A stretch of 64,000 nucleotides of DNA from Methanosarcina acetivorans C2A (GTDB lineage: Archaea > Halobacteriota > Methanosarcinia > Methanosarcinales > Methanosarcinaceae). The stretch covers positions 4,836,001 through 4,900,000 of the forward strand of contig NC_003552.1 of the NCBI RefSeq assembly GCF_000007345.1. The letters run 5' to 3'. Below are positions 1-64,000 of this stretch, in pieces (position 1 is the first letter of the stretch; the number at the start of each line of letters is the position of its first letter). The position numbers and the translations under genes are program-made. Under the pieces are notes generated by a model. That model saw only the letters and a list, made by a program, of their open reading frames with translations, had not been told where the DNA came from and did not search any database.

Positions 1-2
1 TC

Positions 3-962
3 TTTTATCCTCTGCAATGGATTGCAGACAAACTGACATACGAGGTTTTCGGGATTGCACCGACTACTCACCTTGCAGCCAGTGTCAACTTCATCATATA
101 TGACGTGTTAAAAATCTTCGTCCTGCTTTCCGTGATGATTTTTGCGATCTCCTACCTCAGGACTTATATCACCCCGGAAAAAACCAGAAAGGTGCTCGGG
201 GGAAAGAAAGGACTTCGCTACCACCTGATAGCTTCTCTGATAGGAACGGTTTCTCCGTTCTGTTCATGTTCCTCAGTGCCCCTCTTTATCGGGTTTGTGG
301 AGGCAGGGGTTCCTCTTGGAGTAACTTTTTCCTTCCTGATTACCTCCCCTCTGGTAAACGAAGCAGCCGTAGCCGTCCTCTGGGCAACCCTTGGCTTGAA
401 AGCAACTGTAATTTATGTCGTTTCGGGGATTGTACTCGGAGTATTCGGAGGCTATATGATCGGCTTCCTGAAGCTTGAAAGATATGTTGAAGAATTCGTC
501 TACAAAATAAAAGTCGGAAAACAGGCATCCGAACAAGAAAAAATGACTGTGAAAGAGAGAGCCAGAACTGCTTTCGAAGGTGTTAAAGACATCGTAGGAA
601 GGGTCTGGATTTACGTGATAATAGGAGTCAGCATTGGGGGTATCTTCCACGGGTATGCTCCGGAAGGCATCCTCGAAAAATACGCAGGGAAGGACAATTT
701 GCTTGCAGTTCCGTTTGCCGTCCTTATCGGGGTCCCCCTGTACTCAAACGTCATGGGCATGATCCCCATTATGGAAAGCCTGATTGGAAAGGGGCTCCCC
801 ATAGGAACCTCGCTGGCCTTCCTCATGTCGGTCACAGCCGTATCTTTGCCTGAAATGGTTATCCTCAAAAAGGTGCTGAAGAAGGAGTTGATTGCAATCT
901 TTGTTTCAATTGTGGCGCTTTCGATCATCTTTACGGGATACATGTTTAACATACTGCTGTAA
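3..962 (+). CDS. Metal-related membrane permease, 5'-truncated by window edge
   Basis: Polytopic inner-membrane permease resembling the predicted permease family that includes SO_0444-type Cu/Zn efflux proteins. The reading frame is already open at base 3 and codes for plausible protein (QWIADKLTYEVFG) before the first internal GTG at 105, so the true start lies outside the window. Visible signature: a cysteine pair motif CSCSSVPLF followed by a Gly-rich segment with SPLVNEAAV, then a charged cytoplasmic loop near residues 125-150 of the GTG-started part and a second similar half (GVPLYSNVMGMIP). About eight hydrophobic segments are seen. The next gene is a small CxxC thioredoxin-like protein, a common partner of this permease family, and ACR3 follows further on, so metal or metalloid export is likely. 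The substrate cannot be read from sequence. Confidence 0.85.
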   Translation, partial: FYPLQWIADKLTYEVFGIAPTTHLAASVNFIIYDVLKIFVLLSVMIFAISYLRTYITPEKTRKVLGGKKGLRYHLIASLIGTVSPFCSCSSVPLFIGFVEAGVPLGVTFSFLITSPLVNEAAVAVLWATLGLKATVIYVVSGIVLGVFGGYMIGFLKLERYVEEFVYKIKVGKQASEQEKMTVKERARTAFEGVKDIVGRVWIYVIIGVSIGGIFHGYAPEGILEKYAGKDNLLAVPFAVLIGVPLYSNVMGMIPIMESLIGKGLPIGTSLAFLMSVTAVSLPEMVILKKVLKKELIAIFVSIVALSIIFTGYMFNILL

Positions 963-1069
963 CACCAACGTTGGACAATGCTAATGTTGTTCTGCCCTAA
1001 ATCCTGAACCTCAAATCCTACAATCCAAATTCTAAAATCAAAATTCTGAAATCAACGAAGGTGAAAAAT

Positions 1070-1300
1070 ATGAAGATTGAAATCCTTGGTACAGGCTGTG
1101 CAAAATGTAAGAAAACAAAGGAAGCTATCGAGAAAGTCCTTGCTGAAACCGGAAAGAAAGCCGAAGTAGTAAAAGTTGAGAATATTGAAACAATCCTGAA
1201 CTACGGTGTGATGGTAACTCCTGCAGTCGTGGTTGATGGAGAAGTTAAGCTTGCAGGCAAAGTCCCTGATGAAAAAGAAATCCGGAAATGGGTTGAATGA
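1070..1300 (+). CDS. Small thioredoxin-like redox protein
   Basis: A 76-residue thioredoxin-fold protein of the archaeal 'redox-active disulfide protein 2' type. The active-site motif GTGCAKCKK lies at residues 7-15, and the cis-proline loop VTPAVVVDG near residue 50. Such proteins reduce disulfides or deliver or accept metals in the cytoplasm. The ATG at 1070 is preferred over the in-frame GTG at 1061 because the GTG sits inside the AAGGTG Shine-Dalgarno and the family starts at the first strand (MKIEILG). It lies about 107 bases after the permease and is probably co-transcribed with it; it may serve the permease as a redox or metal partner (inferred). Confidence 0.9.
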   Translation: MKIEILGTGCAKCKKTKEAIEKVLAETGKKAEVVKVENIETILNYGVMVTPAVVVDGEVKLAGKVPDEKEIRKWVE

Positions 1301-1428
1301 AGACTCTGAACCGGGCAGACCAGGACTGGAGTTATTTTACCATGAAGACACAGGAGTATGGGAAAGGCTTAATTAATAGCTGTCCAGATACCTGAAAGTT
1401 GAAATCAAAAACGAATTGAGGTATTCAT

Positions 1429-1749
1429 ATGGCTGAAATTACTGTCAACTCCTCAATATGCGACTTTACACACAAACTCCGCGGGAGCATGAAAGGCGGA
1501 AACATTATTGTGGATATCGAAACTCCGTGTGAAAAAATAAAGAAGATCTCGCATCTTGAAGTTCCCATGATGGAAACCATGGATATCAAGGATAACTATG
1601 TGATAGACAGGGCCAAAGAGGCAAAATGCTGTTCTAACTGTCTGGTGCCCTGCGGAGTGCTTAACCTCTGCAAGCTTGAAAGCGGTTTTATAGCAAAGTC
1701 CCTGGCAAAAAAAGCAGGAAGCCTCAGTATCGATTTTGATGAAGTCTGA
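1429..1749 (+). CDS. DUF6951 family cysteine-rich protein, copy 1
   Basis: A 106-residue soluble protein of a methanogen family of unknown function (DUF6951). Seven cysteines are visible: C11, C34, C67, C68, C71, C75 and C81; the last five form a cluster (CCSNCLVPCGVLNLC) that could bind a metal or Fe-S cluster, which is inference. The start follows a GAGG-type ribosome site (TTGAGGTATTCAT). A paralogue about 80% identical lies at 6768-7088, where Cys68 is serine, so the shared ligands would be C67, C71, C75 and C81. Both copies sit among arsenic or redox genes. No reaction is assigned. Confidence 0.85.
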   Translation: MAEITVNSSICDFTHKLRGSMKGGNIIVDIETPCEKIKKISHLEVPMMETMDIKDNYVIDRAKEAKCCSNCLVPCGVLNLCKLESGFIAKSLAKKAGSLSIDFDEV

Positions 1750-2052
1750 GGTTTTTCTTAGGATTAAGGATACGGCTCTGAACCCTTAATATCTTGAATT
1801 TCTGGGCAGAAGCTTATTCCCGCATTTTTTCGCTTAAAAAAGTTCTTTATTTTGAAGACGATCCTTCTTTTGAGAATCGTTCTCCTTTTGAAATGCCACC
1901 CCATTTAAAAACAGATCTTCTTTTTTTACTTCGGTGCATCAAGCTATTAGTAATAAAGCCATAATTATAAACTGAAGTCAGCAGAAAGCTACAGGGTGCA
2001 GAAAAGTAAGCCCTGGAAAGTAACTGGAGCGAAAGGGGGGCCTTGTCAGCAG
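1750..2052. other. Intergenic region, terminator-like tract and promoter
   Basis: T-rich tracts at about 1804-1860 and 1918-1928 would suit transcription termination of the upstream gene. A TATA-like AATTATAA at 1963-1970 could start the UspA-ACR3 transcript about 25 bases downstream. No open frame of interest is seen. Confidence 0.4.
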
Positions 2053-2940
2053 ATGATAAACACAGTACTTGTTCCTGCGGATTTTACCATCGAAACGGAA
2101 GATTTGCTCGGCTGCATAGGGGAACTTAAAAACGCCGGCTTGAAGAAAGTTATCCTGCTGCATGTAGTTGACATACATAAAAGCCAGGGGCTTGCCCCTA
2201 TGTTTGAACGGAATGCAAAAGACAGGATTGAAGATTATGCAAATTTTGCCAGGGAACTCGAACTTGAAACCGAACCTCTGGTAGTGATAGGAGACGTCAG
2301 AAGGACGATTACGGAGATCGCAGACCGGGAAGAGGTTGATGCAATAATAATGGGAGCCACCACTGAAGGCTTCATAAAGGGGAAGCTTCTCGGAAGAACT
2401 ACGGAATATATAGCGCGCAGTTCAAAGAAAATATTGCTGGTTGAAAAGTATGGAGCTATGAAAGAAGGAAAGGAGGTTTATGAGAAGACCTGCCGGGCGA
2501 CGTTCTCCAGGATTCTTGTACCTCTCGACTTTTCAAAAGAGGCAATGAAGGCAATAGAACAGCTTCAGGAATTAAAAGGGATCGTGAAAGAAGTTCTGTT
2601 CCTGTATGTAATAGATAACATAAAAGATATGGACTTGCTGGATGAACAGAGAGAAGAGGCAAAGGAAAAGCTCCGAAAAATAAAGGAGCGGCTTGAAGGT
2701 ATAAGAAGCCAGTACCTTGTCGTTGAAGGCATCCCGTCCGATGAGATAGTCAAGTTTGCCGACATAGAAGATGTCACCCTGATAATGCTGACTGCCCGCG
2801 GAAAGGGAACTTTAACGGACCTTCTACTCGGAAGCACGGCCGAAAACGTACTCCGGAAGACTACAAAGCCCGTACTGATCGTCCCTGCAAGCAAAGAGTT
2901 CGAAGAAGAAGAGTGGGATGAAGGAGAAGCATATGCCTGA
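2053..2940 (+). CDS. Tandem universal stress protein (two UspA domains)
   Basis: A 295-residue cytoplasmic protein with two Usp domains, about residues 1-140 and 155-285. Each begins with the family strand pattern (INTVLVPADF; FSRILVPLDFS) and each carries the nucleotide-binding region near its C-terminal end: GATTEGFIKGKLLGRTTEYI in the first, and ARGKGTLTDLLLGSTAENV in the second. The second fits the GxxG-9x-G(S/T) ATP-binding pattern better. The ATG at 2053 is chosen because it starts exactly at the first beta strand; an in-frame GTG at 1996 would add 19 residues of non-family sequence. The stop overlaps the start of the ACR3 gene by 8 bases, so the two are translationally coupled and the stress protein probably acts with arsenite export. 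Confidence 0.9.
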   Translation: MINTVLVPADFTIETEDLLGCIGELKNAGLKKVILLHVVDIHKSQGLAPMFERNAKDRIEDYANFARELELETEPLVVIGDVRRTITEIADREEVDAIIMGATTEGFIKGKLLGRTTEYIARSSKKILLVEKYGAMKEGKEVYEKTCRATFSRILVPLDFSKEAMKAIEQLQELKGIVKEVLFLYVIDNIKDMDLLDEQREEAKEKLRKIKERLEGIRSQYLVVEGIPSDEIVKFADIEDVTLIMLTARGKGTLTDLLLGSTAENVLRKTTKPVLIVPASKEFEEEEWDEGEAYA

Positions 2941-3982
2941 AGAGGAGGAAAGGGAGCTTGATTTCTTCAGCAAATATCTCTCGGTCTGGGTTGCAGTCTG
3001 TATTCTAGTCGGAACTGCGATTGGTTACCTTTTTCCAGGTTTTGCGGACGCCCTTGGTGGCATTGAGATTGCAAATGTCTCAATTCCGGTAGCATTCGTA
3101 CTTCTGGTTATGATGTATCCCATCATGCTGAAGATTAATTTTGAAGAAATCCTGAATGTTGAGGCAAATTTAAAGCCTCTCCTTTTAACTCTTATCGTAA
3201 ACTGGGCAATCAAGCCTTTTACAATGGCTTTTGTGGCATGGCTCTTTATGCGCATGATCTTTGAAGCCCTGATCCCTGCTGACCTCCAAGCGCAGTATAT
3301 CGCAGGTATGATCCTGCTCGGGCTTGCTCCCTGTACGGCTATGGTTCTGGTCTGGACTTACCTTGCGAGAGCCAATATTAACTATGCTTTGATTCAGGTC
3401 TCGGTAAACGACCTTATTATTCTGGTGCTGTTTGCTCCACTGGGGAAGTTTCTCCTTGGGGTCACAACCGATTTTCCGGTCCCTCTCATGACAATCTTCT
3501 TCTCGGTCCTGTTTTATGTGGCAATTCCTCTCGGCCTTGCCGTGCTGACAAGGCAGGTAGTGATAAGGAAAAAAGGTATTACCTGGTTTGAAGACCGGCT
3601 AATCCGAAAAATCCAGTGGGTTACCCCTGCCGGCCTTTTAATAACTCTGATTCTTATTTTTATCTTTCAGGGGGACAACATCATAAATTACCCCCTGCAT
3701 ATTCTCCTGATCGCGATCCCTCTGGTACTGCAGACTTACCTGATCTTCGGGATCGGGTATGCAGGAGCAAAATACCTGAAAATTCCCTATAGGGAAGCTG
3801 CGCCTTCGACCTTCATCGGCGCCAGTAATTTCTTTGAACTGGCGGTGGCGGTGGCTTTAATCCTGTTCGGAATGGAATCAGGAGCAGCTCTTGCAACCGT
3901 TGTGGGAGTCCTTGTGGAAGTTCCTGTCATGCTTTCTCTTGTGAAGATCATGGAAAAGAACAGGGAAAAATTCAGATTCTGA
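2933..3982 (+). CDS. acr3: ACR3-family arsenite efflux transporter
   Basis: A 349-residue membrane protein of the ACR3/bile acid:Na+ symporter superfamily that exports arsenite (and in some members antimonite) by proton antiport. About ten transmembrane segments are seen. The conserved ACR3 region GLAPCTAMVLVWTYLA, with the essential cysteine of transmembrane segment 4, lies near residues 130-145, and the NDLIILVLFAP and GASNFFELAVAVA motifs follow. The ATG at 2933 is preferred to the ATG at 2918 because AAGGAG at 2921-2926 lies six bases before it. It overlaps the UspA stop by 8 bases. No arsC or arsM gene is seen nearby; the ArsR-like gene at 10101 is the only obvious regulator in the area. 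Confidence 0.95.
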   Translation: MPEEEERELDFFSKYLSVWVAVCILVGTAIGYLFPGFADALGGIEIANVSIPVAFVLLVMMYPIMLKINFEEILNVEANLKPLLLTLIVNWAIKPFTMAFVAWLFMRMIFEALIPADLQAQYIAGMILLGLAPCTAMVLVWTYLARANINYALIQVSVNDLIILVLFAPLGKFLLGVTTDFPVPLMTIFFSVLFYVAIPLGLAVLTRQVVIRKKGITWFEDRLIRKIQWVTPAGLLITLILIFIFQGDNIINYPLHILLIAIPLVLQTYLIFGIGYAGAKYLKIPYREAAPSTFIGASNFFELAVAVALILFGMESGAALATVVGVLVEVPVMLSLVKIMEKNREKFRF

Positions 3983-4074
3983 AGAGGCTCTTGTAGAAAA
4001 AAGAAGAGGAAAAAAAGCAGAAAAGTAGAGATTAAGCTAACGAGTCGCTAACTGCTGAATCTGAACTTAAAGGT

Positions 4075-4449
4075 TCAGCTATTTCTTTGGTTCCGTCTCC
4101 AGTTTCCGCAGCAGCACCCTTTCTCTTTTTCAGCCTCCTCAGGCTTTTTCTCTCCAAACACAATATCATATACGTTTTCACCGTAAACATTTGTCCAGCC
4201 AAGCTGAGAGCCCCCTGCTATAAACATGGCAACTGCAATGGCTTCTGCAATCTCCTTTTTGCTTGCCTCGTTAGCAGCAGCTCTCTGGGAGTGAACATCA
4301 ACACAGTACTGGCAGCGCATAAGGACCGAAGAGGCGATGGCTATAAGTTCCTTGGTCTTGCGATCAAGTTCTCCACCCTCAAAGATAGAATCTCTCAGTT
4401 TTCCAAAGGCTTCGGCAGTATCAGGCAGTATTTCGTTCATGAATGGCAC
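4075..4449 (-). CDS. CMD/AhpD-like protein with C-terminal cysteine tail, copy 1
   Basis: A 124-residue carboxymuconolactone decarboxylase-fold protein, the all-helical family that includes the AhpD peroxidase. The redox motif ASSVLMRCQYCVDVHSQRA (CxxC plus downstream His) is at about residues 42-60. Past the domain (about residue 100) is a charged tail ending in KGCCCGNWRRNQRNS. The start is GTG, with GGAGG six bases upstream; a downstream ATG would lose conserved residues. A paralogue at 10545-10886 has the same architecture with a run of five cysteines. Location next to ACR3 suggests peroxide or metalloid stress. The cysteine tail as a metal or arsenite site is inference. Confidence 0.9.
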   Translation of the reverse strand: MPFMNEILPDTAEAFGKLRDSIFEGGELDRKTKELIAIASSVLMRCQYCVDVHSQRAAANEASKKEIAEAIAVAMFIAGGSQLGWTNVYGENVYDIVFGEKKPEEAEKEKGCCCGNWRRNQRNS

Positions 4450-4812
4450 TTTATTCCTCCACTCAATTCTACAATCTCAGTTTATAAAACACAGAAAGTC
4501 GCATATCAATTTTCATTGATATTCAAAGCGGGAATTGAAAAGAAAAATAATAGAAGAGAAATGGAGAGAAAAACCCTGTAAAAGTAACCCGAAAAAATTT
4601 GAATAGAATCAAAAAATCCGGGAAAAGTCAAAAAAACTTGAATACCTATATTTAATGAAAAAGTGTCACCACACTTCAATTAGTTACAGAGCCGATTTTA
4701 AAATCTATATACTACCTTATCCAATTGACATATGGGGCAAAATGAAGTTGATTCATTGCGAATCAAAATGAACGTAAGTAGCATATCTTTGAATATGTAT
4801 GGGGAACCTAGC

Positions 4813-5193
4813 ATGTATGACATAACAACCCGAACAAATCTGAGATACGATGAAGCGATTGCAAAGGTAAAGAAAGAACTCGCAAAGGAGGGCTTTGGTG
4901 TTCTCACCGAGATCGACGTAAAAGAAACCTTAAAGAAAAAACTGGATTACGATTTCACCGATTATATAATTCTTGGTGCCTGTAACCCGCCATTTGCAAA
5001 AAATGCCCTTGAAGGTGAAATGAACATAGGTCTATTGCTACCCTGTAATGTCATCGTGTATGCAGACGGCGATGAAACCGTTGTCTCAGCAATCAGGCCG
5101 AAGGAAATGTTCAAGCTTGTGGAAAACAAGGAATTGATCGGAATCGCAGATGAAATAGAAGAAAGGCTTGAGAGGGTCATAGCAAATATATGA
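4813..5193 (+). CDS. DUF302 family protein
   Basis: A 126-residue DUF302 domain protein. This small alpha/beta family binds hydrophobic or heme-like ligands in some members; its role in archaea is not known. Typical features: TNLRYDEAIAKVKKELAKEGFGVL at the N-terminal end (first helix), the central ILGACNPPFAKNAL with its single cysteine, and LLPCNVIVYADG with a second cysteine. I place the start at ATG 4813, after GGGGA with seven bases of spacing. In-frame ATGs at 4732 and 4771 would add residues not typical of the family. A TATA-like TCTATATACTA at 4704-4714 predicts a transcript start near 4735. Confidence 0.8.
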   Translation: MYDITTRTNLRYDEAIAKVKKELAKEGFGVLTEIDVKETLKKKLDYDFTDYIILGACNPPFAKNALEGEMNIGLLLPCNVIVYADGDETVVSAIRPKEMFKLVENKELIGIADEIEERLERVIANI

Positions 5194-5351
5194 GCAGATA
5201 CATACCGGAAAAATTTCAAAGAAATTCAGTTTTGTCACCGACTCCGGGCTGTACCTGTTTTTTTCGATCGCGACAACTTGAAAGAATCGAATATTTGGGT
5301 TTTTAAGTTGTTTATTCTTTAACAGGGAAAGAAATTATCTGACAATCCCCT

Positions 5352-5390
5352 GGAATGAAAATACTGGGATTTGAAAAATACTTTCATTCC
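5352..5390. terminator. Inverted repeat, possible terminator
   Basis: GGAATGAAA at 5352-5360 pairs with TTTCATTCC at 5382-5390, nine perfect base pairs around a 21-base loop. It lies between the DUF302 gene and the 3' end of the group II intron. It could end the DUF302 transcript or be part of the element flanking the intron. Confidence 0.4.
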
Positions 5391-5426
5391 TTTGTATCTG
5401 CTATCTGAAGAATTTCATGTTTGTTT

Positions 5427-6181
5427 GTCGGGTAAGTCGGGAGGATTACTCCTCCTTTCTCCCCCAGGAACCGTACGTGAAAGTTTCCCTTCATACGGCT
5501 CGAGTGTTTTCAAACCCTTTCTGCATCAGGCATCAGTTATTTTGCATAACTGATTTTGTGATTCTGGATAACAGCCCACTAACATTAATGTCTGTAAGCC
5601 TCTCACCTATTGGTGTCTTTGAGTATCTTACACTCGTGAGTTTGTTTCCGTTCACACAAGAAAACACCATCTGTAAGTCTGCATCCTTTCGGATCAGGGC
5701 AAAGTTTGAACCCCTATCCAATCCATTAAAGATTGGCATTCGCTTTTTACTGAATCCTCTACCCTCTTTGTCGTTGTTGCTCCTTACGAAGTTCCTACCC
5801 TTTTGAAGGGAACAAATAGGGCTTACCAAGTTCTATGTCATGAATAATTATGGGTTCTTTAGGGGCCATCTATAAGCCGGAAACCATTTGTCCATTTGCT
5901 TGAACGTCATACCAACCGTTAAAGCCTGATTTCGTACCATTTTGGTCCAAGCGTATCAATCCAATTTCGCTTGCCGTACTTTACGACTCTTACAATGGTT
6001 CACTTTACGTTCCCCATGGAACCCTTACCCTAGCAAGTTATCTGAATTGGATTTTCTGAGGTTCTCACATTGTCCCAGAAGCTTTGCACCCCATCATTAC
6101 TGATGACGCACATTCTGGTAGGGTTACCCCAAATGGAAAGGGCAGCATCTTAGCAATTCATGACATAACTTCTTGTCGCAC
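5427..6181 (-). mobile_element. ORF-less group II intron (about 755 nt)
   Basis: Read on the minus strand, the element opens at 6181 with GTGCGACAAGAAGTTATGTC, which fits the group II 5' consensus GUGCG. Near the other end, 5468-5501 is a 34-nt domain V: GAGCCGTATG, a GAAA-type cap, and ACGTACGGTTC. It has the catalytic AGC triad and canonical pairing. Domain VI follows (GGAGGA-GTAA-TCCTCC hairpin with an unpaired A seven bases from the end), and the intron ends in CCCGAC at 5427. No reverse transcriptase frame lies between, so the intron would need a maturase in trans. ORF-less group II introns are known from Methanosarcina. Boundaries are by consensus and the interior domains were not folded by program. 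Confidence 0.85.
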
Positions 6182-6338
6182 GATATGAAAGTACTTTACC
6201 TTTCATTTATTGTGCCTGTTATTCAGAGAATTTCATGTGCGTTTTTGATGAAAAAAGCAGGATAAAACTTCCTCCGGGTGGAAATTTTCATCATTTTATG
6301 AAGAAATCAGAACGGATTCAGAGGAATTTTATAAAGAA

Positions 6339-6400
6339 GCAAGTGCCTAATTAGATCAGAGACTTTCAAATCTAATTCGAGTCCTCTCGACCTTACTTGC
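6339..6400. other. Candidate three-way-junction RNA or structured DNA fragment
   Basis: Three nested perfect helices are visible: GCAAGT (6339-6344) with ACTTGC (6395-6400); ATTAGAT (6350-6356) with ATCTAAT (6370-6376); TCGAG (6377-6381) with CTCGA (6386-6390), loop TCCT. A TTTATAAAG TATA-like sequence sits just before on the plus strand. It resembles a shortened tRNA-like cloverleaf but has no standard D-arm or T-loop. It may be a decayed tRNA or a small RNA. Confidence 0.35.
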
Positions 6401-6493
6401 GCTATAAAAACAGAGAAAAATAATAAAAAGGAAAATAGAAAAACAAGAATATAATAGAGAACATAAAAGCAACACTAAAATTGCTTAGAAAAA

Positions 6494-6745
6494 CTCTTAG
6501 AGGCTGTCTTAAAATTCAAATCATTTCTACATTTGGGTAGTACGCATTGTTGATCTTAAGTTTACTCCGTAAATTAATTAGATCTTACTTATTCGCTCGA
6601 TGCATAATATCAAATGCATTAGACATCATGGTTAAAATTTAAACTTTAGACATTTAACGGTTCAATTCTACCGTTTTTCAATCCAAATACATGAGTCCTA
6701 TCCCAATTGTATAATCAAATTGAATTTTAAGACACGCTCTTAGAG
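6494..6745. mobile_element. MITE with 9-bp target duplication
   Basis: The element at 6503-6736 (234 bp) has imperfect terminal inverted repeats: left GCTGTCTTAAAATTCAA; right, reverse-complemented, CGTGTCTTAAAATTCAA. It is flanked by a perfect direct repeat CTCTTAGAG at 6494-6502 and 6737-6745. There is no transposase frame inside, so it is a miniature element mobilised by a related full-length insertion sequence. It ends only 31 bases before the start of the second DUF6951 gene. A TATA-like GTATAATC at 6709-6716 lies inside its right end and may now promote that gene. Confidence 0.85.
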
Positions 6746-6767
6746 AAAAACATCAGGAGACAAGCAC

Positions 6768-7088
6768 TTGACAGAAATTACAGTAAACTCTACAATCTGC
6801 GGTTTTACACACAAAATTAGGGGGAGTATGAAAGGGGATAAGATTATTGTGGACATCGAAACCCCCTGTGAGAAAATAAAAAAGTTTTCGCATATGGAGA
6901 TTCCCATGATGGAAACCCTAGATATCAAAAACAACTACGTGATCGATAGAGCGCAGGAAGCGCAGTGTTCCTCAAACTGCCTGGTTCCCTGCGCCGTACT
7001 TAACCTCTGCAAGCTTGAAAGCGGGTTTATGGCAAAGTCCCTGGCAAAAAAAGCCGGAAGTATCAGTATCGAATTCAATAATACCTGA
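6768..7088 (+). CDS. DUF6951 family cysteine-rich protein, copy 2
   Basis: A 106-residue paralogue of the protein at 1429-1749, about 80% identical by eye, with conserved C11, C34, C67, C71, C75 and C81 but Ser at 68. The start is TTG, eight bases after CAGGAGA (6754-6760); it aligns exactly with the ATG of copy 1. The MITE immediately upstream has separated the gene from any older promoter. Function unknown. The conserved C-terminal cysteine cluster suggests metal or Fe-S binding (inference). Confidence 0.85.
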   Translation: MTEITVNSTICGFTHKIRGSMKGDKIIVDIETPCEKIKKFSHMEIPMMETLDIKNNYVIDRAQEAQCSSNCLVPCAVLNLCKLESGFMAKSLAKKAGSISIEFNNT

Positions 7089-7184
7089 ACTTATGGATGA
7101 GTGGAGTCAGGCAACAAAAATCTGCCTGCAAACCACCAGGGTCTGCAAAAATACCTTGGAACTGCCATAAGTCTACGGATAATA

Positions 7185-8921
7185 TTAGTCTACGGGACAA
7201 TCACACTCTTTATCAGCGTTATCCAGATACACGCTGTAAGTATGATTGTTTTTAACCCGGAACGTAATTGACTTATCCTGCTCGAGTTTATAACTGAGAA
7301 ACTGTTCTAAGGTATTATCGCAGACCCTAGTGTTTTCTCCGGCACTTATATTTACATTTACCAGAGCATCAAAGCCTTTTGTATGGGCACTAAACACGAA
7401 AAAGTTCTCTGTGTATTTCAAAATGTCAAAACTGGCATCATACGTATTGCGACCGATCCGATTGTACTCGAAAAACGATACTATGGTCATCTTATTTGAA
7501 TTGTAGTTATCCACCCAGTTCTGGAATTTTGAGCGGCTGATTGAGTATTTTATAGCTGGCTCCAAGTCGAGTTCGTGGGTGAAAGCCGGATAAACCATGC
7601 CTGCCCCGAATGCCGGCTCCCACCATGCCCAGGTATCATCATCCAGATTTCCAATATCTCTTTCCGCATGAATTCCCGAAGCTCCGTTTCTCCAGAACAT
7701 CCCCAGATTTTCATATGCATAAATTGCGTGTGTAATATTGTCCCGGTTCCTCATGGAACACCAGCTTGTCGGCTTCCTTCCTATTTTTTCATAAACATAT
7801 GAGTATCCTTCATCCATTACTTTACAGGCCTGCTCATGAGGAAGGCTGTTTAATTCTTCAGAGTAGTGTACTCCTGCATCCCAGGAACAATTAACAACCA
7901 GATCGCGCAGGTATTCAAGGTCTGACTCACTGCACTGCTCAAGAAGCTCTATATCAAACCAGATTGTGCCTCTGTTGTTTTTGCTGTTGAGGTAGCGTAT
8001 ACCCTTCTCAGTAGTATTTCTTACATGAGGCCCGTCAAGCCCGAAAGGAACAAGAGTGCGGTCTCCGATTGCGGTTATGAATTTTCGGTCTGCTCTCTGG
8101 CTTATGCGGTATATATTGACATCGAGGTATTTTCCTTTTCCAGCGAGAAAAGATGTGAACCTGAGATACCCGATTGAGAAATCAATATACGGTAGCCTTT
8201 GCCTCTCAAAATTATAAAAAGGAGTCGTGATATATTTTCCGTCTTTTGCGAATATCGTGTTTGTCTTGCTGCATCCGTCAAACGTAATTTCAAAATCAAG
8301 CTTTTCTGCGGAATCCCCCAGAAATATGGTTTCAGATCCGATATCACCGGATGAGCTTTCAAAATAACTTTTTAATATAATCCCGTTATTTGTCTCCTGA
8401 ATTGCCAGCTTTGAACCCGGGCTGTTAAGTTCAATAAAATTGTGAAGACTGTCCGTATTTATATCTATCGAAATCTGATAAGTACATTTAACCATTGGGG
8501 TAAGCCTGCAGATGTAGAGCGACCCTGTTTGCCTTGGCTGTCCCTGGTAGTGGATAGGCGGAAAAGCAGAAGCTTCACAAAACCTGTGGATATCTGGATA
8601 TTTCACTAAGTTTCCCGTGCATCTATTTATTCCAGAACCGAAAACAGCATCCGCAACTGGAAACAAGCCGCAGGGAGATAAACCGGGGTCTTTTGTAGTT
8701 TTATACTTCAGCCCATTTGAAAAATCATTAGAAAGAACCTGCGTTTTCAGCGTCCCGTAAATTGCTGAATATAACCGGTCATAAGGCTTATTCCCGTGAA
8801 GTTTGGCTATGAATACGTTATTCGGAATACTGTCATTTTTAGAGTAATCCTGTAAAAACAGAGTGATACTACCCTGACCAATATTCTCAGGATTTTCGGG
8901 ATCAACTGTGCCACGGGAAAT
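7185..8921 (-). CDS. Large protein of unknown function, possibly NodB-like; ATT start
   Basis: A 578-residue protein if read from ATT at 8921. There is no ATG, GTG or TTG between the upstream in-frame stop and TTG at 8666, yet the 85 codons between look like ordinary protein (SRGTVDPENPENIGQGS onward). GGAGG at 8929-8933 is seven bases before the ATT. The middle (about residues 275-470) has features reminiscent of polysaccharide deacetylase or glycosidase folds: DAGVHYSEELNSLPHEQ, KIGRKPTSWCSMRNRD, and WWEPAFGAGMVYPAFTHELD. I cannot confirm the family. The end (about 480-578) is a beta-rich domain ending ECDCPVD. No signal peptide is visible, which is odd for such a protein; the next gene is a methyltransferase on the same strand. 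Confidence 0.6.
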   Translation of the reverse strand: MSRGTVDPENPENIGQGSITLFLQDYSKNDSIPNNVFIAKLHGNKPYDRLYSAIYGTLKTQVLSNDFSNGLKYKTTKDPGLSPCGLFPVADAVFGSGINRCTGNLVKYPDIHRFCEASAFPPIHYQGQPRQTGSLYICRLTPMVKCTYQISIDINTDSLHNFIELNSPGSKLAIQETNNGIILKSYFESSSGDIGSETIFLGDSAEKLDFEITFDGCSKTNTIFAKDGKYITTPFYNFERQRLPYIDFSIGYLRFTSFLAGKGKYLDVNIYRISQRADRKFITAIGDRTLVPFGLDGPHVRNTTEKGIRYLNSKNNRGTIWFDIELLEQCSESDLEYLRDLVVNCSWDAGVHYSEELNSLPHEQACKVMDEGYSYVYEKIGRKPTSWCSMRNRDNITHAIYAYENLGMFWRNGASGIHAERDIGNLDDDTWAWWEPAFGAGMVYPAFTHELDLEPAIKYSISRSKFQNWVDNYNSNKMTIVSFFEYNRIGRNTYDASFDILKYTENFFVFSAHTKGFDALVNVNISAGENTRVCDNTLEQFLSYKLEQDKSITFRVKNNHTYSVYLDNADKECDCPVD

Positions 8922-8928
8922 ACCAGTT

Positions 8929-8933
8929 CCTCC
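8929..8933 (-). promoter_or_regulatory. Shine-Dalgarno that selects ATT 8921
   Basis: GGAGG on the minus strand, followed by seven bases and then ATT in frame with the downstream protein. It is the only strong ribosome site in the open stretch. Confidence 0.5.
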
Positions 8934-9036
8934 AACAGAACAAATAATGAATAGTTCGGAAAGAAATCATTTTAGTCAATCGAAATAACCATACTCAATA
9001 AATATTATTGAATAGTAGTGCAACAGTAGTGCATTA

Positions 9037-9741
9037 TTACTCACGAGACATTATTGCATGGTATTTGTACTCGTAATACATGGACTGCACATACTCCATC
9101 TTAAACCCGTGTTTATTTGCAATCTTTTCTATCGTACAGGGTTTATGAGCATATCCTAGAATATCTCTCGGGCGATTTTTTAAGCTCGCGGATACAACAG
9201 TGAAAGCTTCAAATCCTATTTTGCAAAAGAGTGTACGGCACCCAAAATTTCGTGAGAAGTACCCTATTTTCCATAACGGGTATAAGCGAGGGTCCAGTAA
9301 GTCAAAAAGTACTATTTTACCTCCCTTATTAAGATGCTCAGATGCATTGGAAATAAAATTATCAACTTCTTCATATGTGAGGTACTGGATCACTCCGGCT
9401 GCAGTTATTCGGTCAAAGGAGAAATCAAGCTTTTCCCAGACAGTTTTATCGTCAGCAAGGATTAAAGTTATATTTTCACACTTTCTGGCCCTGATTCTTT
9501 TACTTGCTTCATCAAGCATCGATTCGGAAAAATCGGCACCCACAAGCCTTTCATATTCGAGTGCATAATAAACCAGAAGCTCACCGGCCCCACAACCAAA
9601 GTCAAGAAGTGTTTTCCCTCCATCCAGATGGAAGAGTTTTTCCCTGGCCTCCTTGGAAATGAACTCCTCAGCCGAAGACCTGTGGCCACCGCTTCTCTTA
9701 CCTGTAAAGAACTCTTCCCAGACAGATTTTGGTTTCGACAT
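9037..9741 (-). CDS. Class I SAM-dependent methyltransferase
   Basis: A 234-residue methyltransferase with the Rossmann-type SAM fold. Motif I TLLDFGCGAGEL is at about residues 40-51, the acidic end of strand 2 is in RLVGADFSESML, motif II/III in DRITAAGVIQYLTYEEV and motif IV/V in GGKIVLFDLLDPRLYP. The N-terminal 35 residues are polar. The substrate is unknown: the C-terminal part (Ala/Lys/Tyr-rich, GYAHKPCTIEKIANKHGF) resembles small-molecule methyltransferases. It stands divergent from the ArsR gene, but the characteristic cysteines of ArsM are not evident, so arsenite methylation is not supported. The ATG at 9741 is the first in frame. Confidence 0.85.
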   Translation of the reverse strand: MSKPKSVWEEFFTGKRSGGHRSSAEEFISKEAREKLFHLDGGKTLLDFGCGAGELLVYYALEYERLVGADFSESMLDEASKRIRARKCENITLILADDKTVWEKLDFSFDRITAAGVIQYLTYEEVDNFISNASEHLNKGGKIVLFDLLDPRLYPLWKIGYFSRNFGCRTLFCKIGFEAFTVVSASLKNRPRDILGYAHKPCTIEKIANKHGFKMEYVQSMYYEYKYHAIMSRE

Positions 9742-10100
9742 GCTTATTATACCTCAAAGTCCTGCTTAAATTATACCTATTCTCCAGACAATAGAAGCCT
9801 TACAATGCATAATTTTTTAGTTTTTAAGCTAATAGGCTTGTGATTTCAAGATGATAAGAGAACTAATTTCACTCATTTGTACAGAAATATTTATAGCTTT
9901 CGAATAAAAGTTTCTTCTTTTTAGAGTGCTAACTTTCACAGTAATATACTTTTCACAGATAAGAGGCGAAGTTTGAAAAAGCCTATCAATATAAATGAAA
10001 CCAGGCTCTGGAAAAGATCGAAAATAGAATAAGAAAACACTTAAGACCAGACAGAACTGCTATGAAAATCCTTATTTAGAAAACTTAACTTCTTTTATTT
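9742..10100. promoter_or_regulatory. Divergent promoter region
   Basis: AT-rich spacer between the methyltransferase (minus) and the ArsR gene (plus). TTTATAGC near 9890 is TATA-like. No clear dyad of ArsR-operator type was recognised, and the region just before ATG 10101 lacks a strong Shine-Dalgarno. Confidence 0.35.
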
Positions 10101-10478
10101 ATGAGCTATTGCTGCCCTGCAGACCCCGAGAAAAAAAAGGAATGGGAAGAGAAAATGCTCCAGGAAGTAGATTTTCTGGACAATGACATTAAAAAAGCCA
10201 GTGAAGTATTCAGCGCTCTCGGGCATCCGATAAGACTGAAAATTGCTTATTTTCTATCTCAGCGAGATCACTGTGTTTGTGAACTGAGATTTAAATTAAA
10301 CGAGAGGCAGAACCTGGTTTCTCATCACCTGGCAATTATGAAAAACTGCGGGATCGTCGAAGCCTATAACAGTTCAAAATGGCGGTTCTACAGATTGAAA
10401 CCTGAATTCGCAAATATTTTGCAGCTTGTAAAACAAATTGAAGATTGTAAAACAAATGCAGGAGAAAAAAAGGAATAA
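10101..10478 (+). CDS. ArsR/SmtB-family metal-sensing repressor
   Basis: A 125-residue winged-helix repressor. The family's alpha-3 metal site appears as DHCVCEL at about residues 55-61 (ELCVCDL type, arsenite or heavy-metal class), and the recognition helix as NLVSHHLAIMKNCGIVE at about 72-88. The N-terminus MSYCCP adds a cysteine pair that could join the site. Members release their operator when metal binds. It is convergent with the CMD gene 10545-10886 and divergent from the methyltransferase gene; which gene it controls is not clear, but the CMD and ACR3 genes are natural candidates. Confidence 0.92.
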   Translation: MSYCCPADPEKKKEWEEKMLQEVDFLDNDIKKASEVFSALGHPIRLKIAYFLSQRDHCVCELRFKLNERQNLVSHHLAIMKNCGIVEAYNSSKWRFYRLKPEFANILQLVKQIEDCKTNAGEKKE

Positions 10479-10544
10479 AAACATGTAAGCAATAGATCAA
10501 CGAAGAACTGCAAATAAAAAAATGAATTTCGGAGATAAAAGACT

Positions 10545-10886
10545 TCAATCCTCACAGCAACAACAGCAGTCCTCTTCTTCTCCATCCTTTTCAAAAATCT
10601 TATCGTATACATTTTCACCATACACGTTCGTCCATCCAATTTGTGACCCTGCAGCAACAAACATTGCAACTGATATGGCTTCGGCAATTTCTTCTTTTGC
10701 AGCTCCCGCAGCAGCAGCCCTCTGAGAGTGTACATCGACACAGAACTGACAGCGCATGAGCACCGAAGAGGCAATGGCGATCAACTCTTTTGTTTTGAGG
10801 TCAAGAAAACCGTCTTTGAAAATTGAATTTCTCATCTGCCCGAAAGCTTCAGCAGTTTCAGGCAACATTTCGTTTAAAAATGACAC
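10545..10886 (-). CDS. CMD/AhpD-like protein with five-cysteine tail, copy 2
   Basis: A 113-residue paralogue of the gene at 4075-4449. It keeps the motif ASSVLMRCQFCVDVHSQRAAA and the GSQIGWTNVYGENVYD segment, and ends in EEEDCCCCCED, a run of five cysteines. The start is GTG after GGAGGAATTTAA. It faces the ArsR gene tail to tail. The peroxidase-like CxxC suggests thiol redox chemistry; the terminal polycysteine could be a soft-metal site, an inference strengthened by similar tails in the other two CMD proteins in the window. Confidence 0.9.
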   Translation of the reverse strand: MSFLNEMLPETAEAFGQMRNSIFKDGFLDLKTKELIAIASSVLMRCQFCVDVHSQRAAAAGAAKEEIAEAISVAMFVAAGSQIGWTNVYGENVYDKIFEKDGEEEDCCCCCED

Positions 10887-11076
10887 TTAAATTCCTCCGG
10901 GTTGAAGTGAAAATAGAATAAATAGGTTCTAAACATATGTATCAAGTAGTACACAAGAAGAAGTTACACAACCGATGTTACACAAAGAAGTTGCGCCAGG
11001 ACGTTACATAGACGTTAAAAAGTAGTCGGCACTCAAACCTTTAGACCCGAAATAGGTTCAAGAAACCTTTGAGGGG

Positions 11077-11250
11077 TCAACGCCCGGGTCTTCTGCACAA
11101 AGTAGTGTTCCAGCGCATTTCATTGCCGCGAGATTCGGGCTTGTGCGTGTACAGAAGGTCTTCATTATCCTCCTGTTCGTCCATTTCAGAACTTGATTCC
11201 TCTTTTTCAGGAAGTTCTCCTTCTGGCAAAGTGTTCTTTTCGTCTTCCAT
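11077..11250 (-). CDS. Small acidic protein (57 aa), unknown
   Basis: ATG at 11250 follows AAGGAGG with ordinary spacing. The product is 57 residues, strongly acidic in the first 32 (MEDEKNTLPEGELPEKEE, then SEMDEQEDNEDL) and basic at the end (LCRRPGR). No family is recognised. The good ribosome site and biased composition support a real but short gene. Confidence 0.5.
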   Translation of the reverse strand: MEDEKNTLPEGELPEKEESSSEMDEQEDNEDLLYTHKPESRGNEMRWNTTLCRRPGR

Positions 11251-11429
11251 TGTCCTGCCTCCTTAACTCGATAAATTCCTAATCCTTAATTAATTCCTGC
11301 ATATAATATTGAAGATCAGACCTTAAAAACCCGTGGATGGGTATCAAAAATAATTGATGAAAAGAAATATCAGAAAAAATGTGGAAGTTAAAAAGAGAAG
11401 GCAGATTTATCTCATGCTCCCACAGTCTT

Positions 11430-11969
11430 TCAAACCTGCTGCCAGCATGCAGAAAAGGTCCATCCCATAGGGATATCCGCCTCCAGTTTCCCTGTTTTAT
11501 CGCAAATCCTGTTTTCAAGCCGGCCTTCAATATTAAAACCGAACTTCTCATAGAATTCAATAGCCCTTTTATTGCTTTCCCTTACGAGAAGTTCGACTCT
11601 CATTACCTCAGAGTGCTTTGATATTGTTTCCTGCAAAAGGGTCCCGAAGAGAAGTTTCCCTATCCATTTTCCCTGATAATCAGGATGTACAGCAATTGTC
11701 AGGTCACTGAAGATATGGGCAAAAACTTTTATTCCGGGCTTATAAGTATGGACCTCTGCAATGAGAGTGTCAGGCTTTTCGGGGTTCTCAACTGTCAGGA
11801 TAATACCCGATTCAAGACTTTTTTCAATGAAGCTTCTGACGTATGCTTCTGTAACTTCATCGGCTTCCCTTGCGATTCCACCTGAACGGGATGCAACAGT
11901 CCTGTAAAGGGCCACAACTTTGTGCAGATCCGAAATTTCACCTTCCCTGACAACGTATTTTAGTTCCAT
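11430..11969 (-). CDS. GNAT-family N-acetyltransferase
   Basis: A 179-residue GNAT-fold acyltransferase. The acetyl-CoA binding motif A appears as LTIAVHPDYQGKWIGKLLFGTLL (Q/R-x-x-G-x-G/I type) at about residues 90-112, and motif B as NKRAIEFYEKFGFNIEGRLENRI near 135-157. The substrate is unknown. ATG 11969 is preferred to the in-frame GTG at 11981, which sits within the GGGTG ribosome site. It stands alone, divergent from the gene at 12137. Confidence 0.88.
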   Translation of the reverse strand: MELKYVVREGEISDLHKVVALYRTVASRSGGIAREADEVTEAYVRSFIEKSLESGIILTVENPEKPDTLIAEVHTYKPGIKVFAHIFSDLTIAVHPDYQGKWIGKLLFGTLLQETISKHSEVMRVELLVRESNKRAIEFYEKFGFNIEGRLENRICDKTGKLEADIPMGWTFSACWQQV

Positions 11970-12136
11970 TGTATTCCGCACCCAATTCTAAGAAAAAAAT
12001 TCATGTGCAAGTATTAAAATATATCCGTATTCCTGAAACATCCAACAGTAAAAGGTAGAACCCGGTTGGGCAAAGTAGAAAGGTTATTATTATCAGAGGC
12101 TGAAAATAAAGACGTAACAGGAGATGAACCCGGCAG

Positions 12137-12562
12137 ATGAATTCAATTTCTTTTAACTCCGGAACTGAAACTAACTATGACAAGCAGTGGGCTTTTGAAG
12201 TTGCGTATTTTATCCAGCAAACAGGAACAACCCTGCAGAATTTGGGAAATAGTCTGAACGCCAGGGACTATGTTGAAGCCCGGGTACTGGCTGCAGAGAT
12301 GAAGCAGAGAGCGGAATACGAAAAAACCCTCCAGCCGGACTTCAGGACTTCGGATTATTTCGTACAGGCTCGCAGGTTGTTCAACAGCTTTCTGGATGAA
12401 TGCGTAAATTTTGCCGAACTCCTGAGGATTACGACCATTCAGGAAGAAACAGGTTGTGAAGAGCTGCTGGATAAGCCAGAGCAGATCCGGAACTCCATTG
12501 ACAGGCTGAACCTTTTGAAGGAAATGCTGACAGACGAGCTCCATCTTAAAGGCTGGTACTGA
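12137..12562 (+). CDS. Helical hypothetical protein
   Basis: A 141-residue soluble protein with no recognised domain. Composition is helical throughout, with heptad-like stretches around residues 20-55 (VAYFIQQTGTTLQNLGNSL) and 110-135 (RNSIDRLNLLKEMLTDEL), so it may form a helical bundle. No signal peptide. The start ATG follows GGAGATGAACCCGGCAG, an acceptable ribosome site. It precedes the long leader of the helicase gene; no functional link is visible. Confidence 0.7.
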   Translation: MNSISFNSGTETNYDKQWAFEVAYFIQQTGTTLQNLGNSLNARDYVEARVLAAEMKQRAEYEKTLQPDFRTSDYFVQARRLFNSFLDECVNFAELLRITTIQEETGCEELLDKPEQIRNSIDRLNLLKEMLTDELHLKGWY

Positions 12563-13065
12563 GTAGCCCTGACCTATGGGAATTAATACGTTAAAATACA
12601 ACATTTTTTTGATTCCGAACACAAAATCTTCAATTTCGGATTTTCCCCGGATTTTACGTTCATTCCGGGAGATTCCTGCCTGAAAGGTAGCAAAGAATTA
12701 TATACAGGGAATGGGTGTAGTGAGTATCCACAGGAGTAAAAGATCGCGGTCTAATTACTCATTTGCCTGTATCACGGGGAAAAATTCAAAATTGTCCGGA
12801 ACTTATCCAAGAAATCCATTTTTTTGCTGTATAAGTTTATGTAAATTAATTCGGAATTTCCCTGGCTTTTAGGCAACTTGCGCATCCCGGGGAGATAACC
12901 ATTTGTACGGCGTGTTTACCTGTTTTCAGCGGTATCATGTAACCGGCTTTGATAAGTGGGCTTTTCCATAAAGGAACTGCCGGGTATGCGGCAGATAGCA
13001 TGTAAATAACAGGTTTGCAGTCTGCAAGACCTGTAAAAAATAATTGTAAATTCTAGAGTGAGTAC
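12563..13065 (+). promoter_or_regulatory. Long structured leader of the DEAD-box helicase gene
   Basis: TGTATAAGTTTATG at about 12828-12841 is a TATA candidate, giving a leader of about 200 nt. It contains strong hairpins: CTGCCG-GGTATG-CGGCAG at 12977-12994, and ACAGGT...ACCTGT at 13009-13034 with inner TTGCA/TGCAA. GAGTAA...TTACTC at 12734-12760 lies upstream of the presumed start. A cold-regulated DEAD-box gene with a long 5' UTR is known in the related Methanococcoides burtonii, so temperature-dependent control is plausible here (inference). Confidence 0.55.
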
Positions 13066-14733
13066 ATGGAAAAATTAGCAAAATTTAAGGCGCTTGGGCT
13101 CTCGGACAGTACATTGAAAGCCCTCAAAAAGAAAGGTTTCGAAGAACCAACCCCGATTCAGGAAAAAGTCATCCCTCTTTTTTTGAAAGGAGAATCTGAT
13201 ATTATAGGACAGGCTCAGACAGGAACAGGAAAAACAACCGCTTTCGGAGCCCCCATTATAGAAAAAATCCCTGAAAAATCAGGATACGTTCAGGCAATAA
13301 TCCTGACTCCTACAAGGGAACTTGCAATTCAGGTTTCAGAGGAGCTCAACTCCATAAAAGGAGACAAAAAGCTTCACGTCGTGCCGATTTACGGCGGGCA
13401 GTCCATGACCCAGCAGCTCCGCGTACTGAAGAGCGGAGTGGACATTGTCGTAGGGACCCCCGGAAGGATCATCGATCACCTCGAAAGAAAGAGCCTGGAC
13501 CTCGAACATATCGCGTATTTCGTACTTGACGAAGCTGACGAAATGCTGAACATGGGTTTCATTGACGATATTAAGGAAATCTTAAAGGCAACAGGTCCTG
13601 ATAAAAGGATGCTCTTCTTTTCAGCCACAATGCCAAAGCCAATTCTTGGAATCGTCAAGAAGTATATGCAGAACTACGAGCATGTTACAATTGAGAAAGA
13701 GGAGCTTGCAGCAAAGCTGACCGAACAGATCTATTTCGAGGTTCAGGAAAACGACAAGTTTGAAGCTCTCAGCAGAATCATCGATATCGAAGACGAATTC
13801 TACGGGCTCGTTTTCTGCCGGACAAAGACCGACACCGGCCAGCTTGCCCAGAAACTCAGCGACAGAGGCTATGAAGCCGATGCCCTGCACGGAGACCTCT
13901 CCCAGCAGGAAAGGGAAAAAATCCTGAACAAGTTCAGGAAGCAGAAGATAAACGTTCTTGTCGCAACCGATGTTGCAGCAAGAGGTATCGATATCATGGA
14001 TCTGACCCATGTTATCAACTATTCCCTGCCCCAGGACCCTGAGTCTTACGTGCACAGGATAGGAAGGACCGGAAGGGCAGGCAAACAGGGAACTGCTATC
14101 ACCTTTGTTACATCCACCGAGTTCAGGCGGCTCACTTACATAAAAAAGACCTCAAAGTCCGAAATGAAGAAAGGTCGCATCCCCGAAATAAAAGATGTAA
14201 TTAAAGCCAAAAGGGCGAGAGTAAAAGCCGAACTCGAAGAGACCATAAAGACAGAAGAATACGGGGACTGCCTCGAAATGAGTGAAAGGCTCCTTGAGGA
14301 ATACCCCGCAGAGAAAATCCTGGCTGCCCTTTTGAAATACACTTTCAAAGAAAAGTTCGACGAAAGTATGTATACGGAGATTTCCAGCCCCAGCTCCTAT
14401 GTCGACAGGAAAGGAAAAACCAGGCTCTTCATAGCCATGGGAAAAGCCGATGGCATGAGTCCGGAAAAACTTTCATACTTTATTCAGGAAGAACTTGGAG
14501 ACAGCGAACTTAAAGTGAGGGATGCAGAGATTTTCCCTCACTTCTCCTTTGTAACCCTGCCCTTTGCCCAGGCTGAAGCTCTGCTCGAAATCTTTAAAAA
14601 CAAAAGAAGAGGCAGAAAACCCTTTGTGGAACTTGCCCAGAAATCAAAAGGAAGAAGCCTAAAAGGTTCTAACAACGGGCGTAGCAACGGCAGACCAAGA
14701 AATCCCAGCAGACCAAGAAATACGAAAAAATAA
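13066..14733 (+). CDS. deaD: DEAD-box ATP-dependent RNA helicase
   Basis: A 555-residue RNA helicase with all core motifs in order: Q-motif FEEPTPIQEKVI, I AQTGTGKT, Ia PTRELAIQ, Ib GTPGR, II DEAD, III SAT, IV LVFCRTK, V ATDVAARGIDI, VI HRIGRTGRAG (core about 1-365). A linker follows and then a DbpA-type RNA-binding domain near residues 455-520 (LFIAMGKADGMSPEKL, FVTLPFAQAEALL), a module that directs some helicases to ribosomal RNA. The last 35 residues are an Arg/Asn/Gly/Ser-rich basic tail. It unwinds RNA in ribosome assembly or at low temperature. Transcribed alone with a long leader. Confidence 0.96.
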   Translation: MEKLAKFKALGLSDSTLKALKKKGFEEPTPIQEKVIPLFLKGESDIIGQAQTGTGKTTAFGAPIIEKIPEKSGYVQAIILTPTRELAIQVSEELNSIKGDKKLHVVPIYGGQSMTQQLRVLKSGVDIVVGTPGRIIDHLERKSLDLEHIAYFVLDEADEMLNMGFIDDIKEILKATGPDKRMLFFSATMPKPILGIVKKYMQNYEHVTIEKEELAAKLTEQIYFEVQENDKFEALSRIIDIEDEFYGLVFCRTKTDTGQLAQKLSDRGYEADALHGDLSQQEREKILNKFRKQKINVLVATDVAARGIDIMDLTHVINYSLPQDPESYVHRIGRTGRAGKQGTAITFVTSTEFRRLTYIKKTSKSEMKKGRIPEIKDVIKAKRARVKAELEETIKTEEYGDCLEMSERLLEEYPAEKILAALLKYTFKEKFDESMYTEISSPSSYVDRKGKTRLFIAMGKADGMSPEKLSYFIQEELGDSELKVRDAEIFPHFSFVTLPFAQAEALLEIFKNKRRGRKPFVELAQKSKGRSLKGSNNGRSNGRPRNPSRPRNTKK

Positions 14734-14885
14734 TTTTCCATTTTTAAACTTATTCTTTTTCTTATTTTTTTGAAATTTCGAATATTTGGAAATAATATTC
14801 ACCTGTTATCAGGAACAGCCTAAAGAAGATTTCAGGAAAAGCTATCTGTTTTTCAGAAAAGTTACCTCATAAAAATATAAAATAG

Positions 14886-15010
14886 ATATCAATCTGTCTC
14901 TCTTCATGATTCAATAAATATCAATCTGTCTCTCTTCATGATTCAATAAATATCAATCTGTCTCTCTTCATGATTCAATAAATATCAATCTGTCTCTCTT
15001 CATGATTCAT
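14886..15010. repeat. 32-bp tandem repeat, four copies
   Basis: Units start at 14886, 14918, 14950 and 14982; each opens ATATCAATCTGTCTCTCTTC and copies 2-4 are nearly perfect. Head-to-tail without spacers, so not CRISPR. It follows the helicase gene by 150 bases and may be an expanded slippage array. Confidence 0.95.
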
Positions 15011-16245
15011 AATTGATTTGTTAACAGTCTTGATATGTTAACAGCCCTAAATATTTTGGTTCTTCAACCGAAATAAATCTCCAGGTTGAGTTATAAGCCA
15101 AGGAGGAAAATTGCCCTATTCAAGATTTATTCCGGCTGAAGTTCTATGCTTATTCACTTCTTCTTCCGAACAATTAATCTCGTAAGATTGTTCTGGACTG
15201 CCGTTTCCAATGGGACAGCAAGGATGCCTCCACCCTTCATTTAGTAGGCGCTCTGAAGCGTACTGCCCCATAATTCAAAGGCTGACCATTGAACATTCAA
15301 ACATGAAGCTTACCTGTCAAGGGCTCCATAGCCACTGAGATAAATTATTCTCAGCTTTACTACCTCTATATAGAAAGTTATCTTTGTGTAGTCTAAATAG
15401 AAAAACATTATAATTCCCTCCACTCCTGGAATTCTGTTCGTCCTCGTTCCAAACAATTTCCCGTAGAGCTGATCCCAAACCTGTTTTATTCAAATTATTG
15501 AAGTTTTTCAGATTATCTTCACTAACTGAAATTTGACCGGTTCTCCAAACTCCAAGATTCAAAGAACAAATCATAGTTTTGAGATAAGCTCTTAAACTGA
15601 CACTGACCCCCAATTTTCAGTGATGTACCGGTTCTCTTCTCCAGCCCCCCATTTCGCTTATACTCCCAGACACCTCTCCTTGAACTGTAGTAGACATCAA
15701 ACAATTGCAGAGATATCTAGCTAAAAAGCTTAAGGGCTTTATGGAATTCATATTCCATAGCTAGAAACTTTGTATTAGATTGACGCCCATATATTAGATA
15801 GTCTATCTTTATTAAGACTGGTATATCTAATTTTAAGCCCAAGGCAAGTATCAATATAAAGGTAGATTATGAATTTATATATAATGTAAAGAACGACTGT
15901 TCCTTACAAATGATAGTGTTTGAATATTTTGAGACAGACCATTTCACTGTAGCAAACAACTACACTATCAATGAATCACATTTATTTCATCAAACTACTT
16001 CAGTTCCTCCCCCATAATGGTTCTCAAAAAATTATAATGTCTAAAAAATATTGTATCTCTTCCTAAAATTGATGCTTTATGATGCAATTCCAAATTTTGT
16101 GCAGGTAAGTTTGCTTATATTTAGAAGAGTGAATTAAAACAGTAGAAGCCATAAAAAAGTAAAAAAAGCGGTTGAATATAGGAAATATTTAGGAAAATAT
16201 AGGAAAAGTAAAAAAGGAACAATTATAGACTTCTTTTGCAAAGAT
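15011..16245. other. Non-coding region, decayed
   Basis: Outside the MITE at 15466-15591, no convincing gene is seen. Short open frames on the minus strand at 15317-15704 run through the MITE, so they are not a single protein; flanking pieces could be remains of a transposase but I do not recognise them. The part from 15720 to 16245 is AT-rich with several TATA-like sequences. Confidence 0.5.
15466..15591 (-). mobile_element. MITE, family B copy 1
   Basis: On the minus strand the element begins GAGCTTATCTCAAAAC and ends GTTTGGGATCAGCTC, about 126 bp, without a transposase. It matches the 130-bp element at 21545-21674 at both ends and partly inside (GAATCTTG near the left, AATAAAACAGG before the right end). 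No clear target duplication. Confidence 0.65.
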
Positions 16246-16272
16246 AAAGTTGCCTGAAACGCAGGCAACTTT
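16246..16272. terminator. Perfect 11-bp hairpin
   Basis: AAAGTTGCCTG, loop AAACG, CAGGCAACTTT. A perfect stem followed by an A/T-rich stretch; could be a terminator or the end of a small RNA. It lies 55 bases before the 232-bp array. Confidence 0.5.
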
Positions 16273-16297
16273 ATACGATTTATTTTTGATTTTCCAT

Positions 16298-16329
16298 CAG
16301 TATTGATACTAATCAGTATTGATACTAAT
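16298..16329. repeat. Tandem palindromic operator-like repeat
   Basis: CAGTATTGATACTAAT occurs twice head to tail (16298-16313, 16314-16329). Each copy holds the inverted repeat AGTAT-TG-ATACT, as in a binding site for a dimeric regulator. It abuts the first unit of the 232-bp array. Confidence 0.55.
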
Positions 16330-17105
16330 TAGATGCAGTAGACAAGTTTGAGGCAAGTTGCTTCGTAGTATTTTATGACATTTGAATATACCAGACTGAA
16401 GAACATTCCAGTTTCCTCCACTCATTTCCTGTATTTTGTTCATTCCCCGTTATACGCGGCCTTCTGCAATCAGGACTGTAAGGAAATTGTCAAGAAACAA
16501 TTCCTGACATCCTTAACAAACATTCAGGCAGAGACCCAATGATTTTACGATGTAACCTGATTAGATGCAGTAGACAAGCTTAAAGCAGGTTGCTTCGTAG
16601 TATTTTATGACCTGTGAATATACAAGACTGAAGAACATTCCAGCTCCCTCCACTCATTTCCTGTATTTTGTTCATTCCCCGTTACACGCGGCCTTCTGCA
16701 ATCGGGACTGTAAGGAAATTGCTAAGAAGCAATTCCTGACATCCTTAACAAACATCCAGGCAGAGACCCAATGATTTTACGATGTAACCTGATTAGAAGC
16801 AATAAATAAGTTTGAGGTAGGTTGCTTCGTAGTATTTTATGACCTGAGAATATGAAATACTTAAGAACATTCCAGTTCCCTCCACTCATTTCCTGTATTT
16901 TGTTCATTCCCCGTTATACGCGGCCTTCTGCAATCGGGACTGTAAGGAAATTGCTAAGAAACAATTCCTGACATCCTTGACAAATGTCCAGGCAGAGACC
17001 CAATGATTTTACGATGTAACCTGATTAGATGCAGTAGACAAGTTTAAAGCAGGTTGCTTCGTAGTATTTTATGACCTGTGAATATACAAGACTGAAGAAC
17101 ATTTT
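16328..17105. repeat. 232-bp tandem array, three full units and a partial fourth
   Basis: Units start at 16328, 16560, 16792 and 17024, each exactly 232 bases apart, with no indels in the spacing; the fourth stops after about 82 bases. They differ at scattered positions. Each has a stem AGGAAATTG(T/C)...(A/G)CAATTCCT; unit 1 has a T-A pair where unit 2 has C-G, while unit 3 has a C-A mismatch. No frame is conserved across units. A repeated non-coding RNA or a structural array is possible. Confidence 0.9.
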
Positions 17106-17186
17106 CATTACCTCTTTTGTTTCTTAATTATCCAGTTTCATCATCTGTACCATAGACTGAACTATAATTCAATCTAACAATTGCGA

Positions 17187-17264
17187 TTACCAGCCGAAGA
17201 GCAGACCGAGATCAAACTCAAAAACAATCGCAAAAAGAATGCCGAGATCGAGTCCAAAGATCAT
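17187..17264 (-). CDS. Candidate 25-residue hydrophobic protein
   Basis: ATG at 17264 follows GGAGG with eight bases of spacing. The product has two similar halves (GLDLGILFA and EFDLGLLFGW), 25 residues in all, hydrophobic with three acidic residues, as in short membrane-associated peptides. An overlapping out-of-frame ATG lies upstream at 17281. Below usual annotation size; the ribosome site and composition are the only support. Confidence 0.4.
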   Translation of the reverse strand: MIFGLDLGILFAIVFEFDLGLLFGW

Positions 17265-18139
17265 GTTTATTCCCTCCGAATTTCATATTTTCCCCACGCC
17301 AATACCTGTATACTCCACGTTGAGTACACTTCCTTGAAACATTTTCTTATAATCCTCTTTATCAAGCATCCAAAGCTCATCACTCTGTCATCCACTTAGA
17401 GAGATTATTAAGAAGAATTCCCTTGATTTTCGGGATCTACAGTTCCAATTTTTATCTGGCAGTGGCTATATTTAGCTATATATAACAAATTATATAAGTT
17501 GAATAGAATTACATATCCTTACGAATAATAGTTCTTAAAGATTTAGAGGGAAGTAAATTCATAACATAGTATATATTTTTTATACTGTTATGTGTTTGAA
17601 TATTTCACCATAGTTTGGGTCTCAATCTAAATATTTGAATGCCTATCCAAGCTCGAGAAAGAACTTTTTGGAACTGATTGATTTAGAGATTGCGGTTTTT
17701 CCATCAAGTATTACAACTGATGTATGAGATAAAGCAGTTAAAAATAACATAGATAGGGATCGGGGTGAGAACATAAATTTTCTTCAAATGCCTTATGCTC
17801 CCAGAAAAAATCTCCAAATTCGATTTTTGTTGTCCATTTTTACTGTTCAAAAATATGCCTATTTTTATGCTTGAAAATTTTAATACAAATCATGTCTGAA
17901 ACTAAATGTCGCCCAAGAGTTTAAAACAATGTATCCAGTGCTTAATTTCAAAGTTCACTTTTAAAAGCCCTGGCTGACAATAAAAAATCGACAGCAACTG
18001 GACTTGGAATGGAATCTTTCGAAAGAAATTTACAGAGCATAGATTAAAATGGATTTTCTTACATAAGAGTAGAAATAATTGAGATAATTCAAAGTGATTT
18101 TTTCTGATCATATCTCAGTAAAATTGGGGGGATGCGAAC
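17265..18139. other. Non-coding region with protein-start relic
   Basis: On the minus strand at about 17411-17449 a short frame reads IGTVDPENQGNSS then stop, matching the proposed N-terminus of the protein at 7185-8921 (GTVDPEN). An inverted repeat CATAACA...TGTTATG lies at about 17561-17593. The rest is AT-rich; the promoter of the export cassette should lie in the last 200 bases. Confidence 0.45.
18126..18131 (+). promoter_or_regulatory. Shine-Dalgarno-like G run that would select ATT 18140
   Basis: GGGGGG eight bases before the in-frame ATT. The ATG directly following it (18132) is out of frame and leads to a stop within 32 codons. Confidence 0.35.
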
Positions 18140-18868
18140 ATTAACAAGAATAGTTTACCTGAAGATAGGTTACCTGGGGATAGGTTACCTAGGGATAGGT
18201 TTCCTGTTGTCGAGGTTTCCAATGTCATGAAAAGTTACGTGCTTGGGGACATGAAAGTTCCGGTACTCTCAGATATTAACCTGAAAATCGAAAAAGGAGA
18301 ATTTCTAGCTATTATGGGCCCATCAGGTTCGGGAAAAAGTACTCTTATGAACCTGATAGGCTGTCTTGATCGGCCGACAGAAGGGAGGATCCTTATAAGG
18401 GGGAGGGACCTGCATAGAATGTCAGATGAAGAACTAGCCCGAATCCGAGGGCTTGAGATAGGGTTCGTTTTTCAGACTTTCAACCTTGTTCCTCGTCTGA
18501 CTGCTATTGAGAATGTTTTGCTTCCTACTTTTGCAAATTCAAGGAGCAACGATCCGCAAAAACGTGCAAAGGAACTCCTGCAACTTATGGGATTACAGGA
18601 CCGCATGCACCATAGGCCAGGAGAGCTTTCCGGAGGCCAATCTCAGAGGGTCTCGATTGCAAGGGCCCTCATCAATAATCCTTCAATTCTCCTTGCTGAC
18701 GAACCGACCGGGAACCTGGATTCGAAAACGGGTTCTGAGATCCTCCAGATATTCATGGATTTGAACAATGAGGGGAGGACAGTAGTAATAGTTACACACG
18801 ACCCTGAAATTGCAAAATATGCTGACAGGGTTGTCCTAGTAAAAGATGGGGAAATTAAATATAATTAA
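18140..18868 (+). CDS. ABC transporter ATPase, cassette A; ATT start proposed
   Basis: A 242-residue nucleotide-binding subunit of a MacB/LolD-type exporter. Motifs: Walker A GPSGSGKST, Q-loop FVFQTFNLVPRLT, signature LSGGQSQRVSIARAL, Walker B ILLADEPTGNLDS, H-loop VTHDPE. The first ATG in frame, 18227, would remove the first beta strand (VVEVSNV), which cassette B keeps (VIEVINV). The only way to include it without a frameshift is ATT at 18140. The added N-terminus has three 15-bp, five-residue repeats (DRLPG, DRLPR, DRFPV). A frameshift joining ATG 18132 is the alternative. Followed by the COG1361 and permease genes, 12 and 43 bases apart. Confidence 0.9.
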   Translation: MNKNSLPEDRLPGDRLPRDRFPVVEVSNVMKSYVLGDMKVPVLSDINLKIEKGEFLAIMGPSGSGKSTLMNLIGCLDRPTEGRILIRGRDLHRMSDEELARIRGLEIGFVFQTFNLVPRLTAIENVLLPTFANSRSNDPQKRAKELLQLMGLQDRMHHRPGELSGGQSQRVSIARALINNPSILLADEPTGNLDSKTGSEILQIFMDLNNEGRTVVIVTHDPEIAKYADRVVLVKDGEIKYN

Positions 18869-18880
18869 GGTGGGGAATAC

Positions 18881-20122
18881 ATGAAATTGATTAAAGAGCG
18901 TATTATTGCGGCTTTTTTTTCTTTACTCGTTATAGCCTCCGTTTTTGCGGCTCCAGCTTCTGCATCTGTAGGGAGTGCTAATCTGAAAATAACGATCGTT
19001 GAAACAAATCCTTATCCTGCAAAGATAGGAGAATACCTGACTCTGACCGTACAGGTGGAAAACGTCGGAGGAGACAAAGCCGACGACGTTGACATAGAAA
19101 TAGTCCCTGAGTATCCTTTCAGTCTGGATTCCACGGCAAATGCCGTGCAGAACATTGGAGCTCTCAATCCTGGCAGAACTGCTACAAAGGAGTTCTATCT
19201 GTATGTGGATAAAAACGCCCAGAAAGGAACTCGTTCAATTGATCTTCGCGCCAGAACCGAAAAGGACAAGCCCTGGAGTGAGAAAACTGTGGATATAAGG
19301 ATAGGGACTGAGACCTTTACTAGCAAAGGGACAGTTGAACTTGCAGAATTCGTTACTTCTCCTGAAGTCTTTATGCCTGGAGATAAGGGTACCATTACAG
19401 TAACCCTTAAGAATACAGCCACCGCAACCACAGTTACTATCGATGACGAGGACTATGATACCAATGCCAGAATACAGGCTGCAACTTTAAAACCTCTATC
19501 TGATGGAATAACGAATCTGGAAGCTCCATATTATGAAATGGGCCTTGTGGGCCCGGGAGACAGTATCCAACTGACTTTCAATGTTAAGGTCGAAGAGGAT
19601 GCCAGTGAAGGAACTCACAATCTTGAACTTGCAATCGAGGGCAACTCTTATGACTACAGTTGCCGGAAGAACATTCCGCTTAAAGTTGACTCCTCAAATA
19701 TAAAGGTCATTCCTTCAAAGCCACTCCAGATGGTGGGCGGGCAAGCGACCGTAGAATTTGACGTAGCAAATACCCACCCCAACGAGCTTAACTCTGTCAG
19801 CATAAAGCCTGAAGCTGAAGGTGTAAAGTTTTATCCTGCCGAATATTTCATCGGGCCAATGGACTCTGACGAGCTTTTCACAATAGAGTTTGACGCAACG
19901 ATAGATGATTCCTCGGATGTAGATGCTTCAGAACCCATAACCATGGATGTAACTGCAACCTATAACAATGGGATTAACAGGCACGAAAATGTTGCAGGAA
20001 ACCTGAAACTTGAACCTGACTCCATGCCTGCTGAAACAAATTCTACAGTTGCAATTGCAGGAGGAGTTATTGCAGTCTTTATCCCTGCAGCCTTCCTGAT
20101 ATATAAAAAGAAAAAACAATAA
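18881..20122 (+). CDS. COG1361 surface protein, cassette A
   Basis: A 413-residue exported protein of the COG1361 S-layer-domain group. A signal peptide is clear (basic MKLIKER, hydrophobic core, cut near APASAS, residue 29). CARDB/NEW3-like beta-sandwich repeats follow (KIGEYLTLTVQVENVGGD; MPGDKGTITVTLKNTA; QATVEFDVANTHPNEL). A C-terminal transmembrane helix at about 388-408 with KKKKQ anchors it facing outward. Genes of this kind lie with MacB-type ATPase and permease genes in Methanosarcina; it may be the extracytoplasmic adaptor. Ribosome site AGGTGG precedes ATG. Its paralogue is at 23010. Confidence 0.92.
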   Translation: MKLIKERIIAAFFSLLVIASVFAAPASASVGSANLKITIVETNPYPAKIGEYLTLTVQVENVGGDKADDVDIEIVPEYPFSLDSTANAVQNIGALNPGRTATKEFYLYVDKNAQKGTRSIDLRARTEKDKPWSEKTVDIRIGTETFTSKGTVELAEFVTSPEVFMPGDKGTITVTLKNTATATTVTIDDEDYDTNARIQAATLKPLSDGITNLEAPYYEMGLVGPGDSIQLTFNVKVEEDASEGTHNLELAIEGNSYDYSCRKNIPLKVDSSNIKVIPSKPLQMVGGQATVEFDVANTHPNELNSVSIKPEAEGVKFYPAEYFIGPMDSDELFTIEFDATIDDSSDVDASEPITMDVTATYNNGINRHENVAGNLKLEPDSMPAETNSTVAIAGGVIAVFIPAAFLIYKKKKQ

Positions 20123-20165
20123 GCAGATGAAGATTTGCTAAATATCATATTTGCGGGGGAAAAAT

Positions 20166-21380
20166 ATGATACAATTTGTACAGGCTACTCGCATTGCTTC
20201 CGGGAGTATAAGCAGCTCCAAGCTTCGGTCTGCACTCACAACACTCGGAATTGTGATAGGGGTTGCAGCAGTAATCATAAATGCATCCCTTGGAGCCAGC
20301 TTTAACCAATTTTTTACCGATGAGGTCACCTCTGTTGGCTCAAATTTTATAATTGCATATAGCGACCAGCCTAACATATTTTATGACAGCGAACTTGAAA
20401 TGATTGAAAATACTCCAGGAATTTCCGGAGTTTCTCCCAGGAAAACAGTGTCTGGAGAAATTAGCTATCTTTCGGATACTAAAAGCGTGAGCATCGTGGG
20501 AGTGAATGGGGACTTTCAGGAAATCCAGGGAATTGAGATGGAAGAAGGAAGTTTCCTGACTGATAAGGATATTTACTCTACCGTTCTTGGGTATGACCTT
20601 GCAAAAGAAGAATTTGGCAGGAGTATCTCACATCGAAGCACTGTGGATATTGCATTCCGACAGGAAGACGGCACCCTTATAGAAAAAAGCTTCAAAGTTA
20701 AAGGGGTTCTGGAAGATTCAAAAGAAACTATTCTCGGTGGAGACGGCAGTACGGACATGATAGTTTATATCCCTATTTCAGTCATGAATGAGATGACCGG
20801 AGAAGAAGACTATGGAGCCCTCTTTGCGATGGCCGAAAGCTCTGAAAATATCGGCACTGTTTCGGATGAAGTGGATAAAAGGCTTGCCCGGAACTTCGGA
20901 ATTCCTCAAAGGGATATCGGGAATGACGACTCAAAACCCTATGTCATAATCGACCAGGTAGATGTCCTTGAAGAGACCGGAGCACTGGGAGATGCCTTAA
21001 GTTCCTTCCTGCTCGTCCTTGCTTTAGTCTCACTATTCGTGGGTTCTATAGGGATCATGAATATCATGCTTGTAACAGTTACCGAACGTACGAGAGAAAT
21101 AGGGATCATGAAGTCCGTAGGTTACAGCAGTTCCAATATTCAATCCCTTTTTTTGCTTGAATCCGTGATGGTAAGCGTCTTCGGGGGCCTGATGGGGACT
21201 GCAATAGGAGGGTTTGGAGCCTACATCATTGAAGAAGCCCTCAAACTTCCACCGGTATTTCCTTTCAAGCTGATTGAAATCGGGATTCTGGTTTCGGTCC
21301 TTGTAGGTGTAGGAGCAGGGCTGTATCCCGCAAGGAAAGCTGCAAACATGAATCCTGTGGATGCTTTAAGGTATGAGTAA
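20166..21380 (+). CDS. MacB/FtsX-type ABC permease, cassette A
   Basis: A 404-residue permease with one N-terminal transmembrane helix (SALTTLGIVIGVAAVIINAS), a large extracellular MacB-type domain (about 50-270), and three C-terminal helices (FLLVLALVSLFVGSIGIMNIML; VMVSVFGGLMGTAIGGFGAY; IGILVSVLVGVGAGLYPA, each part of a longer segment). It ends PVDALRYE as usual for the family. ATG 20166 has GGGGGA five bases before it; the in-frame TTG at 20151 overlaps that site. MacB-type permeases do not carry substrate through a channel but transmit force to proteins outside the membrane. Paralogue at 26486 has exactly the same length. Confidence 0.93.
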   Translation: MIQFVQATRIASGSISSSKLRSALTTLGIVIGVAAVIINASLGASFNQFFTDEVTSVGSNFIIAYSDQPNIFYDSELEMIENTPGISGVSPRKTVSGEISYLSDTKSVSIVGVNGDFQEIQGIEMEEGSFLTDKDIYSTVLGYDLAKEEFGRSISHRSTVDIAFRQEDGTLIEKSFKVKGVLEDSKETILGGDGSTDMIVYIPISVMNEMTGEEDYGALFAMAESSENIGTVSDEVDKRLARNFGIPQRDIGNDDSKPYVIIDQVDVLEETGALGDALSSFLLVLALVSLFVGSIGIMNIMLVTVTERTREIGIMKSVGYSSSNIQSLFLLESVMVSVFGGLMGTAIGGFGAYIIEEALKLPPVFPFKLIEIGILVSVLVGVGAGLYPARKAANMNPVDALRYE

Positions 21381-21544
21381 GGGATTTGTTCAAAGAAATG
21401 ACCCTTAATCTTCATATTTCTTTTTTCAGCATCCTTTAACTTTTTCATAGTCCAGTTGTTATGCTGCCAGTATTTGTATTCCAATTTTTCTTTTCAGCTA
21501 TTTTTCAGCTTTTCTTTCAGCTATTTTTCAGCTTTTTTATCAAT
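21381..21544. repeat. Intergenic, imperfect TTTCAGCTATTT repeats
   Basis: TTTCAGCTATTTTTCAGCTT recurs twice at about 21493-21536, T-rich on the plus strand. This may act as a terminator for cassette A. No gene. Confidence 0.5.
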
Positions 21545-21674
21545 GAGCTTATCCCAAAACTCAAAATCGGCTCTCCGAATCTTGAATCTGAAATAGTCAA
21601 TCGAGTCACAGATAATGAAAATAATTCTGAAATTTTGACCGATACAGGGATAAAATAGGTTTTGGGATGAGCTC
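21545..21674 (+). mobile_element. MITE, family B copy 2
   Basis: About 130 bp between GAGCTTATCCCAAAAC (21545-21560) and GTTTTGGGATGAGCTC (21659-21674), 16-base terminal inverted repeats with one mismatch. No transposase; matches the element at 15466-15591 in opposite orientation. It lies between the two export cassettes. Target duplication not seen. Confidence 0.7.
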
Positions 21675-21930
21675 CATATAAACTGACACAAAATAAGAAA
21701 ATAAAAAATCTCATACTCACAATAGAGCTCTGTTCAAGCCTCGAAGCAAACATGAGAAAAGGATCGAAAACCTTAAAAAACTGAATACAGAGAACTAATT
21801 CTTTTGCAGATTTTAGATTATAAAAATAAATAGATAACAAACATTTTAAAGCTTAAAACCAAGAAATATTGATATTGTGTAGCACTCAGTGGGATAATAT
21901 ATTTAAAGTTAGAAGAATGGCGAAGTGGAC

Positions 21931-22833
21931 ATGAAAACTGAAATACTCGATCATGAAGTTTCTTCTCCCGAAGATTCAAATCCGGAAGCAGGCAGAAGCA
22001 GTGGAAATGAAGAAGAGATGCCTCCGGAAGAAAACTTGCTTGCCTCTGATGAAACTCCAGATAGGGGAAATTCAGATGAAGACCACATTAAGTGCGAACT
22101 GCCCCGTTCAAGTCGCCCGGAAAGAGGGAGCGGAGGAGGAAATCCCCATAAAGGAACCCCGGTAATAGAGGTAATCAATGTAAAAAAGAGTTATACTCTG
22201 GGAGATATGGAAGTTCCAATTCTCCATGACATTAATCTTACAGTATGGGAAGGAGAGTTTCTTGCTATAATGGGTCCTTCAGGCTCAGGAAAAAGTACCC
22301 TTATGAACCTTATAGGTTTTCTTGACAGACCTACAGAAGGAAAGATCATAATTAAAGGGCTTGATATCAATACATTATCCGATAAGGAAGTTGCCAAGCT
22401 CAGGGGGCTTGAGATAGGCTTTGTATTCCAGACATTCAACCTGATCCCAAGGCTTACCGCTCTTGAAAATGTTGAACTGCCAACCTACGCTAACACCAGG
22501 GAGGGGGTGAATGCGCGTAAGAGGGCAAAAGACCTTCTTAAAATGGTCGGACTTGAGGACCGAATGCACCATAAGCCAGGAGAACTTTCAGGAGGGCAAT
22601 CGCAAAGAGTAGCTATTGCCAGAGCTCTGATCAATGACCCGGCAATCCTCCTTGCGGATGAACCTACAGGAAATCTTGACTCGAAGACAGGCTGCGAAAT
22701 CCTCAGCATGTTTACCAGACTTAATGAAGATGGCAGGACTATCGTGATGATTACGCATGACCCTGAGATTGCAAAGTATGCTGACAGAATAGTACTCGTA
22801 AAAGATGGAATAGTCCAGAATAATTCGGAATAA
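21931..22833 (+). CDS. ABC transporter ATPase, cassette B
   Basis: A 300-residue homologue of the ATPase at 18140, with the same motifs (GPSGSGKST; FVFQTFNLIPRLT; LSGGQSQRVAIARAL; ILLADEPTGNLDS; ITHDPE). An acidic, Ser/Glu/Pro-rich extension of about 75 residues precedes the domain, probably disordered; its job is unknown. A GTG at 21925 is the alternative to ATG 21931. It is followed by a COG1361 gene at 23010; the matching permease is displaced to 26486 beyond a kinase gene on the other strand. Confidence 0.92.
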   Translation: MKTEILDHEVSSPEDSNPEAGRSSGNEEEMPPEENLLASDETPDRGNSDEDHIKCELPRSSRPERGSGGGNPHKGTPVIEVINVKKSYTLGDMEVPILHDINLTVWEGEFLAIMGPSGSGKSTLMNLIGFLDRPTEGKIIIKGLDINTLSDKEVAKLRGLEIGFVFQTFNLIPRLTALENVELPTYANTREGVNARKRAKDLLKMVGLEDRMHHKPGELSGGQSQRVAIARALINDPAILLADEPTGNLDSKTGCEILSMFTRLNEDGRTIVMITHDPEIAKYADRIVLVKDGIVQNNSE

Positions 22834-23009
22834 ACAAGAATAATTCGGAACAGATCAGAAAGATTGGGAAAATGAGCTGGAATTATTCTGGAATAAGCCA
22901 GATAAGTCATGATTCTACATAATGCCCCGACAGGATACTCGGAGTAATCCAGAGTAATCCAGAGAACCCTGAATAATTAATTTTAGAAATTCAATCAGGA
23001 TGAATAAAA

Positions 23010-24266
23010 ATGAGAGGACAAAAAACCCCGTTTACTTTTGCTGTTATATTTCTGCTTTTAGTCTCATTTATTTTTGCAACTCCGGCTTCTGCGGCGACTG
23101 CAAGCGCAAACTTGAAAGTCACAATAGTTGAAACAAACCCTTACCCTGCTAAAATAGGGCAGTATCTGGACCTGACAGTTCAGGTAGAAAACGTAGGTAG
23201 AGAACGAGCAGAAGATGTTGAGATAGAAATAGTCCCCGAGTATCCATTTACCCTTGATTCCGAGGAAAACGCAGTGCAGAATGTAGGGGCTCTTGCTCCC
23301 GAAAAATTTGCATCCAAAGAGTTTCACCTTTTCGTGGACAAGAACGCTCAGAAAGGGGTCAGGACAATTGACATCCGGACAAGGATAGATAAATCAAGCC
23401 CCTGGAGTGAGAAAACTTTTGATATAAGGATAGGGACCGAGACCTTTGACAGCAAAGGAACCGTTGAGCTTGCGGAAATCGTTTCTTCTCCCGAAGTCTT
23501 TATGCCCGGAGATAGGGGCACCGTTACGGTAACTCTTAAAAATACAGCTACTACACCCACAGTTACCATCGATGGAAGTGACTACGATACCAATGCAAGG
23601 ATCCAGGTTGCAGTTTTGAGGCCGCTGTCTGAAGAAGTAATTGTGCTTGATGCCCCCTATGAAGAGATGGGACTTCTTGGTCCGGGGGATAGCATCAGAC
23701 TGACATTTAACGTTATGGTTTCCGAGGATGCAAATGAAGGGACTCACAACCTTGAACTTGCAATTGAAGGCAATTCTTTTGACTACAACAGCCGGAAGAA
23801 TATTCCGCTTGAAGTTGACTCTTCGAATGTAAAGGTCATCCCTTCAAAACCACTTAAACTGGTAAACGGCGAAGCTACCCTCGAGTTTGATGTAGCAAAC
23901 ACCCACCCCAATGAGCTTAACTCTGTCAGTATAAAACCTGAAGCTGAAGGTGTAAATTTTTATCCCGCCGAATATTTCATCGGGCCAATGGACTCTGACG
24001 AGCTTTTCACAATAGAGTTTGATGCTATAGCAGATCCGGCTTCGGAAAACATAGGAGGGAACTCTGAACCGATAAACCTCAGCCTTTCTGCAAGTTACAG
24101 CAACGGCATAAACAAACATGAAAATCTGGTAAGCAATCTTCGCATTCAACCGGTTGAGGAAAATGAGGGAGGCAGTTCAGGCCTGCTTGCAACTGGTATC
24201 CTGATTGTCGCCCTTGTTGCCGGAGGGGTACTGATTTACAGAAGAAGGCAACAGAAAAACAGATAA
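23010..24266 (+). CDS. COG1361 surface protein, cassette B
   Basis: A 418-residue paralogue of the protein at 18881, with closely similar domains throughout (for example ETNPYPAKIGQYLDLTVQVE and VANTHPNELNSVSIKPEAEG). Signal peptide to about residue 27 (FATPASAA), extracellular beta domains, C-terminal transmembrane helix near 390-410 followed by RRRQQKNR. The 175 bases upstream contain repeated AATAATTCGGAA and AGTAATCCAGA words. Presumed adaptor or partner of the cassette B transporter. Confidence 0.92.
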   Translation: MRGQKTPFTFAVIFLLLVSFIFATPASAATASANLKVTIVETNPYPAKIGQYLDLTVQVENVGRERAEDVEIEIVPEYPFTLDSEENAVQNVGALAPEKFASKEFHLFVDKNAQKGVRTIDIRTRIDKSSPWSEKTFDIRIGTETFDSKGTVELAEIVSSPEVFMPGDRGTVTVTLKNTATTPTVTIDGSDYDTNARIQVAVLRPLSEEVIVLDAPYEEMGLLGPGDSIRLTFNVMVSEDANEGTHNLELAIEGNSFDYNSRKNIPLEVDSSNVKVIPSKPLKLVNGEATLEFDVANTHPNELNSVSIKPEAEGVNFYPAEYFIGPMDSDELFTIEFDAIADPASENIGGNSEPINLSLSASYSNGINKHENLVSNLRIQPVEENEGGSSGLLATGILIVALVAGGVLIYRRRQQKNR

Positions 24267-24545
24267 GCTGCTGAAGAACCTGGGAGTACAGGCAGCATCA
24301 ACTGCATGCTACCTTTACAGCCATGGTTCTTTTTGCAGGATTTTTTAATTTCAGCTTGTTTTTTAAGTAGCTGGGATTCTAAATTTCAATATGATTTCCT
24401 GGTTTCCAGTTTGATCTTCTGGTTTTCAATTTGATTCCCGGATGTCAATTCCCGGCTTCAGGGGTAGAGTCAGTTTTTTTCGATTTTTCCCTTTAAGTGA
24501 AGAGTTATTCTTTTTCGGATTATTCCCCGAAAGAGGGATATTTTC
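24267..24545. other. Convergent intergenic region
   Basis: T-rich stretch between the COG1361 gene and the kinase gene, with repeated GATTTCCTGGTTT/GATCTTCTGGTTT-like words at 24389-24440. Nothing coding. Confidence 0.4.
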
Positions 24546-25886
24546 CTATTCTGCCGGAAGGGTGAAGGTAAATATACTTCCTTTTCCGACCTCCGAGTCA
24601 ACCCAGATTTTTCCGCCGTGAAGATCTACGAAGTTCCGGACAATGTATAACCCGAGACCTGCACCCCCGTATCCGCGGGCTGCGGAAGAATCGGCCTGTG
24701 TAAAGGGCATAAATATCTTTTCGTGGCTATCCTTTGAAAGCCCTATTCCGGTATCCGAAACCTTGACTTCAAGAACCCCTTCTTTTTTACAGGCACTGAT
24801 GACAACTTTTCCTTTTGCTGGAGTGAACTTTATGGCGTTACTGACCAGATTATACAGGATCTGCCTGAGCTTTGTTATATCGGCCCGAACATTTCCCACA
24901 GAAGGGTCTATTTTCAGCTCAACAGTTATCCTCTTAACCGAGGCAGGCGAGAGGAGACTCATTCTCACATCCCCTATGAGGCTTGCAATGTCCACATTCT
25001 CATATTTGAGGGTCTTTTCCCCGGCTTCAAGCCTTGAGATGTCAAGCAGGTTGTTAATAATTTCCAGCAGGTTTTTCCCGCTAATCAGGATGTTGTTAAC
25101 ATACTTTGATTGCTTTGTATTCAGGGGCCCGAATGCTCCTTCCAGCAGCAGGTCAGAAAAGCCTATTACCGAATTTAGAGGAGTCCGAAGCTCATGGCTC
25201 ATATTCATAATGAAACTGTTTTTTGCCCTGTTTGTGGCTTCAGCATCTTTTTTTGCCTTGAGAAGAGTGATTTCCAGTTCTTTTTGCCCGTTTACATCGC
25301 AGGTATTTACCAGATATTCCCATTTGCCTTTTCTATTAACTAAAACACCTTTTTCCTCCACCAGCTCAAGAAGTGCACTGCCTGATAATTCTTCAAGCGG
25401 GAAAGTGCAGAGAAATGTGAAGTTTCTTCCATTACCCTGACTGATATCTTCGAGGATTTTTTCTAACCCTTCAAAACAGGCTTTGAAGGGGTTTTCGGTC
25501 CCTTTAACATCGAGATTTGTTCTGAACCCGGAAAAGCCTTCAGAAAAGGATTTCCCACTCCCCTCTTTCAGAAGTTCTTTTACTGCAGATTCAAACAAAA
25601 GGATACTTTCAGAAAGTGTGCCTGCCGGCATAATCTCCAGATGAGACGAAGTAATGTATTTCCCTACATCCACTCCTTCCTTCTCAAGTTCATTTTTTGC
25701 ACTTTCAGATGCCAGCGAATCCGGGACTATCCAGAGGCAGCGCTCTCCCTTTTCAATCCCTTGTTTGAAATAGGCAACAAGCAGTTCTGTCAGCTCATCG
25801 ATATCACTATATATGGCAGAGAGCTGGGCACTCTGTGGAATGCTTGAAAAAAGTTCGGGGTATTTGTCAGTATTTTTTATCAGAAT
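24546..25886 (-). CDS. MEDS-domain sensor histidine kinase; ATT start proposed
   Basis: A 446-residue cytoplasmic kinase. N-terminal MEDS domain (methanogen/methylotroph DcmR sensory domain) at about 15-170: SAIYSDIDELTELLVAYFKQ, GIEKGERCLWIVPDSLA, KYITSSHLEIMPAGTLSE. HisKA near 225-290 with phospho-acceptor NMSHELRTPLNS; HATPase near 330-446 with LVSNAIKFTP, DTGIGLS and GYGGAGLGLYIVRN. There is no ATG, GTG or TTG in the MEDS part upstream of GTG 25673; that GTG would cut the domain in half. ATT at 25886 lies six bases after GGAGG. It sits inside export cassette B, opposite strand, so it may sense stress for that exporter (inference). No response regulator is adjacent. Confidence 0.9.
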   Translation of the reverse strand: MLIKNTDKYPELFSSIPQSAQLSAIYSDIDELTELLVAYFKQGIEKGERCLWIVPDSLASESAKNELEKEGVDVGKYITSSHLEIMPAGTLSESILLFESAVKELLKEGSGKSFSEGFSGFRTNLDVKGTENPFKACFEGLEKILEDISQGNGRNFTFLCTFPLEELSGSALLELVEEKGVLVNRKGKWEYLVNTCDVNGQKELEITLLKAKKDAEATNRAKNSFIMNMSHELRTPLNSVIGFSDLLLEGAFGPLNTKQSKYVNNILISGKNLLEIINNLLDISRLEAGEKTLKYENVDIASLIGDVRMSLLSPASVKRITVELKIDPSVGNVRADITKLRQILYNLVSNAIKFTPAKGKVVISACKKEGVLEVKVSDTGIGLSKDSHEKIFMPFTQADSSAARGYGGAGLGLYIVRNFVDLHGGKIWVDSEVGKGSIFTFTLPAE

Positions 25887-25892
25887 CTTCCC

Positions 25893-25897
25893 CCTCC
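25893..25897 (-). promoter_or_regulatory. Shine-Dalgarno that selects ATT 25886
   Basis: GGAGG (then GGGAAG) six bases upstream of ATT on the minus strand; the only strong site before the MEDS coding region. Confidence 0.55.
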
Positions 25898-26485
25898 GTG
25901 TGTTGTATAATAGTGCACCTTTCAGCGCACATTCGGGATTTTTAATGGGGTATCAAGTATAGGCTTAGAGGTGTAAATGACAACTTTCAGCACTCTAAAT
26001 CTGGTTTAAAGTGCCTGGGAAATGTATCTAAAATATTTAAAGTGAAATTTCACTTTCATCTATTATTTCATCTTAACTTTTAATATTTCATACATATGCT
26101 TATATTTTCTATCATATAACATCAGCATATATAAGAAATGTTCTAATATTCAATGTTAGAAAGTTTACCCGGTTAACCCCTCTATACATAAGAATATCCT
26201 GGAGTAAAGCACCCATAGAAATCTCCCTTTTCTTCCGAAAATAAGCTATTATTTTTCTTCCAACAATGAGGTATTATATTTGTACATTGATATTTACTTA
26301 GGTATACCAGAATATGAATATCTTTCGGAATATATTTATAAATTAATCTTTGCTGAATTTTTTGGGAATGTAGCTCCAACGGGTGATTGCCCAGGGCTGA
26401 AGATCTCTGTGATAGAGATCCTTAAGTTCCATGCCTGAACGAACTTTAATTCAGAGCTTAAGTGAATTCTAAAATAGTGGGTCGT
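25898..26485. promoter_or_regulatory. Divergent regulatory region with palindrome and hairpin
   Basis: Between the kinase (minus) and permease (plus) genes. AAAGTGAAATTTCACTTT at 26039-26056 is a perfect 18-bp palindrome, a likely dimer-binding site. GATCTCT-GTGAT-AGAGATC at 26402-26420 is a perfect hairpin 65 bases before the permease start. Several TATA-like sequences occur between 26090 and 26345. Confidence 0.5.
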
Positions 26486-27700
26486 ATGCTGAAGGTAAGG
26501 CAAGCTATCGGTATCTCTCTCGGAAGCATAGCGAGTGCGAAGCTCCGCTCAGGTCTGACAACCCTCGGCATTGTTATAGGAATTGCGGCTGTAGTTGCAA
26601 ACATATCTCTTGGGGAAAGTTTCAATATTTTCTTTGAAGAGGAGATAAATGCTCAGGGTTCCAATTTTATTATTATTTACAGCCAGGAACCGAACCTTTT
26701 TTACAACAATGAACTTCAAATAATCAAAAAAACTCCCGGAATCAGCAGAGTTTCCCCCATAAAACAGCAACTGGGGGTGGCAACCTACTTCTCCCAGAAG
26801 AAAAATATCGACATCGTAGGAGTAACTGGAGATTATGAGGATACTGCTAACATCACTATGGAAAGTGGCAGTTTCATAAGAGACCAGGACGCCTTTTCCG
26901 CAGCTATTGGCTCCAAAGTTGCAAATGAAAAATTCGACCGGAACATCTCTGCCCGAAGTTCAATAGATATTACCCTGCGTCTTGAAGGGGGTGAGACTAT
27001 GACCAGAACGTTCAAGGTGAAAGGCATCATTAAGAGCCTGAACACCTCGTTTGTAGGAGGGGGAATTGATAGGGATGTGAGCATCTTCATCCCTGTTTCA
27101 ACCATCAACCAGATGCTCGAAGAAGATGATTTCTCGGCTTTTTTTGCCATGTCCGACAACATCGAGGACGTGGAAGAAGTCTCAGACGAGGTAGACAGGC
27201 GGCTTGCGCGGAACTTCGGAGTCTCTTCAAGGGATCTTGATGACGAGGACGCAAAACCCTATCGCATTTTTAACCAGGCAGATGTCCTTGAGCAAACAAA
27301 CCAGCTTGCTGATACCCTGCGAAATTTCCTTGTTGCAGTAGCTCTCATCTCCCTGCTTGTGGGCTCTATAGGGATAATGAACATAATGCTTGTTACGGTT
27401 ACTGAACGCACCAGTGAAATAGGGCTCATGAAAGCCCTTGGCTTTTCAAGCACTGACATCCTTATCCTCTTTCTTATCGAGTCGGTTATTCTCAGCCTCT
27501 TCGGAGGGCTTCTGGGATTAGCGGTTGGAATTGGGGGAGCCTATATAATCACAACAGCCCTTGGACTACCTTTCCTGTATCCCGGTTACGTCTTCGAGAT
27601 AGGGGTTTTCGTTGCAGTCATAGTAGGAGTTGCAGCTGGAGTTTATCCGGCAAACAAAGCGGCAAAACTGGCTCCTGTGGATGCATTGAGACATGAGTGA
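26486..27700 (+). CDS. MacB/FtsX-type ABC permease, cassette B
   Basis: A 404-residue paralogue of the permease at 20166, with the same topology: N-terminal helix SGLTTLGIVIGIAAVVANIS, extracellular domain, three C-terminal helices beginning FLVAVALISLLVGSIGIMNI, and end PVDALRHE. ATG 26486 matches the length of the paralogue; a GTG at 26462 would add eight residues. It is split from its ATPase and surface protein genes by the MEDS kinase gene and has its own leader. Confidence 0.92.
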   Translation: MLKVRQAIGISLGSIASAKLRSGLTTLGIVIGIAAVVANISLGESFNIFFEEEINAQGSNFIIIYSQEPNLFYNNELQIIKKTPGISRVSPIKQQLGVATYFSQKKNIDIVGVTGDYEDTANITMESGSFIRDQDAFSAAIGSKVANEKFDRNISARSSIDITLRLEGGETMTRTFKVKGIIKSLNTSFVGGGIDRDVSIFIPVSTINQMLEEDDFSAFFAMSDNIEDVEEVSDEVDRRLARNFGVSSRDLDDEDAKPYRIFNQADVLEQTNQLADTLRNFLVAVALISLLVGSIGIMNIMLVTVTERTSEIGLMKALGFSSTDILILFLIESVILSLFGGLLGLAVGIGGAYIITTALGLPFLYPGYVFEIGVFVAVIVGVAAGVYPANKAAKLAPVDALRHE

Positions 27701-27729
27701 AAACAAACCTTGAAGAATTAGATTTTTTA

Positions 27730-27885
27730 GTTTGAGTTAGAGTTTGAGTTTGAGTTAGAGTTTGAGTTAGAGTTTGAGTTTGAGTTTGAGTTTGATTTTG
27801 AGTTAGAGTTTGAGTTAGAGTTTGAGTTAGAGTTTGAGTTAGAGTTTGAGTTAGAGTTTGAGTTAGAGTTTGAATTAGAGATTAA
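27730..27885. repeat. Hexanucleotide array GAGTTT/GAGTTA
   Basis: About 25 head-to-tail copies of a six-base unit, mostly alternating TTTGAG and TTAGAG. Located after the cassette B permease; likely produced by replication slippage. No spacers, so not CRISPR. Confidence 0.95.
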
Positions 27886-28191
27886 ATAGAGAGTTCAGAA
27901 ATTTCCCTTCTCAGTGTATTTTACTCCTTCTATTTTGTCTCTTTAGTGGAGTAGTTTTTTCCTCAAACGTTTTTTGTCCTCGTCCATAAAGGCATTTATA
28001 TCCGGAATAATTATATCTTAATATATGTAACTGTAAAAACCGGAATACTAATTACAGATCGGAAGAATACATATAAAAAATACATTTTTTAAAGTGTTCT
28101 TCTGCCACTTAATGGAAGGGACGTTCTATAAAGAGGATTCAAATAAACGGATTCAAATTTTTGCTTATGAAGCTTTGCGGAGGATGAAAGG
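27886..28191. promoter_or_regulatory. Promoter region of the flavin reductase gene
   Basis: A T-rich stretch (27900-27975) may end the upstream transcript. TATA-like sequences lie at about 27990-28025 (CATTTATATCC, TTATATCTTAATATATG). Otherwise nothing recognised. Confidence 0.4.
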
Positions 28192-28800
28192 ATGGAAACC
28201 GGAGAGAAAAAAGCCATTGGAGCCAAGAATTTCCTTTATCCCATGCCCACTACCCTTGTGGGAGCCGATGTGAACGGAAAACCAAACTACCTTACGGTTG
28301 CTTTTTGCGGAATCGTTCAGGCAAGTCCTCCGATGATCGCAGTTACTCTGGGAAAAATGCACTATACAAATGAAGGAATCAGAGAAAACAATTGCTTCAG
28401 CGTAAATATCCCTTCCAGATATATGGTTGAAGTTACGGATTACTGTGGTATAGTTTCCGGGAAAAAGGCAGACAAATCCGGCATCTTCAAAACTTTCTAT
28501 GGAAAGCTTGAAAAAGCTCCAATGATCCGGGAATGCCCTGTAAACCTTGAATGTCGGCTTGCGGACACCCTGGATTTCGGCGGGACCAACGAGGTTTTCA
28601 TCGGCGAGATTGTGGAGAGTTATGCAGAAGATCGATATCTCTGTAATGGAATCCCTGATATAGAAAAAATCGAACCGATCGTCTTTTCCATGTATGATAA
28701 TAACTACTGGGGAATCGGGGAGCATCTGGGCAGAGCCTGGTGTGTGGGAAAAAAGTTCGGTGAAAACATTAATGATAACAGAAACGAGAATAATAGTTAG
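28192..28800 (+). CDS. Flavin reductase domain protein
   Basis: A 202-residue FMN-binding split-barrel protein of the flavin reductase-like family common in methanogens. Typical sequence: FLYPMPTTLVGADVNGKPNY, CGIVQASPPMIAVTLGKMHY, IRENNCFSVNIPSRYMVEVT. The C-terminus (NDNRNENNS) is polar. It probably reduces or binds FMN and may pass electrons to the flavodoxin-like protein encoded next. ATG 28192 has GGAGG nine bases upstream. The stop is TAG; reading through as pyrrolysine would add only nine residues and is not supported. Confidence 0.92.
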   Translation: METGEKKAIGAKNFLYPMPTTLVGADVNGKPNYLTVAFCGIVQASPPMIAVTLGKMHYTNEGIRENNCFSVNIPSRYMVEVTDYCGIVSGKKADKSGIFKTFYGKLEKAPMIRECPVNLECRLADTLDFGGTNEVFIGEIVESYAEDRYLCNGIPDIEKIEPIVFSMYDNNYWGIGEHLGRAWCVGKKFGENINDNRNENNS

Positions 28801-28918
28801 GAAGAAGGCTCTCTTTGTAGGTGCCGATAAAAGGTCTGAGGAATAATTTTGAATTTTGAGCTGGAGAGAAAACGGCTCATAGGTTTTACTTTTTTGAGAC
28901 AATATGGGGGGTTATTAT

Positions 28919-29647
28919 ATGAAAGTAACAGTGTTCAGTGGGAGCCATAAGGGCAGAGAAGGAAATACTCTCCTCATGGTTGAGGAGTTTCTGAAAGGAG
29001 CAGAAGAAGCCGGGGTGGAAACTGAAAATATTATCCTTTTCGAAAAGAAAATCAGATACTGCACGGGAAAATTTGAGTGCTGGCTAAAAACACCCGGGGA
29101 GTGTATCATTCGAGACGACATGGACGATCTGCGTCCCAGGTTTATGGCCTCGGATATCGTAGTCTTTGCATTCCCTGTGTATTTTGACAACGTTCCATCT
29201 GTAATGAAAGTTTTCATAGATAGGCTTTTACCTGTTCTTCTGCCTCACTTTGAGGAGGACGAAAAAGGCAACTACAGGCATTCCAAACGTTATGAAAAGT
29301 ATCCGAAATTTGTTGTGATTTCAAATGCCGGGCTGCCCGGGCAGACAAATTTCGAAGTAGTAAGTCTTTATTTCAAGCGGCTGGCAAGAACTTTTCACAC
29401 CGAACTGATTGCAGAGATCTACAGGGGAGAAGGGGAAATTTTCAGGGGCCAGAAAAATATCATGCTAAAACCTCTGATTGGCAAATACAAAAAGTTGCTC
29501 CGATCCGCCGGAAAAGAGCTTGTTGAAACCCAAACAATTTCTGAAAAAACAATAAAAGATCTGGAGAAAACACTCGTTCCTCCAAGCCTGTACATAAAAT
29601 TCGGAAATGAGGAGTGGGATCGACTTAGGAGTGAATGTCAGAAATAA
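28919..29647 (+). CDS. NADPH-dependent FMN reductase/flavodoxin-like protein
   Basis: A 242-residue flavodoxin-fold protein. The phosphate-binding loop SGSHKGREGNTL starts at about residue 6, followed by the CxxxxxC region typical of the iron-sulfur flavoprotein-related group, here CTGKFECWLKTPGECIIRDD near 40-60. The FMN site VFAFPVYFDNVPSVMKVFIDR follows near 80-100. The cysteine spacing differs from classical Isf proteins, so cluster binding is uncertain. ATG 28919 has GGGGGG seven bases before it; an ATG at 28904 overlaps that site. It forms a likely operon with the flavin reductase. Confidence 0.88.
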   Translation: MKVTVFSGSHKGREGNTLLMVEEFLKGAEEAGVETENIILFEKKIRYCTGKFECWLKTPGECIIRDDMDDLRPRFMASDIVVFAFPVYFDNVPSVMKVFIDRLLPVLLPHFEEDEKGNYRHSKRYEKYPKFVVISNAGLPGQTNFEVVSLYFKRLARTFHTELIAEIYRGEGEIFRGQKNIMLKPLIGKYKKLLRSAGKELVETQTISEKTIKDLEKTLVPPSLYIKFGNEEWDRLRSECQK

Positions 29648-29772
29648 GAAAAAGAAAAGAAGTGAGAAAATAAGGAAAGAAAAGAAGTGAGAAAATAAGG
29701 AAAGAAAAGAAATGAGAAAATAAGGAAAAAAAAGGCAAAAGACAGTAAGAAAAAAGGGAAAAAAGAAGAAAG
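29643..29772. repeat. Homopurine tract with 25-bp repeat
   Basis: The plus strand is almost purely A/G for 130 bases; AAGTGAGAAAATAAGGAAAG recurs three times at 25-base spacing. It lies between two convergent genes and could form unusual DNA structure or affect termination. Confidence 0.8.
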
Positions 29773-29795
29773 CAGTCCGGGATTAACTCCCAAAT

Positions 29796-31532
29796 TTACT
29801 GGATTTCCAGTTTGCCTTCAACAAGGTCTTCCAGGCTGTGTTCCATGTAAGGGGCATTACTCCTGTTGATCAGCTCCTGGCAGACTTCAATCGGTTTTCC
29901 ATCCATTACAAGAGCCCCGTTTTCGATCAATACCGCTCTGTGGGCAACTTCCCGGACAAAGTCCATGTGGTGGCTCACGAGCACAATGGTCGTGCCGAAG
30001 AGTTCATTGATCCTTTTTAAGGAATTTGTTACGTCCCTGAGGGTTACAGGGTCGAGGTCCCCGAAAGGTTCGTCAAGCATAAGATATTCGGGAGATGTTG
30101 CAAGGCTCAGGGCAATAAAAGCCCTGACGTGTTCTCCTCCGCTGATCTGGTAAGGAGTTTTATCAAGGACTTCCATTGGCAGGTCGAGAGCTTCAAAGAC
30201 CGGCCTTGCGTAGATATCGACATCAGTTACCGGAATAGACGGAAAGAGTTCGAAGTAAACCGTATCATTGAGGTTCAGCTCCCTGAGTGCCGTAGTCTTT
30301 TCCTCTTCAGGCATATCGGGAAGGCGGTAGATAGTATCCAGGGTCTCATCCAAAAGCCCCATTTCCCTGGCTTTATTTCTCGCGTATTCAATTGCACCCT
30401 GTTTTTTCATACTCAGCCTGAAGCGGATCTGTTCCCGGACTGTGGAATTTACGGACATTGAGAATTCCTGGTTCATAACACTCATGATCCGCCTGAGTTC
30501 CATGCGCTTCTTGCTGTACTCGGTAACATCCACCCAGTCCCCCTTGCATAAATACTCGACTGATCCGCTTTTTGGTTTGACAAGCCCTTCCATCAACTTC
30601 ATAATAGTTGTCTTTCCGGCTCCGGAAGGCCCGATAAATGCCAGAATCTCTCCCCTGTTAACATCCAGAGAAAAGTCTTTGATGTTGAGGACTTCCCCCA
30701 TCCGGATAATGGAATAACGTTTGGAGATGTCCCTTACTTTAATGCAGGTTTCCTTAGTTTCGGGCTCAAAAAGCTCTTTCTTTGGTTTCATGTCACGAAG
30801 GAAGTTTTTAAGAACCCAGGAAGGATCTCCGTCGGCTGCGATTTTCCCGTTTTCGAGAAAGATAAGCCGGTCTGCGAGATAGGCGTGGATTTCAGGGAGG
30901 TGGGAAACCACTATGATCGGGATATTCAGTTTTTCCTTCAGGCTCTTTATGACATCAAGGACTTCCTGCTTTGTATCCGGTCCGGTCATTGTTACTGGCT
31001 CGTCCAGAAGAAGGACTTTCGGCTTTGCAGCAAGCTGTCTTGCCATTACAACTCTCTGCTTTTCTCCCCCGCTGAGAAGATTGGTCGAGTGGAGGGCTTT
31101 ATGTTCCAGTCCCACAAGCTTCATGTACTCCATAGCCTCGACAAAGAGATCGTCATACTCCTGATTTTCATTGTGAGGGAGGGCTTCATGCCCTACACGA
31201 AGGTAATTCAGTTTCCGTATTACATTTTCTATCGCAGGCCCGTTCCAGAGCCCAAAATTTCGCTGGAGGTGTATTGCAGTTACGCTTTTCAGGAGCAGTT
31301 CTCCTTCAAGTCCCGATTCAGGAGTCACAGTTTCTCCATCGACTCCCACAGTTCCTTCATCAAAAGGCTCAACCCCCCGGATAATACGGAGCAGAGTCGA
31401 TTTCCCACTTCCGCTTCTACCTGTGATTCCGAGAATCTCTCCGTCCTCCACCGTGAGGTTGATATGGTCCAAAACCCTTCTTTTTTCGGAACGCACCTCA
31501 TAATCTTTTACCAGATTGGAAATCCTGAGCAT
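29796..31532 (-). CDS. atwA: AtwA-type (component A2) ABC ATPase
   Basis: A 578-residue soluble protein with two ABC ATPase domains, the architecture of component A2, the ATP carrier required to reductively activate methyl-coenzyme M reductase. Domain 1: Walker A GRSGSGKST, signature LLSGGEKQRVVMARQL, Walker B VLLLDEP. Domain 2 from about 270: GPSGAGKTT, signature ISGGEHVRAFIALSL, Walker B YLMLDEPFGDLDP, H-loop VSHHMD. Cysteines are few. ATG 31532 (MLRISNL) follows AGAGGT; upstream in-frame starts at 31559 and 31538 are less well placed. No membrane segment, as expected. The mmp genes lie at the window end, 30 kb away. Confidence 0.9.
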   Translation of the reverse strand: MLRISNLVKDYEVRSEKRRVLDHINLTVEDGEILGITGRSGSGKSTLLRIIRGVEPFDEGTVGVDGETVTPESGLEGELLLKSVTAIHLQRNFGLWNGPAIENVIRKLNYLRVGHEALPHNENQEYDDLFVEAMEYMKLVGLEHKALHSTNLLSGGEKQRVVMARQLAAKPKVLLLDEPVTMTGPDTKQEVLDVIKSLKEKLNIPIIVVSHLPEIHAYLADRLIFLENGKIAADGDPSWVLKNFLRDMKPKKELFEPETKETCIKVRDISKRYSIIRMGEVLNIKDFSLDVNRGEILAFIGPSGAGKTTIMKLMEGLVKPKSGSVEYLCKGDWVDVTEYSKKRMELRRIMSVMNQEFSMSVNSTVREQIRFRLSMKKQGAIEYARNKAREMGLLDETLDTIYRLPDMPEEEKTTALRELNLNDTVYFELFPSIPVTDVDIYARPVFEALDLPMEVLDKTPYQISGGEHVRAFIALSLATSPEYLMLDEPFGDLDPVTLRDVTNSLKRINELFGTTIVLVSHHMDFVREVAHRAVLIENGALVMDGKPIEVCQELINRSNAPYMEHSLEDLVEGKLEIQ

Positions 31533-31966
31533 AATCATACCTCTTAGTATTGATTGCAAGTTGACGCCGGAACCCCGATAGGTTCTACAGGCCTTGATAA
31601 TATTTCTTCCATTGAAAATTTGCCTTTGCCGAACCTTTGCATTTTTCAGATCCCTTTGCGTCAGTAGAACATGATACTAAAATAGGAGCAAGTATTTCCT
31701 TTAAAACTATTTATTACAATCGGCTGCCTGTAAATTTCCGATCGGACAGGTATTAAATCTTAAGTATAAAGATAGTTTCCAAAATAAAAAGTTTGGGAAA
31801 AGAAAAGCCTATCGAAAACAGGCAGTTTGAGAGGAAAGTATAATCCGGAGTATAGCTGAGAAATGGAGTAGTACGGAGGAACAGAATATCAGCCATTTAG
31901 TGGTAAGCAATAGTGGACAACCATCTCCAGAACCGTAGAAAACAAGATAGAAAATAAAGATAGGGT
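31533..31966. promoter_or_regulatory. Upstream region of atwA
   Basis: A TATA candidate (AATAAATAG on the minus strand near 31708-31718) could start the atwA transcript. CCTGTAAATTTCCGATCGGACAGG holds a short inverted repeat near 31728-31752. No gene seen. Confidence 0.4.
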
Positions 31967-32206
31967 TTACAGCCCTGCTCTTTCAACCATTAAGTCTGCC
32001 ACCTGTTTTGCATTTTTGAAAGGAAAATCTTTATCAGTAATCAGACTTTTCGCCTCAGCTGCGGTGACTTCAACACCTCCTATACTGCATGTGGTGTCCA
32101 ACCCCTCGGGTAAGGCGGCAATTAATTCCTCCAGGGAGTTGATTGGAAATTTTGCACCTTTGAGGATTTCAAGAATCTGTTCATGGACTTCTTCTCTGAC
32201 TTCCAT
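31967..32206 (-). CDS. MTH865-family small protein
   Basis: A 79-residue protein of the MTH865 family, a small helical (EF-hand-like) methanogen protein of unknown function. Family-type sequence: ILKGAKFPINSLEELIAALP, CSIGGVEVTAAEAKSLIT, FKNAKQVADLMVERAGL. GAGGT lies six bases before ATG. It is upstream of atwA on the same strand but separated by 434 bases. Confidence 0.88.
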   Translation of the reverse strand: MEVREEVHEQILEILKGAKFPINSLEELIAALPEGLDTTCSIGGVEVTAAEAKSLITDKDFPFKNAKQVADLMVERAGL

Positions 32207-32547
32207 ATTTTTACCTCTTCTTTGTTCTGTTTTCCTTATGCTTATTTATTATTACAAGGAACCATTTTCCATAATCTCTTATGGAAGGCAATTATTATAT
32301 TCTTACCAGAAATGAAATATTTTCTCAGATATCCTCTCTGAAATACCGTCTCAAATATTCTCTCTGAAATGACCTCCATTTTTTGCAAAGATTCGTAAAA
32401 ATAAGGTTCAGAACGGAGCGAAAGCTTACGCTCCCCAGGAAAAACATGAAAAAATAAAAAGAAATTAAAAAAGAACAGTTGAATTTAAGAATTTCCTATA
32501 GGACTCTTAAAAGCAGGCAGCACACCTTGATTTCATATTACAGGAAT
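32207..32547. other. Intergenic region
   Basis: Upstream of the MTH865 gene; contains CTCTCTGAAAT repeated (32333-32366) and TATA-like sequences on the minus strand near 32240-32260. Downstream of the GGGP synthase gene it is A-rich. No gene. Confidence 0.4.
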
Positions 32548-33291
32548 TTAGCTTTTTATAGCTGATACGATCTCAGCCACCTTTGCCGCTACATCCTTTA
32601 CTTCTTCAACAATCGTGCCGGTGACGATCATATCCGCACCTGCAGAAGCGCAAAGCTTTGCGGTTTTTGCGTCTCTGACCCCGCCGCCAACAATCAGCTT
32701 GTTTTCTCCGAGTACTTTTTTGACAGCCCCGATCATTTCAGGGGGGATAGGCGCATCGGCTCCGGACCCTGCTTCCAGGTAGGTATAGTGCATGCCGAGA
32801 TATTTGCCTGCAAGGGCATAGACCGCAGCAATATCAGGTTTCTTCCTGGGGATCAGTTTTGCGTCCCCTACCCACCCGACAGTACCTCCGGGCTCGACCA
32901 CAAGGTATGCCATGGAAATCGGCTCTATCTGGCTTTTGTATACAAGCGGAGCTCCAAGTACCTGGTTTGTGATCACATACCCCAGATCTCTGGAATTCAG
33001 GAGGCTCATGAAAAATACGGCATCTGCGTAACTGCTAAGCCCGGCCGAACTTCCCGGAAAAAGGATGGTAGGAACATTTACTTTTTCTTTAATCTTTATT
33101 ACAGTCTCATCTAATAGGGTTCCCGACGCTCCGGTTGAGCCCCCTATCATGATAGCATCAGTGCCACCTTCAACTGCTGCAAGAGCGATTTCGGCAGCTC
33201 TTTCAGGCGTCTGGGAAGCCGGGTCGATAAGGGTAAGATGAACTTTTCCGTCCTGATCAATAATCTTCTGGAGGTGTGCTTCCACCTGCAA
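32548..33291 (-). CDS. Geranylgeranylglyceryl phosphate synthase
   Basis: A 247-residue TIM-barrel prenyltransferase that joins geranylgeranyl diphosphate to sn-glycerol-1-phosphate, the first committed step of archaeal ether lipid synthesis. Visible motifs: HLTLIDPASQTPE, DAIMIGGSTGASG, YLVVEPGGTVGWVGDAKLIP, YLEAGSGADAPIP and the phosphate-binding VGGGVRDAKTA and VTGTIVEEV. The start is TTG 33291, giving the family N-terminus MQVEAHLQKII; a GTG at 33285 is possible. The gene begins just 6 bases after the L40e stop, so it is co-transcribed with that ribosomal protein gene. Confidence 0.95.
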   Translation of the reverse strand: MQVEAHLQKIIDQDGKVHLTLIDPASQTPERAAEIALAAVEGGTDAIMIGGSTGASGTLLDETVIKIKEKVNVPTILFPGSSAGLSSYADAVFFMSLLNSRDLGYVITNQVLGAPLVYKSQIEPISMAYLVVEPGGTVGWVGDAKLIPRKKPDIAAVYALAGKYLGMHYTYLEAGSGADAPIPPEMIGAVKKVLGENKLIVGGGVRDAKTAKLCASAGADMIVTGTIVEEVKDVAAKVAEIVSAIKS

Positions 33292-33297
33292 AAAAGA

Positions 33298-34007
<710 letters not shown>

Positions 34008-35354
34008 GTGGCAATTCATCCGATAGAATACCGGTACGGTACAGCAGAAATGAAATACGTATGGAGTCAGGAAAACAGACTAGCTAAGATCTTGCAGACC
34101 GAGGCAGCCCTTGCTCTGGCAGAAGCGGATATGGGACTTATCCCGGCAGAAGCGGCTGAGATTATCTCCGAATGCGTTCCCTCCGTAAAGGCGGAAAGAG
34201 TTGACGAAATCGAAGCCGAGATCCACCACGACATGATGGCTGTTGTTGTTGCGATTTCTGAGAAGTGCAGGGAAGATGCGGGAAAGTGGGTCCATTTCGG
34301 CGCCACTTCAAACGACATCCTTGACACAGCAACCGCGCTCCAGATAAAGGACGCAATCGACCTTCTGGAAGATAAACTCAAAATCCTGCTCAGGGTGCTG
34401 GTAAACCAGGCAGAAGCCCATAAGAACACTGTTTGCTGTGGGAGGACACACGGGCAGATAGGCGTTCCCACAACATACGGGCTCCGTTTTGCAATCTGGG
34501 CTTCCGAGATTTCAAGACACCTTGACCGCCTTTACGAGCTGACTCCGAGAGCTACCGTGGGGCAGATGACCGGGGCTGTCGGAACTCAGGCAGCTTTTGG
34601 GAAGTCCGGAATCCTGATCCAGAAACTTACGATGCAGCACCTCGGAATCGGGGCTGTGGATGTCTCAAACCAGATAATCCAGAGAGACAGGCATGCCGAA
34701 TTTGTGATGTGGATGGCAAATACTGTTACGACCCTGGACAAGATCGGCATCGAAATCAGGAATCTGCAGCGCAGTGAAATCGCCGAGATTGAGGAAAGTT
34801 TCGGGAAAAAGCAGGTGGGTTCGTCTACCATGCCCCACAAGCGGAACCCGATCAAGTCCGAGCAGATCTGCGGGCTTGCGAGGATCGTAAGGGCAATGGT
34901 TGAACCTGAACTCCTTAACAACACCCTCTGGGACGAACGGGACCTTACAAATTCTTCCTGCGAGAGAGTCGTCTTCCCGGAAGCCTGTGTGCTTACGGAC
35001 CATATCCTTAAACTTGGGATCCGTGTGCTTGAGAATCTCAGGTTCTATCCCGAAAATATCCGCAGGAACCTGGACCTGCTAAGAGGCCTGAACATGGGCG
35101 AAGCTGTAATGATCGAACTTGCAAAAAGGGGTGTAGGCAGGCAGGAAGCCCATGAGCTTGTCAGGACTTCGGCTATGGAAGCCCATGAGACGGGGCAGCA
35201 CTTCAAACAGGTACTTCTGGATACTCCTTCCGTTTCAAGGTACTTGAGTGTAGAAGATATCGAAAAACTCGTAAATCCCGATAAGTATATAGGAACAGCT
35301 GTAGAACAGGTCGAAGCGCTCGTTGTAAGACTTCGTGAAGCTTATTCCCTCTGA
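34008..35354 (+). CDS. purB: Adenylosuccinate lyase
   Basis: A 448-residue enzyme of the fumarase/aspartase superfamily acting twice in purine synthesis, splitting SAICAR and adenylosuccinate with release of fumarate. Signature GSSTMPHKRNP is at about 271-281; other family motifs are HFGATSNDILDTA (with the His/Ser/Asn region near 102) and GRTHGQIGVPTTYG near 145-158. GTG 34008 (MAIHPIEYRYG) is preferred to the GTG at 33999 because GGAAGGTGAT lies just upstream. Monocistronic. Confidence 0.96.
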   Translation: MAIHPIEYRYGTAEMKYVWSQENRLAKILQTEAALALAEADMGLIPAEAAEIISECVPSVKAERVDEIEAEIHHDMMAVVVAISEKCREDAGKWVHFGATSNDILDTATALQIKDAIDLLEDKLKILLRVLVNQAEAHKNTVCCGRTHGQIGVPTTYGLRFAIWASEISRHLDRLYELTPRATVGQMTGAVGTQAAFGKSGILIQKLTMQHLGIGAVDVSNQIIQRDRHAEFVMWMANTVTTLDKIGIEIRNLQRSEIAEIEESFGKKQVGSSTMPHKRNPIKSEQICGLARIVRAMVEPELLNNTLWDERDLTNSSCERVVFPEACVLTDHILKLGIRVLENLRFYPENIRRNLDLLRGLNMGEAVMIELAKRGVGRQEAHELVRTSAMEAHETGQHFKQVLLDTPSVSRYLSVEDIEKLVNPDKYIGTAVEQVEALVVRLREAYSL

Positions 35355-35483
35355 CCTCTTCCTCTCTTTTTTCCGTTTCTTTCCGGACCGGAAAGAAGCG
35401 AAATTTAGAAGCACAGAAATAAAGACGATTTGGTAAAAGCCAGAAAAACTATTGATTCCTCACATAATTATAATCGATATAAA

Positions 35484-35499
35484 ATATAAATATTTATAT
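35484..35499 (+). promoter_or_regulatory. Palindromic TATA box of RNA locus 1
   Basis: ATATAAATATTTATAT, identical to the one at 36212-36227; 61 bases before the RNA core. Confidence 0.65.
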
Positions 35500-35559
35500 C
35501 AGAAGAATTTAATCATTATTAGGGAACTTCATCAAAAGCTTCATCCAAATTGGGTGATT

Positions 35560-35651
35560 GAGGCATCTAAAAACAGGCGTTGCGTAACTAAAAATCTATT
35601 TGGGCTAGATGTGGTAGATGATTTACGGTGTGAAAGTGGATTAGATGCCTC
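35560..35651 (+). ncRNA. Candidate structured small RNA, copy 1
   Basis: A 92-nt core closed by an 11-bp perfect stem GAGGCATCTAA/TTAGATGCCTC. Inside: GGCGTTGCGTAACTAAAAA, a hairpin ATCTA-TTTGGGC-TAGAT and GGTGTGAAAGTGGA. It is preceded by a palindromic TATA box and followed by AGGTTATTTATAAAATTTGT at about 35667. All these parts recur in copy 2 at 36271. No frame is conserved. The function is unknown; the strong promoter match argues for a transcribed RNA. Confidence 0.65.
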
Positions 35652-35667
35652 ATTAACTCCTACGTAG

Positions 35668-36211
35668 AGGTTATTTATAAAATTTGTGCTAGTTTGACTC
35701 CAGATTCTTTCTAAAGAATTCATTCCCCCATTCCTTCTTTTCAGAATCTCCCTCAAAGTTTTTATCCAAACTGCCTGTCGGTTAAAATCTCATCGTTTAG
35801 ATACAATTCAACTTACAGTCCAAACGTGGACTTTCCGGCTTACTTCAGATCCGTTTGGGAATTCTTTCTGGAGGGGGGTTACTTCAGATACATTTCCGGC
35901 CAAAATCTTCCAGAAGTCCGAATTAGCAGAGCAGATGTACAGTAAGATTTTGTGGACATGTGAATATTTTCTTATGGGCGCTACTCCTCCTGGGAACTAT
36001 TCCTGGTCACTACTCCTAAACGGTAGTCCTAATACATTTTATAAGTGATACTCCTGATGCCCTGACCTGAATGTAATTAAAAAAGTAGGGGGGATTTTTA
36101 GAAAAGATATTAAAGCTTTGAGTTTACAGGAGCTTTAATGCTTAACTAAGTGCAAAATTCACTTTCTCTGGGGAATGAGCTCGCAAACCATATTTTTATT
36201 TCAAAAAAAAG
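35668..36211. other. Spacer between the two RNA loci
   Basis: No gene or clear motif; GC-variable with TCCTGG-type words near 35985-36010 (GCTACTCCTCCTGGGAACTA, TCACTACTCCTAAACGGTAG). Confidence 0.4.
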
Positions 36212-36227
36212 ATATAAATATTTATAT
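36212..36227 (+). promoter_or_regulatory. Palindromic TATA box of RNA locus 2
   Basis: ATATAAATATTTATAT, the same 16 bases as at 35484, here 44 bases before the RNA core. Confidence 0.65.
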
Positions 36228-36270
36228 ATGATGGTTCTGTATCCCAGACAACGTTGCTCTGTGTGGTAGT

Positions 36271-36363
36271 GAGGCATCTAAAAAACGGCGTTGCGTAACT
36301 AAAAAATCTGTTTGGGCTAGATGTGGTAGATGATTTTCGGTGTGAAAGTGGATTAGATGCCTC
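36271..36363 (+). ncRNA. Candidate structured small RNA, copy 2
   Basis: A 93-nt homologue of 35560-35651. The closing stem GAGGCATCTAA/TTAGATGCCTC is identical. In the inner hairpin the A-T pair of copy 1 is a G-T pair here (ATCTG-TTTGGGC-TAGAT), so pairing is kept. Downstream AGGTTATTTATATAATTTGT again matches. The DNA between the two loci shows no such likeness, so only the transcription units are conserved. Confidence 0.65.
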
Positions 36364-36859
36364 AATATTTCCATAGGATTAGGTTATTTATATAATTTGT
36401 GTTTATTCTGTGCACAACCATCCAAAACTTCTTTTTTGTTAAGAAGTAAGGATTCACTTATACTTAAAATTCGCAGACAGGAGTTTTCTTTCGCTCGTTT
36501 TTTCAGCCCTTCTTGAGATTTGAGTAAATGGGATTTCGTATTATTAACCAATCTGGCTACTGTTTATCCCTTTCTTTCCGAGCCAATATGAAAATACATC
36601 CATATACATACGTTCACTGTCAGAGCTTCTCCTGTCCGAGAATCTGAAAGCTTTATTATTTTTGCCGACCACGAACGATTCTCGTCCCAGACATTTTTTC
36701 CGATATTTATGAATGACAAGAGTAATGCTGGACGTTACTTTAAAATACCACCATATAGACTCGCGCATCAGCATTACTCTGTATAACGATGTTCCGGGAC
36801 AGAAGAACGCTTTTCATATCAAAAGGACCTGAGTCCTGATCCATGACATCCGGATTCTC
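36364..36859. other. Intergenic region before ramA end
   Basis: A minus-strand frame at 36544-36774 (76 codons) shows no family resemblance and no ribosome site. Otherwise nothing recognised. Confidence 0.4.
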
Positions 36860-38485
36860 TTACTCCTCCTGTTCAGGTTTAAAGACCTCCAGATTCGCCC
36901 AGTTAAATTTGTCGGGCGGACAGGCCCGGATACATTTCTGGCAGTGGGCACCTTCGCAGAGGTCGGTACTTATCATAATCCTGTTTTCCTCGTCAATTGT
37001 AATGGCATCGTTAGGGCAGACTTTTATGCATTTCTTGCACTCAGGACAGTCAACAACCATGGTCATATAGGTTCCGACTCTTTCGAGTACATGCAGACCT
37101 TCTTCCCCAAGGACAGGGATATCCCTTTCCACGCGCTTATCCACCACAGGGTTGTCTATGGGGTCATCAAGTGACGGAAGACTCTTCTTTTTCAGGTATT
37201 TTTTAAACATTTTAAAGGGCATTCCCTCTTCCCAGTATGCAAGTTCAAGGACGTAGGCGTCCCGGAATTCAGGGGCAGTCGCAAACATTATGTGAGTGCC
37301 TATTATCTGGCTTGCAATGTCCTGAAGTTCCCACAGCCTTCCTTCCGAAAGCAGAATTTCCCTCGCAACAGCAAGAGAGGTGTTCCCGAGCTGAGCAATG
37401 TTCCCCGTAGAGTAGGGGATCAGACCAATTTTCTGGGCTTTTTTAGCATCCATATATGTGCCGGCAGCGCCTGCCATATACGCTGCATCAATATCTGTAA
37501 GTTCTATACCTGCAGTCGCACAAAGCGTAATATGTCCTGCCCGGATTGCACCAATAGCTTTCCCGGCTTCTTTCAGGTCCCTTTCCGAGAAAGTTATTTT
37601 GTTCTGCAGGTGAATTAGTTCGTCTGGAGTTTTGATTTTCGGGAGTACAACCAGATCGTGACCCAGAGCTTTTTCGATAAGGGCAATAACTCCCGTACCT
37701 GTAATTCCTTTTGCTTGGATCTGCCCTGCTTCAAGAATTTCTCCGGTTTTGGGGTCTACGAGATCTCCGGGATCGGGCTTCATCTCTTCGTTCAATACAT
37801 AATTCCTCAATGCTCCATCCTCGAATTCAAAATCCGAAATTGCAAAAGGAGAGGCAAGAGTCCCATGCTTTATCTGCTGCCCTTCAAGAGCAGGCCCTGC
37901 AGCTGCTGAACCGGTGTATATAATGTCTTTTACCTTGAGCGCCATTTCGGCGTTTGTCCCGTAATCAGTTGCAATCGAAACCTGGTCGCTGTCAAGCATG
38001 CCCGATTTAACAATAAGAGCAAGGGCATCGGCTCCGACTTCATGTTTAATTGCAGGCGGGACTACAACTTCACAGTTAAATTCCTCAAGTCCGGGAATTT
38101 CGCTGCTTGGTACGATTCTCGCATTCCTTTTCTGTTCCTCTATATGGTACTTCTTTTTCTTCCGTTCCCCCGCATAAGCCAGGTCTTCAATGCTTATTCC
38201 CTGAAAAATGGATAGCTGGATAGGGTTTCCGCAGACTGAAAGCCTATCAAGCTCTCCGCTTTGCACGTCAAGAGCCTGAAGCAGGTTCTTTACCGCATCT
38301 ATAGAAAGCCCGTGCGCAAGGTCCTGCCCGTAGTGGATTGCGAAGTCCATGTGATCCATCACATTCGCTCCGGGAAGGGGATTTCTCAATGTTATAACCG
38401 TTCTCTTAATTTCCTGGGTATTAAGGTCAATCTTCTGAGCCCTATACCCGCTAGTTCCCAGGTCAATTGCAACTCCATATCTCAT
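36860..38485 (-). CDS. ramA: Corrinoid-protein reductive activase RamA
   Basis: A 541-residue iron-sulfur ATPase that reduces the Co(II) corrinoid of methylamine methyltransferase corrinoid proteins to Co(I), using ATP. An ASKHA-type ATPase body (VAIDLGTSGYRAQKIDL at the N-terminus; ATDYGTNAEMALKV; GITGTGVIALIEKALG) is followed at about 480-535 by two ferredoxin-type [4Fe-4S] motifs, CPECKKCIKVCP and CEGAHCQKCIRACP. ATG 38485 (MRYGVAIDLG) is at the domain start; a codon at 38500 would add five residues. No mtm, mtb or mtt genes are in the window, so it is a solitary ram gene here. Confidence 0.95.
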   Translation of the reverse strand: MRYGVAIDLGTSGYRAQKIDLNTQEIKRTVITLRNPLPGANVMDHMDFAIHYGQDLAHGLSIDAVKNLLQALDVQSGELDRLSVCGNPIQLSIFQGISIEDLAYAGERKKKKYHIEEQKRNARIVPSSEIPGLEEFNCEVVVPPAIKHEVGADALALIVKSGMLDSDQVSIATDYGTNAEMALKVKDIIYTGSAAAGPALEGQQIKHGTLASPFAISDFEFEDGALRNYVLNEEMKPDPGDLVDPKTGEILEAGQIQAKGITGTGVIALIEKALGHDLVVLPKIKTPDELIHLQNKITFSERDLKEAGKAIGAIRAGHITLCATAGIELTDIDAAYMAGAAGTYMDAKKAQKIGLIPYSTGNIAQLGNTSLAVAREILLSEGRLWELQDIASQIIGTHIMFATAPEFRDAYVLELAYWEEGMPFKMFKKYLKKKSLPSLDDPIDNPVVDKRVERDIPVLGEEGLHVLERVGTYMTMVVDCPECKKCIKVCPNDAITIDEENRIMISTDLCEGAHCQKCIRACPPDKFNWANLEVFKPEQEE

Positions 38486-38792
38486 ACAAATTCCCCTCAA
38501 TGATTTATTTTACAGGATGGTTTAACATACTGGAAGCCGTTTGGAATTTTATGTACCTATTACTTTTGAAAAACGACGTATAAATAAATAAGGCGTTTTA
38601 TTCATCAGTAGATATAATTAAAGTTTGGCAGGTGCTCCAACCTACTTTTCCTGATATTTAAGAGATATTTATAAAATAATACCTTCCGGAGACGATTTTT
38701 TCGTTTTTCAAGGGTCATAGTGTGTTTTTTACGGGGGATTTAAAATGCATATCGGGAGGGATAGTTTTATAAGTGAATAATCTCTTTGTATA
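38486..38792. promoter_or_regulatory. Divergent promoter region, ramA and SRP RNA
   Basis: TTTATAA at 38766-38772, about 26 bases before the RNA start, is the SRP RNA TATA box. On the minus strand TATTTATAC at about 38580-38588 could serve ramA. Confidence 0.55.
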
Positions 38793-39113
38793 GCTGATGA
38801 GCTAGTCCGGGTAGCCCGGCGTTACCTGTAACCCGAAATCGCCGATATGCGGGGGACGAAGCCAATGGAAGATGCGTCAAAGGGATTCCAGCCTGTGATC
38901 TCAACTGAGAAACCCCGTCCTGCTTGGATGATGCAGGTATGTGGACTTGCTGGAAAACAGGTCCTCATACCCTAACTGCGGAAACCGGTCGAGGCCCGGA
39001 AGGGAGCAGACTCACTGTGGGCAACCGTCGCTTGCGGGGTCGCGGGGTGGAGAAGAGATTCCAGTCTACTGAAATCTCCCAGATACAACGACCTGCGGTG
39101 TGCTCATCACTAA
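38793..39113 (+). ncRNA. ffs: Signal recognition particle 7S RNA
   Basis: An archaeal SRP RNA of about 320 nt. The ends pair (GATGAGC at 38796-38802 with GCTCATC at 39102-39108), as in helix 1 of archaeal 7S RNA. The 5' domain has AGTCCGGGTAGCCCGGCG and helix 3/4 sequences; the SRP54-binding helix 8 appears as GGCCCGGAAGGGAGCAGACT (about 38993-39012) with the conserved GGAA tetraloop and the asymmetric loop. It binds SRP54 and SRP19 for protein targeting. Ends are approximate by pairing. Confidence 0.92.
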
Positions 39114-39259
39114 GCACATAAATTAATATTTTTCAAGAGCCTTGTATTATAATAGAACTGTAATTTTTCTGGAAGAACAATTTATTTGAAGGATTTCTCT
39201 CCGGAAAAAGTTAAATATATGAAATGCATTTTAGGGGACGCGTTTCTAAAGTTTGAAAT

Positions 39260-39344
39260 GACGAGATAGCCAAGCCCGGTATGGCGTGGGATTGCTAATC
39301 CCATGATGCCCTGCATCGCGGGGGTTCGAGTCCCCCTCTCGTCG
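39260..39344 (+). tRNA. tRNA-Ser (anticodon GCT)
   Basis: 85 nt. Acceptor GACGAGA/TCTCGTC with discriminator G; anticodon arm TGGGA-TTGCTAA-TCCCA gives GCT; long variable arm (TGATGCCCTGCATCG) as in class II tRNAs; T-arm GGGGG-TTCGAGT-CCCCC. No encoded CCA. A TATA-like TTAAATATATG lies about 50 bases upstream. Confidence 0.95.
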
Positions 39345-39541
39345 CTTCTTTTTTTGAGGATTTTATACTCTGTACATCATTTTCTGTTGTGACCTGTATT
39401 TTTCTCACTTATCTGTATGCAAATTTTAAATAAGATTTCGCCTTATACTCTGTAAATAAAAGTTCATTTTCCACCCTATACCACCAACTCAAAATTCAGT
39501 TTTTTTAAGTTAATTTTACAGAAATGGATTGAGTCAAAACA

Positions 39542-40240
39542 ATGAAACGGATATCATCAGGTATACCTGAACTTGACGAAAGGATCGGCGGAGGATACAT
39601 TGCGGGTAGGGTTCTTCTCATAACCGGAGATACAGGAACTGGCAAGACCACTTTTACCATTCATTTTCTGCACAGAGCATGCCTTGAGGATAAGAAATGC
39701 GTCCTGGTCGCAACCGAAGAACTTCCGGAAGATATTCTGGATCTGTCAGAAATGCTGGGGCTTGGGCTTACTAAATATTATGAAAATGGTCAGCTCACAA
39801 TTGAGCGGTCTTTTCAGAACCGTTCCGAGAAGATCCAGACCTCAAAATTCGGATTCACCCCCGAAGGTCTGGAGATAGAATTACCCACACTTTCAGATTA
39901 TGTGCCCGAAGGAACCAATGTTGTGGTGATTGACAATATCGGTGTTTTTACCCTGAGGCTTTCCATTCAGGACTTCAGGGACCAGTTTGATGCCCTGAAC
40001 TTTATCCTCAGCACCAGAGGAGACTGCACGACAATGTTTGTCATGGACGATACCGCCTGCAAGATGACTCATAACCTTGCCAACTATTCGGTAAGTGGCT
40101 CTCTCCGACTTATGGTAGACGAAAATCCCTACACAGGGAATATTGAGCGCTACATAAGGATCCCTAAAATGAGAAGGACATGCCTCAGTCTGAATCCGAT
40201 AAGATTTGAAATAACTTCATCAGGGATAAAACTCCTTTGA
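39542..40240 (+). CDS. RAD55/KaiC-family ATPase
   Basis: A 232-residue RecA-fold ATPase of the archaeal RAD55/KaiC-like group. Walker A GDTGTGKT near residues 30-37; Walker B VVVIDNI near 122-128; N-terminal RISSGIPELDERIGGGY is typical. Such proteins act as ATP-dependent regulators; FlaH/ArlH of the archaellum motor is a relative. Its place 540 bases before a secretion-type ATPase and TadC-like gene, same strand, suggests it may be an accessory of that pilus-like machine (inference). Start ATG 39542. Confidence 0.85.
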   Translation: MKRISSGIPELDERIGGGYIAGRVLLITGDTGTGKTTFTIHFLHRACLEDKKCVLVATEELPEDILDLSEMLGLGLTKYYENGQLTIERSFQNRSEKIQTSKFGFTPEGLEIELPTLSDYVPEGTNVVVIDNIGVFTLRLSIQDFRDQFDALNFILSTRGDCTTMFVMDDTACKMTHNLANYSVSGSLRLMVDENPYTGNIERYIRIPKMRRTCLSLNPIRFEITSSGIKLL

Positions 40241-40778
40241 AAAACTGCATTCCTACCAGTTTACGGTTTTTTCCCATCTCTTCTTCACCCAACACTTTCA
40301 TTTCTTCACTTCCCATTAATCCAATTTTCCATTTCTTCGCCCAACTCATTCATTTTTTCACTTCCCACCAAACCAGCTCTCAGTTTTCCTATTTTCATTT
40401 TTTTCGCCTCTTCTGGTTTCTTTTTTAGAACATCAATTTTTGTGTTTTCAAAACGCAAAACATAGTATATTTTTTCAAATAACAATCGGAAAACAGAATA
40501 AAAATAATATTAAATAAATAGAATTTTTTAATAAAAAGGGTAATACTATTGAAAGATATTTTTATTTATGGATAAAATTAAATATCCAATATACTGCCTT
40601 TATATGCCAAAAAAAGGTAAAAAAAGCCTTTACACAAGTCCACAAAAGGATTAAGTAATATAATCAATAATATTTGAGAGTTATCAATTCTTACTTAATG
40701 AATTTAAACAATAGTCAATATATTATTTTATACTATAGAGGATTTTGTGAGGGGACAAGCCTTGGGAAGCAGACTTCT
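40241..40778. other. Pyrimidine-rich spacer and promoter
   Basis: 40255-40430 is C/T-rich on the plus strand, with CATTTCTTC-type words repeated; downstream it is very A/T-rich (40440-40690), with TATA-like sequences near 40655-40672. No gene. Confidence 0.5.
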
Positions 40779-43268
40779 ATGGTTTCCAAAAATGAGAAAT
40801 CTCCGGATGACTCAGAAAAACCAGACAATGGTATGAAGAAAGGAGGGGGAAAAGAGATTCTGGCAGGAAAGTCCAGTCTTCTACATGTACCTGTCGAGAG
40901 GACTTCTGATGAAGATACTCCGAATGTAATTGACACTGACAGCCTTCAGACGGAAAACGAAAATAAAGATAAGGAAAACACTCTTCAGGAAGTTTCAGGT
41001 ACTCAAAGAACCCCACATAAACAGAGCTACCCTTATTGGATGAAGAATCGTGCGGGGGGTGAAGATACTGAAAAAGAGAATACTGACCTTCCTGACATGA
41101 AAATAAAGATTGAAACCCGAAAAACCAAACCCATACTTGAAAATGTTCGATTTACGAGTTATTCTCCGGAAATTGAGTCAGATGAAGAATCGACAAGCAA
41201 ATTCGTATCGGAAACTCCTCTGTTTGTAGAAGTATCGGAAACTCAAAAAACCACAACTCTGGGGGAAAATTCTGAGCCTGAAACAAAACCTTCCGGTTCT
41301 TCCGAAGTTGCCCTTGAGCCAAAACCTTCGGTTTCTCCAGAAACTGTCCCTGAAAAGAAAGTTGAACTTATTCCTGAAACCGAAAAGAAAGGGATTTTCC
41401 CTCCTGAAATCGGAACTCAAGACCAGAAAGGCGCAGATCATGAAGGTAGGGTTGAGGAGTTAAAGAGTAAACGGGAAACAAGAGAAGATAAAAAAACCCG
41501 GAGCTCAGGTAAAATAAAAAAGGCTCCCCAGAAAGCGAAAATTAAGAAAAAATCTGGATTCCTGGGGAACATGAAGGATCTTAGCCGTGACATATCCGGG
41601 ATCAAGGAAGGCGAAAAATTAAGTGACAAGCTTAAAGAGTTCTTTAATGAAGTAAAAACTCCGGAAGGAGCAAAAAAGAAGTTTGCAGAGATCGTCCGGG
41701 GCCTGAAAGATGAAGAGCTCAGGGTTCTTCCTCCATATGATCCTGAAACCTGCGGCCCGCTCCTTGAATATGAAATTCCTGCAGGATTTACTGAAATCGA
41801 ACGCTACTGGGTAGAGGAACCTTACGCCTTTATCAGCATAATCGAAAATCTGGAAATGAAATACTATTATGTCGTTGAGCCCACTCTCACCACCTATGAA
41901 AAAGCCGTTCTTGAGAGGGTCCGGGACAATCTGGAAGATGTGCTTACTCAGGAAGACACGATATCCGGACAGGAAAAGGATGTCATTCTCATAAACAGAG
42001 GCATAAGACTTCTGGACCAGTATTACAGCACCCTGGAAGTTTCCTCGATTCATAAGATAATGTATTTCCTCAGGAGAAATTTCATCGGATACGAAAGGAT
42101 AAATGCGCTCATTAGGGACCCGAATATTGAAGATATTTCCTGTTCTGGGATTGAAATCCCGATCTACCTTTACCACAGGAAGCACAACAACATCGTGACC
42201 AATATCCTTTTTGGGGAAAAAGAAGTGGACTCTCTGGTAGTTAAACTTTGTCAGAGGAGTGGCAAGCATATCTCCATAGGAGAACCGATTGTAGATGCAA
42301 CTCTTCCGGATGGCTCAAGGATTCAGGCAACCCTTGGAAAAGAGGTCACAACAAGGGGCAGTTCCTTCACTATCCGTAAATTCAAAGGAGACCCCATAAC
42401 CCCGATTGACCTTATCAGGTATGGGACATGCAGCATCGAGATGATGGCTTACTACTGGATTGCCATTGAAAACAACATCAGTGCACTTTTTGCAGGAGGT
42501 ACCGCTTCAGGAAAAACCTCCCTTATGAACGCGATTTCTCTCTTCATCCCGAGGCTTTCAAAGGTAGTGTCCATTGAAGATACCAGGGAGATCATGCTCC
42601 ACCATGAAAACTGGATCGCAGGCGCAACCAGGAAATCGTTTACTGTGGGGGGGACAGGCGAAGTGTCCATGTACGAACTCCTGAAAGCCGCCCTCAGGCA
42701 GCGTCCGGAATATATTCTTGTGGGTGAGGTTCGGGGTAAAGAGGCTCTGACCCTTTTCCAGGCAATGTCAACAGGGCACACCACCTATTCAACAATGCAT
42801 GCAAGCGACGTGCAGACCGTGGTTAACAGGCTTGAAAACGAACCTATCAATGTCCCGCATGTGATGATGCAGGCCCTCGGAGTCATCTGTATCCAGATGC
42901 AGACCTATGTTAATGAGACGAGGGTAAGGAGAAACAAAACAATTGTGGAGATCACAGGCCTTGATGCAAGGTCAGGAAGTCTCAGGATCAATGAACTTTA
43001 CCGCTGGGAGCCGGTTCATGATAACTTCAAACGGGCAGGGGATTCCTATGTGCTCAATGAGATCATGAAAGCAAGGGGCTGGAACCCTAGTAAGCTCTTT
43101 ATTGAGTTTAAAAACAGAGAACAGATCCTTGCCTACCTGACAGTAAAACAGATCCGTGACTATGTGAGCGTTTCCCTGATAGTGCACATGTATGCCACAA
43201 ACCCGCAGCTTGTAATGGAAGCGGTTGGAAGCGATACCTTGCGGGATATGGTACTGCACCACAGTTAA
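40779..43268 (+). CDS. Type II/IV secretion ATPase with long disordered N-terminus
   Basis: An 829-residue motor ATPase of the GspE/TadA/VirB11 superfamily. The first 280 or so residues are Glu/Lys/Ser/Thr/Pro-rich and likely disordered (repeated SETP-like words). The family N-domain and the catalytic domain follow: Walker A GGTASGKTS at about 601-609; Asp box SIEDTREIML; Walker B LVGEVRGKEA; His box STGHTTYSTMHA. Such ATPases drive pilus or archaellum assembly from the cytoplasmic face. ATG 40779 follows GGGAAG; upstream frame to 40674 is open but unlike protein. The TadC-like gene follows 10 bases later. Confidence 0.92.
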   Translation: MVSKNEKSPDDSEKPDNGMKKGGGKEILAGKSSLLHVPVERTSDEDTPNVIDTDSLQTENENKDKENTLQEVSGTQRTPHKQSYPYWMKNRAGGEDTEKENTDLPDMKIKIETRKTKPILENVRFTSYSPEIESDEESTSKFVSETPLFVEVSETQKTTTLGENSEPETKPSGSSEVALEPKPSVSPETVPEKKVELIPETEKKGIFPPEIGTQDQKGADHEGRVEELKSKRETREDKKTRSSGKIKKAPQKAKIKKKSGFLGNMKDLSRDISGIKEGEKLSDKLKEFFNEVKTPEGAKKKFAEIVRGLKDEELRVLPPYDPETCGPLLEYEIPAGFTEIERYWVEEPYAFISIIENLEMKYYYVVEPTLTTYEKAVLERVRDNLEDVLTQEDTISGQEKDVILINRGIRLLDQYYSTLEVSSIHKIMYFLRRNFIGYERINALIRDPNIEDISCSGIEIPIYLYHRKHNNIVTNILFGEKEVDSLVVKLCQRSGKHISIGEPIVDATLPDGSRIQATLGKEVTTRGSSFTIRKFKGDPITPIDLIRYGTCSIEMMAYYWIAIENNISALFAGGTASGKTSLMNAISLFIPRLSKVVSIEDTREIMLHHENWIAGATRKSFTVGGTGEVSMYELLKAALRQRPEYILVGEVRGKEALTLFQAMSTGHTTYSTMHASDVQTVVNRLENEPINVPHVMMQALGVICIQMQTYVNETRVRRNKTIVEITGLDARSGSLRINELYRWEPVHDNFKRAGDSYVLNEIMKARGWNPSKLFIEFKNREQILAYLTVKQIRDYVSVSLIVHMYATNPQLVMEAVGSDTLRDMVLHHS

Positions 43269-43278
43269 AGGGGTATCC

Positions 43279-45228
43279 ATGAACGCTATAAATACTCTGG
43301 CATTCAGGATCTTCGGAGAAAAAATCCTTGAGAACGAAGACAGGTATGCCCTGTTCAGGATAAAGCTTCGCCAGTCTCAGATTCCCCTGCCTGTGGAACA
43401 GTACGTCTCAACCGCAATTTTATATTCCCTGCTTGCGGGAATATTCGGAGGGCTTGCAGGTTTACTGATCGGAAAGCAGCTCTTCAAAGGCACCACCCCG
43501 GAAAGTATTGTTTCAACCTTTGGGATCTCGAGCTGGGTAACAAGGGTAGTTGAGGCTCCTGTACTCATTGAAGCCCATTTCCCCTTCATCCTTACAATTG
43601 TAGGCGGGCTCATTTTCTTCTCGATGATTGCCGCCTTTACCTACGGGCTTATTATGGCATACCCTCCCATGAAAGCCGACAGCAGGAAGCGGGCTATCAA
43701 TGCAACAATGCCCCATGCAACAGCTTTTCTCTATGTGCTTCAGAGGGGCGGAGGCATGACTATCTTTGACATCATGAAATCGCTTTCGAAGCATTCTCAC
43801 CTCTACGGGACTGCTTCGCACGAGTTCGGAAATATCATAAGGGATGTAGAATATTTCGGAAAAGACCTTCAGGACGCCCTATGGAATGCAGCCGACCGGA
43901 CACCTTCCGAACAGTTCAAAGATCTTGTAGACGGCCTGATTTCAATAGTCTCCGGTGGAGGAGACATTACCCTTTACCTGAAAAATAAGACTGACCTCTA
44001 TAAATCCAATGCCAATAAGGAACACAAGCGTTTCCTTGATACCCTCGGGCTCCTGGCAGAGGTTTATATTACAGTATTCGTTGTAGGACCCCTGTTTCTT
44101 ATGGTCATTCTCGTGGTCATGAACATGATTGACAACGGAGGAGCTACCAACCTCTATATCCTCGTATACGGAGCAATTCCTTTCGGGACAGCTATCTTCC
44201 TGGTCTTTCTGGACATGCTTACAGGGGATGCGGAAAAGATGCCTGAGGAAAAAACATCCAGAATTAAGTCGGATTCTTTCAGCGATGTCAGGGTAAAACC
44301 ATGGACAGAAAGGGACGAGGAACTGCTCCAAAAGATGGCGTTTTATGAAAAGGTGAACAGGGTCAAAAATGTGATCCTGCACCCCATAAAAACTATGCTT
44401 GACAGACCGGTATACGCTTTTGTAATAAGCGTCCCAATCGCCCTTGGGTACTTTGCTTCGGCTTTCCTGAAACAAATGCCATACGAGGGAGGGTTTATTG
44501 AAACCGCATCTACCCTTGATGACTATATCTTTGTAACCCTGCTTGTCCTTTTCATTCCTTACATAATCTTCCACGAACTAGAAGTTAGGAAGATCAGGCA
44601 GATTGAGGATCAGGTCCCGGAGTTCCTCAAAAGACTTGCAAGTATCAACGGGACAGGGATTCTGCTTGCCGATGCTATTGCCATTACAGCCCAGTCAAAT
44701 ATGGGAAAATTGAGATCCGAAATCAAATGCACGGTTGCGGATATCCGCTGGAACTCAAACCTCGAAGAAGCCCTGAAACGTTTTGAAGCCAGGATCCGAA
44801 CCAACATGACCCGGCGCAGCCTGACCCTTATAGCCAAGGCGAGCGAATCAACAGGTGACATCCATAAGGTCATCAGCACGGTTGCGGATGATGCAGACAT
44901 TGAGAAAAACCTCAAAAAGGAACGTTCTGCCGAGATGTTCATTTACGTCTTCATCATCTTCGTGACTTTCTGCGTCTTCCTGGTCATAGTATACGTACTT
45001 GCAGCCTTTTTCCTCCCTGCCCTTGACGGTTCCAGCAACCCGGCAATGTCCATGGGAGGCTTTGATCTGAAAGAGTACACCCTCCTCTTCTTCCACGCAG
45101 CTCTCCTTCAGGGTCTCGGCTCCGGGATGGTTGCAGGAAAAATGGGCTCAGGGAGTATATCTTCTGGGCTCAAGCACTCCCTTGCAATGATGACAGTGTC
45201 CTATGTGCTGTTTACCCTGTTTATCTGA
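43279..45228 (+). CDS. TadC/GspF-type membrane protein (double domain)
   Basis: A 649-residue membrane platform protein with two T2SS-F domains (about 130-310 and 435-620), each with helical cytoplasmic loops and hydrophobic segments (for example AEVYITVFVVGPLFLMVILV, and FIYVFIIFVTFCVFLVIVYV). It would pair with the ATPase encoded immediately upstream to assemble pilin-like filaments. AAGGGG five bases before ATG 43279. The long linker (about 320-360) is charged. No pilin or prepilin peptidase gene is next to it. Confidence 0.92.
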   Translation: MNAINTLAFRIFGEKILENEDRYALFRIKLRQSQIPLPVEQYVSTAILYSLLAGIFGGLAGLLIGKQLFKGTTPESIVSTFGISSWVTRVVEAPVLIEAHFPFILTIVGGLIFFSMIAAFTYGLIMAYPPMKADSRKRAINATMPHATAFLYVLQRGGGMTIFDIMKSLSKHSHLYGTASHEFGNIIRDVEYFGKDLQDALWNAADRTPSEQFKDLVDGLISIVSGGGDITLYLKNKTDLYKSNANKEHKRFLDTLGLLAEVYITVFVVGPLFLMVILVVMNMIDNGGATNLYILVYGAIPFGTAIFLVFLDMLTGDAEKMPEEKTSRIKSDSFSDVRVKPWTERDEELLQKMAFYEKVNRVKNVILHPIKTMLDRPVYAFVISVPIALGYFASAFLKQMPYEGGFIETASTLDDYIFVTLLVLFIPYIIFHELEVRKIRQIEDQVPEFLKRLASINGTGILLADAIAITAQSNMGKLRSEIKCTVADIRWNSNLEEALKRFEARIRTNMTRRSLTLIAKASESTGDIHKVISTVADDADIEKNLKKERSAEMFIYVFIIFVTFCVFLVIVYVLAAFFLPALDGSSNPAMSMGGFDLKEYTLLFFHAALLQGLGSGMVAGKMGSGSISSGLKHSLAMMTVSYVLFTLFI

Positions 45229-45479
45229 ATTCGGGATTCTGGGCGCTTCCGGAGGTTCTATCCTCGGATTTTTAACCCTGAATCCTCATTTTCCTTTTTG
45301 AACACGATTTTCCGCATTAACACAATTTCCCGAATTAACATAATATTTCGCACTTTTATTTTCAGGGTCTTTTTCACGATTTTCCGTATCCAATTTTGAA
45401 AATCTCGTTTCCCTGTTCAAACCCGGAACTTCCTTTGATCCATTTTCTTTTTAAAGATAAACACCCAATTTTGAGGGAG
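45229..45479. other. Intergenic region
   Basis: T-rich with repeated CGATTTTCCG and CACAATTTCCCGAATTAAC-like words (45303-45345). Possible termination of the secretion operon and promoter of the next gene. Confidence 0.4.
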
Positions 45480-46094
45480 ATGGCAGAAAACACAGGAACT
45501 AAGAAAATCCTCCTTTCCATACTCGCCTTTGCAATTGTCTTTTCTTCCTTTTATATCCTGGACTTCAAGGCAGCACAGAGTAAGATACAGACAAATTCAA
45601 GGGTAAGTGCCTACTCCTCGGGAGACCCCATGATTAACTTTCCGGGAAAAATCTACCTCTACGTCGAAGGGGACGATTCCATTTCGAAATCTTTCAGGGA
45701 AAGCCTTAAGGCGGAACTGGAAAAAGCAGGCATGAAGGTGTCAATAGCTGGTGCAGTAGAGGAAAAATATGACTCTCAAGCCCTTCTGGTGAATGTAAGT
45801 AAAGACGGACTCTACACGCCTTTTTACGCCTCTTCGGATCTGAAGCTCCTGTTCTTCTATACCTCTACGGGAGAGGACACAAAATATTTTGAACAATTCA
45901 AAGAAAGAAATGAGCCGGTGATCTTTGAAAACAAAGGCTCAGGAGAAGGGGAAAAACTGATACATGGAGATATGAACCTGCAGGACTCTACAAAAGGGCT
46001 TGTGTCTTTAAAAGCTTACAGGAAATACCTGGCCGAAGAAGCTGCAAAGGAAACAGTAGAGCAACTTCAACAGCAAATCAACCTTTCTCCTTAA
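45480..46094 (+). CDS. Membrane-anchored protein of unknown function
   Basis: A 204-residue protein with one N-terminal hydrophobic helix (KKILLSILAFAIVFSSFYIL, residues 8-27) that may be a signal anchor; the rest would lie outside. No domain is recognised; segments ISKSFRESLKAELEKAGMKV and SKDGLYTPFYASSDLKLLFF suggest an alpha/beta fold. ATG 45480 begins a good anchor; GAGGGAG is unusually close (three bases). An upstream in-frame start at 45396 would give an unlikely leader. It follows the secretion genes and may belong with them. Confidence 0.7.
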   Translation: MAENTGTKKILLSILAFAIVFSSFYILDFKAAQSKIQTNSRVSAYSSGDPMINFPGKIYLYVEGDDSISKSFRESLKAELEKAGMKVSIAGAVEEKYDSQALLVNVSKDGLYTPFYASSDLKLLFFYTSTGEDTKYFEQFKERNEPVIFENKGSGEGEKLIHGDMNLQDSTKGLVSLKAYRKYLAEEAAKETVEQLQQQINLSP

Positions 46095-46133
46095 GCCCTT
46101 TTTTCAGGTAAATTACAGGTAATTATCAGGCTT

Positions 46134-47084
46134 TTATTTCAGCAGTTTGCCCCAGATGTTCATATTCTCAAATCCCTTTCCTATCCTGCAGTTGTTCACT
46201 AGCCGGCCTGTGCAGGCATAGCCAAGAGAAGCAAAGGCGGAGTTGATGCCGGGAGAAGAAGCCCGGCAGAGGGTATAGGAGCTCAGGAAGTTTCTTTCTG
46301 AAAGTTCTTCTTCCAGAGCTTTGATAAGCTCTTTCATCAATCCCTTTCCTCTTTCGGAAGGAACTGTCAGGCAGTCGGTGATTTCAGCACTCGCTTTTTC
46401 GGGGTCCATTTCTGCCGAGGCAAGGCTCACGATTTCCCCGTGCCTTTCCACAAGGAGGTAAAGGACGTTGGAATCCATGGTTTCGAGCAGGTAGTTTTCC
46501 ATGTGCAGGGGAGCTGGATATAATTGAAATTCCTGCCTGTAAAGAGCTGCCATTGCAGAAGCGTCCGCCTGGACTGCGAGTCTGAGTATATACCCTTCCG
46601 GAAGGCATATTTTCTCTTTTTGTTGCCTCCAGCTTTCCATTTTCCGAGAACCTCCTTTTTTTTGCCGCCTTTTCCCGGTTTCTCGTTTCTTCCTCAGACA
46701 ATTTTTGAGGATCTGGTCTTCTTTTTCCTTCTGGAAGGAAATTCCCCTGGAGCTTTCCGGGTAGCTTGAGAAAATATGGCAGTCCATTCCGGAAAAATAT
46801 CCTCTGATGATTCCTTCCTCTACACATCCGCAGGCACGGACATCATTTCCTTTTTTCGGGGGTGTGTATACGATTATTTTTCCCATTTCCTTGGCTTCGG
46901 CAAGAGTTTCAAGGTTTCCGGAGAGCGCTTCAAAAAGCCCGGTAAACTCCATGACTTTTATTCTTTGATTATAGTAATCAATTACAAGTTCGGCCCCTGC
47001 CCCTGGCACCTTAAACTCTGCTTTTTCCCAGTAACCCGGAAGCTCTTCATGGATCTCGAGCGTTAAGGGAACGTTTTTTTTCGT
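46134..47084 (-). CDS. ablB: Beta-lysine N-acetyltransferase AblB; ACG start proposed
   Basis: A 316-residue enzyme that acetylates beta-lysine to N-epsilon-acetyl-beta-lysine, a compatible solute made at high salt. N-terminal domain (to about 130) and a C-terminal GNAT fold: acetyl-CoA motif CLTVPSERGKGLMKELIKAL, and end SLGYACTGRLVNNCRIG. The gene follows ablA by 69 bases. GTG 47009 is the first canonical in-frame start, but the 25 codons before it are sound protein (KKNVPLTLEIHEELPGYWEK) preceded by AAGGAGG seven bases before ACG AAA AAA, which suggests an ancestral ATG mutated to ACG. The stop just upstream of the ribosome site excludes longer forms. Confidence 0.9.
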   Translation of the reverse strand, partial: TKKNVPLTLEIHEELPGYWEKAEFKVPGAGAELVIDYYNQRIKVMEFTGLFEALSGNLETLAEAKEMGKIIVYTPPKKGNDVRACGCVEEGIIRGYFSGMDCHIFSSYPESSRGISFQKEKEDQILKNCLRKKRETGKRRQKKGGSRKMESWRQQKEKICLPEGYILRLAVQADASAMAALYRQEFQLYPAPLHMENYLLETMDSNVLYLLVERHGEIVSLASAEMDPEKASAEITDCLTVPSERGKGLMKELIKALEEELSERNFLSSYTLCRASSPGINSAFASLGYACTGRLVNNCRIGKGFENMNIWGKLLK

Positions 47085-47091
47085 AGCTACC

Positions 47092-47096
47092 CCTCC
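47092..47096 (-). promoter_or_regulatory. Shine-Dalgarno that selects ACG 47084
   Basis: GGAGG, seven bases before ACG on the minus strand; an in-frame TAA lies just before it. Confidence 0.55.
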
Positions 47097-47153
47097 TTAG
47101 TTTTTAAATACATTTTTTGCTTCCAGAACCTATTTTTCCGAAATCTTTTCCTT

Positions 47154-48413
47154 TCAGAAACGCTGTTTTCTTTCAAGGCCTTCCGGTTCAAGAGCGATTA
47201 TGTCATTTTCTTCATCGTAGAGTTTTGCAAGACCGGTATCACTTTTAAGCTCGGGGTGCTTATCGCAGATGGAACATTTTTGCGGGCATGCTGCGGAGTA
47301 TTCTGCAGGTTCAGGGTACATGCAGATAACCCCTTCGTAATTCCGGAGGGTGACTCCAGTATCCGAACTTGAAATCAGGTAATTGGGTCCGACAGGGATT
47401 TTTCCTCCCCCTCCGGGAGCGTCGACCACAAAAGTAGGGACAGCAAGCCCTGAGGTATGTCCCCTGAGCATCTCTATGATCTCTATGCCTCTTGCAACCG
47501 AAGTCCTGAAATGTTCCAGCCCGAAGGAAAGGTCACACTGATAAAGATAGTAAGGCCTGGTCTTTATCCTCAGGAGTTCGTGACAGAGTTTTTTGATTAT
47601 CATCGGGCAGTCGTTTACCCCCCTGAGGAGTACGGACTGATTTCCAAGGGGAATCCCTGCACGGGCAAGCATACCCATTGCCTTTTTAGCTTCGGAAGTG
47701 ATCTCTTTTGGGTGGTTGAAGTGGGTGTTGAGCCAGACCGAAGGGTATTTTCCAAGGATTTCGCACAGTTCAGGAGTTATGCGCTGGGGCAGAGTGACAG
47801 GCGCCCTCGTGCCTATCCTTACAATTTCCACATGCGGAATATCAAAAAGTTCCCCCAGGAGCCAGTCCAGCCTTTCATCGGAAACAAGCAGGGCGTCCCC
47901 CCCAGAAAGCAGAACATCCCTTACTTCAGGGTGTTCCCTGATGTACTCGATCCCCTCCCGAATTGTTTTTTCCGAATAATCATATTCCCTGTTGCCAACC
48001 CTGCGCTTGCGGGTGCAGTGTCTGCAGTACATCCCGCATCGGTTTGAAATAAGGAAAAGTACCCTGTCCGGGTACCTGTGGGTTATGCAACTCTCTTTCG
48101 ATGGCGAATCAAGGTCTTCACATAGAGGATCTTCAAGTTCCCAGGAAGATTTTTGAAGTTCGGCTGAGAGAGGCACGGCCTGCATCCGGATGGGACATTT
48201 CGGGTCTTCCGGATCAATAAGAGAAGCATAGTAAGGAGATATTGCCATTGAAAAAACCTCAAGCGCTTTCTTAATATCCGCCTTTTCCGGGTCCGAAAGC
48301 GGGATCAGTTTTTCAAGTTCTTCGACAGTGGTGATTCTGTTTCTATACTGCCATTTCCAGTCTGAAAATTCTATTTCGCCTGCGTTAAAACAGGTTTTAA
48401 TTTTGGATTTCAC
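47154..48413 (-). CDS. ablA: Lysine 2,3-aminomutase AblA
   Basis: A 419-residue radical SAM enzyme that converts L-alpha-lysine to L-beta-lysine with PLP, first step of N-epsilon-acetyl-beta-lysine synthesis. Cluster motif CGMYCRHC (CxxxCxxC) at about 125-132 binds [4Fe-4S] and SAM; further signatures are [35 protein letters not shown], and the PLP-lysine region [17 protein letters not shown]-terminal cysteine group ([14 protein letters not shown]) is the zinc-binding element of the family. ablB follows. Transcription is salt-induced in Methanosarcina. Confidence 0.96.
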
Positions 48414-49035
48414 GGTTAAACCTCAGTGAAAGCTGGAAGAAAAATCAAGGGACAGATGTCCAGAATATAGTACATGGAATTTTGTTCAGGAAATTAAATC
48501 CAGTCTTTTCCAGCTTATTTAAAGAAAATGCGTCTTTAATTGGTAAATGCTAAGATTTAATTAATCTATTAAATACTTTTTTGCCAAAAGGAGCTTCAAC
48601 GTTTTTTATTTTCGGAAAATAATTCTTAAAAATCTCCCCTTATTCAAGAGAATTTCTAATTTTGTCCTTTCCCATCCTTTTATCTTCTGTTAAAACTACA
48701 ATTCTTCTGGTATTCCAGATTCTACCCCCTTTGAAGAAGACATATATCATTAAAAAGGAAGAAAAGCAATTACTTCTTTTTTTAGCACTCCTGTAGAAAG
48801 AAAAATTGTTTCTAAAGGAAATAAAGGCCAGAATCCCATTTTAATTTTCAAATAGGAGGTATTTAAAGTACCAGGAGGCAAAAAAGGATTTTGGTGTTCC
48901 AAAAATCCATTTTTACCCTTATTTTTCGAATATGTCTCGAATGAATTCTGCCATTGCCGGGAATATCCCATTGCCGAAGTGCCTCCACTTTGCACCAATG
49001 AAATTTATATTAATTGAAAAGTCAATCTATAATTG
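48414..49035. promoter_or_regulatory. Divergent region between ablA and the antiporter gene
   Basis: 622 bases, AT-rich, no gene. TTATTTAAAG at about 48514-48523 and TTAATCTATTAAATAC near 48558-48573 are TATA-like for ablA. The antiporter start ATG 49036 has no ribosome site and may be leaderless from TATATTAATTG near 49006. Osmotic control sites may lie here but are not recognised. Confidence 0.45.
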
Positions 49036-51024
49036 ATGGAATCACTGCTTTTGAGGGACCTCCTGATAATTTTCGGGCTTTCGATCCCTGTGGTCTTTGC
49101 ATTTTCCAGACTGAAGATTGCCCCGCTGGTGGGATTTTTACTTGCGGGCATCCTTGCAGGACCTTTTGGGTTAGGGCTGATTCAAGAGAGCGGAGAAATA
49201 GAGTTACTGGCTGAAATAGGAGTCGTACTTCTACTTTTTACCATAGGGATAGAGTTTTCCCTACGCGACCTCTTGCAGCTCAGGCGAATCGTACTTTTTG
49301 GGGGCGGGCTTCAGCTTTCAATTAACACTCTTGCTGTTGCTTTTGTTTTCGTCCTACTGGGAAGTTCCAGGGAAACTTCTATTTTCCTGGGGGCGCTGGT
49401 GGCACTGAGTAGCACGGCAATTGTCCTCAAGATCCTGCAGGAAAAGGGAGAAATCTACAGTGCCCACGGAAGAACTTCACTGGGAATCCTGATCTTCCAG
49501 GACGTGGCTGCAGTGGTAATTATCCTCCTTACTCCTGTCCTGGCAGGCGTTTCAGGAGAAGAAAACGGCTTTTTCAAGCTTATCCTTCAGGCCCTGGGAC
49601 TTGTCCTGCTCACCTTGCTCAGCGCCAGGTATGTTGTTCCTTTTATTATGTATCATGTGGCACGGACCCGCAACAGTGAGCTTTTCCTTCTGAGCGTAGT
49701 GGTTATAGGGCTCTCCGTTGCCTGGCTGACCTCCATGGCAGGGCTCTCCCTCGCTCTCGGGGCTTTCCTGGCAGGGCTGATTATTTCCGAGTCCGAGTAT
49801 TCTACCCAGGCCCTTGGAAATGTTATCCCTTTCAGGGATATGTTCATGAGTATCTTTTTCATCTCCATAGGGATGCTGCTTGACCTGGACATCCTGAGGC
49901 AGCACTTATTCCTGATCCTTGCTGCCACCTTTGCGGTGCTGCTTCTCAAGGCTTTTGTAAATGCCCTGAGCACCTTCCTTATCGGTTTCCCCCTGAATAC
50001 GATGATCCTGGTAGGCTTTTCCCTTTCTCAGGTAGGAGAGTTCTCCCTGATCCTTGCCGGTGTCGGTTTTGCAAACGGACTCCTCTCCACAGAAATCTAT
50101 CAGGAGTTCCTGGACGTGGCGGTGCTTTCCATGGTACTTACCCCTTTCATCATGAGCATGGCCCCCCAAGCTGCGGCTTTCGCTCAGGAGCTTCCTCTCC
50201 CCCAAGTGCTGAAATCCGGCTGGTACAAAGGGTTTTTAGAGCAAAAAAGGGAAAAAGAGCTTGAAAATCACCTGATCATAATAGGTTATGGAGTCAACGG
50301 GAGAAACGTTGCAACCGCTGCCCGGGCAGCTTTGATCCCCTACCGCATAATCGACATAAATCCGGACACCGTAAGGAAGGAAAAGTCAAAAGGAGAGCCT
50401 ATTATGTACGGAGACGCAGCCCAGAAAGCCGTACTGGAACATGCAGGCATAAAGACTGCAAAATCGGTTGTTATAACCGCAGGCGACCCTGTAAGCGCAC
50501 AGAGGATCATTGAAGCGGCAAGGAGACTGAACCCGGAAATCCATATTATTGCAAGAACACACTTCCTGAGCGAACTCGACAGATTCTACTCCCTCGGCGC
50601 GGATGAGGTCATCTCGGACGAGTTTGAAAGTTCCATAGAACTCTTTTCCAGGGTACTCCACAGATACATGGTCCCTTTCAGCGAAATTGAAACTATGGGG
50701 GAGCAGCTTCGGGCAGACCACTACAGGATACTGCGCAGCCCTGAAATGCGCCGGAAAAGTCTCTGCGAACTTTCCCTTGACTTTTCTGAAGTAGAGATCC
50801 GAAGCATAAGGGTAGGAAAACACTCGGGTGCTGCCGGCCAAACCCTCGGGAACCTTAATATCCGCAAGAGGTATGGAGTTTCTGTCCTTGCAATTTCCAG
50901 AAACCATAAGCTAATCTATGACCTGAGAGCTGAAACCGAACTAAAGTCCGATGATATCCTGCTCGTAATAAGCCCCCCTGAAAGGCTTGAGGAACTGAGA
51001 GAACTTTTTGAGGAGAAAGAGTGA
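49036..51024 (+). CDS. KefB-type cation:proton antiporter with TrkA domains
   Basis: A 662-residue CPA2-family membrane protein, probably K+/H+ or Na+/H+ exchange. About 12 transmembrane helices span residues 5-380 (for example GLSIPVVFAFSRLKIAPLVG and LALGAFLAGLIISESEYS). A TrkA-N NAD-binding domain follows at 413-530 (IIIGYGVNGRNVATAA) and a TrkA-C domain at about 570-655. These sense nucleotides. It faces away from ablA, so both osmolyte and ion control meet here. ATG 49036 is preferred over TTG 49033; no Shine-Dalgarno, probably leaderless. Confidence 0.93.
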   Translation: MESLLLRDLLIIFGLSIPVVFAFSRLKIAPLVGFLLAGILAGPFGLGLIQESGEIELLAEIGVVLLLFTIGIEFSLRDLLQLRRIVLFGGGLQLSINTLAVAFVFVLLGSSRETSIFLGALVALSSTAIVLKILQEKGEIYSAHGRTSLGILIFQDVAAVVIILLTPVLAGVSGEENGFFKLILQALGLVLLTLLSARYVVPFIMYHVARTRNSELFLLSVVVIGLSVAWLTSMAGLSLALGAFLAGLIISESEYSTQALGNVIPFRDMFMSIFFISIGMLLDLDILRQHLFLILAATFAVLLLKAFVNALSTFLIGFPLNTMILVGFSLSQVGEFSLILAGVGFANGLLSTEIYQEFLDVAVLSMVLTPFIMSMAPQAAAFAQELPLPQVLKSGWYKGFLEQKREKELENHLIIIGYGVNGRNVATAARAALIPYRIIDINPDTVRKEKSKGEPIMYGDAAQKAVLEHAGIKTAKSVVITAGDPVSAQRIIEAARRLNPEIHIIARTHFLSELDRFYSLGADEVISDEFESSIELFSRVLHRYMVPFSEIETMGEQLRADHYRILRSPEMRRKSLCELSLDFSEVEIRSIRVGKHSGAAGQTLGNLNIRKRYGVSVLAISRNHKLIYDLRAETELKSDDILLVISPPERLEELRELFEEKE

Positions 51025-51509
51025 GAAGGTGCTTTTTCTCACAAATACTTTAGCTCTCTGTATAATCCTGTATTCCGGTATTGTCCTGTATTCGGTATTA
51101 ATCCTTTTTCCGGTGTTAATTAAGTACTCCTGTATAATAGAGCAAGAAATCAATTATTTTTATAAAAAAAGAAGCGTAACTCCAGAGATATTATCAATTT
51201 GCAGAAATATGCTTGCAATATGATCTGTTTGCTAACTTATATCAAACAGACGTACTACTGCAGGAAATCAGAATAAGTACAATGACAGTAATACAAAATG
51301 CGATTTCAGTATATTTTAGAAATTTATCCTCCACGATTATAATAAGGAGTTGATCTTATATAAATTATTTCCATTGTAAGAATAAATACTCAGGAAAACA
51401 TAAAAGATTATTCAGGGACTGCTAAATGATTAAAACCTTCAAATATGATTAGTTGAAACTTCAATTTTTTATAAAATTGTTTATTTGGTATAGATAAATA
51501 TTATTCAGC
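51025..51509. other. Intergenic region
   Basis: AT-rich, with TGTATTCCGGTATTGTCCTG-like repeats just after the antiporter gene (51059-51120). No gene seen. Confidence 0.4.
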
Positions 51510-51711
51510 ATGACCAAAGGAAACGGTTCAATTTCCTTTCCCCTAGAGAAATACATTCCTTGAAATGAAGTCAAAAGACCTGAAAAAATAGATTCTAGAT
51601 TCTGACAATGAAAAAGTACTGTACACGCATAAAGGCAGCAATCTGAATTTTACACTTGAAACCGATTTTTTAGAATTTTTTAATATTCTTTGTTCCGACA
51701 CATATAAATAG
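51510..51711 (+). pseudogene. Possible decayed small gene with in-frame TAG
   Basis: ATG 51510 opens MTKGNGSISFPLEKYIP then stops. In another frame ATG 51565 gives MKSKDLKK, TAG at 51589, then 39 plausible residues (ILDSDNEKVLYTHKGSNLNF, then TLETDFLEFF) ending at TAG 51711. Either a frameshifted and interrupted relic, or a short protein in which UAG is read as pyrrolysine, which this genus can do. No family or ribosome site supports the latter. Confidence 0.3.
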
Positions 51712-51851
51712 TGTATCAACTATTCCACGCAATGTAAAATAAACATTACATATTGTAGAGATATATTTACATTATGTCTTTGAAAGTTGACAAAGAGACT
51801 ACGCAGAATTGAGGTAATTATAACTGAAAAATATATGAGGAGATTATTCAA
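51712..51851 (+). promoter_or_regulatory. Promoter region of the DUF2178 gene
   Basis: CATATAAATAG at 51701-51711 is a good TATA box. ATGTAA-AATAAACA-TTACAT at about 51733-51752 is an inverted repeat around the expected transcript start, a possible repressor site for the HTH protein encoded downstream. Confidence 0.5.
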
Positions 51852-52235
51852 ATGAAAAGGAATCAATTCACGATAATTTTGTTCCTGATTGTAATGTTTA
51901 TGGGAGCAGTTTTAAGTTTTGCATATTCTATAGGAAACCCGGTGCTTGCAGTATGTATTTTCTTCGCAGGCGCAGCTGCTATATATCTATGTAAAAGCAG
52001 AGTGGAAGGTGTTGTGGAAGATGAGCGTGTTCGCCAGGTCAGCCAGAAAGCTTCCTATATTACCTTCCAGGTAGTAGTTTTCAGCTTTGCCGTCGGAGGA
52101 GCAGCCCTTATAGCAATGAAGAACACTTATCCGGGCTACACAAATCTCGGTTTTTTCATGGCATATGCAAGTTGTGCGGCTATTGCGCTTTATGGCTTGC
52201 TTTATATGTATTACAACAGGGAATACGGAGGTTGA
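51852..52235 (+). CDS. DUF2178 family membrane protein
   Basis: A 127-residue integral membrane protein with four hydrophobic segments (IILFLIVMFMGAVLSFAYSI; VLAVCIFFAGAAAIYLC; ITFQVVVFSFAVGGAALIAM; FFMAYASCAAIALYGLLYMY) and a conserved cytoplasmic loop VEDERVRQVSQKAS near residues 55-68. DUF2178 has no known function. It is often paired with a small HTH gene, as here (96 bases downstream). GAGGAG lies about nine bases before ATG. Confidence 0.88.
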   Translation: MKRNQFTIILFLIVMFMGAVLSFAYSIGNPVLAVCIFFAGAAAIYLCKSRVEGVVEDERVRQVSQKASYITFQVVVFSFAVGGAALIAMKNTYPGYTNLGFFMAYASCAAIALYGLLYMYYNREYGG

Positions 52236-52331
52236 AGATAACAGGCCGGATTTCCGGAGTATCCAAGTTAAGGAATTTTTATACTATACATCTGATTTCA
52301 TATTTACTTTAGAAAAAGTAAGGGGGCTGAG

Positions 52332-52535
52332 ATGAAGAACAATATTAAAGTTTACAGGGCAATTCATGACCTTACCCAGGAAAACCTTGCGGAAAAGGTG
52401 GGAGTAACAAGGCAGACGATAAATGCTATTGAGAAAGGAAAGTATGATCCCTCTCTCGATCTTGCATTCAAGCTTTCCAGACTCTTTAAAGCAAGCGTTG
52501 AAGATATCTTTCTCTATGAGAGCAACGAGAAATGA
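52332..52535 (+). CDS. XRE-type helix-turn-helix regulator
   Basis: A 67-residue single-domain DNA-binding protein. The HTH is at about 18-38 (NLAEKVGVTRQTINAIEKGK). The pattern KVYRAIHDLTQENLAEKVGV and SLDLAFKLSRLFKASVEDIF is that of the small XRE proteins found beside membrane proteins such as DUF2178. Probably regulates its own two-gene unit. GGGGG precedes ATG closely. TATA-like TTTTTATACTATAC lies at about 52276. Confidence 0.9.
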   Translation: MKNNIKVYRAIHDLTQENLAEKVGVTRQTINAIEKGKYDPSLDLAFKLSRLFKASVEDIFLYESNEK

Positions 52536-52990
52536 GAGCTGCCCTGAAAAGGGCTTATTCCTTAATTCATTACCATATAAAAGAATTGCAGAATTCAGAG
52601 AAGGACTTTACCTGAGAAAAAAGACCTCTCAGAAGAGAAAACAAGAGAATAAAGATATATAACCTTTTTTTGTACATAGAAACTCCGGTTTTTCAGGAAA
52701 AGCAGTAAAAATTATTTTTTTAAGTATTTACTGAGTTTTTACCCTGTTTTTCGCAAAAATAGACATTATAATATTTTTCCCAGCTAAACTTAGCTTTCCC
52801 GAGCTCTTCCACGCAAATAAACCTGAAGAAAAAACCATATAATAAGGATTTTATTTTTGGTAAAACCGCGATCTTGCAAAGAACTAAGATTTCAGTACTT
52901 AAGTTAATTTTCTTAACCGGGGTTTAAAGCCAACGCATCTGGAAAATCAAAATTAGTTTTTAAATAAATTTATAAGGAATGAACAGATAG
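52536..52990. other. Intergenic region
   Basis: T-rich (52660-52760) then mixed; a possible terminator for the HTH gene near 52665. No gene. Confidence 0.4.
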
Positions 52991-53074
52991 TTAAATACAG
53001 ATGTCTGTTTCCAGGGTCTCGGTTTGACAACCTTAAATACAGATGTCTGTTTCCAGGATCTCGGTTTGACAACC
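52991..53074 (+). repeat. 42-bp tandem duplication holding promoter-like elements
   Basis: Two copies, 52991-53032 and 53033-53074, differing at one base. Each starts TTAAATACAGATGTCTGTTT, holding a TATA-like TTAAATA and the inverted repeat ACAGA-TG-TCTGT. They lie 85-170 bases before the first MM0924-like gene, so they may be a doubled promoter and operator. Confidence 0.7.
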
Positions 53075-53158
53075 GATATATCTAAAGCAATGGTAGACAG
53101 ATAATAGACAAGAAAAAACAGCTATCAGAAATAAGAATATCAGCAGGAGTCAACAAAT

Positions 53159-53338
53159 ATGATGCAATCTTTTATAGTGGAGCACTACCTCGAAAGTGCC
53201 ATAGATGTTTACTGTGGTGGGCCAGATATTTTCAGGGGAACCGTAAAAGCCTGTGCGGATAATGTACTCACTCTCGAAAGTGAAGGAAAACTAACACATA
53301 TAGCCATTGACAAGATTATTGCCTTGTGGGCTCAGTAA
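53159..53338 (+). CDS. MM0924-family small protein, copy 1
   Basis: A 59-residue protein whose paralogue lies 250 bases on. Begins MMQSFIVEHYLESAIDVYCG; the strand pattern VYCGGPDIFRGTVKACADNV-LTLE-THIAIDKIIALW is like a small beta-barrel (Sm-like) fold, a suggestion only. AGGAGT is eight bases before ATG 53159; the second ATG at 53162 is equally possible. The family (MM0924) is known from Methanosarcina, without function. Confidence 0.75.
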   Translation: MMQSFIVEHYLESAIDVYCGGPDIFRGTVKACADNVLTLESEGKLTHIAIDKIIALWAQ

Positions 53339-53585
53339 GTTTAAAACCTTAATTTCAAGAGCGTATAAACGGGGACAAAAGGGGGAAGAGAAAAGACATT
53401 AATGGTCTTTTTCTGAACCCTGTTAAAGCTGAACGACTCTCAGGACTGATGAATTAGCCTGGGCTTTTTACTTGGGTAGGTTTTTGCTTAGGTGTCAGGT
53501 ATTTTTAGAATTCGTACCCGAGATGGGACTGATCTGGATTTAGCAGAATCGAAATTTGATACATGAAATACACGAGGTACAAGGA

Positions 53586-53792
53586 ATGCAGTCTTTTATA
53601 GTGGAGCATCTTCTCGGCGAAGTTGTGGATGTCTACTGTGGAGATCCCGACATTTTTAATGGAAAGGTGGAAGCCTGCGCAGACAATGTGCTCACTCTTG
53701 AAAAGAACGGAAAAAACACGCACATAACAATAGACAAGATCATAGCTATCTGGCGTGTATCTGACATTCCGCAGATATTCCCTGGAGAATAA
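53586..53792 (+). CDS. MM0924-family small protein, copy 2
   Basis: A 68-residue paralogue of the gene at 53159: MQSFIVEHLLGEVVDVYCGD, GKVEACADNVLTLEKNGKN, THITIDKIIAIW, plus a short extra tail (RVSDIPQIFPGE). ATG 53586 matches copy 1 and follows GAGGT; an earlier ATG 53556 would add ten residues. The conserved cysteine pair (VYCG and EACAD) might matter for function. Separate promoter not obvious. Confidence 0.8.
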   Translation: MQSFIVEHLLGEVVDVYCGDPDIFNGKVEACADNVLTLEKNGKNTHITIDKIIAIWRVSDIPQIFPGE

Positions 53793-54318
53793 CATTTCTC
53801 GCCATCGTTTTTGGAGAATAACTTCAGAATCTGCAATTATTTTCTCAACCGACTCTTCATGAAATGGAAGTTGGGAGCTTTCGATGGAGACACGAAATCG
53901 AAATGTGTGAACATTTCAAAAACGCACGTTTGAATAATCAGGGTAGTTTTTAGAAAAAACTATAGCATGAAAAATCCTGAAAATTGAAAAACATCTGCGG
54001 AAAGCGGGCGTACATAGTAAAGATAAAAGAATGTGACAGAGTCACTTTTTAGAATAAACGCTGTCGAATTAAACGCCGTCGAATTAAACGCTGTCGAATT
54101 GGAGAAGTCCCGGGATGGGAAACTTCATCCTTTTCTACCATATTTTTACAAAAAGATGAAACTGTTTGCCAATAGCAACCGCTTTACCAATAGCAACCGC
54201 TTTACCAATAGCAACCACTTTACTAACAGCAACCGTTTTACTAACCAGCCACTGTAGGAGTTTTGCAAAGCCAGATAATTTTCCAGGTTTATGCTCTAAA
54301 ACTCACATTCTACGCAGC
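53793..54318. repeat. Intergenic with two short tandem arrays
   Basis: AAACGCTGTCGAATT recurs three times at 54056-54100 (15-bp period). CAATAGCAACCGCTTTAC recurs four times at 54170-54241 (18-bp period). A GTG-started frame (54033-54257) crosses both arrays because their periods are multiples of three; it has no other gene-like feature. AATCGAAATGTGTGAACATTTCAAA near 53893 includes an inverted repeat. Confidence 0.7.
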
Positions 54319-55194
54319 TTATATTTTAGTGCAGCTTTTTGCATGGGAGGCAATGAACTCCCTCATAAGTTTTGCTCCGAGCATGGCTGTCTGTCCCGAA
54401 TCGTATTCGGGGGCAATTTCAACAATGTCAAAAGCCATTGAAAAAGGAGCAAGTGTCCTTATTGCAGTCCTGACGTCCCGGGCACTGAGACCAAACGGTT
54501 CAGGTGTGCCGAGCCCCGGGGCATAAGCAGGGTCTATTGCATCCATATCAAGGGAAAGGTAGAGCTGGCTGCAGTTCAGCCATTCAATTGCTTCTTTGAG
54601 GACTTCGACCATGCCTGTTGACTCAACATCATCTGCCGTGTAGTATTTCAGGTTATTTTCCCTGGCAAAAACCCATTCTTCTTCCGGGCCGCTCCTTATG
54701 CCTATGGAAACGAGGTTCTTCGTGACCTGCTCGAGAATGTTCCTGGACACACAGGCATGGTTATGTTTGAATCCCCTGTACTCCTGCCTGAGGTCGAAGT
54801 GGGCATCAAGGATAAGGACTCCGAAATCATCTCCTGCAAACTCGGCACATGCCTTTACCGTAGAATAGGTAAGGGAATGTTCGCCTCCAAGCATGATGGG
54901 AAGCTTCCCGTCGTTCAGCAGGCCCTTTACATCTTCATAAAGATCCCTTAAGGTCTCGTCAACCGAAGCTGAGGTTTCCAGGTTTCCGGCATCATAAATC
55001 GGAAGGTCCACAAGGTCAATGTCGAAAGTCGGGTTATAACTCTCAAAATTTGCGGAAACCTGCCTCATCGCATCCGGAGCCCAGCGGCTACCTGCACGAT
55101 ACGAGGAAGTATTGTCAAAAGGTACGCCGAAAATAACATAGCGTGCAGATTCATAGTCTGCGAGAGCATCTATAAAGGAATTGGGTAAAAACAT
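54319..55194 (-). CDS. speB: Agmatinase
   Basis: A 291-residue ureohydrolase that splits agmatine to putrescine and urea. Metal-binding motifs: GGEHSLTY, DAHFDLR, and SLDMDAIDPAYAPG with the Mn-ligand aspartates. The N-terminus (VIFGVPFDNTSSYRAGSRWA) is typical. ATG 55194. It lies 77 bases downstream of the eIF5A gene, same strand; since archaeal eIF5A is modified from a polyamine (deoxyhypusine), the pairing links polyamine supply to the acceptor protein (established chemistry; functional coupling inferred). Confidence 0.95.
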   Translation of the reverse strand: MFLPNSFIDALADYESARYVIFGVPFDNTSSYRAGSRWAPDAMRQVSANFESYNPTFDIDLVDLPIYDAGNLETSASVDETLRDLYEDVKGLLNDGKLPIMLGGEHSLTYSTVKACAEFAGDDFGVLILDAHFDLRQEYRGFKHNHACVSRNILEQVTKNLVSIGIRSGPEEEWVFARENNLKYYTADDVESTGMVEVLKEAIEWLNCSQLYLSLDMDAIDPAYAPGLGTPEPFGLSARDVRTAIRTLAPFSMAFDIVEIAPEYDSGQTAMLGAKLMREFIASHAKSCTKI

Positions 55195-55271
55195 ACTCTG
55201 ACCTGATGTAAATTAGTTATTAAAAAAAGAACTCAGGTTATTGACCTGAGTTTTCACTGCCGTTAAAAGGT

Positions 55272-55658
55272 TTATGTCCTTATGTCGAGTTTGATCTTTC
55301 CGAGGGCTGTGATATATGAAACTTCTTCGCCCTCTTTTACCTTGTCTTTGTATTCATCGGGGATTACAATCTCAAAGGTTGAGAAGTCTCCCATATCCAT
55401 AAGCTGGGCGATGTCCCCGGTAATTGAGATTACCTGCGCACTCTTTCTTTCCACAATCGGGACATAGATTTTGTTTGCAACGGAACCGATGTAGGAGCGC
55501 TTCTGGTTGTCAAAGAGTCCGATAGCTTCAACCCTTGCTTTTGCAGCGCCGTGCTTCCCGGGCTTGGACTTGGAAATGCTCTTTATAACACATGCTTCGT
55601 CGTCAATAATTACGTATTTCCCTTCTTTAAGATCCTTTACTTCTACCTGCTGTTTCAT
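55272..55658 (-). CDS. eif5A: Translation factor eIF5A (aIF5A)
   Basis: A 128-residue SH3/OB-fold translation factor. The loop SKSKPGKHGAAKARVEAIG at about 28-46 carries the lysine (in PGKHG) modified to deoxyhypusine or hypusine, needed for peptide bond formation at difficult sequences. The start ATG follows GGGAGAATCACT. First gene of a unit with speB. The ISL3 element lies about 320 bases upstream. Confidence 0.96.
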   Translation of the reverse strand: MKQQVEVKDLKEGKYVIIDDEACVIKSISKSKPGKHGAAKARVEAIGLFDNQKRSYIGSVANKIYVPIVERKSAQVISITGDIAQLMDMGDFSTFEIVIPDEYKDKVKEGEEVSYITALGKIKLDIRT

Positions 55659-55980
55659 AGTGATTCTCCCATACGTTTTAAGAAATGTCTATATAAGCTG
55701 TAAACGTCATACCGGATTTGCCGAATTTTTCAGGGTAAATTCCGGAGAAGTGGTATAAGAAGGCTGTTCTAATTTTTAAGCCTGTCTACCCGTTCATCCA
55801 TACTTTGCTTAACTGCGCTGCATAGAAAAGCTCGAAAGTAGTTACTGCCTGAATACCTGTATAACCTCACAGGTCGAGAACTAATACGATTAATTATCCT
55901 ACAGTATATAACGCTTATGCGAGATTTTGATTTTCCGAGCGTAATTTCAGAGAGAATTTGCCGAAATAGTGAGATTTTCT
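55659..55980. promoter_or_regulatory. Upstream region of eIF5A, bounded by insertion sequence
   Basis: TTATATAG-type TATA on the minus strand near 55690-55700 could drive eIF5A. The region up to 55980 is otherwise non-coding and ends in the target duplication of the insertion sequence, which continues at 57308. Confidence 0.45.
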
Positions 55981-57307
55981 GGCTCTTCGCTATTTCATGT
56001 GGGTAACCCAAATTTAAGTTTTCCTAATTTTAGATAGATCATATTAATAAAATATTGTATGTTTTTAAATCCTCTTGCATTTCTTTTTTGCAACTGTACA
56101 ATACTGTTAATTCCTTCGAGGATTCCATTTGTTATCTTTGAGTCGAAATAATTCAATATCCCATCCCAATGCTTTTTGACCGTATTTGCTGCTTCAGTTA
56201 TTGGAGTTATCCTGCTATGAGTTGCCCAGAAATACCATTTTTTGAGATATTGTGTAGCTTCTTTCCTATTTTTAGAATCCCAAAACTCTTGAAGACTTAA
56301 CTTTACATTATATGCTCTTACCGTTTTCAGTTTTTGATTCTTAAGAGCTAGAAACCTTTCTTTTTGCTTTTCACTCAAATTCCCTTCATTTTTGAGCCAT
56401 AAGTACTTACTATTCTTCAATTCTTTTATCGTTGATTGTTCCTGTTTTCTAACTTCATCAACTGCTTCATTCATCATTTTCATTACATGGAACTTATCAA
56501 ACGTAATTTTTGCATCTGGAAATTCACTTGAAATTCCATTAATGAAGGCTGGTGACATATCACAGCTAATGGATCGAATCATGGTGGGTTTCCCACCATG
56601 ATTTATTAAGTCCTTATTAAATCTGGTAAGAGTCGAAGAGTCTTTTCCTTCACAAACATACATAACCTTTGATTTTTCGATATCAGCTACTATAGTAACG
56701 TATTTATGTCCTTTTTTAAACGAAGTTTCATCAATACCAATTTTTGAAACTTTTGAAAAGTTCTCTTTTGCTCGTGATTTCTTGACATAATAGATTATGA
56801 CTCGCCAAATTCTTGTATCGTGTTCATCAAGCATTATAGCTACTTTTAATATTGGCATGCTTTGTGCTAGTGTTATGATAATAGCATCCATAAGAAGAGT
56901 AAACCCACTTTGTTTACGAGCCCAAGGAACTTCGATTTGATGAACTCCGCAGTCATCACATTTAACTCTTGGAACTCTGCAATGCAAATAGGTCTTATAT
57001 TCAAAGAAATTGAGGTGACGCCATACTTTATCAATAGTATCATGGATGGAACAGTTCGCACCACTACATTTAGGGCAAGGAAATTTAGATCCTTTTTTAA
57101 AATCGATCCAAATATCAAGTTGCTTTAATTCGGGATTAAAATCGATATCCTTAATGTACCAGGGATCTTCGATATTCAAAGCTTTCTGAAAAAGTTCGTT
57201 GTAAATGGTCGATCAAACTCCTGCAATTATATGAATAAAAGAAGTGATTACTAAATTATATTTTAATTGCGTTATATTAAATTACCCATACAAAACAGCG
57301 AAGAGCC
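55981..57307 (-). mobile_element. Complete ISL3-family insertion sequence
   Basis: 1327 bp, with 26-bp imperfect terminal inverted repeats: left starts GGCTCTTCGCTATTTCATGT, right (reverse-complemented) GGCTCTTCGCTGTTTTGTAT. A perfect 8-bp target duplication GATTTTCT is at 55973-55980 and 57308-57315, as expected for ISL3. One transposase gene inside. It looks recently inserted and perhaps active. Confidence 0.95.
55995..57206 (-). CDS. ISL3-family transposase; ATT start proposed
   Basis: A 403-residue DDE transposase. N-terminal zinc-ribbon (CPKCSGANC and CDDCGVHQIEV at about 44-95), HTH region, and catalytic domain with IGIDETSFKKGH, ISCDMSPAFI and ILEGINSIVQLQKRN supplying the D, D, E residues. 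The family N-terminus (ELFQKALNIEDPWYI) is partly upstream of the first canonical start, TTG 57179; only ATT at 57206 lies between it and the in-frame stop at 57213-57215. AGGAG is eleven bases upstream, a wide spacing, so this is the weakest of the six unusual starts. Confidence 0.92.
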   Translation of the reverse strand: MYNELFQKALNIEDPWYIKDIDFNPELKQLDIWIDFKKGSKFPCPKCSGANCSIHDTIDKVWRHLNFFEYKTYLHCRVPRVKCDDCGVHQIEVPWARKQSGFTLLMDAIIITLAQSMPILKVAIMLDEHDTRIWRVIIYYVKKSRAKENFSKVSKIGIDETSFKKGHKYVTIVADIEKSKVMYVCEGKDSSTLTRFNKDLINHGGKPTMIRSISCDMSPAFINGISSEFPDAKITFDKFHVMKMMNEAVDEVRKQEQSTIKELKNSKYLWLKNEGNLSEKQKERFLALKNQKLKTVRAYNVKLSLQEFWDSKNRKEATQYLKKWYFWATHSRITPITEAANTVKKHWDGILNYFDSKITNGILEGINSIVQLQKRNARGFKNIQYFINMIYLKLGKLKFGLPT

Positions 57308-57517
57308 GATTTTCTCTTAATTTGAGGAAAATATTATTTATTAAACATCAAATATGACGATTTAAAAGAACAGGAAAAGACCTGAAAAGGAATCTAAAGG
57401 AATCTTAAAGAGCCTGAAAGGAATATCAAAGGAATCTTAAAGGGAACTAATAAATCTTAAAGAAACATCATTCCTGAGAATTTGCAGTACATTCAAAAGT
57501 CCGAAGCCTGCTTTTGG
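57308..57517. other. Intergenic region
   Basis: GGAATCTTAAAG/GGAATATCAAAG words repeat at 57390-57450. No gene. Confidence 0.4.
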
Positions 57518-59242
57518 TTATTTCCAACAGTCGAGTCCAAGTTTCATCAGTTTTTCCGGAGAAGGCACCCCTTCTCGATCCCAGACACGATAAAGGTAAT
57601 ACTCCTGAAGAGCAGTTTCAAACTCCTGCCTGGGAATTCCATCCACCCTCTCTTCGCTGCCAGCTTCAAACAGCCTTTCCGGAAGGGTATCAGCTTTCCG
57701 TGTAAAACCTGCTTTCAGGTTATAAATTCTCTCAAGGTTCCAGATTCTTTCTCCTGCTTTAAGGAGTTCCGCAGGAGCGATTTCCAGCCCTGCCCCCGCT
57801 CGCAGGAGAGCTGAACAGAGCTCTTCATTGATGGCAAAAATCGAAAACGAACAGAGTACAAGAGAATCCAGCACAGCAGTCAGGTTTTCAAAAACCTGTA
57901 AGATTCCGGCTTTTCCACGAAGGCTGAGGCGGTCAAGGAGCAGAGGCTTTCCAAGCACTTCGGGACCGACCATAAAGGCTGTAAGGTAATCCCCGCCGTG
58001 GCAGGAGGTTGCATAAGCAAGGGCCTGTCCTCTAATCCCCCTCGGGTCAAATCCTCCCAGCTCGAGCCCCTTTACATCCATACTGAGGTCTTCCCTCTTC
58101 CGGGCCGAGAGGTAATTTCTGGCTCCTTTTCCCGGTTCATTTCCTTCCCCGATTCCCAAAAGCAAGGTTTCAAGTTCCCTGGGTTCTATTTTCCCGGATT
58201 GGAATTCTGCACAGGCGCCAAGCACGGACCCGGCGGATACAGGGTCAAACCCGTAATCCTTACAGATCCTGTCTGCCCGGAGTACCGAATCAAAGTCTGA
58301 GTTTTCAAGGTTGAACCCGAAAGCCCAGAGAGAATCGTAGTCAGGAAGAAGCTGCCGGGTTTTCTTTATCCTCCGTTTGCAGCCCAGGGGACAGGCAGGG
58401 CAGTTTTCTCTCTCAAGCTCGAAGCTGGCTTTGATATACTCTCCTGAGAACAGGTCTGCAAAAGGAGTGCCCTTTCCGGAAAAGTTTCTGCAGGGGATAA
58501 GCCCCATATAATCCAGAAGCTTTACAAGCGCAGATGTGCCATAGTTTGCAAGCCCTTTGGAAAGCACTGGATTTGCATCAAAAAGCTTTAGCATCTTTGT
58601 TTCAAGCTCTTCGAACTTTTCAAGCCTGGCAGGCAAAAGTTCTTTTTCTCCCTTTACAACCACAGCTTTCAGCAGCTTTGAGCCTGCAACAGCTCCCAGT
58701 CCCCCCCTTCCGCTGTGAGCGGAATCAAGGACAAAAGAAGAGATAAGAACTTCTTTTTCTCCTGCCCTGCCTATGCAGGCTACGCTTCCTTTACTTTTCA
58801 AGGATTCAGTACATGTTTCGGTATTTTTTCCCCAGAGCTGGCCAGCATACATAATTTTTATCTCATCTCCCCTTAGCTCCACATAAGAAGGGTTCTGTGC
58901 TTTTCCACTAATGACCAGGGCATCGATTCCGGCTTTTTTCAGTTCTCGCCCAAAGCCCCCGCCTGTGTTCCAGCTGAATACTGTGCCTGTGAGAGGGGAT
59001 TTCGAAGTAAGGACTGCACCCGAAGCCATGGGAGCAAGGCCTGTAAGCGGGCCGGTAGTGAAAATAAGAGGGTTTTCAGGTCCAAGAGGATCAATATCAG
59101 GATCTGAAAGCTCGGAAAGCAACTTTACGCCAAGTCCCCTGCCCCCCAGGTACATGGGGATTAATTTTTCATCGGTACCGGTGATGGTAACTTTTTCGGA
59201 GCTAAGATCCACATATACTGTTTTTCCTGTCCAGCCAGCCAT
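57518..59242 (-). CDS. Aldehyde:ferredoxin oxidoreductase
   Basis: A 574-residue tungsten or molybdenum enzyme of the AOR family. N-terminal domain (MAGWTGKTVYVDLSSEKV; YLGGRGLGVKLL; SKSPLTGTVFSWNTGGGFG) holds pterin-binding elements. The [4Fe-4S] ligands are CPACPLGC at about 276-283 and a later Cys in DSLVLCSFS. It oxidises aldehydes with ferredoxin as acceptor; which aldehyde is unknown. Slightly short for the family (about 600), mainly in the C-terminal domain. ATG 59242. It is monocistronic here. Confidence 0.93.
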   Translation of the reverse strand: MAGWTGKTVYVDLSSEKVTITGTDEKLIPMYLGGRGLGVKLLSELSDPDIDPLGPENPLIFTTGPLTGLAPMASGAVLTSKSPLTGTVFSWNTGGGFGRELKKAGIDALVISGKAQNPSYVELRGDEIKIMYAGQLWGKNTETCTESLKSKGSVACIGRAGEKEVLISSFVLDSAHSGRGGLGAVAGSKLLKAVVVKGEKELLPARLEKFEELETKMLKLFDANPVLSKGLANYGTSALVKLLDYMGLIPCRNFSGKGTPFADLFSGEYIKASFELERENCPACPLGCKRRIKKTRQLLPDYDSLWAFGFNLENSDFDSVLRADRICKDYGFDPVSAGSVLGACAEFQSGKIEPRELETLLLGIGEGNEPGKGARNYLSARKREDLSMDVKGLELGGFDPRGIRGQALAYATSCHGGDYLTAFMVGPEVLGKPLLLDRLSLRGKAGILQVFENLTAVLDSLVLCSFSIFAINEELCSALLRAGAGLEIAPAELLKAGERIWNLERIYNLKAGFTRKADTLPERLFEAGSEERVDGIPRQEFETALQEYYLYRVWDREGVPSPEKLMKLGLDCWK

Positions 59243-59501
59243 ATTAATCCCTTTTTATGCATCTTTTTTCTACTTTTTTGAGCCGGTTTCTTATTTATTT
59301 TAACCGGATTTCAGATTATAATTCTTTTTCCATTCGTTTTCATCTGTTTCGGAGATATTACCATTTTCCTTTAAGTTTTTAACCACTCTATAGAAATATT
59401 TTCCTTAAAGCATCAATTAAAAGAAAATTTTAATCAGATCTTTACTGTGAAGATCCTGAAAAAGCCAGACTTTAAGACAGAGGAATCTTAGATAATACTA
59501 C
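59243..59501. promoter_or_regulatory. Divergent promoter region
   Basis: Between the AOR (minus) and Nudix (plus) genes; TATTTATTTTAACC near 59291-59304 and ACTCTATAGAAATAT near 59386 are TATA-like. No gene. Confidence 0.4.
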
Positions 59502-59939
59502 ATGAATCTGGAGAAACCTTATATCATTTCTGTATACGCCCTTGTCCAGAATGAGAAAGGGGAATTCCTGCTGCTCAAACGCTCGGAAAACTCCCGCACC
59601 AATCCCGGAAAATGGGATTTGCCAGGCGGAAAGGTAAACCTGAAGGAGACTTTAAAAGAAGCAGTTGTACGTGAGGTATGGGAGGAAACCGGAATTTCAA
59701 TATTTCCAGGAGAAATTGCGGGAGAGGTAACCTTCGAACTCACGAAAAAAAAAGTTATTGCTATTGTCTTTAATGGGGGATATGTTATGTCTGAAGTTAA
59801 ATTGAGTTCTGAACATATCGAATATGCCTGGACCTCCCTGGAAAGTATTCTCAAAATGGAAACGCTTCCTGCTTATTTCAAGGACTTTTTCAGAAGATTT
59901 GCTCTTGAAAACAAAAAACCTTCTGATCCGCCCGTTTGA
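59502..59939 (+). CDS. Nudix hydrolase
   Basis: A 145-residue Nudix enzyme that hydrolyses nucleoside diphosphates linked to another group. The Nudix box GGKVNLKETLKEAVVREVWE followed by ETGI (pattern Gx5Ex7REUxEExGU) is at about 44-67. The preceding KWDLPGG strand is typical. Substrate unknown; MutT-like cleaning of oxidised nucleotides or ADP-ribose are both possible. ATG 59502 is the first in frame. Its 3' end faces the protease gene. Confidence 0.93.
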   Translation: MNLEKPYIISVYALVQNEKGEFLLLKRSENSRTNPGKWDLPGGKVNLKETLKEAVVREVWEETGISIFPGEIAGEVTFELTKKKVIAIVFNGGYVMSEVKLSSEHIEYAWTSLESILKMETLPAYFKDFFRRFALENKKPSDPPV

Positions 59940-59961
59940 TCTGCTGCCCCAGTTTCAACTC

Positions 59962-60660
59962 TCATTTGAAGTATTTATCTTCAAGTTTTTTTCGTTTTCT
60001 CCGGCTGTACTGCCAGCTTATGCCAAGGAAGATGAGAACTACAAGGGCTACCAAACCTGCTACCCGCAGAATGGGTCCATATTTACTCAGCAAAATGGGG
60101 TTCACATTATCCCGGAGTTCATATTCGGGATACATTATATCTCCCCGGTCATTGCTGTGCCCGAGCCCAAGGGCATGCCCGAGCTCGTGCTTTGCAATGG
60201 TGAACATGGTTGCGTCCCCATACTGCCGCCAGCCCCTGCCCTGGTAGTTTCCAACCTCAAGGACTATATCCACTTCTTCGAAACGGTCTCCGGAAATGCT
60301 GGGCTTTGCATAGCCCGCTACACCCGAAGGGGCTCCTTCGACATTTTCCAGGTTCTCCACCCACCTTATTCTTATGTCAGCGTCTTCGGAGTCGATAACC
60401 TCAAAAACAGGGCTGTACTCGAGATTACCGTTTCCCCCGTTTTCCCAGTATGCAAGAGCCTTTTCTATTTGTTCATAGTAGGTGGTGCTGTAATGAAGAG
60501 GGGTATTACTGTCGTCGATGTACACTGTAATAGGGGAATGATCCCAGGGCTTGTCAAGAATCTTCTCCTGATCTTCCCCGGCTGCCGGAGAGGACAAAAA
60601 TAATATCATCAGCAATAAGATAGTAGAGAAAGTGATTACAGGAATATTTTTTCGATTAAT
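59962..60660 (-). CDS. Secreted matrixin-like zinc metalloprotease; ATT start proposed
   Basis: A 232-residue protein if started at ATT 60660. The N-terminus is then a textbook signal peptide: NRKNIPVITFSTILLLMILF, ending LSSPAAGE. The first canonical in-frame start is TTG 60615, which would leave only 12 residues of it. GGAGG at 60670-60674 is nine bases before the ATT; TAA lies just upstream. The metzincin motif HELGHALGLGH at about 158-168 and the Met-turn DIMYP place the active site. A C-terminal transmembrane helix (about 200-222) with RRKRKK anchors it outside the cell. Its targets are unknown. Confidence 0.9.
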   Translation of the reverse strand: MNRKNIPVITFSTILLLMILFLSSPAAGEDQEKILDKPWDHSPITVYIDDSNTPLHYSTTYYEQIEKALAYWENGGNGNLEYSPVFEVIDSEDADIRIRWVENLENVEGAPSGVAGYAKPSISGDRFEEVDIVLEVGNYQGRGWRQYGDATMFTIAKHELGHALGLGHSNDRGDIMYPEYELRDNVNPILLSKYGPILRVAGLVALVVLIFLGISWQYSRRKRKKLEDKYFK

Positions 60661-61150
60661 GAAAAAGGACCTCCATTATAGGTAATTAATTTATTTTCAG
60701 TTATGATTATATTCGGTTACGATTTATACAAGGTAAAACTGCTGTACATGCATATTTTGTTAGTTATAGGTGAGCCTCGATAAAAGTTTACAAATCTCCA
60801 TAAAGACTAATGAGCCTCGATAAGACTTATGAATCCGATAAAATTTGCTAATCATGTTAAAGCCTTATGAATCGCGTAATTAAAGCCCGAAAAATATCTG
60901 TCAAAAAAATAAGCTTTAAGATTATAAGTACATTAACTCACTGAACTTTAATAATATGTTGGACCGGAATTTAGGCTGTAAAATAACTTTTAGTTTGAAC
61001 TGGAGTTTAAAAAACATTTTTTAAAAATTAAATTTAAAATGAAATTTTAAGAAGTGAGCCTGAAAAAGTTCAATCTACGGCATTTTGATGCTGTTGAATT
61101 GATGCTGTTGAATTGATGCTGTTGAATTGACGCTGTTGAATTGACGCTGT
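60661..61150. other. Intergenic region with minisatellite
   Basis: TGAGCCTCGATAA recurs near 60772 and 60811. GATGCTGTTGAATT units of 14 bases, five copies, run 61087-61156 and reach the CMD gene stop. TATA-like sequences upstream of the protease at about 60685-60695 (minus). No gene. Confidence 0.6.
60670..60674 (-). promoter_or_regulatory. Shine-Dalgarno that selects ATT 60660
   Basis: GGAGG nine bases before ATT; no other ribosome site before the signal peptide. Confidence 0.6.
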
Positions 61151-61627
61151 TTATTTGATGTTTGCTCCGGCGATATTGCATACTTCGCAATCAGGATCAC
61201 AGCAATGTTCGTTTTCTTCGCTTCCCTTTTCATCCCCGGGGAATTCGGATGCAAGAGCCCTTGTACTTTCCGCAAGTACTGCTGCATTGGACAGGGAAGC
61301 CCCTATCATTATTGCAGAAAATATTTTCTCTTTCGGGATGCCTTTTCTTTTTGCGATTCTTATATGCATTTTCAGGCAATGCCCACAGCGGAGGGCAGAG
61401 GCTACACCTATGGAAATAAGTTCCACGGTTTCCGGATCGAGATTTTTGAACTCTCGCATGATGGAGTTATCATAAATAGTTTTCGGGATGAAGATCTCAG
61501 GGAGATCTTTCATAAAGTTCATAATATAAGGCACTTCCCCGTACTGTTTCCGGACATCCTCGAGAAGTTCCGGGATGACTTTCTCGGGGTCATTTTTTAA
61601 AACTTCCACAATATCCTCAAGTTCCAT
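61151..61627 (-). CDS. CMD/AhpD-like protein with C-terminal cysteines, copy 3
   Basis: A 158-residue CMD-fold protein, more distant from the two at 4075 and 10545. Redox motif ASALRCGHCLKMHIRIAKRKG (split here as SALRCGHCLKMHIRIA) at about 84-99. The tail EHCCDPDCEVCNIAGA has four cysteines, in the same place as the tails of the other two. ATG 61627 (MELEDIVEVLKND) follows GGTGGT. It lies downstream of mmp7 on the same strand, 140 bases away. Confidence 0.88.
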   Translation of the reverse strand: MELEDIVEVLKNDPEKVIPELLEDVRKQYGEVPYIMNFMKDLPEIFIPKTIYDNSIMREFKNLDPETVELISIGVASALRCGHCLKMHIRIAKRKGIPKEKIFSAIMIGASLSNAAVLAESTRALASEFPGDEKGSEENEHCCDPDCEVCNIAGANIK

Positions 61628-61767
61628 AAGAAACCACCACACACATTAAAGTAGAAACCGAGTCAGACGCCGTTTTCCGGGAAAAGCTTTACAGTTTAAA
61701 GGATGAGTGAAGAGGCACAAACCCAGTAAAAATGTAAAGTGGCTGTATTTTAACTCAAGAATCCGGG

Positions 61768-62703
61768 TCAAATTGCAAAACCAACGTCAGACTTAGATTT
61801 GATTTTTATCAATATATAATTTTTCATTTTTGATCTGGTAATATTTGCAAGCTCGGAAAGGACGACTCCTTCATCAAACTCCAGCTTTTCAATTTTCTCA
61901 TGGAACTCATCGTACGGTAGTTTGACTCTGAGTCCATCAAGCTGAAGGGTGAGAGGGGCAGGAGAGAGGACTCTTTGGATTTCCGGAACCTGGTTTTCGA
62001 TCTCTTTCATGACCCGTGCAGGAAGTACCGCAAGAGGGTCTTTTGCCTGCTGCTTGCGAATATCCGAAGCAATCTTTGAAACCCCTTCGTTGAGTTTATC
62101 GAGCGCTTCAATCTCCTCGGTCCGTCTTAACCTGTGAGAGACTCTCCCGATATTTCCGACATAGAGGTCTGCCCCGGGGACATCTTCGGTTTTCAATTCA
62201 GTAGGCCCTCCGGTAACCGCGATTGGGATCTCAATGCCTTCAAAGAGTTTCGGCTTCTTTTTTGTAATACAGTCACTGAAAGACCCGAAGGAGAAAACCG
62301 CAATATCGTGTTCGTTAATGAGCTTTCTTTCGTAGTCCATTGAGAGGGAAACCCTGCGCCCCATTCCCCTGGCGAGCCCTATCATATTGGTATTGGCTCC
62401 GGGGTGGCGGAGGTATTCTGCCACATCACAGGCCGAATGCGGGAGGTGGTGGGAAGCAAGGGTAGGGGAAACAACTGCAATCTCCACCCCTGTAAGAGGG
62501 GCTTCTATCAGGACTCCGAGCAATTCGCCAGCGAGTTTTTTTACAATATCAAGGTCTTTTTCAGGGATAAGCATTATAAGATTGACTTCCGTCCCGGTAA
62601 CTACTTTCTGAATTATGTAGCCTCCAAGGTCTTCCATCAATTCGATCAAAAGCCCGTGCTTATGGACCCCGCCGGTATAAAGATAGGGTAGGAGTACAAC
62701 CAT
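61768..62703 (-). CDS. mmp7: Methanogenesis marker protein 7
   Basis: A 311-residue protein found only in methanogens and relatives. Family sequence: YLYTGGVHKHGLLIELMEDL, SACDVAEYLRHPGANTNMIG, CITKKKPKLFEGIEIPIAVT. It belongs to the set of proteins implicated in assembling or activating methyl-coenzyme M reductase (association with McrC, component A2 and other markers is known for several). The start ATG 62703 is one base from the mmp17 stop, so the genes are coupled. Confidence 0.93.
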   Translation of the reverse strand: MVVLLPYLYTGGVHKHGLLIELMEDLGGYIIQKVVTGTEVNLIMLIPEKDLDIVKKLAGELLGVLIEAPLTGVEIAVVSPTLASHHLPHSACDVAEYLRHPGANTNMIGLARGMGRRVSLSMDYERKLINEHDIAVFSFGSFSDCITKKKPKLFEGIEIPIAVTGGPTELKTEDVPGADLYVGNIGRVSHRLRRTEEIEALDKLNEGVSKIASDIRKQQAKDPLAVLPARVMKEIENQVPEIQRVLSPAPLTLQLDGLRVKLPYDEFHEKIEKLEFDEGVVLSELANITRSKMKNYILIKIKSKSDVGFAI

Positions 62704-62704
62704 C

Positions 62705-63304
62705 TTACTTTTTCCCTCCTTCCATCAGTTCTTCGAGCATTGCTCCTGCTTCTTCGATCCATTCATGCTTCAATGCTTCCTCAGATGCCACAAAAACAAA
62801 CCGATTACCTTTATAGAGATGATAGCGGACCCTGAAACCTTCCGGAGTAGCACGAATCGCAAACTCCACAAGGTTTTCGTGAAGCCTGTGCCTGGGATCT
62901 GCAACCATCATTTCCTTAAGAAAAGCCGCCTCCTCTGCCGGTTTATCCGTGCTTACGGATACTGTCCAGCGGTCCGGCTGGCTGATATTCGCTTTTCCGT
63001 AACGCTCCCAGAGTTTCACGAGCAGTTCCGGAATGTACTGCTCTTTTTTGATAGAAATCATTACTTCCCCGGCAACAGGTTTTGCTTCCACATCAGCAAT
63101 GTCGATTGTCGTAACCCTGGTGCCAACATCTCTGAGAATGATTGCCATCTGGAAAAGTGAATCCTCAGGTCTCAGCACTACCTTGATTCGTCCGATTGCG
63201 GGGGCAAGCTTGAGACTTGCAAGGTTATCCTCGATAATCTTCCTGTAAAACTCCTGCTCCGACTCAATTGCTGACTCGACAACAAAGGTCTCAAGCGAAT
63301 CCAT
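62705..63304 (-). CDS. mmp17: Methanogenesis marker protein 17
   Basis: A 199-residue protein of the mmp17 family. Sequence: DSLETFVVESAIESEQEFYR, RDVGTRVTTIDIADVEAKPV, ENLVEFAIRATPEGFRVRYH. ATG 63304 follows GGAGTGAGGTAAAA; an upstream codon at 63337 lies within mmp15 and is unlikely. Between mmp15 (7 bases) and mmp7 (1 base), same strand; a role with the MCR activation complex is inferred from the cluster. Confidence 0.93.
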   Translation of the reverse strand: MDSLETFVVESAIESEQEFYRKIIEDNLASLKLAPAIGRIKVVLRPEDSLFQMAIILRDVGTRVTTIDIADVEAKPVAGEVMISIKKEQYIPELLVKLWERYGKANISQPDRWTVSVSTDKPAEEAAFLKEMMVADPRHRLHENLVEFAIRATPEGFRVRYHLYKGNRFVFVASEEALKHEWIEEAGAMLEELMEGGKK

Positions 63305-63311
63305 TTTTACC

Positions 63312-64000
63312 TCACTCCTCCACGTAGCCGGATGCAAGAAGTGCTGCCCCTACTGCCCCTATCAGGTGGGAGTTTGCCGGCACGAGGACGTCAATCTTGA
63401 GAAGGTCTCCAAGAGCTTTTGGGACTCCTTCGATAAGGGAGGACCCGCCTACAAGGATCAGTGGCTCTTTTACATCCACTTCCTGCAACTGCTGCTCGTA
63501 GATCTGTTCTACTACACTGTAGCAGGCTGCAGCTGCGACATCTTCAGGGGTAGCCCCCCGGGCAAGGGAGTTTACAAGGGACTGGATACCGAAGACTATG
63601 CAATAGCTGTTCATGCTTACATTTTCCTGCATACCCTTGACTGCAAGAGCCCCAAGTTCCGTAATATCCACGCCGAGCCGCTTTGAGATCATTTCAAAGA
63701 AACGCCCCGAAGCTCCGGCACAAATTCCTCCCATTGTGAACATGCCTGGAATTCCGTCTTCTACCGAGATTGCCTTGTTGTCCATACCTCCGATATCAAT
63801 GACCGTTGCAGAGCCTTTTTGCTTGTCTGCGAGGTAGACAGCTCCTTTTGAGTTGACGGTAATTTCTTCCTGAACAAGCTGGGCGTTGAAATGGTTCCCG
63901 ATAAGGAAACGCCCGTATCCAGTGGTCCCCAGAGCCTGGATTTCTTCTCTGGAAACCCCGGCTTCTTCAAGGGCCTGGGAGTAGGCTTTTTCAGCACTAT
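63312..64000 (-). CDS. mmp15: Methanogenesis marker protein 15, 5'-truncated by window end
   Basis: C-terminal 229 residues or so of mmp15, a member of the BadF/BadG/BcrA/BcrD ATPase (ASKHA) family. The frame is open to the window edge and reads [14 protein letters not shown], then [20 protein letters not shown], then [16 protein letters not shown] (phosphate-binding) and [15 protein letters not shown] with the cluster-type cysteine. Such ATPases activate low-potential metal enzymes, as RamA-like and benzoyl-CoA reductase activators do. The start lies outside the window. First visible gene of the mmp15-mmp17-mmp7 unit. Confidence 0.94.

Follow-up and report, generated by a model that had tools for sequence, protein, structure and literature searches.

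The locus lies within a window of 64,000 nucleotides (the whole stretch of DNA that was analysed) from Methanosarcina acetivorans C2A, in the spacer between two genes that were recognised from their sequence, namely purB, which encodes adenylosuccinate lyase (33999–35354, plus strand), and a gene for a RACo/RamA-like 4Fe-4S protein of corrinoid activation (36860–38500, minus strand). Both genes converge on the spacer, which harbors two similar cores, a (35559–35652, 94 nt) and b (36270–36364, 95 nt). A covariance model recovers both, and they were assigned to the minus strand on the basis of promoter scores and spacing. An earlier note on this DNA had given the cores lengths of 92 and 93 nt; both cores are real, whereby counting from TGAGGC through CCTCA yields the lengths stated here. 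As described there, the cores share an identical 11-bp closing stem, TGAGGCATCTA/TAGATGCCTCA, formed by positions 35559–35569 and 35642–35652 in core a and by positions 36270–36280 and 36354–36364 in core b, as well as the invariant segment GGCGTTGCGTAACTAAAAA, and nearly all of the remaining interior is alike, too. Right of each core there is a block AGGTTATTTATA(A/T)AATTTGTG (35668–35688 for a, 36381–36401 for b), the matching downstream element of the earlier note. Left of each core there is an AT palindrome of 16 bases, ATATAAATATTTATAT (35484–35499 for a, 36212–36227 for b, listed on the plus strand), which might be a plus-strand promoter or belong to the end region of the respective minus-strand transcript. 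The DNA between the copies, already seen to be unrelated, is also unconserved: BLAST against relatives yielded alignments only at roughly 35464–35800 and 36040–36480 and none for approximately 35800–36040. An inverted repeat, TTAAAGCT...AGCTTTAA, is located at 36110–36138 left of copy b, within a stretch that is conserved in close relatives, and might mark the end of the minus-strand transcript of this copy.

In a BLAST comparison with 60 relatives, the pair was found in nine other Methanosarcina genomes, together with one match in another genus. The covariance-model search that the earlier note had proposed was carried out with model R1, which detected cores a and b in the M. acetivorans genome and no other copy there, and 16 positives from three genera among 112 genomes of the family; a class-wide search led to no further positives. 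Two copies each are present in 10 of the 31 Methanosarcina genomes (pair carriers include Methanosarcina sp. KYL-1, DH2, and 2.H.T.1A.6, on GTDB contigs) and in all four genomes of the sister genus g21, while in the third genus, g2, two drafts were positive, one with two copies on two contigs and one with a single copy. Such a recurrence in 15 other genomes is far beyond chance, and wherever the flanking genes were inspected, the element was located in the spacer next to purB. The pair is absent from 21 of the 31 Methanosarcina genomes, in which the distance from purB to the RACo-like gene is mostly only about 80–300 bp. One genome without cores (G019, locus L121) has kept an eroded copy of the block right of core b behind purB (p ≤ 0.001), which points to loss rather than movement. 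Neither viral nor plasmid sequences matched the element. The suggestion that these are duplicated small-RNA genes and not a mobile repeat has therefore stood up, with two copies per complete positive genome, one and the same site and empty sites in relatives; the many genomic copies expected of a MITE were looked for, and there are two, at one site. Independently of the pair, a short repeat with ATGTGGTAGATTAT occurs in several Methanosarcina genomes (L199, L202, L204, and L210) with shared flanks and is perhaps part of a transposable element.

In Methanosarcina and g21 the neighbours converge on the spacer, and because purB and the RACo-like gene face each other there is no downstream gene on either strand, which rules out a riboswitch or leader RNA in these two genera. 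Frames of 71 amino acids exist in copy a; a peptide gene was nevertheless rejected, since the cores range from 83 to 97 nt in length, with single-base indels between copies and species. A C/D box guide RNA was likewise discarded because neither box C (RUGAUGA) nor box D (CUGA) occurs on either strand of the window's two cores. The earlier note had not recognised the family, in agreement with Rfam 15, where no family exceeded its curated threshold and relaxed thresholds gave chance matches only, the best weak match, sn2417, scoring 19.6 bits against a required 80. Elsewhere in the window, group II intron domains (Rfam RF00029 and RF02012) were found on the minus strand at 5427–6144. The cores are intergenic, have no coding frame and possess a predicted promoter of their own, recognised as a sequence motif. 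Judged by these sequence features, the elements are putative stand-alone RNA genes, neither leaders, riboswitches nor MITEs, and look like regulatory small RNAs.

Whole-core folding was more stable than that of shuffled sequences, with a mean z of -4.45 on the minus and -2.82 on the plus strand; when the closing stem was removed, the mean z rose to -0.5 and 0.0, respectively. The internal helices P2 (CGTAA/TTACG) and P3 (ATCTA/TAGAT) are conserved, but they show no covariation and fold no better than shuffled sequences, and were not retained. In the proposed helices 94.3% of the cells were paired, compared to 94.1% in the shuffles, and two double changes were counted where 0.6 were expected, a number matched by 45 of 500 shuffles; covariation does not reach significance because the sequence is so conserved. 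Thus, the closing stem is supported and the internal hairpin of the earlier note is not. The A-T to G-T change cited for that hairpin corresponds to a C.A mismatch on the minus strand, the strand thought to be transcribed. In the third genus, one core (L070, contig C110 of G031, near 372–461) carries a compensatory T-A to C-G exchange, the only double change in the closing stem. Since folding stability resides in the stem and covariation is not significant, the RNA would consist of one stem that holds a long, conserved loop region, C-rich on the minus strand.

For promoter analysis, a 15-bp BRE/TATA matrix was trained on about 30 upstream sequences, taken from the genome's tRNA genes and from the SRP RNA gene. 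In the window, it identified BRE+TATA motifs on the minus strand at 35673–35687 for copy a (ACAAATTTTATAAAT, score 10.4, 20 nt before the core) and at 36386–36400 for copy b (ACAAATTATATAAAT, score 9.3, 21 nt before the core). In 30 of 31 copies, the block right of the core has a minus-strand promoter score of 9.3–12.0, the lone exception being G006b, where other sequence replaces it, and in all 30 scoring copies the distance from the motif end to the closing stem is 20 or 21 nt. Read as a plus-strand promoter, the same block reaches a score of 9 in none of the 31 copies, and only 0.65% of shuffled blocks score at least 9. The SRP RNA of the window has a gap of 20 nt between motif end and RNA start, a comparison that checks the spacing but not the score, as its sequence was part of the training set. 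The left AT palindrome reaches a plus-promoter score of at least 9 in 13 of the 31 copies; G027b, G031 b, and G063 do not have it, and its distance to the core is variable, with 40–70 nt between motif end and core where the motif looks real. The same palindromic TATA box upstream, reported by the earlier note, is thus present at both copies here but is no constant feature of the family. That note had read the RNAs from the plus strand, taking the palindrome for the promoter and placing the 3′ end at the downstream block. This reading is not supported, since the block scores as a minus promoter in 30 copies and as a plus promoter in none. The strand was therefore probably wrong, and the RNAs would be transcribed from the opposite one, with predicted 5′ ends at approximately 35652 (a) and 36364 (b). 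Substitution polarity was also considered as a strand test. Closing-stem changes in the b copies of g21 (a second one is found in G067b) give U.G on the minus and C.A on the plus strand, while the closing-stem change of G006b has the opposite polarity; changes in the inner helices are G.U-compatible more often on the plus than on the minus strand (131 versus 117 of 140 cells and 129 versus 116 of 145). As closing stem and interior contradict each other, this test is not decisive.

Taking these data together, we consider it likely that the minus strand gives the sole or main product. If small RNAs were made from the plus strand only, they would begin roughly 25 nt to the right of the AT palindrome, extend through the core and terminate beyond the downstream block, where the DNA to its right is rich in T. 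The presence of the palindrome in most copies, the G.U-compatible internal changes and the T-runs that many b copies have behind the conserved block would fit such transcripts; yet the plus promoter is missing in the three copies named above and stands at a variable distance elsewhere, the downstream block has the direction of a minus promoter, and C.A mismatches would occur within the closing stem in g21, so that we regard a plus-only product as quite improbable. Transcription of both strands, which appears unlikely to us as well, would account for the conservation of both promoter-like blocks in most copies and for the conflicting strand signals of the helix changes. Here, converging promoters at each core would produce a minus-strand sRNA limited by its own perfect antisense RNA, acting as decoy or limiter. 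It speaks against this that three copies do without the plus promoter and that, to our knowledge, no converging overlapping promoters of such kind have been described for Methanosarcina sRNAs. The corresponding arrangement of sense–antisense twins, both homogenised by gene conversion under different promoters, is considered just as unlikely. Our estimates for the strands overlap slightly because a two-strand locus can still have the minus strand as its main product.

A DNA-level element without a functional RNA, be it a MITE or another mobile repeat, an integration site or a regulatory DNA site, could be suspected from a repeat with palindromic AT blocks that 21 of the 31 Methanosarcina genomes do not have. 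Against it stand the restriction to two copies at a fixed site, with empty sites that have no copies elsewhere in the genome, the lack of viral and plasmid matches, the promoter at fixed spacing from the stem and the remnant promoter block of G019, which indicates loss, not movement; this explanation is very improbable. The explanation that we prefer, and hold to be moderately likely in its full form, is a tandem pair of near-identical, stand-alone minus-strand sRNAs with exposed C-rich segments and separate control.

The comparison of the two copies bears on the latter point. In the ten Methanosarcina genomes, the identity between cores a and b is 0.899 within a genome versus 0.874 between genomes (none of 5000 permutations was as high), and the within-genome value is about equal to the identity of orthologous a cores (0.891). 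The flanking 60 nt on the right-hand side are copy-specific, with identities of 0.81 (a–a), 0.86 (b–b), and 0.59 (a–b). This is the signature of gene conversion that affects the RNA part only, while the promoters stay copy-specific. In genus g21, no within-genome homogenisation of the cores was observed (p = 0.92). Furthermore, the alignment revealed a conserved block upstream of promoter b (36397–36429, minus strand), which consists of the inverted repeat TTGTG-N11-CACAA, overlapping the BRE, plus ACCRTCCAAAACT, and represents a possible regulator site. The TTGTG-N11-CACAA block occurs in copy b and in both g21 copies and has been lost from the Methanosarcina a copies. We infer from these patterns that both RNAs serve one and the same function but are controlled differently.

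For the tandem minus-strand sRNAs we propose that each gene would be transcribed leftward from the BRE/TATA motif just right of its core, whereby the first nucleotide of the RNA would also be the first of the 11-bp closing stem. The stem would join the 5′ and 3′ parts and expose about 70 nt of conserved, weakly structured RNA, including the C-rich minus-strand segments UAAUCCACUUUCACACC, AUCUACCACAUCUAGCCCAAA, and GUUACGCAACGCC. Most likely, these would base-pair with G-rich stretches of mRNAs, e.g., ribosome-binding sites, in the manner of known Methanosarcina sRNAs. Gene conversion would keep the RNAs near-identical while their upstream regions differ, so that two different signals probably trigger a single function. 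Target prediction, as proposed in the earlier note, was realised as a search for near-exact complements of the three conserved segments in seven genomes, in part allowing G.U pairs or one mismatch; the matches sit in coding sequence or repeats, and no shared start-codon site was among them. Base-pairing, if it is the mode of action, would thus be short or interrupted, or else the loop may bind a protein.

In Methanosarcina mazei 242 sRNAs have been counted; sRNA154 has two loops, one with an anti-ribosome-binding-site sequence, and for sRNA41 masking of ribosome-binding sites has been proposed (PMC5867862). Like sRNA154, sRNA41, and sRNA162, the twins are putative stand-alone intergenic RNA genes of the same genus, and the mode of sRNA154 and sRNA41 would suit their exposed C-rich segments. 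The M. mazei sRNAs are described as single regulators, whereas here there is a tandem, near-identical pair; the twins may already be among the catalogued M. mazei sRNAs. The archaeal SRP RNA (RF01857), 2.4 kb right of the twins, has the same promoter-to-RNA spacing of 20 nt, but it is a separate plus-strand gene of unrelated sequence. In bacteria, PrrF1/PrrF2 and OmrA/OmrB are tandem sRNA pairs, adjacent and near-identical, with promoters of their own. The twins resemble them as paired sRNA genes with own promoters that are probably redundant or differently regulated, but their sequence is unrelated and they combine archaeal promoters, a converted RNA part and divergent flanks. A literature search, which did not include the key M. 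mazei sRNA catalogue of 2009, found no paper that prints the core sequence. The elements would thus be of the archaeal intergenic sRNA kind, with the twin arrangement and the gene conversion as unusual features. They apparently constitute an uncatalogued RNA family in a genus that is well amenable to genetic work (M. acetivorans, M. mazei). With RNA parts that stay alike and promoters that diverge, they would provide a clean natural example of sRNA duplication in archaea, in which the reason for keeping two copies can be tested.
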